Shown here: piece by piece, positions 1 through 64,000 of the stretch
How the letters are laid out: each line of letters opens with the position of its first letter
How positions within the stretch are numbered: the first letter of the stretch is position 1
Assembly (NCBI GenBank): GCA_030626025.1
Contig: DAOUPT010000012.1
Coordinates: 1-64,000 of the forward strand
DNA from: Anderseniella sp.
Lineage (GTDB): Bacteria; Pseudomonadota; Alphaproteobacteria; Rhizobiales; Aestuariivirgaceae
Reading direction: 5' to 3'
Length of the DNA stretch: 64,000 nt
The notes under the pieces: generated by a model
The model's database searches: none
Told to the model about the DNA's origin: nothing
The model's input: the letters and a program-made list of their open reading frames with translations, nothing else
Made by a program: the position numbers and the translations under genes

Positions 1-1072
1 AGTATCGGTCGGTGGTCGCAATGAAGCCCACCATTCCGGGTTTACCGATGACCGCAAATACCTTTGGGCCGGTGGTCTTGATACCTCGAAAATTTTTATT
101 TTCGACGTCCACACCAACTCCGGCAATCCAAAACTGGTAAAAACCATCGATAGCTTTGTTAAAGACACTGGCGGCGCGGTTGGTCCGCATACCTTCTATG
201 CCATGCCCGGCCGAATGATGATTACCGCTCTGTCCAATGACAAGGACCACAGTGGTCGCTCGGCCATGGTTGAATATTCCAACGAAGGCAAATACATCGC
301 CACCCATTGGCTGCCGACCGCAAAAGAGTCAAAAGTTGCCGGAGCCGAATTTGCCGATGGCTACAATTACGACGCCCGGGTTCTACCGCGCAAAAATGTC
401 ATGTTGTCCACCTCCTTTACCGGTTGGTCCAACTACATGATGGATTTTGGCAAGATGCTCAAGGACGGCGAGGCGATGAAACGCTTTGGCCAGTCGGCCA
501 CCATATGGGATATGCACACCCGCAAACCCAAAAAGGTTTTCAAAATGCCCGGCGCGCCGCTCGAAGTCCGCTGGGCCTGGGGTGATAACCACAATTATGC
601 CTTCACCACAACCGCGCTGACCTCAAAAATCTGGCTGGTCTATGAAGACGACAAGGGCGAGTGGCAGGCAAAAGCTGTAGCTGATATTGGCGATCCGTCA
701 AAAATCCCGCTGCCGGTGGATATCTCCATTTCCAAAGATGACAAGCGTTTGTGGGTCAACACTTTCATGGATGGGAAAACCCGGTTGTTTGATATTTCCG
801 ATCCCCATAACCCCAAGCAGATTTATGAAAAGAAAATCGGCGCGCAACTGAATATGGTGTCGCAAAGCTGGGATGGCAAACGGGTTTATTACTCAACCTC
901 GCTGCTGGCCAATTGGGACAAAAAGGGCGAGGCCAATGAGCAATTTGTCAAAGCCTATGACTGGGATGGCAAAGAGCTGAAGCATCGCTTTACCGTAGAC
1001 TTCAACAAACAGGGCCTTGGCCGGGCTCACCAAATGCGCTTTGGTTCTGCCAAGCTTTATAGCGGTTCGTAA
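1..1072 (+). CDS. mtoX: Methanethiol oxidase (SBP56 / selenium-binding protein family), 5' partial
   Basis: The gene enters from the left edge; codons start at base 2 and run without a stop to TAA at 1070. The visible protein is the C-terminal part of the SBP56 family: early segments HHSGFTDD and LWAGGLDTSKIFIFD, then several beta-propeller-like blades, match the family strongly. Bacterial SBP56 proteins are periplasmic copper-dependent methanethiol oxidases that turn methanethiol into formaldehyde, hydrogen sulfide and hydrogen peroxide. The next two genes (Sco-type copper chaperone and MauG-like di-haem protein) are the known companions of mtoX, which supports the enzymatic role over a generic selenium-binding label. 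The N-terminus, with signal peptide and any first copper ligands, lies outside the window. Confidence 0.9.
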   Translation, partial: VSVGGRNEAHHSGFTDDRKYLWAGGLDTSKIFIFDVHTNSGNPKLVKTIDSFVKDTGGAVGPHTFYAMPGRMMITALSNDKDHSGRSAMVEYSNEGKYIATHWLPTAKESKVAGAEFADGYNYDARVLPRKNVMLSTSFTGWSNYMMDFGKMLKDGEAMKRFGQSATIWDMHTRKPKKVFKMPGAPLEVRWAWGDNHNYAFTTTALTSKIWLVYEDDKGEWQAKAVADIGDPSKIPLPVDISISKDDKRLWVNTFMDGKTRLFDISDPHNPKQIYEKKIGAQLNMVSQSWDGKRVYYSTSLLANWDKKGEANEQFVKAYDWDGKELKHRFTVDFNKQGLGRAHQMRFGSAKLYSGS

Positions 1073-1080
1073 AACTTGAT

Positions 1081-1107
1081 GGTGGAGGTATGCCTTACAC
1101 CTCCACC
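1081..1107 (+). other. Intercistronic hairpin between mtoX and the Sco gene
   Basis: GGTGGAGGT (1081-1089) and ACCTCCACC (1099-1107) form a perfect 9-bp stem with a 9-nt loop, beginning 8 bases after the mtoX stop. It has no following T-run, so it is not a standard terminator. The left arm is also a strong Shine-Dalgarno-like sequence, sequestered when the stem forms. A role as a 3' stabiliser of mtoX mRNA or a brake on translation of the downstream genes is inference. Confidence 0.6.
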
Positions 1108-1126
1108 TCAAACCGGGATAGTAAAA

Positions 1127-1852
1127 ATGTTATCAGTAAAGTCGCTGGGAATATTTGTCATTGCCGCTTTCATCGCCGGTGCCAGCATGCTGATGCCGGA
1201 AACCAGGCGTGCCGTAGTCCTGACGCCGCTCAGCGGCTTGTTTGACGATGGTCGCATCCAAAATTTTACGGCTCCCGAGCCCGGAAGCTACAAATTACCA
1301 ATTATCAAACCGGCCGGTGATGGTGACTTGCTTGATACAAATGGCAAACCAGTTCGCCTGAAATCGCTGACAAATGGCAAAGTCTCGCTGGTCAGTTTTA
1401 TCTACACCTCATGCAGTGCTGGCAAAGGTTGCCCCTATTCCATGTCGACCCTGTTCGACATATTTCACACCAGCGAGAAAGTATCGGGCCTTGCCGCTAA
1501 CGCCAGTTTGATCACCATCAGTTTTGATCCCAAGCGCGATACCCCCGAAGTAATGGCATCATATGGCACCGCCGCTCTTGCCGACAAACAACGCCATAAA
1601 AAACTGCCGTGGCACTTTTTAACCACCAAATCGGAAAAGCAACTGGCACCAATTCTGGCCGCATACGGTCAGTCGATCAACAAACAGCATGGTAGTGAAA
1701 CCATCGACCATTTGCTGCGTCTTTATCTTGTTGATCGCCAGGGTCAGGTGCGAAACATTTACGGTCTTGGCTTTATGGATGTCAGGCTGCTATACGCAGA
1801 TATCTACACATTGCTGTTGGAAGATGGAACAATCAGCCGAACCGGTTCATGA
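1127..1852 (+). CDS. Sco1/SenC-family copper chaperone
   Basis: A 241-residue protein with an N-terminal membrane anchor (residues about 5-22) and a thioredoxin-like Sco domain. Cys96 and Cys102 in the segment YTSCSAGKGCPYS and His195 in the segment IDHLLRLYLVD sit where Sco proteins bind copper. The usual spacing is CxxxC; here it is C-x5-C. Sco proteins deliver copper or act as thiol reductants for copper enzymes; next to mtoX the likely client is MtoX. The ATG at 1127 is preferred because the signal anchor follows directly; an earlier in-frame ATG at 1079 would place translated residues across the hairpin. The next gene starts immediately after the TGA stop. Confidence 0.85.
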   Translation: MLSVKSLGIFVIAAFIAGASMLMPETRRAVVLTPLSGLFDDGRIQNFTAPEPGSYKLPIIKPAGDGDLLDTNGKPVRLKSLTNGKVSLVSFIYTSCSAGKGCPYSMSTLFDIFHTSEKVSGLAANASLITISFDPKRDTPEVMASYGTAALADKQRHKKLPWHFLTTKSEKQLAPILAAYGQSINKQHGSETIDHLLRLYLVDRQGQVRNIYGLGFMDVRLLYADIYTLLLEDGTISRTGS

Positions 1853-2989
1853 ATGCGCTTTAGACAAATCAGCCTTGTTTTAATTACCACTTGCCTGCTG
1901 GCTAATGCTGGTCTGGCCGAAACGCCAGACTGGAGCAAACGAGCGCTGCAGCGGATTGCCAACCCGCCCCTTGGCTTGCCGGCGGTTCTCGAGCCCAAAG
2001 ACAATCCCGCCACCGCAGAAAAAATCGCCCTCGGCCGAAAATTGTTTTTCGACCGCCGCCTGTCGAGCAACGGCACCATGTCATGCGCCATGTGCCATAT
2101 TCCTGAACAGGGTTTTGGCAATTATGAATTGGCCACCCCGATTGGCGTTGAAGGCCGGTCATTAAAACGCAACGCACCGACTATATTTAACGTCGCCTAC
2201 CATCGGACCATGTTTCACGATGGCCGCGACAACGCCCTTGAAACCCAGATTTACGGACCGTTTCTGGCCACTGCAGAAATGGCCAATCCGTCTGTCGGCT
2301 GGTTGTTGCAAACCATCAGCGGGTTGGAAGACTATTGGGGTCTGTTTGAAAAAGCCTTTGGCGGGCCGGTAAATGCCAAAAACCTCGGTGAAGCCATCGC
2401 CAGCTATCAGCGCACCGTATTGTCGGCCAATTCGCCCTTTGATAAATGGCAGTACGGCAATCAAAAAGCGGCGCTAAGCGCTGTGGCGATAAAGGGCCTT
2501 AAACTTTTCAAGGGTAAGGCTGGTTGCGCTCGTTGTCATATCATCAAAAAAGACAGCGCCATTTTCACCGATCACAAATTTCACAACACCGGCATTGGTG
2601 TGAAAGGTGATATTGAAAAACCGGCTGACAAGAGTCCGGTGGTTGTTGAAATTTCACCCGGTATCACGGTGCCGTTGCCCCGGTCCAGCGTTGATGCGGT
2701 TGGTGAGGGCCATCAAAAAGATCTCGGGCGCATGGAGGTGACCGACAGACCGACTGATCTTTACCGCTTCAAAACCCCTATCTTGCGAAATGTTGCCCTG
2801 ACCGCGCCTTATATGCATGATGGCAGCCTGACCACGCTGGCTCAGGTGGTGGCGTTTTATAATGAGGGTCCCACGAATGCACTGCCGCCGTTGCACCTCA
2901 ATCAAACTGAACAAGCTGCGCTGGTTGAGTTTTTGCAAAGTCTGACCGGCGACAATATCGCTGAACTTGTTGAGGAAGCCAGAAATTGA
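1853..2989 (+). CDS. MauG-like / di-haem cytochrome c peroxidase family protein
   Basis: A 378-residue exported protein with signal peptide (cleavage near LANAGLAET) and two haem c motifs, CAMCH (C78, C81, H82) and CARCH (C225, C228, H229), the pattern of bacterial cytochrome c peroxidases and MauG. The segment PYMHDGSL near the C-terminus is typical of the family. It starts on the base after the Sco stop codon, so the two are translationally coupled. In mtoX clusters this protein is thought to take part in maturation of the oxidase, as MauG does for methylamine dehydrogenase; a simple peroxidase removing the H2O2 product is an alternative. The sequence alone does not separate the two roles. 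Confidence 0.85.
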   Translation: MRFRQISLVLITTCLLANAGLAETPDWSKRALQRIANPPLGLPAVLEPKDNPATAEKIALGRKLFFDRRLSSNGTMSCAMCHIPEQGFGNYELATPIGVEGRSLKRNAPTIFNVAYHRTMFHDGRDNALETQIYGPFLATAEMANPSVGWLLQTISGLEDYWGLFEKAFGGPVNAKNLGEAIASYQRTVLSANSPFDKWQYGNQKAALSAVAIKGLKLFKGKAGCARCHIIKKDSAIFTDHKFHNTGIGVKGDIEKPADKSPVVVEISPGITVPLPRSSVDAVGEGHQKDLGRMEVTDRPTDLYRFKTPILRNVALTAPYMHDGSLTTLAQVVAFYNEGPTNALPPLHLNQTEQAALVEFLQSLTGDNIAELVEEARN

Positions 2990-2995
2990 CTGTTC

Positions 2996-3496
2996 TTATA
3001 AAAAGGTTTGCACCGGTTTCTGCTGCCGATTGATCTGCATTTTGCGATACTGGTTCATTTTTTCGGCAAGGTCATCGGCACTCAGGCCAAATGTTCCAGG
3101 CAGAACAGCATTGCACCCGGTGGTTTTTTGATTGGTCTTTGATTGAGCCGCCGGGTTATCGCTGTTAAATGTCACCAACTCATTGGCGGTCATGCCAAAC
3201 AGGTTTTTCTGCCATGATGAAAATTCGCTGCACTGGTCCCAGCGGCAAAATATTCGCTGCCAGCCTGAACGGTACGAAAAGCCATCTTCTTCAATTTCAA
3301 GGCTGTTTGAACTGGGCAGCATATACATCAAGCCGACCATGATCATGGTGCCGCCGCCGATGTAAAAACCCGTGGCAGCAATATCGAGTAATTTAGAAGC
3401 ACCCATTGCCTGGCTACCCATTCCCAATAAAGCAAAACCCAGAACGATGAATAACGACCAGTTCCATTGAAACGCTTGATATTTTTGTAGTTGCAT
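2996..3496 (-). CDS. Small membrane protein of unknown function (PH-like C-terminal part)
   Basis: A 166-residue protein convergent with the MauG-like gene. Two hydrophobic helices (about residues 13-32 and 37-62) are followed by a soluble region with alternating hydrophobic strands (LEIEEDGFSYRSG, RIFCRWDQCSEF) that resembles the membrane-anchored bacterial PH-like fold. I do not recognise a named family. The start at 3496 (MQLQKYQAF) is preferred over 3511, because the upstream five residues look like read-through. It lies on the opposite strand to its neighbours and is divergent from the phosphatase gene across about 150 bases. Confidence 0.55.
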   Translation of the reverse strand: MQLQKYQAFQWNWSLFIVLGFALLGMGSQAMGASKLLDIAATGFYIGGGTMIMVGLMYMLPSSNSLEIEEDGFSYRSGWQRIFCRWDQCSEFSSWQKNLFGMTANELVTFNSDNPAAQSKTNQKTTGCNAVLPGTFGLSADDLAEKMNQYRKMQINRQQKPVQTFL

Positions 3497-3649
3497 AATG
3501 TCCACCCACATATTTTAATAATTACCGCTCAGTCTGGCAGCAAAGGGTTTAACAACGGTTTATACTGGCCGCTAAATGATGTTTTGGTTAAGAAGCAACT
3601 ACACTGGAGCCTCGTCGCCCCAGGAATGACCGTAATAGGAATTGTGAAA

Positions 3650-5518
3650 ATGCAAGATCACGACAAAGAACCACCTTCCTTTGACGATTTTGACGAGATC
3701 AATGACCCGCGTTCGCGAGACAGCGATATTGCCGGAATAATCGAGCGGGTACTGTCGCGACGGGCTTTTCTGGCCGGTGGACTTGCCGTTGCTACAATGC
3801 CGTTTGCAAAAGCACAGGGCGCTGGAAAACTGGATTTTAAACCCGTTGCCGCCAATACCCGCGATACCATAACGCTACCTGCTGGTTTCAAGTGGCAGCT
3901 GGTTGTCAGTTGGGGCGATCCGATGTGGTTAAAGGGTGAGGAGTTTGATCCGCAAACCCGTGGCACCGGGGCCAGTCAGGAACTGGCTTTTGGTGACAAC
4001 AATGATGGTATGAGTTTGTTCAGCAAAGGCAGCCACATCATTATGGCGGTCAACAATGAATATGTGAATCGCGGCATATTTCATGGCAATCGCCAGAGTG
4101 GAAAACCTGAAAATGCCGACGATGTGCGAAAAAGCAAGGCTGGTCACGGTGTTTCAATTGTTGAGGTAACACAGAAAAACGATAACTGGAGTATCATCAA
4201 GGACTCACCATTCAACCGGCGCATAACAGCCGACACGCCGATGGAAATCACTGGCCCCGCTGCCGGACATGACTGGCTCAAAACCGTAGCTGACCCCCAA
4301 GGCACAAAGTCTCTGGGCACTTGGAACAATTGCGCCAATGGCCAAACGCCGTGGGGCACATACCTGACCTGCGAAGAAAATTTCAACGGCTACTTTTCCT
4401 CCACTGACCAATTCTATGAACCGAGCAAAGCCATGCAGCGCTACGGCATCGGCAATCGCGATTGGGGCTATGGCTGGGCCAAATACGATCAGCGCTTCGA
4501 TATCTCCAAACATCCCAATGAATGTAATCGCGCCGGTTATGTCGTAGAAATCGATCCGTTCAATACGTCATCCACCCCGAAAAAGCGCACTGCTCTTGGC
4601 CGCTTCAAACATGAGAATGCCGAGGTCGTTGTGGCCGCCAACGGTCATGTGGTTGTCTATCTTGGCGATGATGAGCGCGGCGAGTTTTTATACCGTTTCG
4701 TTTCCGATGGTAAGTTCATCAAAGACGGCGATAATTTCGACCTGCTCGAATCCGGCAAGCTTTATGCCGCAAAGTTCCACGATGATCTGAAAGGTGAGTG
4801 GCTGGAACTTTCACCTCAAACCACCGGCATGGCCTCACAAGCCGAGATTTGTATCCACACCCGACAGGCAGCATCCAAAGTCGGTGCCACAACCATGGAT
4901 CGCCCGGAATGGGTGGCGGCCCATCCAGACAGACCGGAGGTTTATTGCAGCCTGACCAACAATAAAAATCGCGGCCGCAAACCCAACCGTGGAGGCGACG
5001 CAACCCCGGTTGGCGGCCCCAATCCGCGCCGGAAAAACAAATACGGCCAGATCGTTCGTTGGCGGCCTGATAGCGGTGATCACACAGCAACAGGCTTTAC
5101 ATGGGATCTGTTCGCCATCGCCGGAAACCCCGTCGTCCACAGCGATGCCCGCAAAGGCTCGCCCAACATTACGCCCGACAATATGTTCAATTCCCCCGAT
5201 GGATTGTCTTTTGATTCAACCGGTCAATTATGGATACGGACTGACGGTAATTACTCCAACAAAGGCGATTTCGCCGGTATGGGCAACAATCAGATGCTTG
5301 TCGCTGACCCCGGCAGCGGAGAAATCCGCTGCTTTCTCGTTGGTCCCAGGCAAGCCGAACTCACCGGCCTAACCTGGAGCCCCGATCGCAAAACCATGTT
5401 TCTCGGCATCCAGCACCCCGGCGCCAAAGGCGACGGCGCATTCCCCGGCAAAGGCAATGACGTGCCAAGATCATCAATTGTCGCAATTACCCGCGATGAT
5501 GGCGGAGTGATGGAGTAG
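3650..5518 (+). CDS. PhoX-family Tat-exported phosphatase (DUF839)
   Basis: A 622-residue protein. The N-terminal SRRAFLAGG followed by a hydrophobic stretch ending AKAQG is a twin-arginine signal, here placed after about 35 acidic residues, as in PhoX. The conserved block NCANGQTPWGTYLTCEEN is a family hallmark near the metal-binding active site. PhoX enzymes are calcium- and iron-dependent monoesterases of the periplasm or cell surface. The ATG at 3650 has an upstream AGGA; the longer open frame from 3491 has no such support. Substrate and phosphate regulation cannot be read here; no clear Pho box was seen in the 150 bases upstream. Confidence 0.8.
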   Translation: MQDHDKEPPSFDDFDEINDPRSRDSDIAGIIERVLSRRAFLAGGLAVATMPFAKAQGAGKLDFKPVAANTRDTITLPAGFKWQLVVSWGDPMWLKGEEFDPQTRGTGASQELAFGDNNDGMSLFSKGSHIIMAVNNEYVNRGIFHGNRQSGKPENADDVRKSKAGHGVSIVEVTQKNDNWSIIKDSPFNRRITADTPMEITGPAAGHDWLKTVADPQGTKSLGTWNNCANGQTPWGTYLTCEENFNGYFSSTDQFYEPSKAMQRYGIGNRDWGYGWAKYDQRFDISKHPNECNRAGYVVEIDPFNTSSTPKKRTALGRFKHENAEVVVAANGHVVVYLGDDERGEFLYRFVSDGKFIKDGDNFDLLESGKLYAAKFHDDLKGEWLELSPQTTGMASQAEICIHTRQAASKVGATTMDRPEWVAAHPDRPEVYCSLTNNKNRGRKPNRGGDATPVGGPNPRRKNKYGQIVRWRPDSGDHTATGFTWDLFAIAGNPVVHSDARKGSPNITPDNMFNSPDGLSFDSTGQLWIRTDGNYSNKGDFAGMGNNQMLVADPGSGEIRCFLVGPRQAELTGLTWSPDRKTMFLGIQHPGAKGDGAFPGKGNDVPRSSIVAITRDDGGVME

Positions 5519-5546
5519 GGTGTTCTAATCACAAGGAGTGTCAAAC

Positions 5547-6221
5547 ATGAGCGTCGCACCGGTCTATATTTTCGACCCGGATGAAAAACCATCCCTGCCG
5601 CTGGTCAGTGTCCCGTTGATTGAAGCAACCCCGGAGAGCGTAAAAGGCTATGGCTGCCTTGTTGATAACCCCGAAAATTTCGACATAGAAATCGTCCGCT
5701 GGCCCGCTTCAGGCTGGCGCAAAGTTGATGAGGATTCTGGTGATGAAGGCGGTATCGCCGAAGGCGTATTCCACGCGCAATGGCAGGGTGATGTTTTAAT
5801 GGGGCGCAATGATGCGGTAGGCGGCCATTATGTTCTCGGCTGGTCCTGCGATCCGCAAACAGCCTCAAACCAGACAGCCACCGTCCCGCGTGATCAGGTT
5901 TTGCTCTGGCACATGAACTACCACCCTGATGGTGGGCAAATGTTCTACCCCAAACAAAACAAACCCTTCGTCGTCCCCGTCGCCTTGCCGGGCGATGACC
6001 TGAAACCGGAAAACATTATCGCCTTGTGGTGCGACGGCTCCAAAGGCCTATACATCCACCCCAACATTTGGCACGAAGGTGTTTTCCCGGTAACCGACAA
6101 TCAAAGCTTCACCGACCGCCAGGGCAAAGTCCACGCTAGGGTGAGTTGTGACTTCGGCGAGGAATTTGGGGTTTATCTGTCAGTGCCATTAAGTATGACG
6201 GTTCCGATCACGTCCCCATAG
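5547..6221 (+). CDS. Ureidoglycolate lyase-like protein (AllA superfamily)
   Basis: A 224-residue cupin-fold protein. The segments EIVRWPASGWRKVDEDSGDE, GGHYVLGWS, LLWHMNYHPDGGQ and YIHPNIWHEGVFP are characteristic of the longer AllA-like proteins. Ureidoglycolate lyases split ureidoglycolate into glyoxylate and urea. The ATG at 5547 follows AAGGAG (5533-5538) by 8 bases, so it is chosen over the in-frame GTG at 5538, which lies inside the Shine-Dalgarno. It sits 28 bases behind the phosphatase gene and may be co-transcribed. No other ureide or purine genes are near, so the true substrate is uncertain. A second, shorter AllA gene lies at 30329-30820. Confidence 0.65.
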   Translation: MSVAPVYIFDPDEKPSLPLVSVPLIEATPESVKGYGCLVDNPENFDIEIVRWPASGWRKVDEDSGDEGGIAEGVFHAQWQGDVLMGRNDAVGGHYVLGWSCDPQTASNQTATVPRDQVLLWHMNYHPDGGQMFYPKQNKPFVVPVALPGDDLKPENIIALWCDGSKGLYIHPNIWHEGVFPVTDNQSFTDRQGKVHARVSCDFGEEFGVYLSVPLSMTVPITSP

Positions 6222-6244
6222 TTACTTCCTCCCATCATCCTCAA

Positions 6245-6277
6245 ACAAAAAAGACCGGTGCGTTTTCCACACCGGCC
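6245..6277 (-). terminator. Rho-independent terminator of glnA
   Basis: Read on the minus strand, the arms CCGGTG and CACCGG (6255-6260 and 6270-6275, extended by flanking pairs) form a GC-rich stem with a short loop, followed by a run of six or seven T residues. It lies about 25 bases beyond the glnA stop codon. Confidence 0.85.
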
Positions 6278-6301
6278 TTAAATCTTCGTCCCAGTTTAAA
6301 C

Positions 6302-7720
6302 TTAAACTGAGTAATACATGTCAAACTCAACCGGATGAGGGGTGTGCTCGAAGCGGATGACTTCTTCCATTTTCAGTTCGAGATAGGCATCGATCTGATC
6401 ATCGGTGAAGACGCCACCAGCTTTGAGATATTCGCGGTCGGCACTACATTCAGCAATCGCTTCACGAAGTGAACCACAAACGGTTGGAATTTCAGCCAGT
6501 TCTTGTGGTGGCAGGTCATAAAGGTCTTTGTCCATCGCATCGCCAGGATGGATTTTGTTCATGATGCCGTCCATGCCAGCCATCAACATGGCTGAGAATG
6601 CCAGATAAGGGTTGGCAGTTGGATCAGGGAAACGAACTTCAACCCGTTTGCCAGCTGGTGACGCAGTCCAGGGAATACGGCACGAAGCTGAACGGTTGGC
6701 AGCAGAATAAGCCAGCAGCACAGGAGCTTCAAAACCGGGAACCAGACGCTTATAAGAGTTGGTTGACGGGTTGGTGAAAGCGTTCAGTGATTTAGCGTGT
6801 TTGATGATGCCGCCGATGTAGAACAGGGCATTTTCAGACAGGTCAGCATATTGGTTGCCAGCAAATGTTGGCTTGCCATCTTTCCAGATTGACTGGTGAA
6901 CGTGCATACCGGTGCCGTTATCGCCATAAACAGGCTTTGGCATAAAGGTCGCGGTTTTGCCCCACTGATGAGCAACGTTGTGGACGCAATATTTGTAAAG
7001 TTGAAGATGGTCGGCAATGACGGTCATGGTATCAAATTTAATACCAAGCTCATGCTGTGCAGAAGCCACTTCGTGGTGATGTTTTTCAACGCTAACGCCC
7101 ATTTCCTTCATGGCAGAAAGCATCTCGCCACGCAGGTCTTGAGCAGAATCAACCGGATTGACCGGGAAATAGCCGCCTTTGGTGCGCGGACGGTGGCCCA
7201 TGTTGCCCATTTCATAGTCAGTGTCTGAATTGGTTGGCAACTCGACAGAATCCAGTTTGAAGCCGGTGTTGTAAGGCTCGGCGGCAAATTTCACATCATC
7301 AAAGATGAAGAATTCAGCTTCCGGTCCCATAGTCACCGTGTCACCAACACCAGTTTGCGAAACATAGGCTTCAGCTTTTTTGGCTGTCATGCGCGGGTCG
7401 CGGCTGTAACCTTCACCGGTGCCAGGATCAATGATATCGCAAAAAATACCAATGGTGTTTTGAGCATAGAAAGGATCAATGTGAGTGGCCGTCGGGTCGA
7501 GCATCAAAACCATGTCTGATTCATTGATTGCTTTCCAGCCGGCAATCGAAGAGCCGTCAAACATCAGGCCATCGGCAAAAACATCTTCATCAATGGTATC
7601 AATGTGTTGGGTAACGTGGTGCATTTTGCCGCGCGGGTCGGTGAAACGAAGATCGACATATTGAATATCATCATCCTTGATCATTTTAAGAACGTCAGCA
7701 GCTGTGTTGTCTTTAGACAT
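6302..7720 (-). CDS. glnA: Glutamine synthetase type I
   Basis: A 472-residue GSI enzyme making glutamine from glutamate, ammonia and ATP as a cytoplasmic dodecamer. The N-terminal beta-grasp ([15 protein letters not shown]) and catalytic blocks ([32 protein letters not shown]) are intact. The adenylylation site Tyr401 lies in DLYDLPPQE, so control by GlnE is expected. The ATG at 7720 has AAGGAAAAAGCT just before it; the longer frame from 7789 has no support. It lies downstream of glnB with a 75-base gap, the standard alphaproteobacterial glnBA arrangement, and ends at a clear terminator. Confidence 0.97.
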
Positions 7721-7795
7721 GAGCTTTTTCCTTTTGGAGTTAGAATTAGTCAGAATAAGTTGAGGGAGGGCAGGGTGCCCGGTAATCAAAATTTA

Positions 7796-8167
<372 letters not shown>

Positions 8168-8205
8168 TTAGACATACGAAATAATTCCGTGCCTGCGCGT
8201 GACAT

Positions 8206-8221
8206 TGCATGATCTGTGCCA
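8206..8221 (-). promoter_or_regulatory. Sigma-54 promoter of glnB-glnA
   Basis: On the minus strand the sequence is TGGCAC-AGATC-ATGCA, with GG and GC exactly 10 bases apart, matching the -24/-12 consensus TGGCAC-N5-TTGC at all but one core base. Its downstream end lies about 70 bases before the glnB start, giving a leader of about 60 bases. The rest of the 313-base gap 8135-8447 shows no gene; it must also hold the promoter of the divergent kinase gene. Confidence 0.8.
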
Positions 8222-8447
8222 GTTTTGAAAAATACAAAAAACCGAGTAAAAACAATTGATTATGACGGTATTCGGAATCAATTCATGAACCGTAGTGATG
8301 AAAAAATACGCATGGTGCCTAAAAAACAGGCAGCGTTGCTGGTGGTGCGGGTAAAAAATATTGTAACCCCTGACCACGGTTACCGAAAATTAAATTTAAT
8401 CTGTCAAATTACCCGCAAGTATTTGTCGATATCATCCAGGTGCCCCC

Positions 8448-10928
8448 ATGGAACAAAACAGTGCTCCTCTCGAATTACGTCAATGCGAGCAGGATTTAAA
8501 ACTGGCTGAAGAACGTTTGCAAACGATAAGTATGCAAACTGACAGTTGGCTGTGGGAAACAGATGAAAACCACATTTGTAGCTACTTTAGCGATAATCTG
8601 GAAATTCAAACCGGTTTGAGAAAGGTTGATTTGATCGGTACCAGCCGACTTGAAGCCGCCTTGCAAAATAATGATCTCAATTGGCAGAAACACGGTCAGG
8701 ACATCGCTAAACTTCGCCCCTTTAAGGATTTCAGATACATTCAAAAAACGTTAGACGGAGAAGATCGTCATATTATAGCAACAGGTTGGCCATTATTCGC
8801 TGACGATGGCACGTTTTCGGGCTATCGGGGCACTGCATGGGACGAAACACAGGACGTGTTGTTCGGGCGACGTCAGATTGAAAAAGAAGAAAGTCTGTTG
8901 GCCGAAATCGAGAGCCAGCGGGCCAATCTGGAAACTGTTCTGGAAAACCTGACACAGTCGGTGATGTGGTTCGACAAATATGGTGTCATTCGCTTGAACA
9001 ATGCCCAGACATCCAAAATGCTCGGCTTTAGTGACCAAGAATACAGTAATGTACACTCGATAAGGGACCATTTAAAGCTCATGGCCGAGCGAGGCGATTT
9101 CGGTGACGTCGATGTTAAAGTCGAGGTGGAAAATCGCTTTCAGCGCCTGTGCGGTGAACAAGAAGGGGCTAGTTCCTACCGCATCCACCTTAAAGCCAGC
9201 GACCGTTACCTTGATGTCGGATTGAGCCCCTTAGCAGATGGCAGCCGCATTCTGACCCACACCGATGTCACTGCAGAAGCAAAAAAGGATCGTGAACTGA
9301 GTGACCGCGAAGCGATGCTTTCCACCGTTATTGATAATGTTGATTACGGCATCTTGTTTATGGACGAAAATCTGAACTGCGATGTGGTCAATGCCCGCTT
9401 CGGCGAAATGTGGGGAATGGGCGACGAACTCATCAACAGCAAACCAACCTTCGTTGAGCTTATGGAGTTTAACCGCCATACGGGGCTATATGATGTAAAT
9501 GGCCACGACGACGATGACTGGAATGACTATGTGAAAGTCAGGCTCAACGTTATTCAAAGCGCCGACACCGGCACAATAGAAATTGCCCGTGCGGATGGTC
9601 GCTATTTCAAATTCTCTACCGTCAGTCTGGCCGGTGGCAAGCGTATGGCAACATATTTTGACATTACCGAGATCAAGGAAATGGAACTGGCTTTGCGTGA
9701 AGCCAATGAAGATCTCGAGTACAGGTTACAACAGCTAAATCAGCGCGAAGCCGTTCTTGAATCGCTGATAAACAATATCGATTACGGCACCCTTGTTCTC
9801 GACCGGGATCAAAAAGTGGAACTGGCCAACAAAAAGTTCCGTCAGCTGATGAGTATCGATGCCCCGTTCTTGCAAAACGCGCCCTCAATGCGTGATGTAC
9901 TTGACCGGATGTTTGAAAACAAATGCACCGGTCTGGTCAGCGGTAACCGTTCCGAGTGGCCTGATTACAGAGCCAGCGTTCTTGAGCAAATTCAGCAAGG
10001 ACATTTCCTGACCGCCGAGCGCCAGCGCCAGGATGGAAAAACCATTCTCAGTTCATGTATGACCTTGCCGGGCGGGCGGCGACTGGTCACCTATTTCGAT
10101 ATGACCGAGCATAAAGATCGCGAAGAGAAACTCGAAGCCATGCAAAACGACCTGGCTCAGGCCAACCAATTGCTTGAAAAGCGGGTTGAGCAGCGCACTC
10201 AGGAACTGCGCACAATGCAATCAACGCTGGTCAAGAAAGAGCGGCAGGCTTTGCTCGGTGATCTGGTTGCCAGTCTCTGTCATGAACTACGCAATCCGCT
10301 CAATGCGCTCAATACCTCCCTGTTCCTTATTCGCCGCAAGGTGGAAGGGGACTTTCCGGCCTTGACCAAAGCATTTGACCGATCTGATCGCACCATTGTG
10401 CGCTGCACCAACATTCTAAATGATCTGTATGATTACGCCCTCGTTGATGACTTGCACAAAGAGCTGACCAAGATGGGGCCCTGGATAGAGCAGGTGGTGG
10501 CGCAGGTGAAAATTCCACAGGCATTTGAGGTGGAACTGGATATTGATCCTGACCTGCCCGATTGCGAACTCGATCCGAAACAGCTGGGTGGTGCAATCGG
10601 AAAAATTATTACCAATGCCGCTCAGGCAATCGCTGACCATCATGACCCGAAAGCCGATCCAAAAATAGCGGTTTACGTTGGTGACTGTGGTGACCTGATA
10701 GAGATCATCGTTACCGATAACGGCCCTGGCATGTCCGAAGATATTTTTGCCAGAGCGCTGGAACCCTTGTATTCGACCCGTGGTTTTGGTGTCGGTCTCG
10801 GCTTGCCAATCGCCGAACAGATTGTCAGTCGCCATGGTGGCCAGATCAGGTTGTTAACTCAAGAAGGTGCCGGTACCACAGTAACCATCTGGCTACCAAC
10901 ATCCAAACATCAACTAGAAGCGGCCTAG
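8448..10928 (+). CDS. Soluble multi-PAS sensor histidine kinase
   Basis: An 826-residue cytoplasmic kinase without any membrane segment. Four PAS-type domains can be placed at about residues 15-140, 160-280, 289-410 and 434-560; the second to fourth share a repeated opening (LENLTQSVMWFD, IDNVDYGILFMD, INNIDYGTLVLD), suggesting internal duplication. A coiled coil (about 560-600) leads to the HisKA domain with His612 in SLCHELRNPLNA, then an ATPase domain with DNGPGMS and GVGLGLPIAEQ. No response regulator gene is adjacent, so it is an orphan. It is divergent from glnB; whether it reports on nitrogen or redox state is not visible in the sequence. Confidence 0.9.
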   Translation: MEQNSAPLELRQCEQDLKLAEERLQTISMQTDSWLWETDENHICSYFSDNLEIQTGLRKVDLIGTSRLEAALQNNDLNWQKHGQDIAKLRPFKDFRYIQKTLDGEDRHIIATGWPLFADDGTFSGYRGTAWDETQDVLFGRRQIEKEESLLAEIESQRANLETVLENLTQSVMWFDKYGVIRLNNAQTSKMLGFSDQEYSNVHSIRDHLKLMAERGDFGDVDVKVEVENRFQRLCGEQEGASSYRIHLKASDRYLDVGLSPLADGSRILTHTDVTAEAKKDRELSDREAMLSTVIDNVDYGILFMDENLNCDVVNARFGEMWGMGDELINSKPTFVELMEFNRHTGLYDVNGHDDDDWNDYVKVRLNVIQSADTGTIEIARADGRYFKFSTVSLAGGKRMATYFDITEIKEMELALREANEDLEYRLQQLNQREAVLESLINNIDYGTLVLDRDQKVELANKKFRQLMSIDAPFLQNAPSMRDVLDRMFENKCTGLVSGNRSEWPDYRASVLEQIQQGHFLTAERQRQDGKTILSSCMTLPGGRRLVTYFDMTEHKDREEKLEAMQNDLAQANQLLEKRVEQRTQELRTMQSTLVKKERQALLGDLVASLCHELRNPLNALNTSLFLIRRKVEGDFPALTKAFDRSDRTIVRCTNILNDLYDYALVDDLHKELTKMGPWIEQVVAQVKIPQAFEVELDIDPDLPDCELDPKQLGGAIGKIITNAAQAIADHHDPKADPKIAVYVGDCGDLIEIIVTDNGPGMSEDIFARALEPLYSTRGFGVGLGLPIAEQIVSRHGGQIRLLTQEGAGTTVTIWLPTSKHQLEAA

Positions 10929-10951
10929 GCGACTATACCTCTTGTTCGGCA

Positions 10952-10972
10952 TCCTCGGGCCAAACCCGAGGA
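10952..10972. repeat. Dispersed-type palindrome in the convergent gap
   Basis: TCCTCGGG and CCCGAGGA form a perfect 8-bp stem around CCAAA between the kinase and tig genes, which converge here. No T-run follows on either strand. The shape resembles the short CCTCGGG...CCCGAGG palindromes scattered between genes in many alphaproteobacteria. It may serve as a bidirectional transcript end. No other copy was noticed in the window. Confidence 0.55.
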
Positions 10973-11005
10973 CGACATGTGTGGTGCGATTTCCAGTCTT
11001 GCTGT

Positions 11006-12445
11006 TTATTTCTTCGCTGCTTTTTTAGCTGGCTTCTTGGCCGCTTTCTTGGCAGGTTTTTTTGCAGCTTTTTTCTTCTTGGGCGCTTCGTCTTCGTCGT
11101 TATCTGCAAGGATCGTCATCATTTCGTCGCGGCTGACTTTCTTTTCAGGAAGCTCGGCATTTGAAACAATGTGATCAACAACTTTTTGCTCAAAAATCGG
11201 TCCGCGAAGTTCCATCATCGCTTCGGGTGTTTTCTTGTAAAATTCAAACACCTGCTGTTCTTGACCCGGGAATTGACGAGCCTTGTCCATCAAAGCGGTC
11301 TCAAGTTCCTGTTCTTCAATGGTTACCTTGGCATCTTCGCCAATAGTGCCCAGAACAAGACCCAGACGAACCCGGCGTTCAGCGATCGCACGGTATTCTT
11401 CTTTTGCTTTTTCTTCGGTTGTGTCTTCATCTTCAAACGAACGCTTTTCAGATTCCATTTGCTGCTCAAGCGTTTGCCAGATTTGCTCAAATTCGCCGTC
11501 AACCAGCTTGCCCGGCAAGTCGAACTTGTACTCGCCATCAAGGAAGTCCAGAACATCGCGCTTGAGTTTGGCATTGCTCATTTCGCCAAATTCTTCGTCG
11601 ATCCGCCCGGAAATTGTTTCACGCAATTTATCAAGACTGTCGAGACCGAGGTTCTTGGCAAACTCATCATCCATCGCCACATCTTTGGGTTCAGAAACCT
11701 GAGATACAGTGACGGTGAATTCGGCGTCTTTACCGGCCAGTTTTTCAGCCTGATAATCTTCAGGGAAGGTTACCTTGATGATGGTTTCATCACCCTTGGC
11801 CACACCAACCAGTTGTTCTTCAAAACCGGGGATAAAGCTGTTGGAACCAAGCACCAGCGGCACATCTTCGGCACCACCACCTTCAAATTCTTCGCCATCA
11901 ACCCGGCCAACAAAGGAAATAGTGACCTGATCACCATCCACAGCTTTGCCGCCTTTGTCTTCGGCCTCAAAGTCTTTGTACTGTGATGACAGGTTGACCA
12001 GCGCCTCATCAATGTGATTGTCTTCAACTTCAACCACATATTTGTCGATTTTCAGATTGGAGAAATCCTTGATCGCAATGTCAGGGACAATCTCAAAAGT
12101 CAGCGAGTATTCCAGATCGGCTGTGCCATCAATGATCTTGTTGATCTCGTCCTGATCTTCGGTCAGGGCGATTTCAGGTTGATAGGCTGGTTTCAGCTTG
12201 CGTTCTTCCAGCGCCTGTCCGGTGCTTGTTTCAATTGAAGCCTGAATAACCTCGGCCATAACCGCTTTGCCATGAACTTTTCTGAGGTGAGAGACCGGCA
12301 CTTTACCGGGACGAAAGCCGGGAATATTGGCAGTGCGGGCAAATTCTGCCAGCTTGTCAGCCAGACCCTGCTCAAGGGTTGTTGCAGGTACAACAACTTT
12401 CAGCTCGCGTTTCAGGCCCTCATTGAGCGTTTCGGTGACTTCCAT
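11006..12445 (-). CDS. tig: Trigger factor
   Basis: A 479-residue ribosome-bound chaperone and peptidyl-prolyl isomerase. The ribosome-binding segment is present near residues 42-50 (NIPGFRPGKVP, with the GFRxGKxP signature), then the FKBP-like domain (about 155-240) and the helical chaperone domain. The last 25 or so residues are almost only lysine, alanine and proline, in AAKKPAKK-type repeats, a histone-H1-like basic tail beyond the usual end of the protein. It heads the conserved tig, clpP, clpX block but is transcribed away from it, with tRNA-Leu between. The basic tail might aid RNA or ribosome contact (inference). Confidence 0.97.
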   Translation of the reverse strand: MEVTETLNEGLKRELKVVVPATTLEQGLADKLAEFARTANIPGFRPGKVPVSHLRKVHGKAVMAEVIQASIETSTGQALEERKLKPAYQPEIALTEDQDEINKIIDGTADLEYSLTFEIVPDIAIKDFSNLKIDKYVVEVEDNHIDEALVNLSSQYKDFEAEDKGGKAVDGDQVTISFVGRVDGEEFEGGGAEDVPLVLGSNSFIPGFEEQLVGVAKGDETIIKVTFPEDYQAEKLAGKDAEFTVTVSQVSEPKDVAMDDEFAKNLGLDSLDKLRETISGRIDEEFGEMSNAKLKRDVLDFLDGEYKFDLPGKLVDGEFEQIWQTLEQQMESEKRSFEDEDTTEEKAKEEYRAIAERRVRLGLVLGTIGEDAKVTIEEQELETALMDKARQFPGQEQQVFEFYKKTPEAMMELRGPIFEQKVVDHIVSNAELPEKKVSRDEMMTILADNDEDEAPKKKKAAKKPAKKAAKKPAKKAAKK

Positions 12446-12539
12446 CTCGACAATTCCTTACATCGATGCCCTTGAAACACTTGAAACAAGCGGCATTATA
12501 AAATTTCTTAAATCAGATCAGCCTCATTCAAAGTCAATC

Positions 12540-12624
12540 TGGTGCGGGTAGAGGGACTTGAACCCCCACGACTCTCGCCACTAGAACCTAAATCTAGCGT
12601 GTCTACCAATTCCACCATACCCGC
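12540..12624 (-). tRNA. tRNA-Leu (TAG anticodon)
   Basis: On the minus strand the molecule begins GCGGGTA and ends TACCCGC plus an encoded ACCA end. The anticodon stem CTAGA/TCTAG encloses a loop with TAG, reading CUA codons. It has a long variable arm as expected for a class II tRNA and the T-loop GGTTCAAGTCC. Length is 85 nt including CCA. Confidence 0.95.
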
Positions 12625-12723
12625 ATATCACAGATCAACCGGAAGAAACCGGTAAATACAGCATAAAACTTATGAATCGGTCGCTTCTATAGCAAAGCCT
12701 ATCGCGACTTACCAGCCCACAAT

Positions 12724-13131
12724 TCAGCTATTTTGATTTGTTGCGGCATTGCTCTGGTCCTGTGTGGCAACTTCTAGCAAATTCCCGTCCGGATCACGGA
12801 AGTAAATCGAGGTGATCGGACCGGTTGCCCCAGTGCGCGCAACCGGACCTTCAATAATATCAACACCGGCTTGCTTGAGAGTGTTTTCAGCCACCGCGAG
12901 GTCATAAACGATAAAGCACAAATCCCCTGAACCGGCGGTGGCCAAACGTGCTTTTGGCTCAAACTCTTTACCGGTCTCGTGCAGATTGATTTTCTGGTTG
13001 CCAAATTTCAATGCAACCCGGCCCGGGGCAAATGTTTCTCGCTCCATTCCAAGTACTGTCTCGTAAAATCGGCAGGTTGCCTGGACAGAAGCGACAGTCA
13101 AAACCATGTGATCAAGCCCCAAAACCCGCAT
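12724..13131 (-). CDS. VOC-superfamily (glyoxalase-fold) protein
   Basis: A 135-residue single-unit VOC protein. It begins LDHMVLTVASVQATCRFYETVLGM and ends YFRDPDGNLLEVA, the two halves of the beta-alpha-beta-beta-beta fold, with putative metal ligands His8, a His in INLHE and a Glu in NLLEV. Such proteins include lyases, dioxygenases and resistance proteins; the closest look is to the short GLOD5-like proteins of unknown substrate. It lies between tRNA-Leu and clpP and is transcribed opposite to clpP. Confidence 0.85.
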   Translation of the reverse strand: MRVLGLDHMVLTVASVQATCRFYETVLGMERETFAPGRVALKFGNQKINLHETGKEFEPKARLATAGSGDLCFIVYDLAVAENTLKQAGVDIIEGPVARTGATGPITSIYFRDPDGNLLEVATQDQSNAATNQNS

Positions 13132-13271
13132 TTAATTATCTCCAATCTGCGAATATCTGCCTCTTGCATAGTGCCATATGGAAACCTTATGTAAAGGAAC
13201 AGCAATTTATATGATTCTTTATGCTTTTAAGCCAATATACTGATTTACACTGAATTTCACAAAGGCCTCCC

Positions 13272-13922
13272 ATGCAAGACCCAATTGACACATATATGAA
13301 CCTTGTTCCCATGGTTGTGGAACAAACAGCCCGGGGCGAACGCTCTTTTGATATTTTTTCCCGTTTGCTGCGCGAGCGCATTGTTTTCGTGACCGGCCCG
13401 GTTGAAGATCACATGTCAACACTGGTCGTTGCCCAGTTGCTGTTTCTGGAAGCTGACAATCCGAAAAAAGAAATTTCCATGTACATCAACTCGCCCGGCG
13501 GGGTTGTTACATCGGGGATGGCGATTTATGACACCATGCAATTTATCAAACCGGCTGTTTCAACCACAGTAATCGGTCAGGCCGCCTCTATGGGCTCATT
13601 GTTACTGGCTGGCGGTGAACAAGGTCTTCGTTTTGCTTTGGAGCACGCCCGGGTAATGGTGCATCAGCCGTCCGGCGGTTTTCAAGGGCAGGCGTCCGAT
13701 ATTGAGCGCCACGCGGCAGAAATCATTGATCTGCGCAGCCGTCTCAATCAGGTTTATGTAAAACATACAGGGCAAAAACTCTCAGTGATTGAAAAAGCGC
13801 TGGAACGGGACACATTCATGACGGCACAAGGTGCAAAAGACTTTGGTCTGGTCGACAAGGTTGTTCAAAAACGTCCCGATACCGGTGAATCAGATGATAA
13901 AAAAGATGGTGATAAAAAGTAA
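13272..13922 (+). CDS. clpP: ATP-dependent Clp protease proteolytic subunit
   Basis: A 216-residue serine peptidase that forms the double-heptamer chamber fed by ClpX or ClpA. The catalytic triad is visible: Ser106 in GQAASMGS, His131 in VMVHQPSGG and Asp180 in LERDTF. The N-terminus [18 protein letters not shown] is typical of the alphaproteobacterial enzyme with a short propeptide. AAAGG lies a few bases before the ATG. It is followed by clpX on the same strand after 195 bases, so clpX may have its own promoter as well. Confidence 0.97.
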
Positions 13923-14117
13923 TCAAGCCGGTATTTGCCGCAATAACCAACGGTTTTTTGAACAAGGTGCGTCTAATCAATCCTTGATTAACTATCCACT
14001 GGCATGCTGTGGTATAAAATGAAACAATGGTATACCCGTTTCAGGCATGGTTTTTGCTTTCAGAACTGACTGACAGCAAGGCAAGTGCCGGAAACAAACA
14101 CTTTGAAGGAGACCCCC

Positions 14118-15398
14118 GTGAGCAAGTCTGATGGGAATGATAGCAAAAACACTCTGTATTGCTCTTTTTGCGGCAAAAGCCAGCACGAAGTACGCAAACT
14201 GATTGCCGGACCAACTGTATTCATCTGTGATGAATGTGTTGAACTGTGTATGGACATCATCCGTGAGGAAAACAAATCCTCGCTGGTTAAATCCACCGAG
14301 GGTGTGCCAACCCCGCAGGAAATCTGCGATGTGCTCAATGATTACGTTATCGGCCAGTCCAAAGCCAAGCGGGTTTTGTCTGTCGCGGTCCACAATCACT
14401 ACAAGCGTTTGAACCATGCGGCCAAAAACGATGATGTGGAATTGTCAAAATCCAACATCATGCTGGTTGGACCAACCGGTTGCGGTAAAACCCTTCTGGC
14501 CCAGACACTGGCCCGCATTCTTGATGTGCCGTTCACCATGGCCGATGCCACCACGCTGACAGAAGCTGGTTATGTCGGCGAAGACGTTGAAAACATCATT
14601 CTCAAATTGCTGCAGGCTGCCGATTATAATGTTGAGCGGGCTCAACGCGGCATCATCTACATTGATGAAGTCGATAAAATTTCCCGTAAATCTGAAAATC
14701 CGTCAATTACCCGCGATGTTTCAGGTGAGGGGGTTCAGCAGGCCCTGTTGAAAGTTATGGAAGGCACCGTTGCTTCGGTTCCTCCACAGGGCGGTCGCAA
14801 ACACCCGCAGCAGGAGTTTTTGCAGGTCGATACCACCAACATCCTGTTTGTTCTTGGCGGCGCCTTTGCCGGTCTTGAAAAAATCATTTCTGAACGTGGC
14901 GACAAGTCCGGTATCGGCTTTGGTGCCGAAGTTAAAGATGTCGAACAGCGCGGCACCGGTGAGTTGCTAAAGGAACTTGAGCCTGAAGACTTGTTGCGTT
15001 TTGGATTGATCCCTGAATTTGTCGGTCGTGTGCCGGTTATCGCCACCCTCGAAGATCTTGATGAAGAAGCTTTGGTGACAATTCTGACCGAACCGAAAAA
15101 CGCTCTGGTTAAACAATACCAGCGCCTGTTCGAGATGGAAGATACCAAACTGACCATCAAGGAAGATGCACTGGTTGGCATTGCCAAAAAAGCCATCGCC
15201 CGCAAAACCGGAGCCCGTGGTCTGCGTTCAATTCTCGAAGGCATTTTGCTCGACACCATGTTCGACCTGCCGGGTATGGACAACGTCGAAGAAGTCGTAA
15301 TCACCAAGGAAGTCGTCGAAGGCGCTGGCCAACCCTTGCTGATTTATGCTGACAAGGACGAAGACGACAAGAAAAAAGCAGCCCCGGTTTCAGCCTAA
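14118..15398 (+). CDS. clpX: Clp protease ATP-binding subunit ClpX
   Basis: A 426-residue AAA+ unfoldase. The N-terminal zinc-binding domain ([11 protein letters not shown]...[10 protein letters not shown]) recruits substrates; Walker A GPTGCGKT, Walker [10 protein letters not shown] and the pore-loop [11 protein letters not shown] region follow. The GTG at 14118 is chosen because AAGGAG (14106-14111) sits six bases upstream and the protein then begins [19 protein letters not shown] like its relatives; an upstream GTG at 14085 would add unrelated residues. It works with ClpP. In many alphaproteobacteria lon follows directly; here about 20 kb separates them. Confidence 0.97.
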
Positions 15399-15427
15399 CG
15401 CGTGTAGCATCTGGCAGGAAACCAGCC

Positions 15428-15910
15428 ATGTCCAGCAATCAAACCTCCTGGCAGGGGATAGTAACCCATTTGCATTTGACCGAACGTGGCTCAATGCCGA
15501 TGACAAGTCGAGATCAAATGTCCCTGATTGCCGGTGTGGGTATTGAAGGTGACCGTTATGCCACCGAACAGGGTTTTTACTCAGACCGGCCCGAGCCAGG
15601 CAGGCAAATCACCTTGTTTGAAATCGAAACGCTGGAAGCTTTAAAGCGTGATCACGACGTCGAGCTGACACCTGATGAGCACCGCAGAAATGTAACCGTG
15701 CAGGGTGTGCCGCTAAATCATCTGGTCGGCCGCCGGTTTAAAGTTGGCGACTGCGTGCTTGAGGCAACCCGCCTCAGTACGCCTTGCAAACACATCGAAG
15801 ATATCACCGGCAAAACCATCTCGCGTTGGCTGATTAACCGCAGCGGCTTAAACTGTATCATTGTCTCTGGCGGCCAGATCAAAATCGGCGACGCGGTTCA
15901 ACCAGCATAA
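15428..15910 (+). CDS. MOSC-domain protein
   Basis: A 160-residue protein consisting of one MOSC domain. Recognisable parts are the GIEGDRYATEQGFYS segment, RQITLFEIETLEAL, EHRRNVTVQGV and the conserved Cys120 in STPCKHIE, which in this family is proposed to hold sulfur or molybdenum-cofactor groups. Stand-alone MOSC proteins include YiiM-type N-hydroxylated compound reductases. The ATG lies 30 bases after the clpX stop, so read-through transcription from clpX is possible. Confidence 0.85.
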   Translation: MSSNQTSWQGIVTHLHLTERGSMPMTSRDQMSLIAGVGIEGDRYATEQGFYSDRPEPGRQITLFEIETLEALKRDHDVELTPDEHRRNVTVQGVPLNHLVGRRFKVGDCVLEATRLSTPCKHIEDITGKTISRWLINRSGLNCIIVSGGQIKIGDAVQPA

Positions 15911-15932
15911 ACCCATGCGCAAATTTGCATCT

Positions 15933-16646
15933 TCAGGACGTGCCTATTTCATGCTGAACTTTATCCATATCGGAATACAGCACCATCTTGCCATCGAACT
16001 TTAGCAATCCCTCATCCTGAACACTACGGATCAGACGCGAGATTGACTCCGGTTGAGCACCAAGCAGATCAGCAATCTCCCGGCGCATTATGGGTAATTC
16101 CACAATTGGGTTGCCGTTTTCATCCAGATATCCCAGCCGTTCATACAAAACCATCATCAAATGCAGGAACCTCAGCCGCACGGTCTTGGTTAAACTTCTG
16201 GCATAGTCGCTTTCAGATTCAGACAAGTCTCTGATCGAGTGTTGTAAAAACCTCTCCCCGACCTTCGGGTTGTTGGCCAGCATATCAGAAACAATTGACC
16301 GCTTGAGAAAGCAGACAACGCTGGGGGTCAATATTTCTGCTGACGTTGCATAGGGCTGTTTGCTCAGCAAGGCACCATAACCAACCGTCGTTCCCGTGCC
16401 GCATAACCGAATCAGGGCGGAGTTGCCATCTTCATCAAAATACCGCAAACCGACCAGTCCCGATTGAATGCAATAAACGCCGTCAGCTTCATCGCCTTGA
16501 AGAAAAAGGGTTTCTCCCGGTTCCATCGCGTGGGTTCGTTTGGCCAAATTAAGTGATGCCAGTTGATTTTTATCGAGGTCCCGCCATTCAGTCGTATGGC
16601 GCGTTGGGCAATTGGAGCAATCGTGGGTCGTGTCGCATTGGGACAA
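15933..16646 (-). CDS. Crp/Fnr-family transcription regulator
   Basis: A 237-residue regulator: N-terminal cysteine-rich leader, cyclic-nucleotide-binding-like barrel (about 30-145), dimer helix and winged HTH. The recognition helix QPESISRLIR has the E-xx-SR pattern of FNR, which reads TTGAT-N4-ATCAA. Cys4, Cys10 and Cys13 precede a position where FNR/FixK relatives often carry another Cys but this protein has Trp, so [4Fe-4S] binding is doubtful. Start is TTG at 16646, with AGGA six bases before. An FNR-like box lies about 90 bases upstream, which suggests autoregulation. Confidence 0.88.
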   Translation of the reverse strand: MSQCDTTHDCSNCPTRHTTEWRDLDKNQLASLNLAKRTHAMEPGETLFLQGDEADGVYCIQSGLVGLRYFDEDGNSALIRLCGTGTTVGYGALLSKQPYATSAEILTPSVVCFLKRSIVSDMLANNPKVGERFLQHSIRDLSESESDYARSLTKTVRLRFLHLMMVLYERLGYLDENGNPIVELPIMRREIADLLGAQPESISRLIRSVQDEGLLKFDGKMVLYSDMDKVQHEIGTS

Positions 16647-16736
16647 AGAAAATTCCTAACCGATACTTACAAAACTGATGTTGACTGGTAATTATAACTA
16701 CTAGCTACGCGACGAGTTATAGAAGTTATTACCAGC

Positions 16737-16750
16737 ATGATTTATATCAA
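16737..16750. promoter_or_regulatory. FNR/FixK-type box
   Basis: ATGAT-TTAT-ATCAA matches the FNR consensus TTGAT-N4-ATCAA at nine of ten bases. It lies about 90 bases upstream of the Crp/Fnr gene on its transcribed side and about 120 bases before the small plus-strand ORF. Regulation by the adjacent protein is inference. Confidence 0.55.
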
Positions 16751-16867
16751 GGCGTACTCTACAATCAATTGAGTATTTTATGCAAGCAAGAGCAGGGGTA
16801 AATTTGACCCAGTTGGGAGCTTGTTCTGGAAATTGATAAAAGTGCAGCTTTAAAAGCCGCCCAAAAC

Positions 16868-17026
16868 ATGATTGACCGCTACGGAGATAGCGCTCTGGAA
16901 GAGGTCGACTTACGAATTCTCGAACTTCGGGAGCAACAGCAACCCGAAGCGGTGGAGTTGTGGGAAAACATTCGCGAAACCGTAAAACTCCTTTCCGGCC
17001 CATCAACAGACAAATCTGTGCACTGA
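16868..17026 (+). CDS. Small hypothetical protein
   Basis: A 52-residue frame from ATG 16868, MIDRYGDSALEEVDLRILEL..., ending TGA 17024. The frame is open upstream to 16808 and the upstream codons (EIDKSAALKAAQN) read as natural protein, so the true start may be a non-ATG codon near 16826 or the 5' end may be lost. The pattern of a helix with MI-RYG-A, a second helix and a conserved Trp resembles short alphaproteobacterial proteins of unknown function. No convincing ribosome-binding site was found. Confidence 0.4.
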   Translation: MIDRYGDSALEEVDLRILELREQQQPEAVELWENIRETVKLLSGPSTDKSVH

Positions 17027-17038
17027 AAGTCTGGTAAT

Positions 17039-17107
17039 TTAGATCGTTGCGCGCAGATGATCGATGAAGGCTCTGGTTTTTGCCGGAACATAGGCCCGTG
17101 AGGGATA
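17039..17107 (-). pseudogene. C-terminal remnant of a LysR-type regulator
   Basis: On the minus strand the last codons read YPSRAYVPAKTRAFIDHL plus four residues and TAA, an unmistakable LysR-family C-terminus. Homology stops abruptly near 17107, where an azoreductase remnant begins on the other strand. All of the DNA-binding and most of the effector domain are missing. Confidence 0.75.
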
Positions 17108-17110
17108 CGA

Positions 17111-17341
17111 GCCTACATTTGTCACGTTTACGGGGCTGCCGGTTATCTTAACGGTGGACCTCTGGCAAATTATGACAACATGGCGCCTTATGTTGGCATG
17201 ATCCTGAATTTTATCGGCATTGAGGATGTAAGCTCATTTGCCATCGAAGCAACCACTGCTGATGAGCAAACAATCGCGTTGCAACGTGGTTTGGCAATCA
17301 ATAGTATCACAGAACATTTTGCGGCCCTTAAGCCAGCCTGA
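17111..17341 (+). pseudogene. C-terminal remnant of an FMN-dependent NADH-azoreductase
   Basis: Seventy-six codons then TGA at 17339. The sequence AYICHVYGAAGYLNGGPLAN, then a segment PYVGMILNFIGIEDV, aligns with the end of AzoR-type quinone reductases (the TSRGG...GP...YL..FLGFIGITDV region). No start codon or N-terminal flavin site is present. Together with the LysR tail it looks like the two ends of a divergent lysR/azoR pair after deletion of everything between. The intact SDR gene follows 21 bases later. Confidence 0.7.
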
Positions 17342-17362
17342 TATTTCATTTGGAGAAAATTT

Positions 17363-18118
17363 ATGACTATAGACCTTTCTAATAAAACCGCTCTGATTAC
17401 CGGTGCAGGCCGCGGCATCGGTGAAGCGGCGGCACGAAAACTGGCTGAGTATGGTGCCAACGTGGTGCTTACTGCCCGCTCACTTAAAAATGTCGAGCAG
17501 ATTGCTGATGAAATTGGCGAAAAAGCCATCGCCGTGCAATGTGATGTTACCAGCTATCAAGATATCGAGAATGCTGTGAAGGCGGCACAGGATCAATTTG
17601 GCAGTCTGGATATTCTGGTCAACAATGCCGGTACCATAGAGCCAATTTCGCGTCTGGAAACCTCTGACCCCAAGGCTTGGGATCAAGTTGTCGATGTTAA
17701 TATCAAAGGGGTCTATCATGGTATGCGGGCGGCATATTCTGCCATGAAATCGAGCGGAGGAGGCGTAATTGTGAATATGTCATCGGGTGCAGCATCCAGT
17801 GCGTTGGAGGGCTGGAGCCACTATTGCGCCACCAAGGCTGCGGTTCTTTCTCTTACACGCTGCGCCCACAATGAATGGGACGAGGAAGGAATTCACGTTG
17901 TCGGCCTGTCGCCCGGCACTGTTGCCACTGATATGCAGGTTGCCATCAAAGGCTCAAGCATTAATCCGATAAGCGAACTAGACTGGTCCAACCATATTTC
18001 ACCCGAGTGGGTCGGCGAAACCATCGCCTGGCTGACCACCGATGCCGGTCGCAAATATGACGGTGACGACTTTTCCCTAAAAACTGATGAGGGCCGACGG
18101 GCTGTAGGGTTGATTTGA
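17363..18118 (+). CDS. Short-chain dehydrogenase/reductase
   Basis: A 251-residue classical SDR. The cofactor loop TGAGRGIG (residues 13-20), NNAG, a serine in NMSSGAAS and the Tyr154-x3-Lys158 pair (YCATK) are all present. An Asp-rich or Arg motif after the second strand (TARS) leans to NADP(H), though this is not certain. GGAG lies just before the ATG. Its position between an azoreductase remnant and a LysR gene suggests an oxidoreductase cluster controlled by a LysR protein; the substrate is unknown. Confidence 0.88.
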   Translation: MTIDLSNKTALITGAGRGIGEAAARKLAEYGANVVLTARSLKNVEQIADEIGEKAIAVQCDVTSYQDIENAVKAAQDQFGSLDILVNNAGTIEPISRLETSDPKAWDQVVDVNIKGVYHGMRAAYSAMKSSGGGVIVNMSSGAASSALEGWSHYCATKAAVLSLTRCAHNEWDEEGIHVVGLSPGTVATDMQVAIKGSSINPISELDWSNHISPEWVGETIAWLTTDAGRKYDGDDFSLKTDEGRRAVGLI

Positions 18119-18134
18119 CCGAGTTCAAAACCTG

Positions 18135-19001
18135 CTACCCCATAAACAGGTCTTTCTTGTCCACCAACGCCTCGGATACAAATTTCATAAATGTCCGAAC
18201 CCGGGGTAGTTTTTGCAAATCGGGATGGGTCAGGACCCAGATATCGGCGTAGGGTTGCGCTTCCAGATTTGGAACCCGTTGCAGACCCTTGGTGCTGTCT
18301 CCCAGAAAACAGGGCATGCGGGCAATGCCCATTCCGGCCTCAACAGCGCCATGCACAGCAACCATGTCGTCAAACTTCGCCACTGTCCGGGCATCGGGGT
18401 AGGCTTTGAGGACTTCTTGGGCCGGTTCATCACCGCGCCAGATGAAATTGATGCAGTTAAGTGGTGCCTCATCGCGGCGACTTGCCAGATAATCTTTCGC
18501 TGCAAAATACATACAGCGCTGCGACAATACCTTACGACCCCAAAGCGTGCCCTCGGGTTCGTTGCTGGCAAGGATGGAAACATCGGCCTCGCGACGGTGC
18601 AGATTAACCGCATCTGACGTTGCAACAATCGTTAGATTGATTTTCGGATATTCTTTGGCGAACTCCAGAAATATTTCGGCCAATACCACTGTAATGATCA
18701 ATTGCGGGGCCGAGACCTTCAGCGGCCCGGCCAGTTCCATATCCTGCCCGGCGATGGCCAGTTCAAGATCCAGCGCATGACGTTCCATTTCCTCAGCTGT
18801 CTGGATCGCGTGCCGTCCAAAAGCTGTGGCGGTCAAACCATTGGCGAACCGGTCAAACAGCCGAACCCCCATACGATTTTCCAGCCCCGACAATCGGCGT
18901 GACACCGTTGAATGGTTTACCCCCATCGCCCGCGCAGCCCCGCTCAAACCACCATGACGGTGAATTGCCAGTGCAAATTTCAAATCATCCCAATTTTCCA
19001 T
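18135..19001 (-). CDS. LysR-family transcription regulator
   Basis: A 288-residue regulator: winged HTH at residues 1-60 (ENWDDLKFALAIHRHGGLSG, NHSTVSRRLSGLE) then a periplasmic-binding-like effector domain. The long open frame to 19175 has no family likeness before MENWDD, so ATG 19001 is chosen, although AGGA touches the codon and ATG 19022 remains possible. It is convergent with the SDR gene and divergent from the DUF1330 gene across 127 bases, the usual layout for control of that neighbour. Confidence 0.85.
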   Translation of the reverse strand: MENWDDLKFALAIHRHGGLSGAARAMGVNHSTVSRRLSGLENRMGVRLFDRFANGLTATAFGRHAIQTAEEMERHALDLELAIAGQDMELAGPLKVSAPQLIITVVLAEIFLEFAKEYPKINLTIVATSDAVNLHRREADVSILASNEPEGTLWGRKVLSQRCMYFAAKDYLASRRDEAPLNCINFIWRGDEPAQEVLKAYPDARTVAKFDDMVAVHGAVEAGMGIARMPCFLGDSTKGLQRVPNLEAQPYADIWVLTHPDLQKLPRVRTFMKFVSEALVDKKDLFMG

Positions 19002-19128
19002 TCCTGCATATATGCACAACATGCTTGCAAGATTCCATAATTTTCGAACAGGGTAGGGTTTGCTAATGTTATTTCCACATAAAAACATTGCAAGCTGAAC
19101 CTCAGGTTCGAAACAAAAGGAAAAGACT

Positions 19129-19407
19129 ATGACCGCATATATTGTAGTTGATTTGACACCAACAGATACTACCAAGCTTCAGGAATACAGCGCCAAAGCA
19201 GCAGAAACGCTAGTCCCCTTTGGTGGAAAATTTATTGCAAAAGGACCAATCGAGCTTCTGCATGGCAACCAGGAATTGAAAGCCAAGGCAATCATCGAAT
19301 TTCCCGACCGCGACAGTGCCGCCAACTGGTACAATTCCGACGCCTACCAAGCCATCATCACCCTGCGCAATCAAGCCATGACCAGCCATTTTCATCTCGT
19401 TGGCTAG
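19129..19407 (+). CDS. DUF1330-family protein
   Basis: A 92-residue protein with a dimeric alpha-beta barrel fold: AYIVVDLTPTD, GGKFIAKG, IIEFPDRDSAANWYNSDAYQ and the closing residues are the family pattern. AAAGGA precedes the ATG. Members of the family have no well-established function. Divergent from the LysR gene, it is a plausible target of that regulator. Confidence 0.85.
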   Translation: MTAYIVVDLTPTDTTKLQEYSAKAAETLVPFGGKFIAKGPIELLHGNQELKAKAIIEFPDRDSAANWYNSDAYQAIITLRNQAMTSHFHLVG

Positions 19408-19516
19408 GGTAGGTTTTGTTCCAAGTATCGCCCGCGGAACTTCTAAAACCGATAGATTTCACCGCAGGCTTTCGCTATCATCGCTTCCGACACGAACCAG
19501 CGGAAAATCACCCCCC

Positions 19517-20716
19517 ATGTCCACAAGAACACCACCCAAGAGCCTCGTGCAAAAATTCCTTCGCCTCGAAACTGCCGGTGGCTTTTTGCTTATGGGGGCT
19601 TTGGTGCTGGCGATAATGGCAGAAAATTCTGCTTTGAAGCCGTTTTATGATTTGCTGCTCAGCACCCCGGTTGAATTGCGCATCGGCGAGTTGCATTTGG
19701 CCAAACCGTTGCTGTTGTGGATCAACGATGCCCTGATGGCGGTATTCTTTTTTCTGGTCGGGCTGGAACTCAAACGCGAAGTGCTGACCGGTCAATTATC
19801 ATCACCGTCCAAAATAATTTTGCCGACCCTTGCCGCTATCGCCGGTATCGCCGTTCCCGCTCTGATTTACACTGCTGTGAACTACGACGACCCGGCTGCA
19901 ATGCGGGGTTGGGCCATCCCGACCGCAACTGACATTGCCTTTGCCCTGGGCATTCTGGCCTTGCTCGGCAGTCGGGTTCCAAGTGCGTTGAAGTTGTTCC
20001 TGCTGGCTGTTGCCATCATCGATGATATCGGCGCCATTGTCATTATCGCCATATTTTATTCCGGCGATCTCTCAACTTACATGTTTGTGGTTGCCGCCGC
20101 CGCCATTTTCGCTCTGGCAATGCTCAACTGGCGCGGTGTTACCTCGGCCACCCCCTATATGCTGGTCGGCGCAATCCTATGGGTGGCGGTGCTGAAGTCA
20201 GGCATCCACGCCACGCTAGCTGGCATTGTTCTTGCCATGTTTATCCCTCTGCGCGGCAATAATGACAATGAGGAACCGTTGCTGATACGCCTTGAGCACG
20301 ACTTGCACGGCACCGTCGCCTTCATCATTCTGCCGGTGTTTGCCTTTGCCAATGCCGGTATAAGTCTGACTGGTCTTAAGGTGGCTGATCTGATGTCGCC
20401 AGTGCCCTTTGGCATTGCGCTGGGACTTGTGGTTGGCAAACAGTTGGGCATTTTCAGTATTATCTGGATCACGGTCAAGGCCGGTCTGGCCAAGCTGCCG
20501 GAAAACGTTAGCTGGATGCAAATCTACGGCCTGTCGGTTCTGTGCGGTATCGGCTTTACCATGAGTCTGTTCATCTCCTCACTGGCTTTTGAGCAAGGTG
20601 GCGGCGATACTTATGCTATGAATGAACGTCTCGGTATAATTTTCGGCTCGCTGGTTTCGGCCATAGCGGGTTATTTGATTTTGCGACTGGCATCCAAACC
20701 AACTTTGAAGGATTAG
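19517..20716 (+). CDS. nhaA: Na+/H+ antiporter NhaA
   Basis: A 399-residue inner-membrane antiporter with about 12 helices. The adjacent aspartates Asp169-Asp170 in VAIIDDIGAIV are the ion-binding pair of NhaA, and the unwound-helix segment PTATDIAFALGIL is present. It exports sodium in exchange for protons. The ATG at 19517 is chosen because the protein then begins with the usual basic cytoplasmic N-terminus and first amphipathic helix; the longer frame from 19400 overlaps the DUF1330 stop. Three bases separate it from the next gene. Confidence 0.93.
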   Translation: MSTRTPPKSLVQKFLRLETAGGFLLMGALVLAIMAENSALKPFYDLLLSTPVELRIGELHLAKPLLLWINDALMAVFFFLVGLELKREVLTGQLSSPSKIILPTLAAIAGIAVPALIYTAVNYDDPAAMRGWAIPTATDIAFALGILALLGSRVPSALKLFLLAVAIIDDIGAIVIIAIFYSGDLSTYMFVVAAAAIFALAMLNWRGVTSATPYMLVGAILWVAVLKSGIHATLAGIVLAMFIPLRGNNDNEEPLLIRLEHDLHGTVAFIILPVFAFANAGISLTGLKVADLMSPVPFGIALGLVVGKQLGIFSIIWITVKAGLAKLPENVSWMQIYGLSVLCGIGFTMSLFISSLAFEQGGGDTYAMNERLGIIFGSLVSAIAGYLILRLASKPTLKD

Positions 20717-20719
20717 AGA

Positions 20720-21355
20720 GTGTTCGATTATTCACTCCTCCACTGGACCACATTTTTGACCGTTGCCGCGCTTTTAAACCTCTCGCCGGGTCCCGACATC
20801 GCCTTCATATTAGGCCAAACCGTGCGTGGTGGCCGCAAATCCGGCTTTGCTGCCATGTTGGGCATCTGGACAGGTGCGTTCGGCCATGTGCTGATGGCAG
20901 CAGCGGGTTTGTCAGTTATACTGGCCACCTCAGCCGTTGCCTTTTCCATCGTTAAATGGGCCGGTGCCGCCTATCTGATTTGGCTCGGTATCGCAGCCCT
21001 GCGGTCGGACGGCGGCTCGTTCATCTCTGACAATGTCGAAAGCAGTCCCGACTTCTCCCCGATCTATAAACAGGGTGTTTTTGTTGGTCTGCTAAACCCC
21101 AAAGTCGCCGTCTTCTTCCTTGCCTTCCTGCCGCAATTTGTTGTTGCTGGAGCAGGCCCGGTTTGGGCTCAGTTGTTTTTGCATGGTTGCCTGATCATCA
21201 TCGTTGCTGCATTCATCGAACCGCCATTGGTCATCGCCGGTGACAAACTGACAGCAACCCTGCGCGGCAACCCTCGCATTGGCCTGTGGATGGACCGCAG
21301 TCTTGGGGCGATTTTTATTGCCTTGGGAATTCGGCTTGCGCTGGAAGAAAGGTAG
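20720..21355 (+). CDS. LysE/RhtB-family exporter
   Basis: A 211-residue membrane protein with six predicted helices. The N-terminal LLNLSPGPDIAFILGQTVRGG block is the signature of the LysE/RhtB amino-acid and metabolite exporters, and GLLNPKVAVFFLAFLPQF marks the fourth segment. The start is GTG at 20720, three bases after the nhaA stop with GAGAG just upstream, so it is co-transcribed with nhaA. The exported substrate cannot be read from the sequence. Confidence 0.88.
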   Translation: MFDYSLLHWTTFLTVAALLNLSPGPDIAFILGQTVRGGRKSGFAAMLGIWTGAFGHVLMAAAGLSVILATSAVAFSIVKWAGAAYLIWLGIAALRSDGGSFISDNVESSPDFSPIYKQGVFVGLLNPKVAVFFLAFLPQFVVAGAGPVWAQLFLHGCLIIIVAAFIEPPLVIAGDKLTATLRGNPRIGLWMDRSLGAIFIALGIRLALEER

Positions 21356-21484
21356 AGCAGGTCAGGGATGTGAGTGCGGGCTTTGCCATGCCATTCACTG
21401 GTGAAAACAATCACTTGTGATGTGTCTCGCAAGACATTGACCGGTATTTGTGTTAAATTGCCAGAGTTAGATAGGAGTTTTGCA

Positions 21485-21697
21485 TTGTCTAATAACAGTC
21501 TGTTGAAAACCGGCATCATCGGCACTACCATCGCTGCTGTGTGCTGTTTCACCCCGATTTTGGTCATTCTGTTTGGCGTTGTCGGCTTGTCTGCGCTTGT
21601 CGGTTATCTCGATATTGTCCTGTTTCCAGCCCTTGGTATTTTCATAGCCATAACCTTCTATGCCCTGTGGAAAAGGCGGAGCAGGCGGATCGCATGA
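21485..21697 (+). CDS. merF: MerF-like mercury transport protein
   Basis: A 70-residue membrane protein with two helices. The vicinal cysteines in IAAVCCFTPILV lie in the first helix, the diagnostic MerF feature that takes Hg(II) across the inner membrane. The start is TTG at 21485, eight bases after AGGAG; the longer frame from 21374 lacks support. Its TGA overlaps the ATG of the next gene. No mercuric reductase or MerR regulator is in the window, so a complete resistance operon is absent here. Confidence 0.8.
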   Translation: MSNNSLLKTGIIGTTIAAVCCFTPILVILFGVVGLSALVGYLDIVLFPALGIFIAITFYALWKRRSRRIA

Positions 21698-21900
21698 TAG
21701 AGCTGCAATCAACCATTACCTGCCCAGAATGCGGCCACGCCGAAACTGAAACCATGCCCACCAACGCCTGCCAGTGGTTCTATGACTGTAAGGGCTGCGG
21801 CGTGGTCCTGAAACCCAAAAAGGGCGATTGCTGCGTTTATTGCTCCTACGGCACAGTAGCCTGCCCTCCCATTCAAGAGGGCAATGACTGCTGCGGGTAG
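21694..21900 (+). CDS. GDCCVxCSYG-type cysteine-rich protein
   Basis: A 69-residue protein starting in the ATGA overlap with merF. It carries CPECG, CKGCG and the block KGDCCVYCSYGTVACPPIQ, with about ten cysteines in all. This family is commonly found beside MerF-like transporters. A zinc-ribbon fold and mercury or metal handling are likely from the cysteines and context, but a function has not been clearly shown to my knowledge. Confidence 0.8.
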   Translation: MIELQSTITCPECGHAETETMPTNACQWFYDCKGCGVVLKPKKGDCCVYCSYGTVACPPIQEGNDCCG

Positions 21901-21986
21901 GGGGGTGACTAGACCTGCTCACTTTTTCAATAAACCGGTCAAGCCAGCGACCGCTGGCCAGCGCCACTGCGCCGCCCCCGTGGAGC

Positions 21987-22003
21987 ATTGCGCCTAGCGC
22001 AAT
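21987..22003. other. Hairpin between convergent genes
   Basis: ATTGCGC-CTA-GCGCAAT is a perfect 7-bp stem with a 3-nt loop. A second small stem, GCCAGC/GCTGGC, lies near 21942-21961. Neither is followed by a T-run, so they may only mark the ends of the convergent merF and cyclase transcripts. Confidence 0.45.
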
Positions 22004-22032
22004 TTGCGTGAGCGCAGTAAAACAACTTAAAC

Positions 22033-22854
22033 CTAAACCATCGCAAATATTCGCGCTGGTCCGCCGGTGCCACCGCGATGCTTGGGTGCACCGACAATAA
22101 GCGTAGCGCCCTTGGCTGGAACCTTGTCGAGATTGGTCATGTTTTCAATGCCAAAACGACCGGTCGGCAACCAGGCATAATGAGTGGCAAAGTCGGCTGA
22201 AATGCCGTGGTCAAGCGACAGCGTATCTACCGCGATAGAGGTTGCCCCGGTTTCCTCAATCAGCATTTTGGCCGCTTCCACATGAAAGCCGGGATAATGC
22301 TGTTTCTTGTCAGCATCAGCGCCACGGAATTTGTCAGTGTTGACATGAGCCGACCAACCAGAATGCATCGCCACACAGGCATTAGCTGGAATGTCACCAT
22401 GCTTGGACATCCACGCTTTGACATCATCAGGCGTTACCAGCGTATCGGCATCGCCAGCCGCCCGGGCCGCAATATCAATTACGCACAAAGGCGCGATAAG
22501 GTTGGAGACCGGAATTTCTGCCACAGATTTACCGTCCGCTGAAAAGTGCAGGGGGGCATCAACATGAGTACCAGTGTGCTCGTTGACGGTATATTCAAAC
22601 AGGTTGAAGTGATGTTCCTTGAAATTGAATTTCTGATTTTTGGAGAATTGTTGCTCGCCAAAATAGGTCGGAAACTTCTCATGCAGTTCATGAGTCATAT
22701 CGACAACCTTGTTATGCCCGCTGGCCAACGCCTCAGTCCCGGTCATTGCCGACCCGACCACCGCCATAGCCGCCCCTGCAGTAGCAGTGCGAAACAAATC
22801 CCGCCGCGAAAGCATCTTGTCCTTAACCGCATTCATTACACAAACATCACACAT
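22033..22854 (-). CDS. Tat-exported cyclase-family (kynurenine formamidase-like) metal hydrolase
   Basis: A 273-residue protein. SRRDLFRTA with a following hydrophobic stretch and AEALASG-like cleavage region is a twin-arginine signal. The cyclase signature HTGTHVDAPLHF supplies the metal ligands, with a later His/Asp segment (DTLSLDHGIS). Cytoplasmic relatives are arylformamidases; exported versions are mostly uncharacterised. ATG 22854 is chosen because AGGGAG lies six bases upstream. The N-terminus contains two extra cysteines (CDVC) before the Tat motif. Confidence 0.82.
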   Translation of the reverse strand: MCDVCVMNAVKDKMLSRRDLFRTATAGAAMAVVGSAMTGTEALASGHNKVVDMTHELHEKFPTYFGEQQFSKNQKFNFKEHHFNLFEYTVNEHTGTHVDAPLHFSADGKSVAEIPVSNLIAPLCVIDIAARAAGDADTLVTPDDVKAWMSKHGDIPANACVAMHSGWSAHVNTDKFRGADADKKQHYPGFHVEAAKMLIEETGATSIAVDTLSLDHGISADFATHYAWLPTGRFGIENMTNLDKVPAKGATLIVGAPKHRGGTGGPARIFAMV

Positions 22855-22992
22855 GGCATTTCTCCCTTGGTTGTTATTGTATTGAGCCAAATTATACTTT
22901 GGTCGCAGGACGAAAGGTAACAACATTGAGTGATTGGCGTCAATGGGGGAGGGAGTATGGCTGGCGGGGTCAAGAGCAGATAATAGATAGAT

Positions 22993-23316
22993 TCAGTATT
23001 GAATCTTACAGATATATTTTGAATACACCCAGCCACGTGGGCCACTATAGCTTTCATCCTGGAAATTGCGCTTGACGATTACCTCACGCCAACCTCGTGT
23101 TCCATATGGTTCCATGCTGGTTAAAAACGTCCCCGGTTTAAGCCTGCGGGTTTCACGGCATTTGGTGGAACCGCACGTGCGAAGCGAAAGGAAGTTATCG
23201 CCTGCCGGATTCAGGCGGCACACAACAAAATCCTCACCCGAATACGCCATAATCGAAGCGCTAGAACCTGTCCACACCACGGCAAATACAGCGGCCAGTA
23301 ATATAATTTTTTTCAT
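22993..23316 (-). CDS. Secreted SH3-like domain protein
   Basis: A 107-residue protein with signal peptide (MKKIILLAAVFAVVWTG) and a bacterial SH3-type domain: VCRLNPAGDNFLSLR, a Pro-Gly turn, then RGWVYSKYIC at the end. Four cysteines probably form disulfides in the periplasm. Such domains bind peptidoglycan or peptides. The start MKKII at 23316 with AAGG upstream is chosen over 23340. No operon partner is clear. Confidence 0.7.
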   Translation of the reverse strand: MKKIILLAAVFAVVWTGSSASIMAYSGEDFVVCRLNPAGDNFLSLRTCGSTKCRETRRLKPGTFLTSMEPYGTRGWREVIVKRNFQDESYSGPRGWVYSKYICKIQY

Positions 23317-23614
23317 TTGAAACCTTGTAATTCTCAACACCGAATTTCCTTACCTTACGAACAATCTTAACATCGGTTGGGTGCCTGGTAAAGGGGCCTT
23401 TAGGCATTGTTGTCTCTGGAACGGCACTTTTTGCGCGGTAGTAATTTCCTCACATAAAGTCATCTTGGAACCAAGACCAGCTTATGGTAGATAGCCATCC
23501 TGGCCACCCTGATTGGCTACATTAACTTCACCTAATTTCAGCTGAGCAGGCTTGCTTGCAATAGCTGACCATTGAGACGGGTAATAGCCGTTTTTGGACT
23601 TGGCTTGATTTGTT
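23317..23614. other. Intergenic region without recognised gene
   Basis: About 300 bases between the divergent SH3-like gene and the PhnD-LuxR gene. A hairpin GCCT...AAAGG-GG-CCTTT...AGGC lies at 23383-23405 without a T-run. Otherwise I see no coding potential; both genes' promoters should lie here. Confidence 0.4.
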
Positions 23615-23633
23615 GTGTACAAATTATGTACAC
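23615..23633. promoter_or_regulatory. Perfect dyad upstream of the PhnD-LuxR gene
   Basis: GTGTACA-AATTA-TGTACAC is a perfect 7-bp inverted repeat with a 5-base spacer, ending 37 bases before the start codon. Such symmetry in a promoter suggests a dimeric regulator site. Autoregulation by the LuxR-type domain encoded just downstream is a natural guess. Confidence 0.55.
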
Positions 23634-23670
23634 TTTCATTTTACATGATGTTTTCCATAAGGCGGTACTT

Positions 23671-25008
23671 ATGAAGCGCATTGGACCAATACTGTGTCTA
23701 TTGAGTTTATTTACAGGGATATCGGCTAACGCGTCGAGCGTTGATGTTAGGCAAAGTCCATCCATTCAACAGGTCGCGCGCGTTGGTGTTTTGGCCTATC
23801 GCGGCGTGAAGTCGGCAAAGTCGCGCTGGAAGCCACTTGAGACTTACCTTACCAGCTCAGTACAAGGATGGCGTTTCGAGTTTGTGCCGGTGACGCAGGC
23901 ATCAACAATTAGCCAGATTGAAGACAGGAAAATTGATTTTCTGATTACCAACCCTGGCCATTATGTAACCTTGCAAAAGAAGTTCCATATAGCAGCGATT
24001 GCCACGCGTGAGCGTTTGATCCAAAACTCAGATACCGGGTTGCTGAAATTTGGCACGGCGATCTTTACCCGCTCAGACAGTGATCTTCACTCTCTTAGCG
24101 AAATGAAAGGCCGGACACTAGCTGCCGTCAGCCCCGACGCTTTTGGTGGTTTTCAAATAGCCTGGCGCGAATTTACCCGTCAAAACATAGACCCCTATCA
24201 AGATATGAAGTCCATCCGGTTTATGGGCTTTCCGCAAGATGCGATAATTACAGCTGTAAAAAACGGCGACATTGATGTCGGTATCGTAAGAAGCGGATTG
24301 TTAGAACTTCTTGCCGGTGAAAACCGTATCAAACTGGAAGATTTTCGCGTCATTGGCGGTAATGCTCAATTGGATTACCCGCATATGGTTTCCAGCCGCC
24401 TCTACCCGGAGTGGCCTTTTGCATCAATGCCATCCACTGGCAAAAAGCTGAGCGAAAGCGTGTTGGCGGCGTTGTTAGCAACCCAGCAAAAACAGGTATC
24501 TGACAAGTATTATCTTCCTGATTTGTGGTCTGTGCCATTGTCGTACGGCGATGTCAGAGTTCTGGTATCTGCCTACGATAAACGCAATGCAAACAGCACG
24601 ATACCCGTTGGAACCGGCTTTTCCCCATCCCAGTGGATTGCGATAACAATCACGCTTCTATTGTTGGCAATATCCCTTTTTATGTTCCTGACTTTTTTCA
24701 CGCGCAAACAACAGGCGCGCGGACCCGCTGGCATGGCAGGGGATATGGCGACCACTGATCCTGCTGCTGTTGAATTTTTGGCACGATTTAACAGTCTTAC
24801 AAAGCGCGAACGAGAGGTGCTTTGTATGATATGCCACGGCCTTTCATCAAAAGTGATCGCCGATGAATTGGGCGTCAGCACCAAAACAATTGAATTCCAT
24901 CGTGCCAATTTACTGCAAAAAACCGATGCTGGTACGACACCTCATCTGGTGCAACTTGCCACAAAACTTGGATTTGACAATGACAAGTTGTCAGCATCTG
25001 GTGAGTGA
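23671..25008 (+). CDS. Membrane one-component regulator: PhnD-like periplasmic sensor, TM helix, LuxR HTH
   Basis: A 445-residue protein. A signal sequence (about 1-20) is followed by a periplasmic PhnD/phosphonate-binding-type domain (about 35-310: RVGVLAYRGVKSAKSRWKPL, KIDFLITNPGHYV, ALLATQQKQVSDKYYLP). One transmembrane helix (about 323-345) leads to a cytoplasmic LuxR HTH (about 373-435: LTKREREVLCMICHGLSSKV, TKTIEFHRANL). PhnD-like domains are used as sensors in TtrS-type tetrathionate kinases; here the output is DNA binding without kinase or receiver. ATG 23671 has AAGG upstream and starts the signal peptide. It likely controls the binding-protein and DsrE genes that follow. Confidence 0.85.
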   Translation: MKRIGPILCLLSLFTGISANASSVDVRQSPSIQQVARVGVLAYRGVKSAKSRWKPLETYLTSSVQGWRFEFVPVTQASTISQIEDRKIDFLITNPGHYVTLQKKFHIAAIATRERLIQNSDTGLLKFGTAIFTRSDSDLHSLSEMKGRTLAAVSPDAFGGFQIAWREFTRQNIDPYQDMKSIRFMGFPQDAIITAVKNGDIDVGIVRSGLLELLAGENRIKLEDFRVIGGNAQLDYPHMVSSRLYPEWPFASMPSTGKKLSESVLAALLATQQKQVSDKYYLPDLWSVPLSYGDVRVLVSAYDKRNANSTIPVGTGFSPSQWIAITITLLLLAISLFMFLTFFTRKQQARGPAGMAGDMATTDPAAVEFLARFNSLTKREREVLCMICHGLSSKVIADELGVSTKTIEFHRANLLQKTDAGTTPHLVQLATKLGFDNDKLSASGE

Positions 25009-25185
25009 ATTCAACCCTTCCAAGGGTATTTACTAGGTTTTAACTGGTAGAAAACAAGCATATCCCTGCGTTGCGCAATCTCCCCCCAATCGGCACAATT
25101 GTCTTGAAACTTCAGGGTTTCCAAAAACAATTCCCAAAAAAGGAAAACTCATTTGTGACAGACATTTGTCATGAGTAACAACGGT

Positions 25186-25292
25186 TTAGAGCACTTCTGG
25201 TTCACTTTGAACCGGAAGGGCAAGTCGAAGTAACTGATACAGTTGCGTTTCAGTTTGTGTTTGTGACTCAAACAAAACCTGAAACGCTCTAA
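25186..25292 (+). repeat. Compound palindromic element before the binding-protein gene
   Basis: Outer arms TTAGAGC (25186-25192) and GCTCTAA (25286-25292) enclose two hairpins: CTTCTGGTTCA/TGAACCGGAAG (25194-25218) and an imperfect 19-bp stem from GCGTTTCAG to CTGAAACGC (25245-25287). The outer right arm abuts the AAGGAGG ribosome-binding site of the next gene. It resembles the dispersed GGTTCA...TGAACC palindromes of Rhizobiales genomes. In RNA it would form a branched leader structure. Confidence 0.6.
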
Positions 25293-25304
25293 GGAGGAAC
25301 CAAA

Positions 25305-26279
25305 ATGAAATTCAAGACAATTATAGCAGCAACCGTATTCAGCCTTGCAAGCTTTGGCTTTGTCGGCCTGACGCAGGCTGGCAAGGATGCCGGGCATAGC
25401 AAGGATTTTCGTACATTTCATGCCGATGGCAAAGTAGGCTTTGGCCAAATTGGCGACAGCTACACCAGTGATCTGGTTATGTACCTTGCTGGCAATCAGT
25501 TCATGGTGATGAATGAACTGATCAAGGATTTTCAGGGAAAAAATACCGACATCAAGACCATATATGTAGAGACGATACCGCCTGGCCAAATTCTAAAGGG
25601 TCAAATTCTCAAACAAGGCAAGATCGATGGCCAGAAGACCGCTCAAAACCCTGACTTGTTTGCAAGTGTAAATCTGGGTCACTTGAAGAAACTGAAATCA
25701 AAAGACGTCATGTCTGACTACATCATTTACGTCCATAACAAACTGGAATTGATGGTCGCGGCTGGCAACCCTAAAAACATCAAAGGCGCGGCCGATCTTG
25801 GTCGAGGTGACTTGGTACAATCTCATCCAAACCCGCTAACCGAAGGAATTTTCAAGTTTTACGGTGCGCAAATGCTAAAGGATCTTGGCATTCATGCAAA
25901 AGTTACCGGCGACAAAAAATGTAAAAGTTGCTGGGCCGTTGAAGGAAAAACCTGGTTCACCAGTCGCCATCACAGAGAAACACCTCAAAGAATTGAAGAT
26001 GGAACCGCTGACGTCGGGATCGTGTGGACCACCGAGGTTGTGCATGGCAAATCTTCCAAACGCAAAATTGAGGGCGTTTCTATCAAGGCTCCGCTAAATC
26101 AACAACATCGGGTTGGTTATGCTATTGGCGCGCTGAAATCCGGTCGCAACATGAAAAATGCCCTGCGGTTTTTATCATATCTTGGCAGCGAAAAAGCTCA
26201 AAATATATATGCGAGCTACGGCTTCTTGCCTGCAACACCTGCTGAATTGAAACTCAAACCAATTCCAGCTGCCAAATAG
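25305..26279 (+). CDS. Secreted substrate-binding protein (type 2 periplasmic fold) with CxxC
   Basis: A 324-residue protein with signal peptide cleaved near GLTQAGK. The fold is that of ModA/extracellular solute-binding proteins: NQFMVMNELIKDF, a long central cleft region, and DVGIVWTTEVVHG near the hinge. Cys206 and Cys209 (KKCKSCW) form a CxxC pair, unusual in this fold and suggestive of redox or metal chemistry. A strong AAGGAGG precedes the ATG. No permease or ATPase gene is adjacent, so it may serve signalling, perhaps to the upstream sensor, rather than transport. Ligand unknown; molybdate or a sulfur oxyanion are guesses. Confidence 0.75.
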   Translation: MKFKTIIAATVFSLASFGFVGLTQAGKDAGHSKDFRTFHADGKVGFGQIGDSYTSDLVMYLAGNQFMVMNELIKDFQGKNTDIKTIYVETIPPGQILKGQILKQGKIDGQKTAQNPDLFASVNLGHLKKLKSKDVMSDYIIYVHNKLELMVAAGNPKNIKGAADLGRGDLVQSHPNPLTEGIFKFYGAQMLKDLGIHAKVTGDKKCKSCWAVEGKTWFTSRHHRETPQRIEDGTADVGIVWTTEVVHGKSSKRKIEGVSIKAPLNQQHRVGYAIGALKSGRNMKNALRFLSYLGSEKAQNIYASYGFLPATPAELKLKPIPAAK

Positions 26280-26341
26280 CCAAATAGTTTGTCCAGATAG
26301 TTTTATCTGCCACGACAAACCAATAGAGACAGGAAACTAAA

Positions 26342-26788
26342 ATGAGAAAATTAATTTCAACATTCGCAGTAGCGCTCGTCGCATTATTTATGGCTGTTAT
26401 ACCCTCGGTTGCTGGCGGCAGTGTTCACAAGGTCGCCATTCATGTTGATCAAAACGACAAGCGGGTCATGAACATGGCGCTTAACAACGCTCAAAACGTC
26501 AATAAGTACTATCAAGCCAAGGGCGAAAAAGTGATTATTGAACTGGTTGCATATGGACCGGGTCTGCATATGTTTCGTGATGACACAAGTCCGGTAAAAT
26601 CGCGAATAGAGAGTTTGTCGCTTGCCATGCCAAATCTGACATTTGCCGCATGCGGTAACACGCATCGCAAGATGAGCAAAAAGGCTGGCAAACAAGTCAA
26701 ACTAATGAGCGAAGCCAAAATGGTGCCATCAGGCGTCGTCCGCCTCATTGAACTGCAAGAAAAAGGCTTTGCCTATATCAGGCCCTAG
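26342..26788 (+). CDS. Exported DsrE/DsrF-like protein
   Basis: A 148-residue protein with a signal peptide ending near PSVAGG and a DsrE-like domain: HKVAIHVDQNDKRVMNMALN, VIIELVAYGPGLHM and FAACGNTHRKM. Cys104 sits at the position of the conserved sulfur-carrying cysteine of DsrE/TusD proteins. Most DsrE proteins are cytoplasmic; secreted ones occur beside sulfur-metabolism genes. It is 62 bases after the binding-protein gene and probably in the same operon. Confidence 0.82.
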   Translation: MRKLISTFAVALVALFMAVIPSVAGGSVHKVAIHVDQNDKRVMNMALNNAQNVNKYYQAKGEKVIIELVAYGPGLHMFRDDTSPVKSRIESLSLAMPNLTFAACGNTHRKMSKKAGKQVKLMSEAKMVPSGVVRLIELQEKGFAYIRP

Positions 26789-26810
26789 ATGAATACTTAT
26801 CTCGTGAGCT

Positions 26811-26846
26811 GCTCCTGAATCGAACGTCAAAAATTGGTTCAGGAGC
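26811..26846 (+). terminator. Terminator-like hairpin between the DsrE and ArsR genes
   Basis: GCTCCTGAA (26811-26819) and TTCAGGAGC (26838-26846) form a perfect 9-bp stem with an 18-nt loop, followed by CCTTTAGTTTC. The T content is weak, so it may end the upstream operon only partly or act in control of the ArsR gene. Confidence 0.5.
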
Positions 26847-26881
26847 CCTTTAGTTTCAGCACTTCAGCATATGGAGAAATG

Positions 26882-27205
26882 ATGGCCTATCATCAGGATC
26901 ATGAATACTTCAAAAGCAAAATTCCCTATTCTGCTATAGAGAATGCAGAAAAGGCCACAGCTACTCTCAAAGCAGTGTCTAATTATGAGCGGCTCTTAAT
27001 TCTGTTTAGCCTCGCCGAAGGAGAAAAATATGTCACGCAGATATCAGAAAGACTGGAAATCAAACAGGCAAGGATTTCACAACGACTGATTTTTTTAAAA
27101 GCCGCCGGTCTTGTACGTGCGCAACGACAAGGGACAAAAGTCTATTATTCTATACCGGACGAGAAAATAAGACGGTTTATCCAAGGGGTAATGGAAACGC
27201 GGTGA
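26882..27205 (+). CDS. ArsR-family winged-helix regulator without cysteines
   Basis: A 107-residue protein: LKAVSNYERLLILFSLAEGE is the first helical core, IKQARISQRLIFLKAAGLV the recognition region and RQGTKVYYSI the wing. It has no cysteine, so the persulfide switch of the BigR type at 32979 is absent. ATG 26882 follows GGAG by five bases (26879 is also possible). The stop codon TGA and the last base of the preceding codon lie within an inserted inverted repeat (27201), so the original C-terminus may have been cut. It could control the cluster before it. Confidence 0.82.
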   Translation: MAYHQDHEYFKSKIPYSAIENAEKATATLKAVSNYERLLILFSLAEGEKYVTQISERLEIKQARISQRLIFLKAAGLVRAQRQGTKVYYSIPDEKIRRFIQGVMETR

Positions 27206-27348
27206 CAGTTTACTAAATGCACTAAATAGAATAGAGGCCGTGCAACAAAAGTATGTTGTTTTTTATTTCAATTGATTGCACCAATCAATGCAGGTGCCGC
27301 AATTGTAAATGAGAGGGGACAATTAAGTGTATTTAGTAAACTGTCACC
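27201..27348. mobile_element. MITE-like element with terminal inverted repeats
   Basis: GGTGACAGTTTACTAAAT begins at 27201 and its inverse complement ends at 27348, giving arms of about 20 bases around 110 bases with no coding capacity. Inside is a perfect hairpin ATTGATTG-CAC-CAATCAAT (27271-27289). The left arm provides the ArsR stop codon. A partial third copy lies at 30281. Similar TTACTAAATRCACTTAATT repeats are associated, from memory, with REP-associated tyrosine transposases; no transposase is here. Confidence 0.6.
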
Positions 27349-27796
27349 GTAACCCCGTAACCCACTTTTGATCCCAAGCAGACATTGGTGCCCGCGTTGG
27401 ATGGCAGCAAAGGGGGGGAGAGCAGCCATTCGCTTTAGATGCGTTTGAATTCTGTTACCTTCCAAATGCGGACGTTGCGACAGCAACCGGTCTGCTTCGA
27501 TTGAGTAACACAATGCCTCTTGGCGCGTAATCCCAGCTATTTACAGTTGTAAGTTCGCAACATCGATTGGGATTCACCGCCGCTGCATGTTAGTTCTATT
27601 TCAACCCCTCCGGAAAAATGCTACAAAACGTCCAAAGCCTCAAAAATCGCGCCTGGTAGCGCGTACCTGCCTCGAGTTTACGAAAAAGTAAAGTCAGACG
27701 GGCAAGAAAGGCAAATTGAGTTAGAGATGGACATCTTTATTCGGTGTTGACGATGTTGGTGCTGGCCGATCGGCCAGTTTGGGGAGGGTGATTGTT
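27349..27796. other. Non-coding stretch before the autotransporter gene
   Basis: About 450 bases without a convincing gene. Noted: TTTAC-GAAAAA-GTAAA near 27677 and the perfect 16-base palindrome CTGGCCGATCGGCCAG at 27762-27777, just before the GGGGAGGG ribosome-binding site. The rest may be decayed DNA of the repeat-flanked segment. Confidence 0.4.
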
Positions 27797-30037
27797 GTGT
27801 TAAGCTTTAAAAGCTGGCTCATTGCTGCCGTTGGTAGCTTATTTTTCATGGTTTCAGCGGTATCGCAAGCCTCGGCACAGTCGATGACAGTTTCGGTAAA
27901 TCCGACAACTTACACTACCGCTGGCGAAGTACTGACTTTTACCTACAACTTTGATTCCGGCAACAGTGTTATTGATGCCGGTTCTTTATCGGTAACCTCA
28001 ACCGTTGCCGGGATGACAGTGAATTGTGCCCCGATCGCGCAGACAACACAAGCAACGACGACCTGTACCGGTCTCCACAGTGTGACGGCTGCACAGGCCA
28101 GCCCGGGTGGCCTTGTCACTGAGGGCGGGACTTTCGACGCTACTGCATTGGGCACAATTCTAGGGGGATCTGTCGGTTTTGCCCAGGCTGCATTTCAAAG
28201 CCCCCAGGCATCACAAACAATCAGCTTTACACAACCAGCCAACCAGATATTCGCGACCGGGCTTACAGTTAATTTGACAGCGACGGCAAGCTCTGGATTG
28301 ACTGTCAGTCTTGCCACGAATTCTCCAGCGATATGTACCGTCGCAGGGTCAGTCGCAACGATTTTAGGTGTTGGGACATGTTCCATCACAGCGTCGCAAG
28401 CTGGTAACGCGAGTTTTCTGGCGGCACCTGATGTCACCCGGACTTTCACTATCAGCCAAGGTGCCCAGACCATTACCTTTACCAATCCCGGTGCCCAGAC
28501 ATTTTCGGCAGGCGGGACCGTAGCGCTTAGCGCAACCGGGGGTGGCTCAGGCAATCCGGTAACGTTCAACTCGACGACAGCGGCGGTTTGCACAGTGGCG
28601 GCAAGCACTGTGACGATGGTGGCAGCCGGTACGTGCTCAATCAATGCCAATCAGGCGGGCGACGGCAATTTCACGGCGGCTACGCAGGTTAACCAAAGCT
28701 TTGCCATCAATCAGGCCAGCCAAACCATTACATTCGTTCAGCCACCTACGACATCTTTCCTACCGGGCGCAACGGTGGCGCTTACGGCGACCTCCTCCGC
28801 AGGCCTGCCGGTCGCCTTGGCATCAAATTCACCAGGTGTGTGCACAGTTGCAGGTTTCACTGCAACGCTTGTCTCGGTCGGAACGTGTTCGATAACTGCC
28901 TCGCATGGGGGAGATGGTAATTTTCTTCCTGCCCCTAACGTAACTCGAACATTCTCAGCGTCAGGTGATGCGGTTATTAACAGGACCGGCCGCGTAATAT
29001 CCAATTTCATGGGTCGGCGCGCCGACCAGATCACAGCCAACTACCCGGACCTGGTGAACCGGCTTATCGGCGGTGTAAATGGCACCAATAGTCCGGTTAA
29101 TTTCACCGGTTCAGGTACGCTTAGAAACAACCAGTTGGCTTTTTCCACCAGCCTGCGCCAGATAGTGGCCACCAGAGAAGCAAACCTCGCGAAGAATCGG
29201 GAAGGGTCGGACAACGTCATGACTCTTGGCAATGAAAGCACGGCAGGAGGCCCCGTGATCGGTGCATCAAGCCTGGATATCTGGCTAAAGGGCACTTGGG
29301 CGAAGGTCGAGAGCGATACTCGTAACAGTGATACCGGTTTCCTATGGGCGGGTTTTGATTATCGGGTATCGCCGTCGCTGCTGTTCGGCGTTATGACGCA
29401 GTTCGACTGGGTCAATGAAAGCGATAGCGTTAACGGGACTGTGGCGAAAGGCCATGGCTGGATGGTGGGCCCCTATATGGTCAAGCGCATCGGCCCCTCT
29501 CTCTTGCTTGATGGCAGTGTGGCCTGGGGGCAGTCCAGCAATGAAGTCAGTCCGTTGGGGACTTATACCGACGGCTTTGACACCACACGATGGCTGGCAA
29601 AGGGCCAGATCACCGGCGACTTCACCCGGAGTAACTGGCGCTTTGCGCCCCATGTGGGGGTGGTCTATTTCGAGGAAAAGCAGCACAGCTACACTGACAG
29701 TTTGGGGAATTTTATCCCTAATCAAACGATATCGCTCGGCCGGGTCACGTTCGGACCGAAAGTAAGCTACGCGCGCACCCTTGAGGATGGTTCTTCCATC
29801 GGCGCCCATCTGGGTTTGAAGGGCATCTGGGACTTTGACAAGGCTGAAATAGTTAATGTGACCAGCGGCCTGGCGGCGGGGTCATCGGATAGCCTTCGCG
29901 GGCGACTTGAAGGCGGGCTCTCAATCACCATGCCAAACGGGTGGTCGCTCTCAGGCCACAGCTTCTATGACGGCATCGGAGTAGGGGATCTCGAAGCTTA
30001 TGGTGGTGGTATAGGGCTGAAAGTACCGCTAAACTGA
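27797..30037 (+). CDS. Autotransporter-type outer membrane protein with three Ig-like repeats
   Basis: A 746-residue protein. A signal peptide (to about ASAQ) is followed by an N-terminal domain and three tandem repeats of about 84 residues (roughly 137-220, 221-305, 306-389), each with SQTITF-type opening, a CTV...GTCSI cysteine pair and a GDGNF-like turn. A linker precedes an autotransporter beta-barrel (about 490-746; WLKGTWAKVESD, RLEGGLSITMPNGWS). The C-terminus KVPLN lacks the usual terminal aromatic. GTG 27797 is chosen since GGGAGGG lies eight bases upstream. Sequence style is richer in G and C than neighbours and it lies between repeat copies, suggesting transfer. Confidence 0.82.
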   Translation: MLSFKSWLIAAVGSLFFMVSAVSQASAQSMTVSVNPTTYTTAGEVLTFTYNFDSGNSVIDAGSLSVTSTVAGMTVNCAPIAQTTQATTTCTGLHSVTAAQASPGGLVTEGGTFDATALGTILGGSVGFAQAAFQSPQASQTISFTQPANQIFATGLTVNLTATASSGLTVSLATNSPAICTVAGSVATILGVGTCSITASQAGNASFLAAPDVTRTFTISQGAQTITFTNPGAQTFSAGGTVALSATGGGSGNPVTFNSTTAAVCTVAASTVTMVAAGTCSINANQAGDGNFTAATQVNQSFAINQASQTITFVQPPTTSFLPGATVALTATSSAGLPVALASNSPGVCTVAGFTATLVSVGTCSITASHGGDGNFLPAPNVTRTFSASGDAVINRTGRVISNFMGRRADQITANYPDLVNRLIGGVNGTNSPVNFTGSGTLRNNQLAFSTSLRQIVATREANLAKNREGSDNVMTLGNESTAGGPVIGASSLDIWLKGTWAKVESDTRNSDTGFLWAGFDYRVSPSLLFGVMTQFDWVNESDSVNGTVAKGHGWMVGPYMVKRIGPSLLLDGSVAWGQSSNEVSPLGTYTDGFDTTRWLAKGQITGDFTRSNWRFAPHVGVVYFEEKQHSYTDSLGNFIPNQTISLGRVTFGPKVSYARTLEDGSSIGAHLGLKGIWDFDKAEIVNVTSGLAAGSSDSLRGRLEGGLSITMPNGWSLSGHSFYDGIGVGDLEAYGGGIGLKVPLN

Positions 30038-30082
30038 GGTGTGGCCTCATGGCCGGGGATATTGTGTCACTTGAGCCACACC
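30038..30082 (+). terminator. Inverted repeat after the autotransporter gene
   Basis: GGTGTGGC (30038-30045) and GCCACACC (30075-30082) form a perfect 8-bp stem with a long loop, immediately after the stop codon. No T-run follows, so termination is only a possibility. Confidence 0.35.
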
Positions 30083-30280
30083 GCAGGAGTACTGAACCAT
30101 CTTTGCAGGTTATGCGAATATCTGTTCATGGCACAAAATCTCCGTTCAACTAATGTCTGTTTTGCCGCCACAATCGCAATTAAAAAAAATTGATGCAAAG
30201 GTCTGCAAAGGGCCGAAAGTTGACCTTGGTTCAACGTCTGCTTCTGGCACTTTTCTCGGCTTACGGCTGGTTACGGCCAC

Positions 30281-30306
30281 AGGTTACTAAATGCACTTAA
30301 TTGTTG
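30281..30306. repeat. Third copy of the TTACTAAATRCACTTAATTGT repeat
   Basis: TTACTAAATGCACTTAATTG at 30284-30303 matches the inverse of the right arm of the 27201-27348 element except at one base. With that element it brackets the autotransporter gene, about 3.1 kb in all. Confidence 0.6.
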
Positions 30307-30328
30307 AACACCGTTCTTTCGCGTCTAC

Positions 30329-30820
30329 TTACCCCAAACAAACTTCACTCTCAAACTCACGCTCTTCCAGATTATCCCCCGGCCCCATGCGATCCACAAC
30401 CAGAAACCGGCTGTCAGCTTCCAGCACCAACAGCGGGTGGTGCCAGATGTTGGGGGCGTAGTTTATGCCTTGCAAGCCGGTGGCGCGGAAGGCTTTGAGA
30501 TTTTTAGGGTCGAGCGGGTTTGGGTCTGAGGCAACGACGATCAGCCAGTCGTGGTTTTGTAACGGGTAGAATGCCTGACTGCCCAGTGGATGGCGTTCCA
30601 TCACTTCAAGTTTGATTGGCATTGGTCGCGATTGGGTCTCGAAAATAGAGATAATCGGCTTACCGCCGACCCGGTTGAGGTCGAGATGAGCAAGATTGTG
30701 AAAGCGCTCGGTCGTACCCTGATTAATCGGAAAATGATCAGCCCCGTCCTTTTCGATGACTTCGCCAAAACGGGCAAAAGATTCTCGGGTGAGGGGGGTG
30801 ATAGAAAGGATTGTCGTCAC
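30329..30820 (-). CDS. allA: Ureidoglycolate lyase
   Basis: A 163-residue protein of the usual AllA length. Family segments include ITPLTRESFARFGEVIE, a FHNLAHLDL motif, VMERHPLGSQAFYPL, WLIVVASDP and GINYAPNIWHHPLLVL, the last holding the active-site histidines. It cleaves ureidoglycolate to glyoxylate and urea. The GTG at 30820 gives the normal N-terminus (TTILSITPLT); a longer start at 30868 is possible. No allantoin or urease genes are near. A longer AllA-like paralogue lies at 5547. Confidence 0.85.
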   Translation of the reverse strand: MTTILSITPLTRESFARFGEVIEKDGADHFPINQGTTERFHNLAHLDLNRVGGKPIISIFETQSRPMPIKLEVMERHPLGSQAFYPLQNHDWLIVVASDPNPLDPKNLKAFRATGLQGINYAPNIWHHPLLVLEADSRFLVVDRMGPGDNLEEREFESEVCLG

Positions 30821-30984
30821 AACTTTGGCTCGCTGATGGTTTGGCGAAACCTTGAAGTTAATTGTCATCAGGTGCAAGTGTTAAAATGTAGTTTAGAATG
30901 TTTGAATATTAGAATATTCGCATGTGACAACCTGCCACATATATTAGATCTTCCACATATACGAAAACATCTATATAACTAAAT

Positions 30985-31089
30985 CAACTTCTGAACGGGA
31001 CCTTCTTATTTGAGAAGGCGGCCCCAAGGCAAGTTTACCTCCCTGAACTGTTTCCCGGATTGTGGTTTTCCATAATCCGGGTTTTTTTT
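30985..31089 (+). ncRNA. Candidate small RNA with intrinsic terminator
   Basis: No plus-strand gene precedes the strong terminator at 31054, so it probably ends an RNA gene. A promoter-like pair TTCCAC (30951) and TATAAC (30974), 17 bases apart, predicts a start near 30985. The RNA would have a first hairpin CCTTCT/AGAAGG (31001-31018) extended by GGG/CCC, an open stretch with CCTCCCTGAAC (about 31038-31049) and the terminator. An exposed CUCCC next to a U-tailed terminator is the style of Hfq-dependent alphaproteobacterial sRNAs such as the AbcR/alpha-r15 group; family membership is unproven. Confidence 0.6.
31054..31089 (+). terminator. Strong Rho-independent terminator
   Basis: CCCGGATT and AATCCGGG form a perfect 8-bp stem with further TGG/CCA pairing inside, followed by eight T residues. 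It is on the plus strand between two minus-strand genes. Confidence 0.92.
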
Positions 31090-31183
31090 ATTTTGGTTGC
31101 CCGGTTCCGCTTATTCCAACTGCTTCTCCGGCACATTCCGCATCGCTCCAGGCGGTTCTCCGGCCATTCTCCGCTGTGCCCAC

Positions 31184-31978
31184 TCATTTAAATGGCAGCA
31201 GCAAACACCAAATAATATTGGTCGGTTTGTCGCTTTGAAACTTTTTCATGCCGATCACCATCTCTTCATGGCCATCGCGCGGTTGGTCGATATAGGTGCC
31301 GAAAATCCGATCCCAGATGGCCAGATTAAAGCCGTAATTGCTGTCGGTTTCATCCTTATGGAACGAGTGGTGCACCCGGTGCATATCGGGCGTAACAAAC
31401 AGCATTCTAACGACTTTATCCACCCCGAGAGGCAGGCGTACATTGGCGTGATTAAACATTGCCGAGCCGTTTAAAAGCACTTCAAACAGGAACACACCCA
31501 TTGCGGCTGGACCAACCAGAATGATGATCACAAATTTGTACAGCATCGATAAAACAATCTCGATGGGGTGAAATCGGGTGCCGGTGGAAACATCAATATC
31601 ACGGTCCGCATGATGCACCCGGTGGACCCGCCACAGGATTGGCACCTTGTGAGAAACAACATGCTGCCAATAGATCGCCATGTCCATCAAAACAGCAGAA
31701 ATCAGCACTTTAAGCCAGAAGGGAAGGGCGATCAGGTTTAGTAATCCCCAGCCTTTTGATGTTGCATATTGGGCCACACCAACCGCAACGACAGGGAAAA
31801 TAATCCGTACCGCGATGCTATCAATCACCACGATGCCAATGTTGGTGAACCATCTGGAAAATCGTGGCTGTGTACGTTTTTTGCGCGGCCATAAAGCCTC
31901 GGCAATCGCCATAATGACAAACACACCGGCAAAGATGCTCAGGCGGATTGTTGTTTCACTGGCAAATTCAAATTCCAT
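31184..31978 (-). CDS. Sterol desaturase / fatty acid hydroxylase family membrane protein
   Basis: A 264-residue membrane protein with about five helices and the full set of histidine boxes for a di-iron centre: HVVSHK, HRVHHAD and, later, HRVHHS with an extra FNHAN segment. Family members hydroxylate or desaturate lipids using O2. The specific lipid is not evident. It lies 11 bases downstream of the ChaN-like gene on the same strand, so it may be the distal gene of the BigR-led transcript. Confidence 0.88.
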   Translation of the reverse strand: MEFEFASETTIRLSIFAGVFVIMAIAEALWPRKKRTQPRFSRWFTNIGIVVIDSIAVRIIFPVVAVGVAQYATSKGWGLLNLIALPFWLKVLISAVLMDMAIYWQHVVSHKVPILWRVHRVHHADRDIDVSTGTRFHPIEIVLSMLYKFVIIILVGPAAMGVFLFEVLLNGSAMFNHANVRLPLGVDKVVRMLFVTPDMHRVHHSFHKDETDSNYGFNLAIWDRIFGTYIDQPRDGHEEMVIGMKKFQSDKPTNIIWCLLLPFK

Positions 31979-31989
31979 GGCTAATGCCC

Positions 31990-33003
31990 CTATTTGGATT
32001 TGTGTTTTTTAAACCTTTTCGCCAGCTCGGCACAATGATCCTTGATCTCCGATTTTGGCGTAAAATACAAATAGTCAAAAACCGGGTTGTTGTCAGCAGA
32101 TTCCGGTTCATAATCCTGCGGCTTTTTGTTATCAGGCGTGACTTCGGTGAACGAAACCGAGACAATCTTGCTGTCAGGGTCCCGCGCCGCCAAAATCCGC
32201 GGCACCGCCCAATCCCGCCGAATATGGCCACTTCCGGCGATCAAAACCGCCGCTGAACCAGACGGTGCAGCCAACATCGCCCCGGCCATAAAACCATCGC
32301 GCGCCTGTTGTACCAGTTGCATCGGTGAAAGTGCGGCTCTGGGAACGAATTTACAATGAGAGTCAAACAGCATGTCGGTTAAAAGTTTTGACTGTGTTTT
32401 CGTATATGGAACATCCAGCGAAAGTTCGGTTGTTTCTTTATTATTCAGAGCCTTAACGCCTTTTGTGCCGATTTTACGAGTATCTTTGCGATCAAGGTTT
32501 CCAGGCAAAATATCCAGATTCAATCGGTAGGCGACGTCGAATATCGGCTTGTAATTGGCCCACTCACCCCAGCCGCGCTTTTCCCATTCAAGTACGCCGC
32601 CGAGTTCTTGGGTTTGTTTAGGTTTGGCCTTTCGAAACTTGTTTAAAATCGGCCCGTAACGCTTTGGAATCATTTCAACAACCAGGCGAGGGCTAGATTT
32701 GGCCGAACCGGCAATCTCGGCCAGATATTTCGCCTGTAACAAATGATGATCTTTGTTGGTATGAATTTCCCCCAGCAGGACAAAGCGGGCAGATTTCAGC
32801 CGGATAGACAATTGTTCCGGCGAAATAAAAACCTTTTCGCGGCTCGACCAGACTTTCCCGATCAGCTGATGATCCTGAAAATGCTCAGAAAACCATCGAT
32901 TGTTGTTGGTCGATTCGCCCAATACAATGCCGCTTCCGGCAGTCATAACCAGAAAAGAGAGAGGGAAAATAAGAGGCTTTATTGACAATCGGATTTTGTA
33001 CAA
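31990..33003 (-). CDS. ChaN/DUF399-family haem-binding-type protein
   Basis: A protein of about 330 residues with an N-terminal hydrophobic signal (SIKPLIFPLSFLVMTAG) and the ChaN fold: FVLLGEIHTNKDHHLLQA, RLVVEMIPKRY, and AAVLIAGSGHIRRDWAVP. ChaN proteins are iron-regulated and bind haem cofacially; some are lipoproteins, but no clear lipobox is seen here. The frame starts at TTG 33003, overlapping the end of the BigR-type gene by 25 bases; TTG 32988 is as likely. The overlap shows tight coupling to the repressor gene. Confidence 0.78.
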   Translation of the reverse strand: MYKIRLSIKPLIFPLSFLVMTAGSGIVLGESTNNNRWFSEHFQDHQLIGKVWSSREKVFISPEQLSIRLKSARFVLLGEIHTNKDHHLLQAKYLAEIAGSAKSSPRLVVEMIPKRYGPILNKFRKAKPKQTQELGGVLEWEKRGWGEWANYKPIFDVAYRLNLDILPGNLDRKDTRKIGTKGVKALNNKETTELSLDVPYTKTQSKLLTDMLFDSHCKFVPRAALSPMQLVQQARDGFMAGAMLAAPSGSAAVLIAGSGHIRRDWAVPRILAARDPDSKIVSVSFTEVTPDNKKPQDYEPESADNNPVFDYLYFTPKSEIKDHCAELAKRFKKHKSK

Positions 33004-33314
33004 AATAATTTATAGAGTACTGCGATCACTTCACGGGCATCATTGCTGGCAAGTGAATAATACACGGCCTTGCCATCACGCCGTGTCGTTACCATACGCT
33101 CAGCCCTAAGTCTTTGAAGTTGCTGGGAAACACTGGCCTGTCGGATGCCAAGAGACTCTTCCAGCTCACTGACGGATTTTTCACCTTCCATCAAAAAACA
33201 CAAAACCCGCAAGCGCGTTTCATGGGACATTGCCTTGAGAAACTCACACGCCGCACGAGCGTTTTTTGCCATTTCATCAGCAGATACGACCACATCGTCG
33301 ACCATTGCATCCAT
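32979..33314 (-). CDS. bigR: ArsR-family persulfide-sensing repressor (BigR/SqrR type)
   Basis: A 111-residue ArsR protein. Cys39 (RVLCFLMEG) and Cys105 (LYKLFC) are 66 residues apart, exactly the spacing of the sensor cysteines in BigR and SqrR, which form a disulfide or polysulfide bridge on exposure to reactive sulfur and release DNA. The recognition helix is RQASVSQQLQRL. ATG 33314 follows AGGGTGG. An ATTC-N8-GAAT operator lies about 40 bases upstream, indicating autoregulation. Sulfide dehydrogenase genes on the other side of the thioredoxin gene fit the role. Confidence 0.88.
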   Translation of the reverse strand: MDAMVDDVVVSADEMAKNARAACEFLKAMSHETRLRVLCFLMEGEKSVSELEESLGIRQASVSQQLQRLRAERMVTTRRDGKAVYYSLASNDAREVIAVLYKLFCTKSDCQ

Positions 33315-33351
33315 TGTTTCCACCCTGAAAACGATTTGTATTTATTCACGT

Positions 33352-33367
33352 ATTCTAGGATATGAAT
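33352..33367. promoter_or_regulatory. BigR/SqrR-type operator
   Basis: ATTC-TAGGATAT-GAAT is an exact ATTC-N8-GAAT palindrome, the site reported for SqrR. It lies 38-53 bases before the BigR-type start codon; a further ATTC is 10 bases away. Confidence 0.7.
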
Positions 33368-33422
33368 GCAAAAAGGGCAAATCCAATTTTTATTAGACGT
33401 TAGTCGTAGTGTCTGAGCTTTT

Positions 33423-33821
33423 TCAGGACGCCGGGATTTGCAATTTTTTGACTTTGGCTCTTTTCTGTCCTTTTTTGATCATTTCATCCAGCATTCCCCA
33501 GAAGAAGTCTTCGCCTGGATAGCCGCGAATCCGGCCAATTTCCTTACCATTGTCCAGCAACACAAATGTAGGTGTAAAGTGGGCAGCCCTTAGGTGTTTC
33601 AGGTCTTTTGGGCGCGGATCAAAAATATCCACCCGGCGAAGCGGGGCCAGTTTGCCTTCGGTTGTTTTGGGGTAGACGCCCGAGATTTCCTTATCCCAGA
33701 CTTCGCACCATTCGCAATCATCCTGTTCGAACATAATCAGTTCCATTGCCGCCAGTTTGCCGGGAAGGACCATCAGGAAAAGGCTTAAAGTCAAGACGAT
33801 AGAAGCGATGCGAGATACCAT
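33423..33821 (-). CDS. Periplasmic thioredoxin-like protein (SoxS/SoxW-like)
   Basis: A 132-residue protein with signal peptide (MVSRIASIVLTLSLFLM, to about LAAME) and a thioredoxin fold. The active site is Cys36-Glu-Trp-Cys39 (DDCEWCEVW), and FTPTFVLLDNGKEIGRI supplies the cis-proline strand. Related periplasmic thioredoxins in sulfur-oxidising bacteria reduce Sox or sulfide-oxidising components. ATG 33821 is chosen as the start of the signal peptide. It lies between the BigR-type gene (same strand) and the divergent fccAB genes, so it may share their control. Confidence 0.82.
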   Translation of the reverse strand: MVSRIASIVLTLSLFLMVLPGKLAAMELIMFEQDDCEWCEVWDKEISGVYPKTTEGKLAPLRRVDIFDPRPKDLKHLRAAHFTPTFVLLDNGKEIGRIRGYPGEDFFWGMLDEMIKKGQKRAKVKKLQIPAS

Positions 33822-33929
33822 TTTTGTCACCAAATAAATTCCATTATCAGCATAGATACAACATTCTAGCATGTCTGGCAAAGAGACAGAGCTTGCGTTT
33901 CAGTCACGGCTTCGTGAAAATAAACATTG

Positions 33930-33968
33930 ACTATTTGGTATTCATACTATTTGATATTCGAATGTCAA
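33930..33968. promoter_or_regulatory. Direct repeats and palindrome upstream of fccA
   Basis: ACTATTTGGTATTC (33930) and ACTATTTGATATTC (33946) are near-identical with a 16-base period. Overlapping their right end is the near-perfect palindrome TTGATATTCGAATGTCAA (33951-33968), 20 bases before the fccA start. The TATTC/GAATG core resembles the ATTC/GAAT half-sites of the BigR operator, though with different spacing. A repressor site for the sulfide operon is likely. Confidence 0.55.
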
Positions 33969-33988
33969 TATATGTTCGTGGAGGGACG

Positions 33989-34303
33989 ATGGGACTATTA
34001 ATACGTTTAGCAGCCGCAGCCTCGACCACACTGGTTTTGGCCACCGCAGTTCACGCTGATGAAAAAGTCGAATACGGCGAGTATCTTTCAGGTTCATGCG
34101 TGACCTGTCACCAGCTTTCTGGTGCTGACAATGGTATTCCAGCAATTGTTGGCTGGGATGCGGAAGCATTTGTTGAAGTACTTCTCTCCTACAAAACCAA
34201 AGAGCGCGATAACAAAGCGATGCAAACCATTGCCATACCACTTTCAAAAGAAGAAATGGAGGCTTTGGCTGCCTATTTCGCCACAATCAAAGCAAAAGAA
34301 TAA
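33989..34303 (+). CDS. fccA: Monohaem cytochrome c subunit of flavocytochrome c sulfide dehydrogenase
   Basis: A 104-residue secreted cytochrome: signal peptide to about AVHADE, then haem motif CVTCH (C37, C40, H41), a Pro-rich loop (GIPAIVGWD) and a distal Met in KAMQTIAIP. It passes electrons from the FccB flavin to the respiratory chain. GGAGGGACG before ATG 33989 is a strong ribosome-binding site; the longer frame from 33824 is not. The flavoprotein gene follows after 54 bases. Confidence 0.88.
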   Translation: MGLLIRLAAAASTTLVLATAVHADEKVEYGEYLSGSCVTCHQLSGADNGIPAIVGWDAEAFVEVLLSYKTKERDNKAMQTIAIPLSKEEMEALAAYFATIKAKE

Positions 34304-34357
34304 TTATACTAATGAGTTGACTACTGTCTATTTTTCAATCCCTGAGGAGGAAATAAA

Positions 34358-35638
34358 ATGAAACTAAACAGACGCGAATTTAACATAGCAGCCGGTGCAT
34401 CTACACTGACACTGGGTTTGGGTGCTGCACCAATGGTTTTTGCTGGAAATGCAAAACCAAAAGTCGTCGTAATTGGCGGTGGTACAGGTGGTGCAACAGC
34501 AGCGCGCTACATTGCCAAAGACTCAAAAGGCGCTATCGATGTTACGCTGATTGAACCTACAAAACGCTACTACACCTGCTATTTCTCAAACCTCTACATT
34601 GGCGGTTTCCGCGAATATGAATCACTTGGCCATTCCTATGCCAAACTGGCATCTGAATACGGTATCAATGTCATTCACGACTGGGCCGTTACTGTTGATC
34701 GCAAGAAAAAAATGGTTGTTCTGGGCTCCGGTTCAATGGTTCCTTACGACAAGCTGGTGGTTTCACCGGGAATTGACCTGAAATTTGCATCGGTTGCTGA
34801 AGGTTATTCTGTTGCAGACCAGGGTATTTTCCCGCACGCTTGGAAATCGGGCACTCAAGCGCAATTGCTTAAAGCCAAGGTAACCGGCATGAAGCAGGGC
34901 GGTACATTCCTGATGGTGCCTCCGCCAAATCCTTTCCGCTGCCCTCCCGGGCCTTATGAGCGGATTTCCATGATTGCTCATCATTTCAAGAACAACAATC
35001 CAACCGCGAAAATTGTTATCCTTGATCCAAAAGACAAGTTCTCCAAAATGGGCCTGTTTAAGGATGGTTGGGAACGCCATTACAAGGGTATGATCGACTG
35101 GCAACCACTGTCGTCACTTGGTGGTTTGAAAAGCATTAACACCGCAACCGGAGAGTTTGTAACCGATCTTGACACCTTCAAAGCCGATGCTGCTTGCGTT
35201 ATTCCTGCAAACACATCAGGCCAAATTGCCAAAACAGCCGGTCTTACCAACGACAAGGGCTGGTGTCCTATCCATCAGGGTTCAATGAAGTCAAAAGTTG
35301 ACCCAGATGTGTATGTGATCGGTGATGCTTCGGTAGCTTCATCCATGCCGAAATCGGGCTTTGCTGCCAACAGCCAGGCCAAGGTTTGTGCCATGGCCGT
35401 GCGCGGTGAATTGACCAAATCCAAAGTGTTCCCGGCCAGGTATGCCAACACTTGTTGGAGCCTGATTGCACCAAATGACGGTGTTAAAGTGGGGGCAACA
35501 TATAAGGCTGGTGACAAGAAAATCGATCCAACATCGAAATTCATCTCCAAAAACGGTGAAGACGCTGATACCCGCCAGGCAACATACGAGGAATCTGTTG
35601 GCTGGTATGCCGGCATCACAGCTGATATTTTCGGCTAA
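34358..35638 (+). CDS. fccB: Sulfide dehydrogenase flavoprotein subunit (FccB/SoxF)
   Basis: A 426-residue Tat-exported flavoprotein (NRREFNIAAG signal). The FAD-binding loop VVVIGGGTGGATAARYI (about 36-52) opens the mature protein. Cys195 in FRCPPGPYER and Cys366 in NTCWSLI match the redox-active disulfide where sulfide attacks. A C-terminal GDAS motif contacts FAD. The enzyme oxidises sulfide in the periplasm to sulfur or polysulfide and gives electrons to FccA. GAGGAGG precedes the ATG and a terminator follows. Confidence 0.92.
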   Translation: MKLNRREFNIAAGASTLTLGLGAAPMVFAGNAKPKVVVIGGGTGGATAARYIAKDSKGAIDVTLIEPTKRYYTCYFSNLYIGGFREYESLGHSYAKLASEYGINVIHDWAVTVDRKKKMVVLGSGSMVPYDKLVVSPGIDLKFASVAEGYSVADQGIFPHAWKSGTQAQLLKAKVTGMKQGGTFLMVPPPNPFRCPPGPYERISMIAHHFKNNNPTAKIVILDPKDKFSKMGLFKDGWERHYKGMIDWQPLSSLGGLKSINTATGEFVTDLDTFKADAACVIPANTSGQIAKTAGLTNDKGWCPIHQGSMKSKVDPDVYVIGDASVASSMPKSGFAANSQAKVCAMAVRGELTKSKVFPARYANTCWSLIAPNDGVKVGATYKAGDKKIDPTSKFISKNGEDADTRQATYEESVGWYAGITADIFG

Positions 35639-35661
35639 AACGCCTACCGCACTAGATTTAT

Positions 35662-35691
35662 GGCCGTCTCGAAGGAGGCGGCCGTTTTTTT
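35662..35691 (+). terminator. Rho-independent terminator of fccAB
   Basis: GGCCGTCTC (35662-35670) pairs with GAGGCGGCC (35675-35683) around GAAG, followed within one base by seven T residues, 24 bases after the fccB stop codon. Confidence 0.92.
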
Positions 35692-35722
35692 GTGGTCATT
35701 TTGTCCTATCCCACACTGTCCC

Positions 35723-35752
35723 CTTGAAACTGCCAGTTTATGCAGCCATTTA
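35723..35752 (+). promoter_or_regulatory. Possible sigma-32 promoter of lon
   Basis: CTTGAAA at 35723 is an exact heat-shock -35 element; 14 bases on, AGCCATTTA resembles the -10 element CCCCATNTA. Transcription would start near 35760, leaving a 180-base leader before lon, a typical heat-shock gene. Confidence 0.45.
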
Positions 35753-35856
35753 CCATTTAAGTTGTTTTGGCGCGTGATTTCAGATCGAATCGTGTCTATT
35801 GTTGACGGAAAATTTGGAAATTTTACTTTAATAGTCGTTAAATAGCTGAAATACAT

Positions 35857-35870
35857 AAATCAGCGATACG
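35857..35870 (+). promoter_or_regulatory. Motif shared by lon and HU gene upstream regions (copy 1)
   Basis: AAATCAGCGATACG occurs here, 70 bases before lon, and identically at 38516-38529. An exact 14-base match between two short upstream regions is unlikely by chance, so a shared control site or promoter part is possible. Confidence 0.4.
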
Positions 35871-35940
35871 CTGGCACCGCATGATCAGTCGCGCAGTGTT
35901 TAGCCAAACAGACGAAGTTACAAACAAGGAAAAATCATAA

Positions 35941-38370
35941 ATGAGTGACTCAACTCCTGAACCAACATTGACGCCCGATGCTCCCAAAACCCTTCCGGTT
36001 TTGCCTTTGCGCGATATCGTTGTGTTTCCGCATATGATCGTTCCTCTTTTCGTTGGTCGTGATAAATCTATCGCCGCGTTGGAAGAGGTTATGCAGACGG
36101 ACAAAAAGATTTTACTTGCGGCTCAAAAAGACGCCAATGATGATGATCCCAGTACCGATTCAATTTATGAAATCGGCACAATTGCAACGGTAATGCAATT
36201 GCTCAAACTTCCTGATGGAACAGTCAAAGTGCTGGTAGAAGGCGGTTCACGAGCGAAAATTACAGAATTCACAGAGCGCGAAGATTATTTTGAAGCCCAT
36301 GTCGAAGAACTGGAAGATGTTCAAAGTGATGGCGACGAAACCGAGGCTTTGGCCAGAACGGTTCTGTCGCACTTTGAAAGCTATGTGAAGCTCAACAAAA
36401 AAATACCGGCTGAAACCATCGCCAGCGTCACAAAAATTGACGACAGTGCCAAATTGGCGGACACAATTTCTGCCCACCTTGCAGTTAAAATATCTGACAA
36501 GCAGGAATTGCTCGAAGCGCCATCAGTTACCGCCCGTCTTGAAAAAATTTACGCCCTGATGGAGGGCGAAATTTCGGTCATGCAGGTTGAAAAGAAAATC
36601 CGTAGCCGGGTTAAGCGTCAGATGGAAAAAACCCAGCGTGAGTACTATTTGAATGAGCAAATGAAGGCCATTCAAAAAGAACTCGGCGATGGCGATGAGC
36701 GCGATGAACTGAGTGAGCTTGAAGAGAAAATCGGCAAGACCAGACTGAGCAAGGAAGCAAAAGAAAAAGCTGAAAACGAGCTTAAAAAGCTGCGTCAGAT
36801 GAGCCCCATGTCAGCCGAAGCAACAGTTGTTCGCAATTATCTCGATTGGTTGTTGTCCATTCCCTGGGGCACCAAATCCAAGGTCAAAAAGGACCTCGAT
36901 TTTGCCCAGGGTATACTTGATGAAGATCACTACGGTCTGGAAAAGGTCAAGGAACGCATTATCGAATACCTTGCAGTTCAGCAGCGTATCAACAAGGTAC
37001 GCGGCCCGATTTTGTGTCTGGTTGGACCTCCAGGTGTTGGTAAAACATCGCTCGGCAAGTCCATAGCAAAAGCAACCGGTCGTGAATTTGCCCGTATGTC
37101 GCTTGGTGGTGTGCGTGATGAAAGCGAAATTCGCGGTCACCGGCGGACCTATATCGGTTCCATGCCCGGCAAGGTCGTGCAATCGATGAAAAAAGCCAAG
37201 AAAACCAACCCCCTGTTCCTACTCGATGAGATTGATAAAATGGGGATGGATTTCCGTGGCGACCCGGCATCTGCATTGCTTGAGGTGCTGGACCCTGAAC
37301 AAAATGCAACATTTATGGATCACTATCTGGAAGTGGAATATGACCTTTCAAACGTCATGTTCATCACCACCTCCAATTCCATGAACATCCCGCCAGCTTT
37401 GCTTGACCGGATGGAAATTATCCGTATCGCCGGTTACACCGAAGATGAGAAGTTGGAAATTGCCAAACGGCATTTGCTGCCAAAAGCACTGGAAAATCAC
37501 GGCCTGTCGAAAAAAGAAATGACCATCAAGGATGATGCCATTCTCGATGTAATTCGCCGTTACACCCGCGAAGCTGGTGTTCGTAGCCTTGAGCGCGAAT
37601 TGTCAAAACTTGCCCGTAAATCGGTCAAGGAGCTGCTGACCAGCAAAAAGAAGACAATCAACGTCACATTGAAGGTCGTTGAAAAATACCTTGGTGTTCC
37701 TGTCTTCCGTCACGGTGAAGCAGAGCGCGAAGATCTGGTTGGTTGTGTTACAGGACTTGCCTGGACCCAGACCGGTGGCGAATTATTGACAATTGAAGCG
37801 GTTATGATGCCTGGTAAGGGTAAAATGACCGTCACCGGCAACCTTAAAGATGTCATGAAAGAATCAATTTCAGCTGCCAACAGCTATGTACGCTCGCGCG
37901 CCACAAGCTTTGGCATCAAACCGCCAATGTTCGAGAACAAGGACATTCACGTTCACGTGCCAGAAGGCGCAACCCCCAAAGACGGCCCGTCTGCTGGTAT
38001 TGCCATGGCCACAACAATTGTGTCCGTCATGACCGGCATCAAGGTCTCCAAGGATGTTGCCATGACCGGCGAGATCACTTTGCGGGGCAGGGTGCTTCCC
38101 ATCGGTGGACTGAAAGAGAAACTGCTGGCAGCGTTGCGTGGCGGTATCAAAAAGGTTCTTATTCCCGAAGAAAATGAAAAAGACCTGGCTGAAATTCCTG
38201 ACAACGTCAAAAAAGGCCTGGAAATCATCCCGGTCGGCCATCTTGATGACGTCCTCCCGCATGTGCTTTTGAGCGTGCCGGAAGAAATTGAATGGGATGA
38301 AGAAGCAGAAGCTGCTGCCGCCCGGGCAAAAGCTGCTGCCGAAAGGGCCGAAACCCAGACGGCTCACTGA
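35941..38370 (+). CDS. lon: ATP-dependent protease Lon
   Basis: An 809-residue Lon protease: N-terminal substrate domain from [22 protein letters not shown]+ domain with [12 protein letters not shown] and [10 protein letters not shown], and the peptidase domain with catalytic Ser684 in PKDGPSAG and Lys727 in GGLKEK. It degrades misfolded and regulatory proteins in the cytoplasm. The C-terminus is an Ala/Glu-rich tail. A terminator follows, and the HU gene is next, the normal alphaproteobacterial order. Confidence 0.98.
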
Positions 38371-38389
38371 ACAAAGTTGTTTCAATTTT

Positions 38390-38433
38390 GCCTCTTCGTT
38401 CATTCTCGCGGAGTTGAACGGAGAGGCTTTTTT
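38390..38433 (+). terminator. Rho-independent terminator of lon
   Basis: GCCTCTTCGTTCA (38390-38402) pairs with TGAACGGAGAGGC (38415-38427) with one G-T pair, followed by six T residues. Confidence 0.93.
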
Positions 38434-38515
38434 GTTTTGAATTCAGGCGTTTCTGGCTCGCAAAATATCACCACGAATCAATAACTTGCACGAATCAAAG
38501 TGGTGCAATTGGCAG

Positions 38516-38529
38516 AAATCAGCGATACG
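38516..38529 (+). promoter_or_regulatory. Motif shared by lon and HU gene upstream regions (copy 2)
   Basis: The second AAATCAGCGATACG, 162 bases before the HU gene. The 320-base gap 38371-38690 otherwise holds the lon terminator and repeated AAAATCGGC words at about 38533 and 38612, but no gene that I can see. Confidence 0.4.
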
Positions 38530-38690
38530 GCGCAAAATCGGCGGATTTCTGGCGTTCTGTAAGCTGTTGATATTTATGGCAAAAGTAAAAAAAATAAGTT
38601 ATCGCTTGCCAAAATCGGCTGAAATCCGCGAGTTTCCGGTAGGCGGTAGAGGTTTGCCTGAATGTTCAAACAGTATAAGGATTACAGACA

Positions 38691-38969
38691 ATGAACAAAA
38701 ATGAACTCATTGCAAAAGTGGCAGAAGGATCCGGTCTCACAAAAGGTGATGCAGGTGATGCTATAGAAGCAACATTGAATGCCGTTATGGCTGCACTGGC
38801 TGGTGGTGATGAAGTACGCCTCGTTGGCTTTGGCACTTTCTCGGTTTCCGAGCGCAAAGCAACAACTGGTCGTAATCCTCGCACCGGTGCGACAATCCAG
38901 ATCGCGGCATCTAAAAATGCCAAGTTTAAGGCCGGTAAAGCATTTAAAGATCAAGTGAACGGCAAATAA
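38691..38969 (+). CDS. hupB: DNA-binding protein HU
   Basis: A 92-residue histone-like protein. MNKNELIAKVAEGSGLTKGD forms the dimer helices, VGFGTFSVSERKATTGRNPR the start of the DNA-binding arm with the conserved GRNP, and AFKDQVNG the C-terminal helix. It bends and compacts DNA. It follows lon after 320 bases and has its own terminator, so it is probably a single-gene transcript with its own promoter. Confidence 0.97.
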   Translation: MNKNELIAKVAEGSGLTKGDAGDAIEATLNAVMAALAGGDEVRLVGFGTFSVSERKATTGRNPRTGATIQIAASKNAKFKAGKAFKDQVNGK

Positions 38970-38990
38970 CTTAAAACGACCAAATTTGAA

Positions 38991-39025
38991 ATCCGTGCGT
39001 GGTTTTGCCACTGCACGGATTTTTT
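38991..39025 (+). terminator. Rho-independent terminator of the HU gene
   Basis: ATCCGTGC and GCACGGAT form an 8-bp stem with further GTGG/CCAC pairing inside, followed by TTTTT. Confidence 0.93.
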
Positions 39026-39128
39026 CGCTTTTAGCGATCTTTTTTACTTGCCCGCCAGCCCGTCAACGGCTATTCAGGGCGCGCATTGAATAACAAGCAT
39101 ACAATATGCATATAGTGAAGTGCACATC

Positions 39129-39204
39129 GGGCGGTTAGCTCAGTTGGTAGAGCATCTCGTTTACACCGAGAGGGTCGGCGGTTCGAGACCGTCACCGCCC
39201 ACCA
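39129..39204 (+). tRNA. tRNA-Val (TAC anticodon)
   Basis: GGGCGGT pairs with ACCGCCC. The anticodon stem TCTCG/CGAGA encloses TTTACAC with TAC, reading GUA. T-loop GGTTCGAGACC and an encoded CCA are present. Length is 76 nt. Confidence 0.96.
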
Positions 39205-39467
39205 TTTAAATCAAGCAAAAACAACGACTTACATCCCGCTCCGGTGGGGTTTGTTTTTGGTGCCCTTTTAAATAACCCGAAAAAGTAAGCGGTTTGTGTG
39301 CCTTTTTGCGCAAAACCGGAATGGTGGTGCTGTGTTGGTGCAATTGGCAGCAAAAACAAAACAACCCCTAAAGGGCTTGCAGCGGCTCGTGTCCGTGGCG
39401 GTTAGCCTGTTGTATGGCCCGGCGGGTTGCCGCTCAATAGGGTTTAGCCGGTAACTGTGGTGGTCGG
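39205..39467. other. Non-coding stretch after tRNA-Val, probably foreign remnant
   Basis: About 260 bases with no supported gene. It lies between tRNA-Val, a common integration target, and a truncated foreign reading frame. No repeat of the tRNA 3' end was found in it. Confidence 0.35.
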
Positions 39468-39640
39468 TTAGCCACGCGCCGGAGCTTTTTGTTTGCTGAC
39501 CTTGCACCACCTATTTTGCTCTAGGTATTCGATAGCAATTTTTCTGTTTTTAGCAAGTTTGAGGGGTTGGCCGCCCCCGAATAGGTCACTCAAGTCTCTT
39601 GCCTTTAGTGTCAACTGATCTTTATATGCCTCGCGCAGTT
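39468..39640 (-). pseudogene. C-terminal remnant of a replication-type protein from an integrated element
   Basis: The minus frame ending TAA at 39468 reads SKLREAYKDQLTLKARDLSD and on to KIAIEYLEQNRWCKV, a small winged-helix-like end resembling that of DUF3987/primase-type proteins in integrative elements. Upstream codons run antisense into mscS with no sense as protein, so the gene is cut at about 39635-39640. Family assignment is tentative. Confidence 0.4.
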
Positions 39641-40740
39641 TGCTGCAACCTGTCCTTACTGTGATTGCCTTTGCAATTGGTGTAGAGATCACCCTTGCTG
39701 CGGTCAACACCGCCTGGCTTGTCAGGCTGGCCCAGAGTGTTAGCGTCGTTGGTGTTCTCTATGCGGCGATTAACCTGTTCATTACCCACCCGCTGGTGCG
39801 AACTGCTGCCATCTGGATTGCAATTCCGGTTGCCACCCTGAAAGTCTTTGGCTGGCTGGATGAAACCATCGGCTTTATGGATGGCGTGGCGTTGTCAGTT
39901 GGCAATATCCGCATATCGCTGTTTATGCTGTTTAAGGCGGTCATTGCCGGGGCTTTCTTTTTCTGGCTCGGACGGCTTTCCAATACAGCCGGCAAGAGAG
40001 TTATTCACAAACAGGAATCAATCGATGCGCCAACCCGCGAGTTGTTTGCCAAATTGTTTGAAATCATCCTGTTCCTGGTCATCTTTGTCATGCTGCTGCA
40101 GGTCATGGGGCTTGATCTCACGGCTTTAACGGTATTTGGCGGTGCATTGGGTGTCGGCCTTGGTTTTGGCCTCCAGCAGATCGCTTCAAACTTCATTTCA
40201 GGCATCATTTTGTTGCTTGAGCGCTCAATGGGCATCGGCGACTATATTGAACTTGAAGACGGAAAAGCAGGCATCCTGAAGCAACTCAATATGCGCTCCT
40301 CAACGCTGGAAACTTTCGACGGCAAGGAAATCATGGTGCCGAATGAAAAATTCATCACCAGCCAGTTCATCAACTGGACCCGTGATGACCCGCGCCAGCG
40401 CTATGAAGTGGAATTTTCGGTTTCTTATGACAGTGACCTTCACCAGGTAAAAGAACTGGTCGAGGCGGCGGTGGCAAAGCATCCGCGTGTTCTCACCGAC
40501 CCGGAACATCCTGATTGTGAATTGCGTGGCTTTGGTGACAGTGGAGTCAGTTTTGCGATCGAATTTTGGGTGAACGGCCTTGATGATGGAAAAAACAAAT
40601 TTTCATCCGATGTGTTGTTTTTGATCTGGGATGTGCTGAAAGACAATGAGATTTCCATTCCGTTCCCGCAACGCGATATACGAATTGTTTCCGACCAGCC
40701 AAAATTACAAATCAATCGCAAGTCACAAAAGACAAAATAA
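39640..40740 (+). CDS. MscS-family mechanosensitive channel, 5'-truncated
   Basis: The frame encodes 366 residues: four membrane segments, then the pore helix region (LFEIILFLVIFVMLLQVMGL, GGALGVGLGFGLQQIASNF), the beta-domain (RSMGIGDYIELEDGKAGIL, MVPNEKFITSQFINW) and the C-terminal domain. Such channels release solutes on hypo-osmotic shock. The N-terminus starts in mid-protein; relatives I recall have about 80 more residues with another helix. The frame opens at 39619 with only TTG 39640 or GTG 39661 as starts and no ribosome-binding site. It may be a pseudogene with an intact pore part. Confidence 0.72.
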   Translation: MLQPVLTVIAFAIGVEITLAAVNTAWLVRLAQSVSVVGVLYAAINLFITHPLVRTAAIWIAIPVATLKVFGWLDETIGFMDGVALSVGNIRISLFMLFKAVIAGAFFFWLGRLSNTAGKRVIHKQESIDAPTRELFAKLFEIILFLVIFVMLLQVMGLDLTALTVFGGALGVGLGFGLQQIASNFISGIILLLERSMGIGDYIELEDGKAGILKQLNMRSSTLETFDGKEIMVPNEKFITSQFINWTRDDPRQRYEVEFSVSYDSDLHQVKELVEAAVAKHPRVLTDPEHPDCELRGFGDSGVSFAIEFWVNGLDDGKNKFSSDVLFLIWDVLKDNEISIPFPQRDIRIVSDQPKLQINRKSQKTK

Positions 40741-40842
40741 ATTCGCCCGAGGCGCTTTGCTTGCTTGACACAAGCAGTTAGCTGTCTTAATGACGGGCGA
40801 CTTCGTTTTCTGGCAATCAAAATTGATCGCTCAGGGCAAAAC

Positions 40843-40919
40843 GGGGGTGTAGCTCAGTTGGTTAGAGTGCCGGCCTGTCACGCCGGAGGTCGCGGGTTCG
40901 AGTCCCGTCACTCCCGCCA
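40843..40919 (+). tRNA. tRNA-Asp (GTC anticodon)
   Basis: GGGGGTG pairs with CACTCCC (one G-T). The anticodon stem CCGGC/GCCGG encloses CTGTCAC with GTC. T-loop GGTTCGAGTCC and an encoded GCCA end. Length is 77 nt. Confidence 0.96.
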
Positions 40920-41083
40920 TTTCCCGACAAATATTGATCGGTTGAAATGGCAAAATTGGTTTTTCTAAAATTAAAAAATTTCTGTCAATCATTGACCAAA
41001 GTCACGTGCTTTGTGCTTGCACACAGCATCGCGTTGCGCTACCACACCATTAGCTAACAGACTGCGTCAAAATAGCAGCATTC

Positions 41084-41121
41084 AAGCAAGAAGGCCAAGC
41101 AAGAAGGCCAAGTAAGAAGGG
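41084..41121 (+). repeat. Three tandem 13-base repeats before nuoA
   Basis: AAGCAAGAAGGCC at 41084-41096 and 41097-41109, then AAGTAAGAAGGG at 41110-41121. Each unit contains AGAAGG, like a ribosome-binding site; the last one serves nuoA. Confidence 0.75.
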
Positions 41122-41130
41122 GTGGTAACA

Positions 41131-41496
41131 GTGCACAATTTAGTGGGCGATTATTTGCCGGTAATCATATTTGTAGCAATAGCAGCGGCAATTGCAGTGG
41201 CTTTAATGGCTTCTGCATTGATTATTGCCGTGCGCAAACCCGATCCTGAAAAGAACTCCACATATGAGTGTGGGTTTAATGCTTTTGATGATTCCCGCAT
41301 GCGCTTTGACATAAGGTTTTATCTGGTAGCGATTCTCTTTATTATTTTCGATCTTGAGGTTGCGTTCCTGTTTCCCTGGGCAGTTGCCTTTAAAGAAGTC
41401 GGGATGTTCGGTTTCGTATCGATGATGATTTTCCTTGGCGTACTCACTATTGGTTTTATTTATGAATGGCGCAAAGGCGCTCTTGAGTGGGATTGA
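41131..41496 (+). CDS. nuoA: NADH-quinone oxidoreductase subunit A
   Basis: A 121-residue subunit with three membrane helices. The long loop after helix 1 holds Cys47 in [10 protein letters not shown], the ND3 cysteine whose exposure reports the active/deactive state of complex I. The end [12 protein letters not shown] is typical. The GTG at 41131 lies eight bases after AAGGGG and gives the usual N-terminus ([13 protein letters not shown]); GTG 41122 would overlap the ribosome-binding site. It is first of the fourteen-subunit operon. Confidence 0.95.
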
Positions 41497-41500
41497 TGCG

Positions 41501-42046
41501 ATGGGACTAGATCTGCCAAACACACGCGGTTCAGACATTATGACATCTGATCAACGCGCGTTCTATGTCGATATCAATGATGAATTGGCTGACAAGGGTT
41601 TTCTGGTCACCTCAACTGATGAGTTGGTCAACTGGGCTCGTACCGGTTCATTGATGTGGATGACGTTCGGACTGGCTTGCTGCGCTGTGGAAATGATGCA
41701 CGCCGCCATGCCGCGATATGATGTGGAACGGTTGGGTTTTGCTCCGCGCGGTTCGCCCCGTCAGTCTGATGTGATGATCGTTGCTGGAACACTTACCAAC
41801 AAAATGGCACCGGCCCTGCGCAAGGTTTATGACCAGATGCCAGAACCGCGTTATGTCATCTCTATGGGCAGTTGCGCCAATGGCGGTGGTTATTATCATT
41901 ATTCATATTCTGTTGTTCGCGGCTGCGACCGGATTGTACCGGTTGATATTTATGTACCTGGTTGCCCGCCCACAGCAGAAGCGCTGGTTTACGGCATTCT
42001 GGCATTACAAAAGAAAATCCGGCGAACCGGAACGATTGAGCGATAA
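41501..42046 (+). CDS. nuoB: NADH-quinone oxidoreductase subunit B
   Basis: A 181-residue peripheral-arm subunit carrying cluster N2, the last iron-sulfur centre before quinone. Ligands are visible as the tandem Cys60-Cys61 (FGLACCAVE), then a Cys in GSCANGGG and one in [12 protein letters not shown] 41501, five bases after the nuoA stop, gives the normal start; the longer frame from 41435 runs inside nuoA. Confidence 0.97.
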
Positions 42047-42059
42047 GGCGCTTTGAGGC

Positions 42060-42674
42060 ATGGACGAAAATCTGCTGGACATAGGCGACGATGTTGCTGC
42101 GAAACTGGGCGAGGCTGTTATTGGCTGGGAAGTTGTCAATGACGAATTGACCATTCGCGCCAAACGCGATGATATCCGTAAGGTTATCAAGTTTTTGCGC
42201 GATGATCCTACCTGCAATTTCAGTTGTATCATTGATATATGCGGTGTTGATTATCCCGAGCGTGAAAATCGCTTTGAGGTGGTTTACCACCTGCTCAGCA
42301 TGCACCAGAATGTTCGCGTGAGGGTGAAGGTCACAACTGATGCTGAAACCCCGGTACCAAGCATTGTCGAGCTGTTTCCCGGCGCCAACTGGTTTGAGCG
42401 CGAAGCATTTGATATGTACGGCATCCTGTTTGCCGACCACCCGGACCTGCGCCGCATTCTGACCGATTACGGTTTTGACGGACATCCCTTGCGCAAAGAC
42501 TTTCCACTCACCGGCCATGTCGAAGTGCGCTACAGCAATGATGAAAAGCGGGTGGTTTATGAACCGGTCAAACTGACCCAGGAATTCCGCGATTTTGATT
42601 ACCTTTCACCCTGGGAAGGCGGACAATATGTTTTGCCCGGCGATGAAAAAGCTGATGAAGAGGCTAAGGGATAA
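42060..42674 (+). CDS. nuoC: NADH-quinone oxidoreductase subunit C
   Basis: A 204-residue peripheral-arm subunit. The 30-kDa-subunit signature [14 protein letters not shown] and the block [18 protein letters not shown] with [14 protein letters not shown] are intact. It is a separate gene, not fused to nuoD as in E. coli. Its last base overlaps the first base of nuoD. Confidence 0.97.
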
Positions 42675-43864
42675 TGTCTGAAACAAGCAACAGAACCTTT
42701 ACCTTCAACTGGGGCCCGCAGCATCCGGCCGCCCACGGCGTTTTGCGTCTGGTGATGGAGCTGGATGGTGAGGTTGTCGAGCGGCTGGACCCGCATATAG
42801 GCCTTTTGCACCGCGGCACCGAAAAACTGATCGAGCATAAAACCTATTTGCAGGCTTTACCGTATTTTGACCGGCTTGATTATGTCGCGCCAATGAATCA
42901 GGAGCACGCATTTTCGCTGGCTGTGGAAAGACTTCTTGGCGTAGAAATACCAATCCGCGGGCAGTTGATACGGGTGCTCTTTTCTGAAATCGGACGTGTT
43001 CTTTCGCATCTGCTAAATGTCACCACTCAGGCAATAGACGTTGGTGCCCTGACGCCAGTTCTGTGGGGTTTTGAAGAGCGCGAAATTCTGATGAACTTTT
43101 ATGAGCGGGCTTGCGGCGCGCGGTTGCACGCCAACTATTTCCGGCCCGGTGGTGTTCATCTCGACCTGCCGCAGGATCTGTTCGATGATATTGGCAAATT
43201 TTGTGAAACCCACCCCAAAGTGCTGGATGACATTGAAGGACTTTTGACCGACAACCGGATTTTCAAGCAGCGCAATGTTGATATCGGCGTTGTCACTCTT
43301 GAAGAATGTCTGGAACGTGGTTTTTCCGGTGTTATGGTTCGCGGTTCTGGCGGCGCCTGGGATTTGCGCCGCGCGCAGCCTTATGAGTGTTATTCCGATA
43401 TGGAGTTTGACATCCCCATCGGCAAGAACGGTGATTGTTATGATCGTTATCTTATCCGTATGAGAGAAATGCGCGAATCCTTGCGCATTATGAAACAGTG
43501 CGTGGAAAAACTGAACTCACCTCAAGGGCAGGGACCTGTCTCCTCAATGGATGGTAAAATCGTTGCACCAAAACGTTCTGAAATGAAAACCTCAATGGAA
43601 GCCCTTATTCACCACTTCAAGCTTTACACTGAAGGCTACAAAGTCCCGGAAGGCGAAATCTACGCCGCCGTCGAAGCACCCAAGGGTGAATTCGGCGTCT
43701 ATCTGGTTTCCGATGGTTCAAACAAACCCTACCGTTGCAAAATTCGTGCTCCGGGTTTTGCCCATTTGCAAGCCATGGACTTCATGTGCACCGGCCACCA
43801 ACTGGCCGACGTCTCGGCCATCATGGGTTCGCTGGATATCGTATTCGGGGAGGTCGACCGATGA
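42674..43864 (+). CDS. nuoD: NADH-quinone oxidoreductase subunit D
   Basis: A 396-residue subunit that forms the quinone pocket with NuoB. The loop [19 protein letters not shown] near the start holds the quinone-facing histidine; [19 protein letters not shown] and the closing DIVFGEVDR are family landmarks. The stop overlaps the nuoE start as ATGA. Confidence 0.97.
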
Positions 43865-44838
43865 GTGTTCGCCGTCTTGATAAAGTCCAACCCGACAGCT
43901 TCAAGCTCTCGCGCGAGAATTTGAAATGGGCCAAGGCCAAAATTAAGGAATATCCCAAAGGCAAACAAGCATCTGCTGTGATCCCGGTTTTGTGGAAAGC
44001 TCAGGAGCAAGAGGGCTGGACCTCTGAACCCGCCATTCGCTATGTGGCCGACATGCTGGATATGTCCTTCATCCGGGTACTGGAAGTTGCCACCTTTTAC
44101 ACCATGTTCCATTTGTCACCGGTTGGCAAAGTTGCCCACATTCAGGTTTGCGGAACAACCCCTTGTATGCTGCGTGGTTCGGAAGAGATTATCAAAGTCT
44201 GCAAAAAGCGCATTGGCCAAGCCCATAAAGTAACCGCTGATGGTAATTTCTCGTGGGAAGAAGTTGAGTGTCTCGGTGCGTGTACAAATGCCCCGATGGT
44301 TCAGGTGGAAAAGGACGTCTATGAAGATCTGACACCCGACAGCATCAATAAAATTATCGATGATTTCGAAGCCGGTCGCACTCCGCGCCCCGGCCCGCAA
44401 ATTGAACGCCAATTTTCGGCACCAAGCGGTGGTTATACTTCACTGACCGACCCGGCGCTGTATGACGGTTCGGCGATCAAGAAAAAGCCGGCCGCCAAAA
44501 AGAAAGTTGTTGCGAAAAAAACGCCAGTCAAGAAAGCGCCTGTAAAGAAAGCTTCTGCCAAAAAGGCCGCAGCTAAAGTTGCACCCGCTGACCAACACAA
44601 ACCGCAAGGTCTCAAAGCAGCCCGTGCAGGCGGTCCTGATGATCTCAAACTTATCTCCGGCGTTGGCCCCAAAATCGAGGGCATCCTGCACAGCCTCGGC
44701 TTCTTCCATTTCGACCAGATTGCCGGGTGGAAAAAGAAAGAACGCGAATGGGTAGACGGCTATCTGCGCTTTAAAGGCCGGATTGATCGGGACGAATGGG
44801 TCAAACAGGCCAAATCTCTTGCGAAAGGGGTGAAATAA
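43861..44838 (+). CDS. nuoE: NADH-quinone oxidoreductase subunit E with C-terminal extension
   Basis: A 325-residue protein, far longer than the usual 160-170. The first 180 residues are the 24-kDa subunit with the N1a [2Fe-2S] ligands in [10 protein letters not shown] and [10 protein letters not shown]. Then comes a Lys/Ala/Pro linker (about 205-245) and a C-terminal helix-hairpin-helix-like domain ([20 protein letters not shown]). Such extensions occur in Rhizobiales. ATG 43861 lies in the ATGA overlap with nuoD; the stop overlaps nuoF as TAATG. Confidence 0.95.
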
Positions 44839-46157
44839 TGCTCGCTGATAAAGATCGCATATTTACCAACCTTTACGGGTTGCATGACATTGGCCTCAAA
44901 GGTGCAATGATGCGCGGGGCCTGGGATGGCACCAAGAAAATGATCGAGATGGGCCGCGATGGCATCATCAATGAAATCAAGGCATCGGGTCTGCGTGGTC
45001 GTGGAGGGGCAGGATTCCCGACCGGGCTTAAATGGTCATTCATGCCGCGCGAGATTGGCGAACGCCCCCATTATCTGGTGGTCAACGCTGATGAGTCAGA
45101 GCCGGGCACCTGTAAAGACCGTGAAATTTTGCGCCATGACCCTCATCTGCTGATTGAAGGCGCACTGGTTGCCGGTTTCTCCATGGGTGCCCATGTGGCG
45201 GTGATTTATGTACGCGGTGAATTCATCCGCGAACGTGAAGCGTTGGAGAGGGCCGTAGCCGAAGCCTATGAAGCCAAATTGATCGGCAAGAACAACAAAC
45301 ATGGCTGGGACTTTGACGTCATTGTCCATCATGGCGCCGGTGCCTACATCTGCGGTGAAGAAACCGCCATGTTGGAAAGCATTGAAGGCAAAAAAGGCCA
45401 ACCGCGGATGAAGCCGCCATTCCCGGCCAATGTCGGGCTGTACGGTGCTCCAACCACAGTGAACAATGTTGAATCAATCGCCGTTACGCCGACCATCATT
45501 CGGCGCGGCGCGGCCTGGTTCGATGCTCTTGGCCCGGAACGCAATTCCGGCACCAAACTTTTCTGCATCTCCGGCCATGTCAACAACCCTTGCAATGTCG
45601 AAGAAGAAATGGGTATTCCATTCCGCGAATTGATCGACAAACATTGCGGTGGTATGCGCGGTGGCTGGGATAATCTCAAAGCGGTTATTCCTGGTGGTTC
45701 ATCAGTGCGCTGTGTACCAGCTGACCAGATTATCGATACGCCCATGTGTTTTGACACTTTGATGGCGCTCAAATCAGGGCTCGGTACGGCAGCGGTGATC
45801 GTCATGGATCAATCAACCGACATGGTCAAAATCATTGCCCGTTTAGCTCACTTCTACAAGCATGAAAGCTGTGGCCAGTGTACGCCATGCCGCGAAGGCA
45901 CTGGCTGGATGTGGCGGATTTTGATGCGGATGTCAGAGGGCCGGGCTGAAAAGCGCGAAATCGATATGTTGCTTGATGTCTCGAAACAAATCGAAGGCCA
46001 CACAATCTGCGCTCTTGGCGATGCCGCAGCCTGGCCGGTTCAGGGCCTCATCACCCATTTCCGACATGAAATAGAAGCCAAAATCGACGCCTACGCTGCC
46101 AACCCCGATAAGGATGGCGAAGTGACGGAGAAAATGGTTATGGAGGCAGCGGAGTAA
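44838..46157 (+). CDS. nuoF: NADH-quinone oxidoreductase subunit F
   Basis: A 439-residue subunit holding FMN, the NADH site and cluster N3. [18 protein letters not shown] is the NADH/FMN loop, [19 protein letters not shown] a second flavin segment and [12 protein letters not shown], with a later Cys in [10 protein letters not shown], the [4Fe-4S] ligands. Starts in overlap with nuoE. Confidence 0.98.
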
Positions 46158-46160
46158 GCC

Positions 46161-48218
46161 ATGCCTAAAGTCAAAATAGATGGTAAAGAATATGACGTTG
46201 CAGATGGAACCACCATCATGCATGCCTGCGAAGATGCGGGAGCGGAAATTCCGCGGTTTTGCTACCATGACCGGCTGTCCATCGCTGGCAATTGCCGCAT
46301 GTGTCTGGTTGAAGTAAAGGGTGCGCCCAAGCCGCAGGCCTCGTGCGCCATGTCGGTCAATGATCTGCGCCCCGGACCCAATGGCGAGCCGCCGGAAATA
46401 TTCACAAACACGCCTTATGTCAAAAAAGCCCGCGAAGGGGTGATGGAGTTCATGCTCATCAACCACCCGCTAGATTGCCCGATTTGCGATCAGGGCGGTG
46501 AGTGTGATTTGCAGGATCAGGCCGTTGGTTACGGTATTTCCAAAAACCGGTTCCACGAAGACAAACGCGCTGTCGAAGACCCATATATCGGCCCGTTGGT
46601 CAAAACCATGATGACTCGCTGCATCAAATGCACTCGCTGTGTGCGTTTCACCACAGAAGTGGGTGGTGTCGAAGAACTCGGTGCAACAGGACGTGGCGAA
46701 GACATCGAAATCACTACCTATCTGCAAGCCGCCATGCACAGTGAACTGCAGGGTAACGTTATTGACCTTTGTCCGGTTGGCGCGTTGACTTCAGCAGCCT
46801 ATGAATTCAAAGCCCGTCCATGGGAATTGCGCAAAACCGAAACCATTGATGTGATGGATGCCTTGGGCTCCAACATCCGCGTAGATGCCCGGGGACGCGA
46901 AGTGCTGCGCATCGTGCCGCGCACCAATGATGCAATAAATGAAGAATGGATTTCCGACAAATCCCGCTTCATCTGGGATGGTTTGAACGCCCGTCGTCTT
47001 GACCGGCCCTATGTCCGCAAAGATGGCAAACTGGTTGAAGCAAGCTGGGATGAAGCCTTTGCTGCAATCACTGACAAGGTGAAAGCGACAACACCTGAAA
47101 AAATTGGCGCGATTGCTGGTGACCTGGCTGGAGCCGAAGAAATGTTCGCCCTCAAAACGCTGATGGAGTCACTCGGCTCGCAAAACATCGACTGCCGCGT
47201 TGATGGTTCGCAGTTTGATCCCGCTCAGGGGCGTGCCAGCTATTTGTTCAATTCCTCCATCGCGGACATAGAAGAAGCTGATATGCTGATGATCATCGGC
47301 TCAAACCCGCGCCTTGAAGCACCGGTTTTGAACGCCCGTATCAGAAAACGCTCGCTGGCCGGTAATTTCCCCATAGCGCTTATCGGCGAGGCTGCCGACT
47401 TGACTTACGATTATCTGCATTTGGGCGATGACGCGGAAGCACTTGAAAAATTCGTCACCCATAAACGCGCTAAAGCCAAAAAACCAATGTTCATCATCGG
47501 CCCCGGTGCCTTTGCCCGCAAAGACGGTGGCGCAATTCTGGCCATGGCGGCCCGTGCTGCACTGGCCCTTGGCGTTGTAAATGAAGACTGGAACGGTTTT
47601 AACATCCTGCACAGCGCTGCTGCCCGTGTTGCCGGTCTTGACCTTGGTCTGGTACCGGGAGACGAGGGCAGCGATGCGATCGAAATGACCAAAGGTTCGG
47701 TCGATGTATTGTTTAATCTTGGTGCTGATGAGCTGACCATAAAAGACGGCCCGTTCGTGATCTATCAGGGCTCTCATGGTGACCGCGGGGCTCATCGCGC
47801 CGATGTCATATTGCCTGCAGCGACCTATACCGAAAAGTCGGCTATCTATGTAAATACCGAAGGCCGCCCGCAAATGACAACCAAAGCTTCGTTCCCTCCT
47901 GGTGATGCCAAAGAAGATTGGGCCATTTTGCGTGCCTTGTCTGATAAACTGGGCAAAGCGTTGCTATTTGATACCATTGAGCAGTTACGCGCAAAAATGT
48001 TTGAAGCTGCACCGCACCTTGCAGAGCTTGGTGCCATTGCACCGGCTGACACAGCAGGTATCGAAACCCTGGCCAAGCGCAAACGCAAGCCGCGCAAAGC
48101 GCCGTTTGAAAACAGTATCAACGATTTTTATATGACCAACCCGATTGCGCGGGCATCAAAGGTCATGAATACGTGTTCTGACTTGCGTTACAACGCGGTC
48201 AAACAGGCAGCGGAGTAG
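46161..48218 (+). CDS. nuoG: NADH-quinone oxidoreductase subunit G
   Basis: A 685-residue iron-sulfur subunit. The N-terminal ferredoxin-like part holds N1b (CYHDRLSIAGNCRMCLVEV), N5 with its His (HPLDCPICDQGGECDLQDQ) and N4 (CIKCTRCVRF). The large C-terminal part is a molybdopterin-oxidoreductase-like domain without catalytic cofactor. It starts three bases after nuoF. Confidence 0.97.
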   Translation: MPKVKIDGKEYDVADGTTIMHACEDAGAEIPRFCYHDRLSIAGNCRMCLVEVKGAPKPQASCAMSVNDLRPGPNGEPPEIFTNTPYVKKAREGVMEFMLINHPLDCPICDQGGECDLQDQAVGYGISKNRFHEDKRAVEDPYIGPLVKTMMTRCIKCTRCVRFTTEVGGVEELGATGRGEDIEITTYLQAAMHSELQGNVIDLCPVGALTSAAYEFKARPWELRKTETIDVMDALGSNIRVDARGREVLRIVPRTNDAINEEWISDKSRFIWDGLNARRLDRPYVRKDGKLVEASWDEAFAAITDKVKATTPEKIGAIAGDLAGAEEMFALKTLMESLGSQNIDCRVDGSQFDPAQGRASYLFNSSIADIEEADMLMIIGSNPRLEAPVLNARIRKRSLAGNFPIALIGEAADLTYDYLHLGDDAEALEKFVTHKRAKAKKPMFIIGPGAFARKDGGAILAMAARAALALGVVNEDWNGFNILHSAAARVAGLDLGLVPGDEGSDAIEMTKGSVDVLFNLGADELTIKDGPFVIYQGSHGDRGAHRADVILPAATYTEKSAIYVNTEGRPQMTTKASFPPGDAKEDWAILRALSDKLGKALLFDTIEQLRAKMFEAAPHLAELGAIAPADTAGIETLAKRKRKPRKAPFENSINDFYMTNPIARASKVMNTCSDLRYNAVKQAAE

Positions 48219-48227
48219 GGCGAACTG

Positions 48228-49262
48228 ATGGTAGAATTACTCATAACCCTCGCACTGATAGCGCTGCACAGTGTCGCAATCCTTGTGGCACTGCTGATCA
48301 TCATCGCCTATCTAATTTACGCTGATCGCAAAATCTGGGCCGCTGTTCAGTTGCGCCGCGGTCCTAATGTAGTGGGGGCTTTCGGCCTATTGCAATCCTT
48401 TGCCGACATGGTCAAGTTTGCCACTAAAGAGGTGGTTATTCCTGATGGTGCCAATAAGGGCATATTCATAATCGCACCGCTGGTTTCATCCATCTTGGCG
48501 TTGAGCACCTGGGCGGTTATTCCGGTTAGCGCTGGCTGGGCGGTTGCCAACCTCAATGTCGGCATCCTGTTCATTTTCGCCATCGCATCGCTTGAGGTTT
48601 ATGGCGTCATCATGGGCGGTTGGGCTTCCAACTCCAAATACGCCTTTCTCGGCGCTCTGCGCTCGGCCGCGCAAATGGTCTCATATGAGGTTTCCATCGG
48701 TTTTGTCATCATAACCGTATTGCTATGCGCCGGTTCGCTAAACCTTAGCGAAATTGTCATGAGCCAGAGCACTGGTTTTGGCACGATGATGGGTATGCCG
48801 GGTTCTTTCCTTGACTGGTATTGGCTGCCGCTTTTCCCGATGTTCATCATTTTCTTCATTTCGGCGCTGGCTGAAACCAACCGCCCGCCGTTCGATTTGC
48901 CAGAAGCAGAATCTGAACTGGTCGCTGGTTTCATGGTCGAATATTCTTCAACGCCTTACCTGCTATTTATGCTTGGCGAATACGTCGCCATCACCTTGAT
49001 GTGCGCCATGACAACCATCTTGTTTCTTGGCGGCTGGTTGCCACCGGTTGATGTGGCACCGCTTAACTGGATACCCGGTGTGATCTGGTTCCTGATCAAG
49101 TTCTGCGCCGTTTTCTTTATGTTCGCCATGGTCAAGGCCTTCGTGCCACGGTACCGCTATGATCAACTGATGCGTCTGGGCTGGAAGGTTTTCTTGCCGA
49201 TTTCCCTTTTCTGGGTCGCACTCACAGCGGGCGTTTTGCTTTATTTCGGGTGGGCACCATGA
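48228..49262 (+). CDS. nuoH: NADH-quinone oxidoreductase subunit H
   Basis: A 344-residue membrane subunit with eight or more helices linking the quinone pocket to the proton channels. [18 protein letters not shown] and the acidic loop [20 protein letters not shown] are the family signatures. It is followed, unusually, by a small extra gene before nuoI. Confidence 0.98.
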
Positions 49263-49289
49263 TGCACAGAACAGAAACAGGGGGCTTGC

Positions 49290-49541
49290 GTGCCGCTAAC
49301 ATTTTCACTTTACAGCATTGCCGGGGTGTTGATTATGCTGGGCATTGGCTTGCTCAATGTGGGCATCTTTCAGCATTGGCTATATCCAGCGATGCGCCAG
49401 CGCCACGAGAAGGCAAAAGTAACCGGCTCACACGGACGCGACCCCGGCGTGTTGAAAATCATTATCAAGATATTGGCATTGATTATTTTGCCGGTGCTCG
49501 GGTTTGTTTTCGGCGACCCGGTGCTGAACGGTTTGATTTGA
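49290..49541 (+). CDS. Small two-helix membrane protein inside the nuo operon
   Basis: An 83-residue protein from GTG 49290, with GGGGG upstream. Two hydrophobic helices (about 7-25 and 58-75) flank a basic loop ([19 protein letters not shown]). I do not recognise it; it is not one of the fourteen core subunits. Its place between nuoH and nuoI, with gaps of 27 and 16 bases, indicates co-expression with complex I, perhaps as an accessory or assembly factor. Confidence 0.6.
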
Positions 49542-49557
49542 AAGGGAGTTGCTGATC

Positions 49558-50046
49558 ATGCGTGTAGCGCAAACTGTAAAATCCCTGTTCCTGCTCGAAT
49601 TTATCGCAGCGTTCTTTCTGTCGATGAAGTATTTCTTCAAGGCTAAGCCAACCATCAATTATCCGTTCGAAAAAGGCCCGCTGTCAACGCGTTTTCGCGG
49701 CGAACACGCCTTGCGCCGTTATCCCAGCGGGCAGGAACGTTGCATCGCCTGTAAACTGTGCGAAGCGATTTGCCCGGCTCAGGCGATTACCATTGAAGCA
49801 GCACCGCGTGGCAATGACGGCACGCGCCGCACCACCCGCTATGACATCGACATGACCAAATGTATCTATTGTGGTTTTTGCGAAGAGGCATGTCCGGTTG
49901 ATGCAATTGTTGAAGGGCCTAATTTTGAATTTGCAACAGAAACCCGCGAAGAGCTTTTCTATAACAAAGACAAGCTTCTATCCAACGGCGATAAATGGGA
50001 ACGCGAAATCGCGGCCAATATCGTTGCCAACGCGAAGTACAGGTAA
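49558..50046 (+). CDS. nuoI: NADH-quinone oxidoreductase subunit I
   Basis: A 162-residue ferredoxin-like subunit carrying clusters N6a and N6b through [12 protein letters not shown] and [12 protein letters not shown]. The N-terminal amphipathic helix and [20 protein letters not shown] segment anchor it at the membrane. ATG 49558 follows AGGGAG by about ten bases; TTG 49549 is less likely. Confidence 0.97.
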
Positions 50047-50058
50047 GAGGGACGTGAG

Positions 50059-50673
50059 ATGACATTTATAGCGCTGTTCTTTTATCTGTTTGCAACCTTG
50101 GCAATTGCCTCGGCGGTCATGGTAATTTTTTCTAGAAACCCTGTTCATTCAGTGCTGTTTCTCATTTTGACATTCGTAAATGCTGCCGGATTATTTGTGA
50201 TCATCGGGGCGGAATTCCTCGCCATGATTTTGATTGTGGTCTACGTCGGTGCGGTCGCTGTGTTGTTCCTGTTCGTGGTCATGATGCTCGATATTGATAT
50301 TGCCAAAATGCGCGAAGGCATACTTGAATACCTGCCAATCGGTGCCGCAATTGGCACCATCCTGCTGGCAGAAATGACATTTGTATTTGCTGCCTGGGTG
50401 ATTTCACCCGATGCCATGAAGTTGGCGGTATCACCAATCCCAACCGGGCAGGGCATAACCAATACCGAGGCAATTGGGCTGTTGCTCTATACGAAATACA
50501 TTTATTTTTTCCAAGCCGCCGGAATGGTTCTGCTGGTCGCCATGATTGGTGCCATTGTTTTGACATTGCGCCACAAACCCAATGTCAAACGCCAGAATAT
50601 TGCCGAGCAGGTTGGGCGGACACCGGCAACCTCAATTGAAATCAAAGACGTCAAACCAGGGCAGGGGTTGTAA
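50059..50673 (+). CDS. nuoJ: NADH-quinone oxidoreductase subunit J
   Basis: A 204-residue membrane subunit with five helices. The third helix contains the glycine-rich pi-bulge segment [18 protein letters not shown] important for coupling. The C-terminal soluble tail of about 35 residues is poorly conserved. It starts 12 bases after nuoI. Confidence 0.96.
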
Positions 50674-50677
50674 AGCC

Positions 50678-50986
50678 ATGACAATAGGACTTGGACATTA
50701 TCTGACCGTTGCCGCGATACTGTTTACCATTGGTATTTTTGGCATTTTTCTTAACCGTAAAAATGTCATCATTATCTTGATGTCGATTGAGTTGATGCTA
50801 CTGGCCGTGAATATCAATCTGGTAGCGTTCTCTGCCTATCTGCAAGACCTGACCGGGCAGATTTTTGCTTTGCTGGTTTTAACCGTCGCGGCTGGTGAAG
50901 CCGCCATTGGGCTGGCCATTTTAGTCACATACTTCCGCAATCGAGGCTCGATTGAAGTGGAAGATATCAACATGATGAAAGGCTAG
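50678..50986 (+). CDS. nuoK: NADH-quinone oxidoreductase subunit K
   Basis: A 102-residue membrane subunit with three helices. The two buried glutamates of the proton path lie in [15 protein letters not shown] and [16 protein letters not shown] 50678, four bases after nuoJ, is chosen; the longer frame from 50582 is inside nuoJ. Confidence 0.97.
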
Positions 50987-50993
50987 GGCAATC

Positions 50994-52990
50994 ATGGAAA
51001 CGCTTTTCAAGCTCGTTGTCTTTCTACCGCTGGTCGCTGCACTGGTTGCTGGTCTGGCTGGAACACGAGCATTTTCAAAAATTGGAACAAACGGATCGGA
51101 TGATGACGGTTTCCATGGTCATTTCGACGGGCCAAACTGGCCATCTCGCTTGACAACATTCTTTTTGATAACGGCAGCTGTTTTATCATGGGTAGCATTT
51201 TTCGATGTCGCAGTCCGTGGACACACCTATAAGGTAGAAGTCCTGAGCTGGATTCACTCCGGTACATTTGCGGCCGACTGGACCTTGCGGATTGATACCC
51301 TGACAGCGGTTATGCTGGTGGTGGTCAACACGGTTTCCTCAATCGTTCACGTCTATTCCATTGGCTATATGAGCCATGATGAGCATCAACCGCGCTTTTT
51401 TGCCTATCTGTCGCTGTTCACCTTTGCCATGTTGATGCTGGTGACCGCTGACAATCTGCTTCAGATGTTCTTTGGCTGGGAAGGTGTTGGCCTGGCCTCG
51501 TACCTGTTGATCGGCTTCTGGTACACCAAACCGTCAGCCAATGCCGCCGCCATCAAGGCGTTCGTCGTCAACCGCGTTGGTGATTTCGGTTTTGCCCTTG
51601 GTATTTTCGCCACCTACAAGATTTTTGGCTCAATCGAATTCGACACTATCTTTAGTGCCGCTGGCGAGCAGTCCGGCAAAACCATCCACTTTTTGTGGAC
51701 TGATTTTGACGTCATGAACACGCTGGCCCTGTTGTTGTTCATGGGCGCCATGGGCAAGTCAGCACAATTCCTGCTGCACACCTGGTTGCCTGATGCGATG
51801 GAAGGACCGACACCGGTTTCAGCCCTCATTCACGCCGCCACTATGGTGACCGCCGGGGTATTCCTCGTTGCCCGCATGTCACCGTTCTTTGAAGTGGCTC
51901 ACACGGCGCAAACGGTCGTCATCGTTATTGGTGCTATTACCGCATTCTTTGCCGCCACCGTCGGTCTGGTTCAAAATGACATCAAACGGGTGATTGCCTA
52001 CTCAACCTGCTCACAACTTGGCTACATGTTTGTTGCCATGGGTGTTGGTGCTTACGGCGTTGGCATGTTCCACTTGTTTACCCACGCCTTCTTTAAAGCA
52101 CTGCTTTTCCTTGGGTCCGGTTCGGTCATTCACGCCATGTCCGATGAACAGGATATGCGCAATATGGGTGGTCTGCGTCCACACCTCAAAAAAACCTATT
52201 GGTTGATGGTGATCGGCACACTGGCACTAACCGGTTTTCCACTGACCGCAGGTTATTTCTCTAAAGACGCCATCATTGAAAGCGCCTTTGCCGCCCATAG
52301 CGGGGCCGGGGAATTCGGCTTCTGGCTTTTGGTCGTAGCCGCACTGTTCACATCGTTCTATTCCTGGCGTCTGATCTTTATGACTTTCCACGGCAAACCG
52401 CGAGCCAGTAAAGAGGTCATGAAGAAAGTTCATGAATCGCCGTCAATTATGATTGTCCCGCTCTATGTTTTGGCACTTGGTGCGTTGTTTGCCGGTTGGC
52501 TGTTTAAAGACTATTTCATCGGTCACGGAGAAGCGTTGTTCTGGGGCAATGGCATATATCGTGGTGCTGGAAATGAGATTATCCATCACATGCATGACGT
52601 GCCGCAATGGGTTGTTTACTCACCATTTATTGCCATGGTGCTGGGTTTTGCCATCTCATGGCTGTTCTATATCAAACGGCCGGATTTGCCGGTGCGCATC
52701 GCTACCACCAACGGTCCGCTTTACAGGTTCCTGCTCAATAAATGGTATTTTGATGAAATCTATGATTTCCTCTTCATCCGCCCGATCATGTGGCTCGGGA
52801 AATTCCTCTGGAAGCAGGGCGATGGCCGGATTATCGATGGTTTCGGTCCCAATGGCGTTGCTGCCCGTGTTGCTGACGTAACAGCCTTTATGGCCCGAAT
52901 GCAATCTGGCTATGTTTACCATTATGCCTTTGCCATGCTGCTCGGCGTTGCCGGTCTTGTAACCTACTTCATGTTTGCGAGTGTTTCCTG

Positions 52991-52991
<1 letters not shown>
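50994..52991 (+). CDS. nuoL: NADH-quinone oxidoreductase subunit L
   Basis: A 665-residue antiporter-like subunit at the tip of the membrane arm, with about 16 helices including the long lateral helix. The key Lys/Glu network lies in [19 protein letters not shown] and [21 protein letters not shown]. Its stop overlaps the nuoM start (TGATG). Confidence 0.98.
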
Positions 52992-54490
<1,499 letters not shown>

Positions 54491-54500
54491 GAAACAAGCG

Positions 54501-55943
54501 ATGTTGGATATTTTAAAATCTGCCGATGCCGTTGCTGCCTTGCCAGAACTGGTAATCGCAATTTCCGCTATGGCTTTGTTGATGCTTGGTGCTTTCAAAA
54601 AGAAAGAAAGCAGCGACCTGATAAACTCGCTCACCTTGCTGGCACTGGCTGTCGCAGGAGGTGCGATTATCCTGACGGCTGGCGAGACTCAGACCGCCTT
54701 TCATGGTGTTTTCGTTGTAGACACTTTCGCCCGTTTCATGAAGATACTGGTGCTGTTTGGCTCGGCTGCGGCAATCATCCTGTCCGTCCATTTCATGAAG
54801 AATGCTCGTATAAACCAGTTTGAATACCCGGTGCTGATCCTTTTGGCGACCCTTGGTATGTTGATGATGGTTTCGGCCAACGGTCTTATTGCACTGTATA
54901 TGGGGCTGGAATTGCAATCGCTTTCTCTCTATGTACTCGCAGCGATAAACCGTGACTCGGCACGCTCATCAGAAGCAGGCTTGAAATACTTTGTTCTGGG
55001 CGCGCTTTCTTCCGGTATGCTATTATACGGTGCCTCGCTGATTTACGGGTTCACCGGCACAACCCAGTTTGAAGGTATCGCAGCATTCCTGAAAGCCAAT
55101 GATAGTGGTCTTGGCCTGACAATTGGCCTGGTATTCCTGATTTCGGGCCTGGCCTTTAAAATATCAGCCGTACCATTCCACATGTGGACTCCCGATGTTT
55201 ACGAAGGGGCACCAACACCAGTCGCCGCATTCTTTGCATCGGCCCCCAAAGTTGCCGCCATGGCGATGTTCGTTCGCGCCATGGTTTCACCGTTCCCGGC
55301 CATTACCCCGGATTGGCAGCAGATTTTGGTTTTTGTTTCTATCGCATCGATGGTCCTTGGTGCCTTTGCCGCCATCGCTCAGACCAATATCAAGCGTCTT
55401 CTGGCCTATTCCTCAATCGGTCACATGGGCTTTGCCTTGTCTGGTCTTGCGGCTGGTTCGCCTGAAGGTATTCGCGGTGTCGTGTTGTACATGACCATTT
55501 ATATGCTGACCACCATCGGCATTTTTGCCTGTGTTCTGGCTATGCGCCGCGATGAACAGCATCTCGAGAATATTTCCGATTTGGCTGGCCTGTCACAAAA
55601 CTCCAAAATGCTTGCTTTTGTCATGGCCATGCTGCTGTTCTCGCTGGCGGGCATTCCGCCGCTTGCCGGTTTCTTTGCCAAATATGTGGTGTTCCTTGCC
55701 GCTTATAAGGCAGGCTTGTGGCCGCTGGTGATTATCGGTGTTCTGGCCAGTGTCGTTGGGGCGTTCTATTACATCCGCCTTATCCTGATCATGTATGTGA
55801 AAGACCCCGAAGATGCATTCGACCCCGTTCCGGGTGAAATCAAACTGATCATTGCGGTCTCCAGTGTATTTGTAATTTCTTTTGCATTGTTTGGCAGTCC
55901 GCTGTTTGATCTGGCTCAGGCTGCCGCTATGTCGCTGTTTTGA
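54501..55943 (+). CDS. nuoN: NADH-quinone oxidoreductase subunit N
   Basis: A 480-residue antiporter-like subunit with 14 helices, third of the proton channels. LIALYMGLELQSLSLYVLAA and VPFHMWTPDVYEGAPTPVAA are its signature blocks. Last nuo gene; its stop overlaps the next start as TTGA, so birA belongs to the same transcript. Confidence 0.98.
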   Translation: MLDILKSADAVAALPELVIAISAMALLMLGAFKKKESSDLINSLTLLALAVAGGAIILTAGETQTAFHGVFVVDTFARFMKILVLFGSAAAIILSVHFMKNARINQFEYPVLILLATLGMLMMVSANGLIALYMGLELQSLSLYVLAAINRDSARSSEAGLKYFVLGALSSGMLLYGASLIYGFTGTTQFEGIAAFLKANDSGLGLTIGLVFLISGLAFKISAVPFHMWTPDVYEGAPTPVAAFFASAPKVAAMAMFVRAMVSPFPAITPDWQQILVFVSIASMVLGAFAAIAQTNIKRLLAYSSIGHMGFALSGLAAGSPEGIRGVVLYMTIYMLTTIGIFACVLAMRRDEQHLENISDLAGLSQNSKMLAFVMAMLLFSLAGIPPLAGFFAKYVVFLAAYKAGLWPLVIIGVLASVVGAFYYIRLILIMYVKDPEDAFDPVPGEIKLIIAVSSVFVISFALFGSPLFDLAQAAAMSLF

Positions 55944-56716
55944 CCGCGCCAAAGTTTCGGCATTTACAATTTGACCAATTGGGTTCCACCAACGCCGAAG
56001 CCCGGCGTCAGGCCGAAGCAGGTGAGGGTGGTCCATTGTGGATCACGGCCCGCACCCAAACAGCAGGCCGGGGCCGCAGAGGTCGCGATTGGGTCTCTGA
56101 ACCCGGCAATCTGTTTGCAACCTTGCTGATAAATTTGCCGGTCCCACCTGCCACTGCAACACAAATCAGTTTTGTCACGGCGCTGGCAATCTACGATTCC
56201 TGCGTTTCGATGCTATCGACCGGCAAACAATTAACGCTGAAATGGCCCAATGACGTTTTGCTTGATAACAAAAAACTTGCCGGCATTCTGTTGGAAACAG
56301 TGCCTTGTAATGAACCCGGTAAAATCGCCCTTGCCATCGGATGCGGGGTCAATCTGCTACATGCGCCTGATCAAACCGCCTACGGCGCGACTTGGTTGAG
56401 TGCCCATGCCGGGCAAACCATCTCACCGGGTCAATTTCTCAATAAACTGGCCCCGACTATGAAAGGTTGGCTAAATGTCTGGCAAAACGGTCAAAGCTTT
56501 GACCAGATCGCTAAAGCATGGCAGGAAAGAGCCAGCCATATTGGTAAAATAATATCCCTTGCCAGTGGAAACCAAACAATCACCGGAAAGTTCCTGGCGC
56601 TTGCCCATGATGGTGCGTTGATTTTGGAATTGGCTGATGGCAGACAAAAACACTATCACGCCGGAGATGTAAGTTTTCACACCCAAACTAATCCAGGGAG
56701 TTCTAATGCTGAATAG
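55940..56716 (+). CDS. birA: Biotin--[acetyl-CoA carboxylase] ligase
   Basis: A 258-residue class I biotin protein ligase without the DNA-binding domain of E. coli BirA. STNAEARR, the biotinyl-AMP loop TAGRGRRGRDW, KWPNDVLLDNKKLAGILLE and GCGVNLL are present, followed by the SH3-like C-terminal domain. It attaches biotin to carboxylases. The TTG start overlaps the nuoN stop; the position after nuoN is normal for Rhizobiales. Confidence 0.93.
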   Translation: MTAPKFRHLQFDQLGSTNAEARRQAEAGEGGPLWITARTQTAGRGRRGRDWVSEPGNLFATLLINLPVPPATATQISFVTALAIYDSCVSMLSTGKQLTLKWPNDVLLDNKKLAGILLETVPCNEPGKIALAIGCGVNLLHAPDQTAYGATWLSAHAGQTISPGQFLNKLAPTMKGWLNVWQNGQSFDQIAKAWQERASHIGKIISLASGNQTITGKFLALAHDGALILELADGRQKHYHAGDVSFHTQTNPGSSNAE

Positions 56717-58379
56717 ATCTAAAGAAGAACTGGTTTACGTTCCCCTCGGCGGTGCTGGCGAAATCGGCATGAATATGTATCTGTACGGCATTGGCAGAGG
56801 CAAGCGCCGCAAATGGATCATGGTCGATTGCGGCGTAAAGTTTGGCGATGATCGCGACCCAGGCATAGATGTCATCTTGCCGGATATCCGCTTTATCCAA
56901 GAACACAAAAGGGACCTGCTTGGCATCATCATCACCCATGGCCACGAAGATCATCTGGGTGCTGTTGCCTGGCTGTGGCCACAATTGCAGGCGCCGGTTT
57001 ATTGCACCCCCTTTGCTGCCGAACTTATCAAAAACAAGTTGAACGAAAAGAACCTGCTTGATGAAACGCCGTTACGGGTGCAACCGCTTGGCAGTCGTTT
57101 TGACATCGGTCCGTTCGATATTGAGTTGGTTGCGGTTACCCATTCAATTCCCGAACCTGCCAGTGTGGTCATTCGCACCAGCGCAGGCACGGTTGTTCAC
57201 TCGGGTGACTGGAAACTTGATCGCACGCCAGCCATCCCGCCGCAAATCGATGAGAACCGTTTGCGAGAAATCGGCAAAGAGGGGGTTGATGTGCTGGTTT
57301 GTGACTCAACCAATGTGCTTCGCCAGGGCTATTCACCCAGCGAAGCAGAGGTTGCGCAAGGGTTGGAGAAAATCATCAGGTCAGCAAAAAAGCGCGTTGC
57401 CGTTACAACCTTTGCCTCTCATGTTGGCCGCTTGACCTCGGTTGTCAAAGCCGCCCGTGCTGTTGGCCGCGATGTGGTGTTGGCTGGTCGCGCCATGCAT
57501 ACGGTATCGGCTGCGGCTAAAGAAATTGGCCTGCTGAAAGACGCCGGATATCTGCTTGATCAGGACGCCTATGATGACCTGCCGCGCAATAAATGCCTGT
57601 TGGTCTGTACCGGTTCACAAGGCGAAGCTCGCGCCGCCATGGCCCGCATCGCATCTGGCCGACATCCCCATATCAAATTTGACAGGGGAGACATGGCGAT
57701 ATTTTCTTCCAAGACAATTCCGGGAAATGAAAAGTCAGTCTCGGCGGTTTTTAATGATCTGGCCGAGCAGGGCGTCGAGATTATTACATCCGATGATGCC
57801 ATGATCCACACTTCAGGCCACCCGCGGCAGGGTGAATTGCTTGAGTATTATGACTGGCTGAAACCGGCTTCTTTAATCCCGATGCACGGCGAAATGCGCC
57901 ACCTTGATTTCCACACGAGCTTTGCCAAAAAGGCAGGTATCGATCATACTTTACGCGTTATCAACGGAGAGCTGACCCGTTTGCTGCCCGGTCCGGCAAA
58001 AATCATTGAAGACATAGACAGCGGTCGCACCCATGTCGATGGTCATTTGTTTGTCGAGGCAGACCGGGGACCTGCTCGCATGCGCCGTAAACTATCCTTT
58101 TCCGGCCTAATTGCAATTTCTGTCACCCTGTCAGATCGAGGCGGGCTGATGACTGACCCGCAAATTGTTCTCGATGGCATACCCGAACAAGACGCGGAAG
58201 GCTATCTCATCGAAGAAAGCCTACTTGATGACATTGAAGACACCATAGAACAATTGCCGAGAAAAGTTCTGCGCAATGATGATATAGTCATTGAAAACAT
58301 AAAACGCGTCATCAGGCGCACCTGCTCGGAAGTCTGGGGCAAGCGTCCTGTCGTGCATGTAATGGTACACAGGGTGTAA
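56706..58379 (+). CDS. rnj: Ribonuclease J
   Basis: A 557-residue metallo-beta-lactamase/beta-CASP nuclease. Zinc ligands His78, His80, Asp82 and His83 lie in THGHEDHLGAV, with later HSGDWKLD, the beta-CASP segment CTGSQGEARAAMARI and MHGEMRHL. It matures rRNA and degrades mRNA 5' to 3' as well as internally. The ATG lies 11 bases inside the end of birA. Confidence 0.95.
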   Translation: MLNRSKEELVYVPLGGAGEIGMNMYLYGIGRGKRRKWIMVDCGVKFGDDRDPGIDVILPDIRFIQEHKRDLLGIIITHGHEDHLGAVAWLWPQLQAPVYCTPFAAELIKNKLNEKNLLDETPLRVQPLGSRFDIGPFDIELVAVTHSIPEPASVVIRTSAGTVVHSGDWKLDRTPAIPPQIDENRLREIGKEGVDVLVCDSTNVLRQGYSPSEAEVAQGLEKIIRSAKKRVAVTTFASHVGRLTSVVKAARAVGRDVVLAGRAMHTVSAAAKEIGLLKDAGYLLDQDAYDDLPRNKCLLVCTGSQGEARAAMARIASGRHPHIKFDRGDMAIFSSKTIPGNEKSVSAVFNDLAEQGVEIITSDDAMIHTSGHPRQGELLEYYDWLKPASLIPMHGEMRHLDFHTSFAKKAGIDHTLRVINGELTRLLPGPAKIIEDIDSGRTHVDGHLFVEADRGPARMRRKLSFSGLIAISVTLSDRGGLMTDPQIVLDGIPEQDAEGYLIEESLLDDIEDTIEQLPRKVLRNDDIVIENIKRVIRRTCSEVWGKRPVVHVMVHRV

Positions 58380-59558
58380 ATGCCACTGAGAATTGACAAT
58401 CGTACCGCCAGAAAACTTTGGTTAAGCAGCCAGGGTTTGGCAACAGCACCGAGCGGCCCTCTGGATGTTTTGCAAATCATCAAGGATCTCGGGTTTGTCC
58501 AGCTTGATACAATCCGCAATGTAACGCGCGCCCAGCACCATATTTTGTGGAGTCGCAATCAAAATTACCGTGAACCAATGCTCGGTAAACTTTTGGCCGA
58601 TAAGGGTGCCATATTTGAACATTACACCCATGATGCTTCGGTACTTCCAATTGAATTCCACCCTGTATGGCAGCGACAATTCCGGCGCCTGAAAGAAAAA
58701 ATCGATAATTCAAATTATTACAATAGCATGCTCGATAAAAATGGTCGCGCCATCATCAGAGAGCAGATTGAAAAAGAGGGACCACTTTCCACTCACGCTT
58801 TTGACAGCAAAACGGTAAAGAAAAAAAGTATGTGGTCGCGCCCACCGCACAAACTGGCCCTTGATTACATGTGGTACGCTGGCGAATTGGCAACCTCTCA
58901 CCGAGAAAACTTCAAAAAGTTTTACGACCTGTCTGAACGTGTCATTCCGGTGGACGTAAAAGCCCAATCCCATAGCGACCAATATCAAATCAATTGGCTC
59001 TGCCATGCCGCTCTTGACCGTCTTTCTTTCGGCTCACTGGGAGATATCCAGCGGTTTTGGGGTGCAACAGAGGCCAGTGAAGTCAGACAGTGGGCAGGGC
59101 AGGTCGAGCGTGAAATTGTCTCCGTTGAAATTCAATCCAACGATGGCAGCTGGAATAATGCGATTGCACCTGCTGACATTGAACAGCGCCTGGAACAATT
59201 GTTGCCTCCTACCGCTCGCATGAGAATACTTAACCCGTTTGATCCGGCAATTCGTGACCGGGGCAGGGTGGAGCGTTTGTTTGGTTTTGACTACCGTATC
59301 GAGATTTTTGTCCCGGCTGCCAAACGACAATGGGGGTACTATGTATACCCCTTGCTTGAGGGTGACCGTTTTGTCGGGCGCATAGAAATTAAGGCCGACC
59401 GGAAAGCCGGCAGGCTTGACGTTACTAATTTCTGGCCCGAGCATGGCGTCAAGTGGGCAAAGACGCGATGGCAAAAACTCGATGCGGAACTGGTTCGTTT
59501 CGGTCGACTTATTGCCTCTGATACGATCAGATGGATTTGTGATATAAAACGACCATGA
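58380..59558 (+). CDS. YcaQ/AlkX-type DNA glycosylase (winged-helix domain protein)
   Basis: A 392-residue member of the HTH_42 family that unhooks DNA interstrand crosslinks. The catalytic-type Q-hydrophobic-D motif is Q41-L42-D43 in LGFVQLDTI, and [28 protein letters not shown] and the C-terminal FWPEHGVKW are family landmarks. It starts on the base after the rnj stop and overlaps parC as ATGA, so all are one transcript. Confidence 0.85.
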
Positions 59559-61804
59559 GCCAACTGATTCCCCCGCAAGGCCCGCAAGGGTCCGATGACT
59601 ATGAAGCTGTCAATTTACGTGAGGCGCTTGAAGAGCGCTATCTGGCTTATGCGTTATCAACCATTATGCACCGGGCACTGCCTGATGTGCGCGACGGGTT
59701 AAAGCCCGTTCACCGACGGCTGATGCACGCCATGCGGCTGCTCAAACTAGACCCCAAATCCGGGTTTAAGAAGTGCGCCCGCGTTGTTGGTGATGTTATC
59801 GGTAAATATCACCCCCACGGCGATCAGGCGGTTTATGATGCCATGGTACGCCTGGCCCAGGGGTTCGCAGTTCGTTATCCGCTGGTTGAAGGTCAGGGTA
59901 ATTTTGGCAATATCGACGGTGATAATGCCGCCGCTTATCGTTACACCGAAGCCCGCTTGACCGATGTTGCGATGGCGCTGCTTGATGGTATTGATCAGGA
60001 CACGGTCGATTTTCGCGAAACCTATAACGGCGAAGATGAAGAACCAGTGGTGTTGCCCGGTGCTTTTCCAAACCTGCTGGCCAATGGGTCATCGGGTATT
60101 GCCGTCGGCATGGCAACCTCTATCCCCCCCCACAACGCGGCTGAGCTATGTGATGCCGCCCTGCACCTGATCAAGTTCCCCAATGCCGGCATCGACAAAT
60201 TGATGCAATTTGTCCCCGGTCCAGATTTCCCGACCGGCGGCATCATCATCGAAGATGCTGAATCGATCAAAAAAGCCTACGAAACTGGCAAGGGTGGGTT
60301 TCGGGTTCGAGCGGTTTGGGAAAAAGAAGAATTGCCACGCGGTGCATGGCAAATCGTCGTTACCGAAATTCCCTATCAAGTGCAAAAGGGTAAACTGGTA
60401 GAACGCATTGCCGAATTGTTGACCGCAAAAAAACTGCCAATGCTTGGTGATGTGCTGGATGAGTCTGCAGAAGATATCCGGCTGGTTTTAGAACCCAAAA
60501 GCAGAACCGTTGATCCTCAAGTGTTGATGGAATCGTTGTTCAAACTGACCGATCTTGAGTCCCGTTCGTCGCTAAACATGAATGTCCTCTCGCATGGTCG
60601 CGTTCCGAATGTTTTATCGTTGCGTGATGTGTTGCGGCAGTGGCTTGATCATCGTCTTGTCGTTCTGGTTCGCCGTACCAAATTTCGCCTTGAAAAAATT
60701 GCTAAGCGGCTTGAGTTGCTCGGCGGTTATTTGATCGCCTTTTTGAATATTGACGAAGTCATCGCCATCATTCGCTATGAGGACGACCCCAAACTTGAAC
60801 TCATGCAGCGCTTCGAGTTAAGCGATATTCAGGCCGAAGCGATTTTGAATATGCGCTTGCGTTCCTTGCGCAAGTTGGAAGAGTTTGAAATCCGCAAAGA
60901 GTTCGATGAGCTGACTATAGAGCAAGGTAAACTCGAAGCATTGTTGGCCGATGAAGGTGCTCAGTGGAGCACGATTTCTGATGAAATTCGCCAAACCCGC
61001 AAAACATGGGGCAAAGACACAGAATTAGGTGCCCGCCGCTCACAATTCGCCACACCTCCGCAGATCGATGTCGACATTGAAATGGCGATGATTGAAAAAG
61101 AGCCTATTACGGTTGTTTGTTCGGAAAAAGGCTGGATACGTGCCATGAAAGGCCATTTGGAAGACACATCCAGCCTGACTTACAAGGATGGTGACCGTGC
61201 GCGCTTTGTTTTCAATGCTCAGACCACGGATAAAATACTGCTGCTCTGCTCATCAGGAAAGTTTTACACCATTGAAGCAAACAACCTGCCAGGCGGTCGC
61301 GGACATGGCGAACCGCTGCGGTTGATGGCTGATATGGATCCAGCCGATGGTGTTGTTGCCCTTTTCATCCACCAACCGGAACGAAAACTGATCGTAGCAT
61401 CGAGTGAAGGCAACGGCTTTGTGGTGAAAGAAGCTGATTGTGTGGCCAACACCCGCAAGGGAAAACAAGTCATGAACGTCAAATTACCGGCAGAGGCGCA
61501 GTGTTGTGTGGTGATACCACAAGGCGCCGATCAACTGGCTGTAATAGGAGAAAACCGCAAATTATTGGTTTTTCCACTTGCTGATCTTCCTGAAATGTCC
61601 CGTGGCAAAGGTATTAGATTACAAAAGTACAAGGATGGCGGCTTGTCCGACGTACAACCCTTTGTACTGGGAAATGGCTTGTCTTGGCTCGATTTATCAA
61701 AACGCGTCTGGACAGTGACAGACCTGGAAGAATGGCTTGGTGCCCGCGCTCAGGCGGGCAGAATGCCACCAAAAGGTTTTCCGAGAAATAATAAGTTTAG
61801 CTGA
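59555..61804 (+). CDS. parC: DNA topoisomerase IV subunit A
   Basis: A 749-residue type IIA topoisomerase subunit that decatenates chromosomes with ParE. The active Tyr130 is in [28 protein letters not shown] and [19 protein letters not shown] form the DNA gate. The position of the usual quinolone-contact serine is Gln, as is common in alphaproteobacteria, so intrinsic tolerance is possible but not shown. The C-terminal beta-propeller is present. ParE is not in the window. Confidence 0.95.
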
Positions 61805-61836
61805 AGCAACAAGTGCCTGATATTAAAATAAATCCA

Positions 61837-61855
61837 AAATAAATTGAATTTATTT
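61837..61855. other. AT-rich perfect palindrome after parC
   Basis: AAATAAATT-G-AATTTATTT, a 19-base perfect inverted repeat 33 bases beyond the parC stop. Too short a loop for a stable hairpin; a protein-binding site is possible. Confidence 0.4.
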
Positions 61856-61916
61856 CCATCTGTAGGCTGACGGTTAACCGAAAATTTGCATTAAACTGTT
61901 CTAATGATCGTACTCT

Positions 61917-61946
61917 CCACTTAAAAGTGCTAGCGCTGATAAGTGG
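61917..61946 (+). other. Hairpin in the leader of the next gene
   Basis: CCACTTA (61917-61923) and TAAGTGG (61940-61946) pair, with an inner AGTGC/GCGCT stem. It ends 40-50 bases before the coding region and could form in its leader RNA. Confidence 0.4.
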
Positions 61947-61985
61947 GGAAAGATTTATTAAGGCGATGTAAATTTTGGGCGAGCA

Positions 61986-62762
61986 GTGGCGTTTATGACT
62001 TCAGATAGAAGAACAAGCTGGATATTGAATGGTAAACTAACCCATGTTTTACCTGAAACCGCAGGAGTGCCTGTATCAGAACTCGATTTTATCAGACGCA
62101 AGGGTGCTGTAAGACTGGTTGAAACGCCGGATGGCCTTGAAATCAAATGGGAACTTTTCTCGGCCAATTGGGCGTCGCTCTATTATTTGATCGAAAGCCT
62201 GCACCTTTATAGCGGCCCGTTTACTTTTAAGTATTTTCTCTCGGGGTGGTTTACCGAAACCATTGAAACTGCAACAGAAGCAAAAATGCGGGTTAAGCAG
62301 TTAATGGCAAAGAGTGATGTGCATGTTTCTCAACACACATTTGTGCAGGATGGTGATGTTTTGGGTAAACGTATGCCCCACGTCTTGCGTGATACTTTGT
62401 CAGACATGACGGCTGTCCCGGAGCTGAGTGTCGAATGTGTTTTTGACGATGACAGCGGAAAGTTTCTTGTTCAGCGGGTCGGGGCGCAGTCAGGGATTGC
62501 CAAATTGTTTGGCATTAGCCCGGTTTCGGTGCCCTGTTTGACAGGGAACAGTTATGACGACGTGGTGAGCTGTGCTTATGAAAAAGTACTGAAAGAAGAC
62601 GTGCCTCATTACGATCATGTTATTGCTGCGATGGTCTTGCCTGATCATTCAGTGAACTGGGTGCCTTACCAGAGAGTGATTTTGCCCCACAGGTTTCCGA
62701 ATGGAAGCAAAGGTGTTGCCGTGGTTTCCGAATTGGCAAACGTTGATATCAAGATTGTGTAG
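61986..62762 (+). CDS. Hypothetical protein
   Basis: A 258-residue protein (or 255 from ATG 61995). I do not recognise a family. The N-terminal part (LDFIRRKGAVRLVETPDGLE, then FSANWASLYYLIESLHLYSG) has an alternating strand-helix pattern and the middle FTETIETATEAKMRVKQLM is helical. No signal peptide or membrane segment. It ends 14 bases inside the end of the convergent neighbour. Confidence 0.7.
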   Translation: MAFMTSDRRTSWILNGKLTHVLPETAGVPVSELDFIRRKGAVRLVETPDGLEIKWELFSANWASLYYLIESLHLYSGPFTFKYFLSGWFTETIETATEAKMRVKQLMAKSDVHVSQHTFVQDGDVLGKRMPHVLRDTLSDMTAVPELSVECVFDDDSGKFLVQRVGAQSGIAKLFGISPVSVPCLTGNSYDDVVSCAYEKVLKEDVPHYDHVIAAMVLPDHSVNWVPYQRVILPHRFPNGSKGVAVVSELANVDIKIV

Positions 62763-63447
62763 TTTTGATTTCGTTTGCCAGAAATTCAAGATCTGACTTT
62801 GTTGCAAATGTCACATATTCACTAGTATCTGCACCCTTGGGTGGAATATTCCATTTAAGAAACCCTCTTTCAGCATGCGGATAGCCCATGCGGATGGTCA
62901 GCCCGCGTGAAGCAAGTTTGCTCACAATAAGGCCCCAAACCACATTCGGTTGCCACTTGATTAGTGCAGTAACCAATGCGTATCTAGAAAAAGTGGTACA
63001 TAATTCTTCAATACGAAAGTTGCGATCAATCCACATTTCACCATGATAGACAAATGGTCCTCGCATCTCTTGAGTAACAGAATCTGGTGGGACCATAATT
63101 TGTGCAGGAACGGCCAACTCGGACCGGATCACGTAAAGGCCTACCATCCACCTGAGTGCCCACTCTGAGAGCTTGCAATCGACAATGTCCAGCCGACAAG
63201 CTTGAAAAGCGACTGTTTTTCCATTTGTGTCTTTCGCTTCCATCCAAAAAGAGTTTTCTTCATCAAACGAGTTGATAGCAGCGTCAAACATTGGCGACAC
63301 AGCACAGCGCCGAATTGTTTTTCTAACTTCCCCAAAACGTTGCATGTCCGAAGATGTGGTAATTTCCACCCCCATGTCGCGCATTTGCTGTTCAAGAATC
63401 TGATGACCCTTAACAACCGCTATAGGGTCCCTCAATCCACTTCGCAT
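62749..63447 (-). CDS. Hypothetical protein
   Basis: A 232-residue soluble protein; ATG 63447 follows AGGAGA by eight bases. I do not recognise a family. Segments such as SFWMEAKDTNGKTVAFQACR, LDIVDC and the later YALVTALIKWQPNVVWGLI with strand-turn-strand look like an acyltransferase (GNAT) fold, but key motifs are not clear. It overlaps the convergent gene's end by 14 bases. Confidence 0.68.
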   Translation of the reverse strand: MRSGLRDPIAVVKGHQILEQQMRDMGVEITTSSDMQRFGEVRKTIRRCAVSPMFDAAINSFDEENSFWMEAKDTNGKTVAFQACRLDIVDCKLSEWALRWMVGLYVIRSELAVPAQIMVPPDSVTQEMRGPFVYHGEMWIDRNFRIEELCTTFSRYALVTALIKWQPNVVWGLIVSKLASRGLTIRMGYPHAERGFLKWNIPPKGADTSEYVTFATKSDLEFLANEIKTTQS

Positions 63448-63571
63448 TTACGGCTCTCCTGCCTCGAAAAACTTTAAACTTGAATACAAGTTATATGATT
63501 TGATAAAAAATTTAGTAAATACATGTGTTTACCTTAACAACAAAATTTGAAAAAGTGCAAAATCCGTTTAC

Positions 63572-64000
63572 TCAACCTCGGGTCGATTCCCACCCGGCAA
63601 GCCCAAGCCGTTCTTGTGGTAAAAATCGGGCTTTGTAGGCCATTTTCTGCGAACCCTCGATCCAGAAGCCTAGATAGACATAAGGCAGCCCCAATTTCTG
63701 GGCCTGGATGATATGGTCAAGGATCATGAATGTGCCCAGCGATCGCTTGGCTAATGTTGGGTCAAAAAAGCTGTAAATCATTGATAATCCGTCACTTAAT
63801 GTGTCTGTCAATGCCACTCCAATGAGGTCGCCCTGTTGTGTATCAGGTCCTGCGAGAGGGACGTTGGGGTGCTTGCGGTATTCGATTAAATTGGTTTTGA
63901 CGGCACTCTCATCGACCATGGAAGAAAAGTCTAATACGGTCATATCAGACATGCCACCATCCTGATGACGCCTGTCAATATACTCTGCAAACAAAGAATA
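63572..64000 (-). CDS. bpt: Aspartate/glutamate leucyltransferase, 5' partial
   Basis: The C-terminal 142 or so residues of an ATE1/Bpt protein; the frame remains open to the window edge. [20 protein letters not shown], then [32 protein letters not shown] and [20 protein letters not shown] are the family's catalytic GNAT-like half. It adds leucine (or arginine in relatives) to acidic N-termini for ClpS/ClpAP degradation. The N-terminal cysteine cluster is outside the window. Confidence 0.93.

Follow-up and report, generated by a model that had tools for sequence, protein, structure and literature searches.

The window – the 64 kb stretch of DNA analysed here, on contig C12 of a 3.7 Mb draft genome from a genus of uncultured Hyphomicrobiales – very probably encodes a regulatory small RNA (sRNA) that covers the ribosome-binding sites of mRNAs. 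We consider it likely that the locus is a gene in its own right, producing a trans-acting RNA, about 104 nt long, that carries a single anti-Shine-Dalgarno (aSD) site. The sequence shows a promoter region, a core and a terminator that belong to this gene and are conserved, and that occur together in two gene neighbourhoods unrelated to each other. An earlier note on this DNA had proposed an orphan trans-acting sRNA whose aSD tract is exposed; the proposal is well supported, the RNA being kept in three congeners, one of them with other neighbours, and the coordinates given for it (30985-31089, ~105 nt) were off by no more than a base or two.

Table 1. Coordinates of features at and around the sRNA locus, numbered from the first base of the window.
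Feature	Position	Strand	Basis or remark
Ureidoglycolate lyase gene	30329-30877	-	Flanks the sRNA locus
Conserved upstream element GCATGTGACAACCTGCCACATATATTAGA	30920-30948	+	Column identity in four genomes
Imperfect palindrome ATGTGACAACCTGCCACAT	30922-30940	+	Centre about 55 bp 5′ of the predicted sRNA start
Predicted sigma-70-type promoter TTCCAC-17-TATAAC	30951-30979	+	TATAA core in four of four genomes
Predicted sRNA, about 104 nt	30986-31089	+	blastn to congeners, model R1, fold z
5′ domain	30986-31035	+	AACUUCU (30986-30992) can pair with GGcAAGUU (31028-31035); RNAalifold
Anti-Shine-Dalgarno core GUUUA-CCUCCC-UGAAC	31033-31048	+	24 of 27 columns (31027-31053) identical in four genomes
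Intrinsic terminator CCCGGATTGTGG-TTTT-CCATAATCCGGG + T8	31054-31089	+	12-pair stem, 4-base loop
Fatty-acid hydroxylase gene	31184-31978	-	Other flank; converges on the sRNA locus

Evidence for the 3′ end of the gene came from a scan of both strands for perfect stems of at least 11 pairs followed by at least seven T in eight bases. Three such sites were observed in 64 kb against 0.1 expected from Markov shuffles, and at the sRNA locus the T tail is present solely on the plus side. Both flanking genes being on the minus strand, no plus-strand gene lies 5′ of this terminator; the earlier note had claimed as much for its strength and its orphan position. The other two long-stem, T-rich terminators of the window are at 35660-35685 (+) and 6251-6279 (-). 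Four pairs of the stem (7, 9, 10 and 11) are changed on both sides with pairing kept in the homologue L011 of congener G003, as judged from hand-aligned arms, and one pair of the RNA's inner hairpin goes from G-C to A-U in the same sequence – covariation drawn from four sequences, and for the most part from this one.

At the other end, the predicted promoter finishes 7 nt 5′ of position 30986. The promoter-like pair of the earlier note is thus present and at the right distance, its TATAA core correctly spaced from the conserved 5′ end in all four genomes, but its match to the consensus is weak. A consensus scan also returned a competing pair, TTCGCA-17-TATATT at 30917-30945, which overlaps the upstream element and leaves the start site of the sRNA not fixed. 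The upstream element itself is conserved: 25 of 31 columns (30918-30948) are identical across the four genomes, as against 9 of 50 further upstream. Its palindrome is probably the site of an activator or repressor. None of the four genomes has the exact motif anywhere but at the sRNA locus; elsewhere there are only mismatched sites, and one of these, inspected in the source genome, falls within an open reading frame. Either, then, the regulator's site is specific to this gene or further sites for the regulator exist in more degenerate form.

The DNA of the sRNA is single copy in the source genome and in each of three congeners, where it matches at 73-75% identity (blastn E 5e-23, 3e-21 and 2e-15). 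R1, a covariance model trained on these four sequences, scores 89-105 bits in the four genomes, matches that follow by construction, and the next best score among 38 relatives is 30 bits. Promoter, 5′ end (10 of 13 columns identical), aSD core and terminator are kept in the three congeners, while flanks and loop sequence have diverged: identity falls to 2 of 28 columns in the inner hairpin and 2 of 36 downstream. In two congeners (G001 and G002) the RNA adjoins the same hydroxylase gene as in the window; in G003 its neighbours are clpX and a gene for 3-hydroxyacyl-CoA dehydrogenase, one on each side and both named from their translations. Because promoter and RNA are kept there next to different neighbours, we regard the locus as an independent transcription unit and not as the leader or tail of a neighbouring gene.

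Outside the genus the RNA was found neither in 297 genomes of the order under strict filters nor in the 38 relatives under sensitive ones. The exact 18-mer core, sought in 84,980 GTDB genomes, returned the three congeners and six further stretches that have no sRNA context and are taken as chance. Weak blastn matches in another genus, g5 (L012, L018 and L020), were rejected, their common part being only GGCCCCAAGGCA-GTTTAC, with neither aSD site nor terminator. Within the samples searched, the sRNA thus appears restricted to one genus.

Folded as a 105-nt RNA, the transcript reaches -37.8 kcal/mol (z = -3.5), a value equalled by 0 of 200 shuffles, and it contains no coding frame. A closing stem of the 5′ domain, formable by all four sequences, encloses the inner hairpin (30997-31024); the stem is nearly invariant and so gives no covariation, neither for nor against it. 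The first hairpin described in the earlier note exists but is variable within the genus. The single aSD site, CCUCCC at 31038-31043, lies in a hairpin loop closed by five pairs in a fold that competes with the closing stem, the gap between the two being 0.3-1.6 kcal/mol across the four RNAs. So close are they in energy, only about 1.5 kcal/mol apart, that either would present the seed: CCUCCC is unpaired in both, with a mean unpaired probability of 0.96-1.00 in the window RNA and its three homologues (at least 0.95 in all four), and its exposure, claimed from the first inspection, is borne out.

The sequence CCUCCC is complementary to Shine-Dalgarno sequences, and the route by which the RNA may act can be sketched. 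A DNA-binding regulator at the upstream palindrome would control transcription, and Hfq would bind at the 3′ tail, which is rich in U. The accessible CCUCCC, part of UUUACCUCCCUGAAC, would base-pair with the purine-rich Shine-Dalgarno regions of several mRNAs, keep ribosomes out and hasten mRNA decay. The arms GUUUA and UGAAC would alternate, either closing the CCUCCC loop or leaving the whole stretch free when AACUUCU pairs with GGCAAGUU. Hfq dependence is plausible given an hfq gene in the source genome (G000:C23, 124.5 bits) and the long U8 3′ tail. Precedent comes from SisA, an alphaR8 RNA of Caulobacter, whose core, of the type UUUCCUCCCU, represses by pairing upstream of a start codon, as compensatory changes show (PMC12559287), and from AbcR1/2 of S. 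meliloti, which also act through aSD motifs (PMC8844928). By analogy with these, and with the hfq gene and U8 tail in mind, Hfq-assisted translation block of several mRNAs is the most likely mode of action.

Target prediction with the aSD tract was a check proposed in the earlier note. A 15-nt complement search gave 13 sites apart from the sRNA genes themselves, numbers that exceed a reversed control pattern by no more than a little. Sites near start codons belong to a sugar ABC transporter ATPase (G003), a 293-aa protein (source genome) and a 146-aa protein (G003); each occurs in a single genome, and the ABC gene of G003 has no close relative in the source genome. No target with long complementarity conserved across the genus was found.

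A separate issue is where the RNA came from. The strongest rival – one of descent, compatible with the proposed mode of action – holds that it is a fast-diverged paralogue of alphaR8 (suhB/MmgR/SisA), produced by duplication of the canonical copy as in Caulobacter SisA-D; we consider this a serious possibility, though somewhat short of an even chance. The order of elements is the same (weak hairpin, UUU(A)CCUCCCU, RRACU, terminator), the terminator following directly on the core, and suhB (RF00519) is among the best sub-threshold Rfam matches of the window RNA and of L038. Its scores there, however, are 19.4 and 21.8 bits respectively against a gathering cut-off of 41. By score, identity with alphaR8 is not supported, and the canonical copy of the same genome sits elsewhere, at G000:C13:1478-1578 (L073, L103; 61.4 bits), adjoining an inositol monophosphatase gene. 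Where alphaR8 exposes the 10-mer given above for SisA, the window RNA has UUUACCUCCCU, with one base inserted, and CCUCCC exposed in all four homologues.

Similarity of the flanks beyond the aSD heptamer does not reach significance against canonical alphaR8 copies (p 0.06-0.14). Two RNAs of sister genera that look intermediate, L045 and L044, give p values of 0.006 and 0.02, uncorrected for the number of comparisons. A leave-out model, R2, made from canonical alphaR8 without the window type, misses the window RNA; with only 3 base pairs it is a weak test, and its scores for the related BjrC1505 type are poor too. Finally, NsiR1 and anti-hemB have sub-threshold matches at the locus that score about as well as suhB, so that an aSD site plus terminator, held in common, explains the suhB matches. 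This suggests that CCUCCC followed by a terminator is a common, probably convergent plan. In the sister genera L041, L044, L045, L048 and L049 are unannotated CCUCCC RNAs with terminators that fall under Rfam cut-offs, and they probably represent additional aSD sRNAs built on the same plan.

A bolder reading is that the sRNA arose anew within the genus, independently of alphaR8 and AbcR and with a dedicated regulator site, and that its AACUUCU 5′ end is a switch: by competing for GUU with the CCUCCC hairpin, it would set how far the seed is exposed. Taken as a whole we think this unlikely.

Other explanations fare worse. One is that the RNA is a decoy (sponge) that titrates away mRNA leaders or other RNAs, or that antisense read-through from the hydroxylase gene controls it. 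Sponges of aSD sRNAs exist, CrfA for SisA being the precedent (PMC12559287), and as no terminator for the minus-strand hydroxylase gene was seen before the sRNA (31090-31183) its mRNA might read antisense over it. A sponge of this kind should be G/A-rich, however, whereas the window RNA itself bears a C/U-rich aSD site, and in G003 another gene converges on the locus; we regard the explanation as highly improbable. Marginally less credible still is the view that no independent RNA exists, the hairpin being just the terminator or leader of a gene alongside. The locus is intergenic and the hydroxylase gene converges on the hairpin, but the strand of both neighbours, the plus-side T tail and the retention of promoter, core and terminator beside other genes in G003 stand against it, and the best conserved part of the RNA is the core outside the terminator. 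That the window RNA is an AbcR (alpha-r15) is least credible of all, and membership was rejected: host, length and a CU-rich aSD site agree, but the covariance-model check against alpha-r families that had been proposed gave no match to Rfam ar15 (RF02345) at E up to 5, the four genus genomes contain no ar15 gene above cut-off, and the RNA is single copy with one aSD site.

Elsewhere in the window, a run at 32979-35638 comprises an ArsR-type regulator, a thioredoxin-like protein and two proteins identified from their translations alone, a c-type cytochrome and a sulfide dehydrogenase of the flavocytochrome-c type; it looks like a sulfur-oxidation cluster. The 752-aa product of 27779-30037 contains repeated domains and, at its C terminus, an autotransporter beta-domain (PF03797, 52 bits).

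Returning to the reading of the locus as a gene for a trans-acting aSD sRNA, what has been recognised is in all likelihood an unannotated, genus-restricted gene whose mode of action would resemble that of alphaR8 and AbcR and whose layout is known. Such an sRNA would be no surprise to specialists. It does add one well-conserved, lineage-restricted member to the CCUCCC regulators of alphaproteobacteria, and it bears on the frequency with which CCUCCC RNAs arise de novo and not through duplication, as well as on the division of targets among several RNAs with one seed.

The window RNA appears to be a third CCUCCC-type RNA of the source genome, besides canonical alphaR8 and BjrC1505. BjrC1505 (RF02356), like NsiR1 (RF02399) and anti-hemB (RF02837), also has a CCUCCC- or CCCUGA-type tract and then a terminator. 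It has no match at the sRNA locus and a separate gene in the source genome (L074, G000:C30:87285-87360, 76.6 bits). L074 cross-matches suhB at 41.5 bits, with similar sequences at suhB matches in G002, G003 and G020; the suhB model does not cleanly part BjrC1505 from alphaR8, and L074, being BjrC1505, was rejected as a second alphaR8 sibling. NfeR1 (alpha-r14) resembles the window RNA in having a CCUCC-type aSD in unpaired regions; it has three hairpins, each with CCUCCUCCC (PMC10746234), where the window RNA has one site.

AbcR1 and AbcR2 are likewise alphaproteobacterial aSD sRNAs that work on ribosome-binding sites with Hfq, and in this general sense the AbcR style suggested by the earlier note stands, even though membership of the family does not. 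They differ from the window RNA in having two aSD motifs, CUCCUCCC and UUCCCCUC (PMC8844928), and in S. meliloti their genes are in tandem by lsrB. The alphaR8 RNAs – MmgR of S. meliloti and SisA-D of C. crescentus – come nearer. Unlike them, the window RNA has an extra A in the 10-mer, no GGGC stem and no inositol monophosphatase gene alongside, and its score falls below the Rfam cut-off. They are nonetheless short and intergenic as it is, with a weak hairpin, an exposed UUU(A)CCUCCCU and an intrinsic terminator, and Caulobacter siblings with unrelated promoters are known; alphaR8 offers the nearest layout and the closest working parallel.
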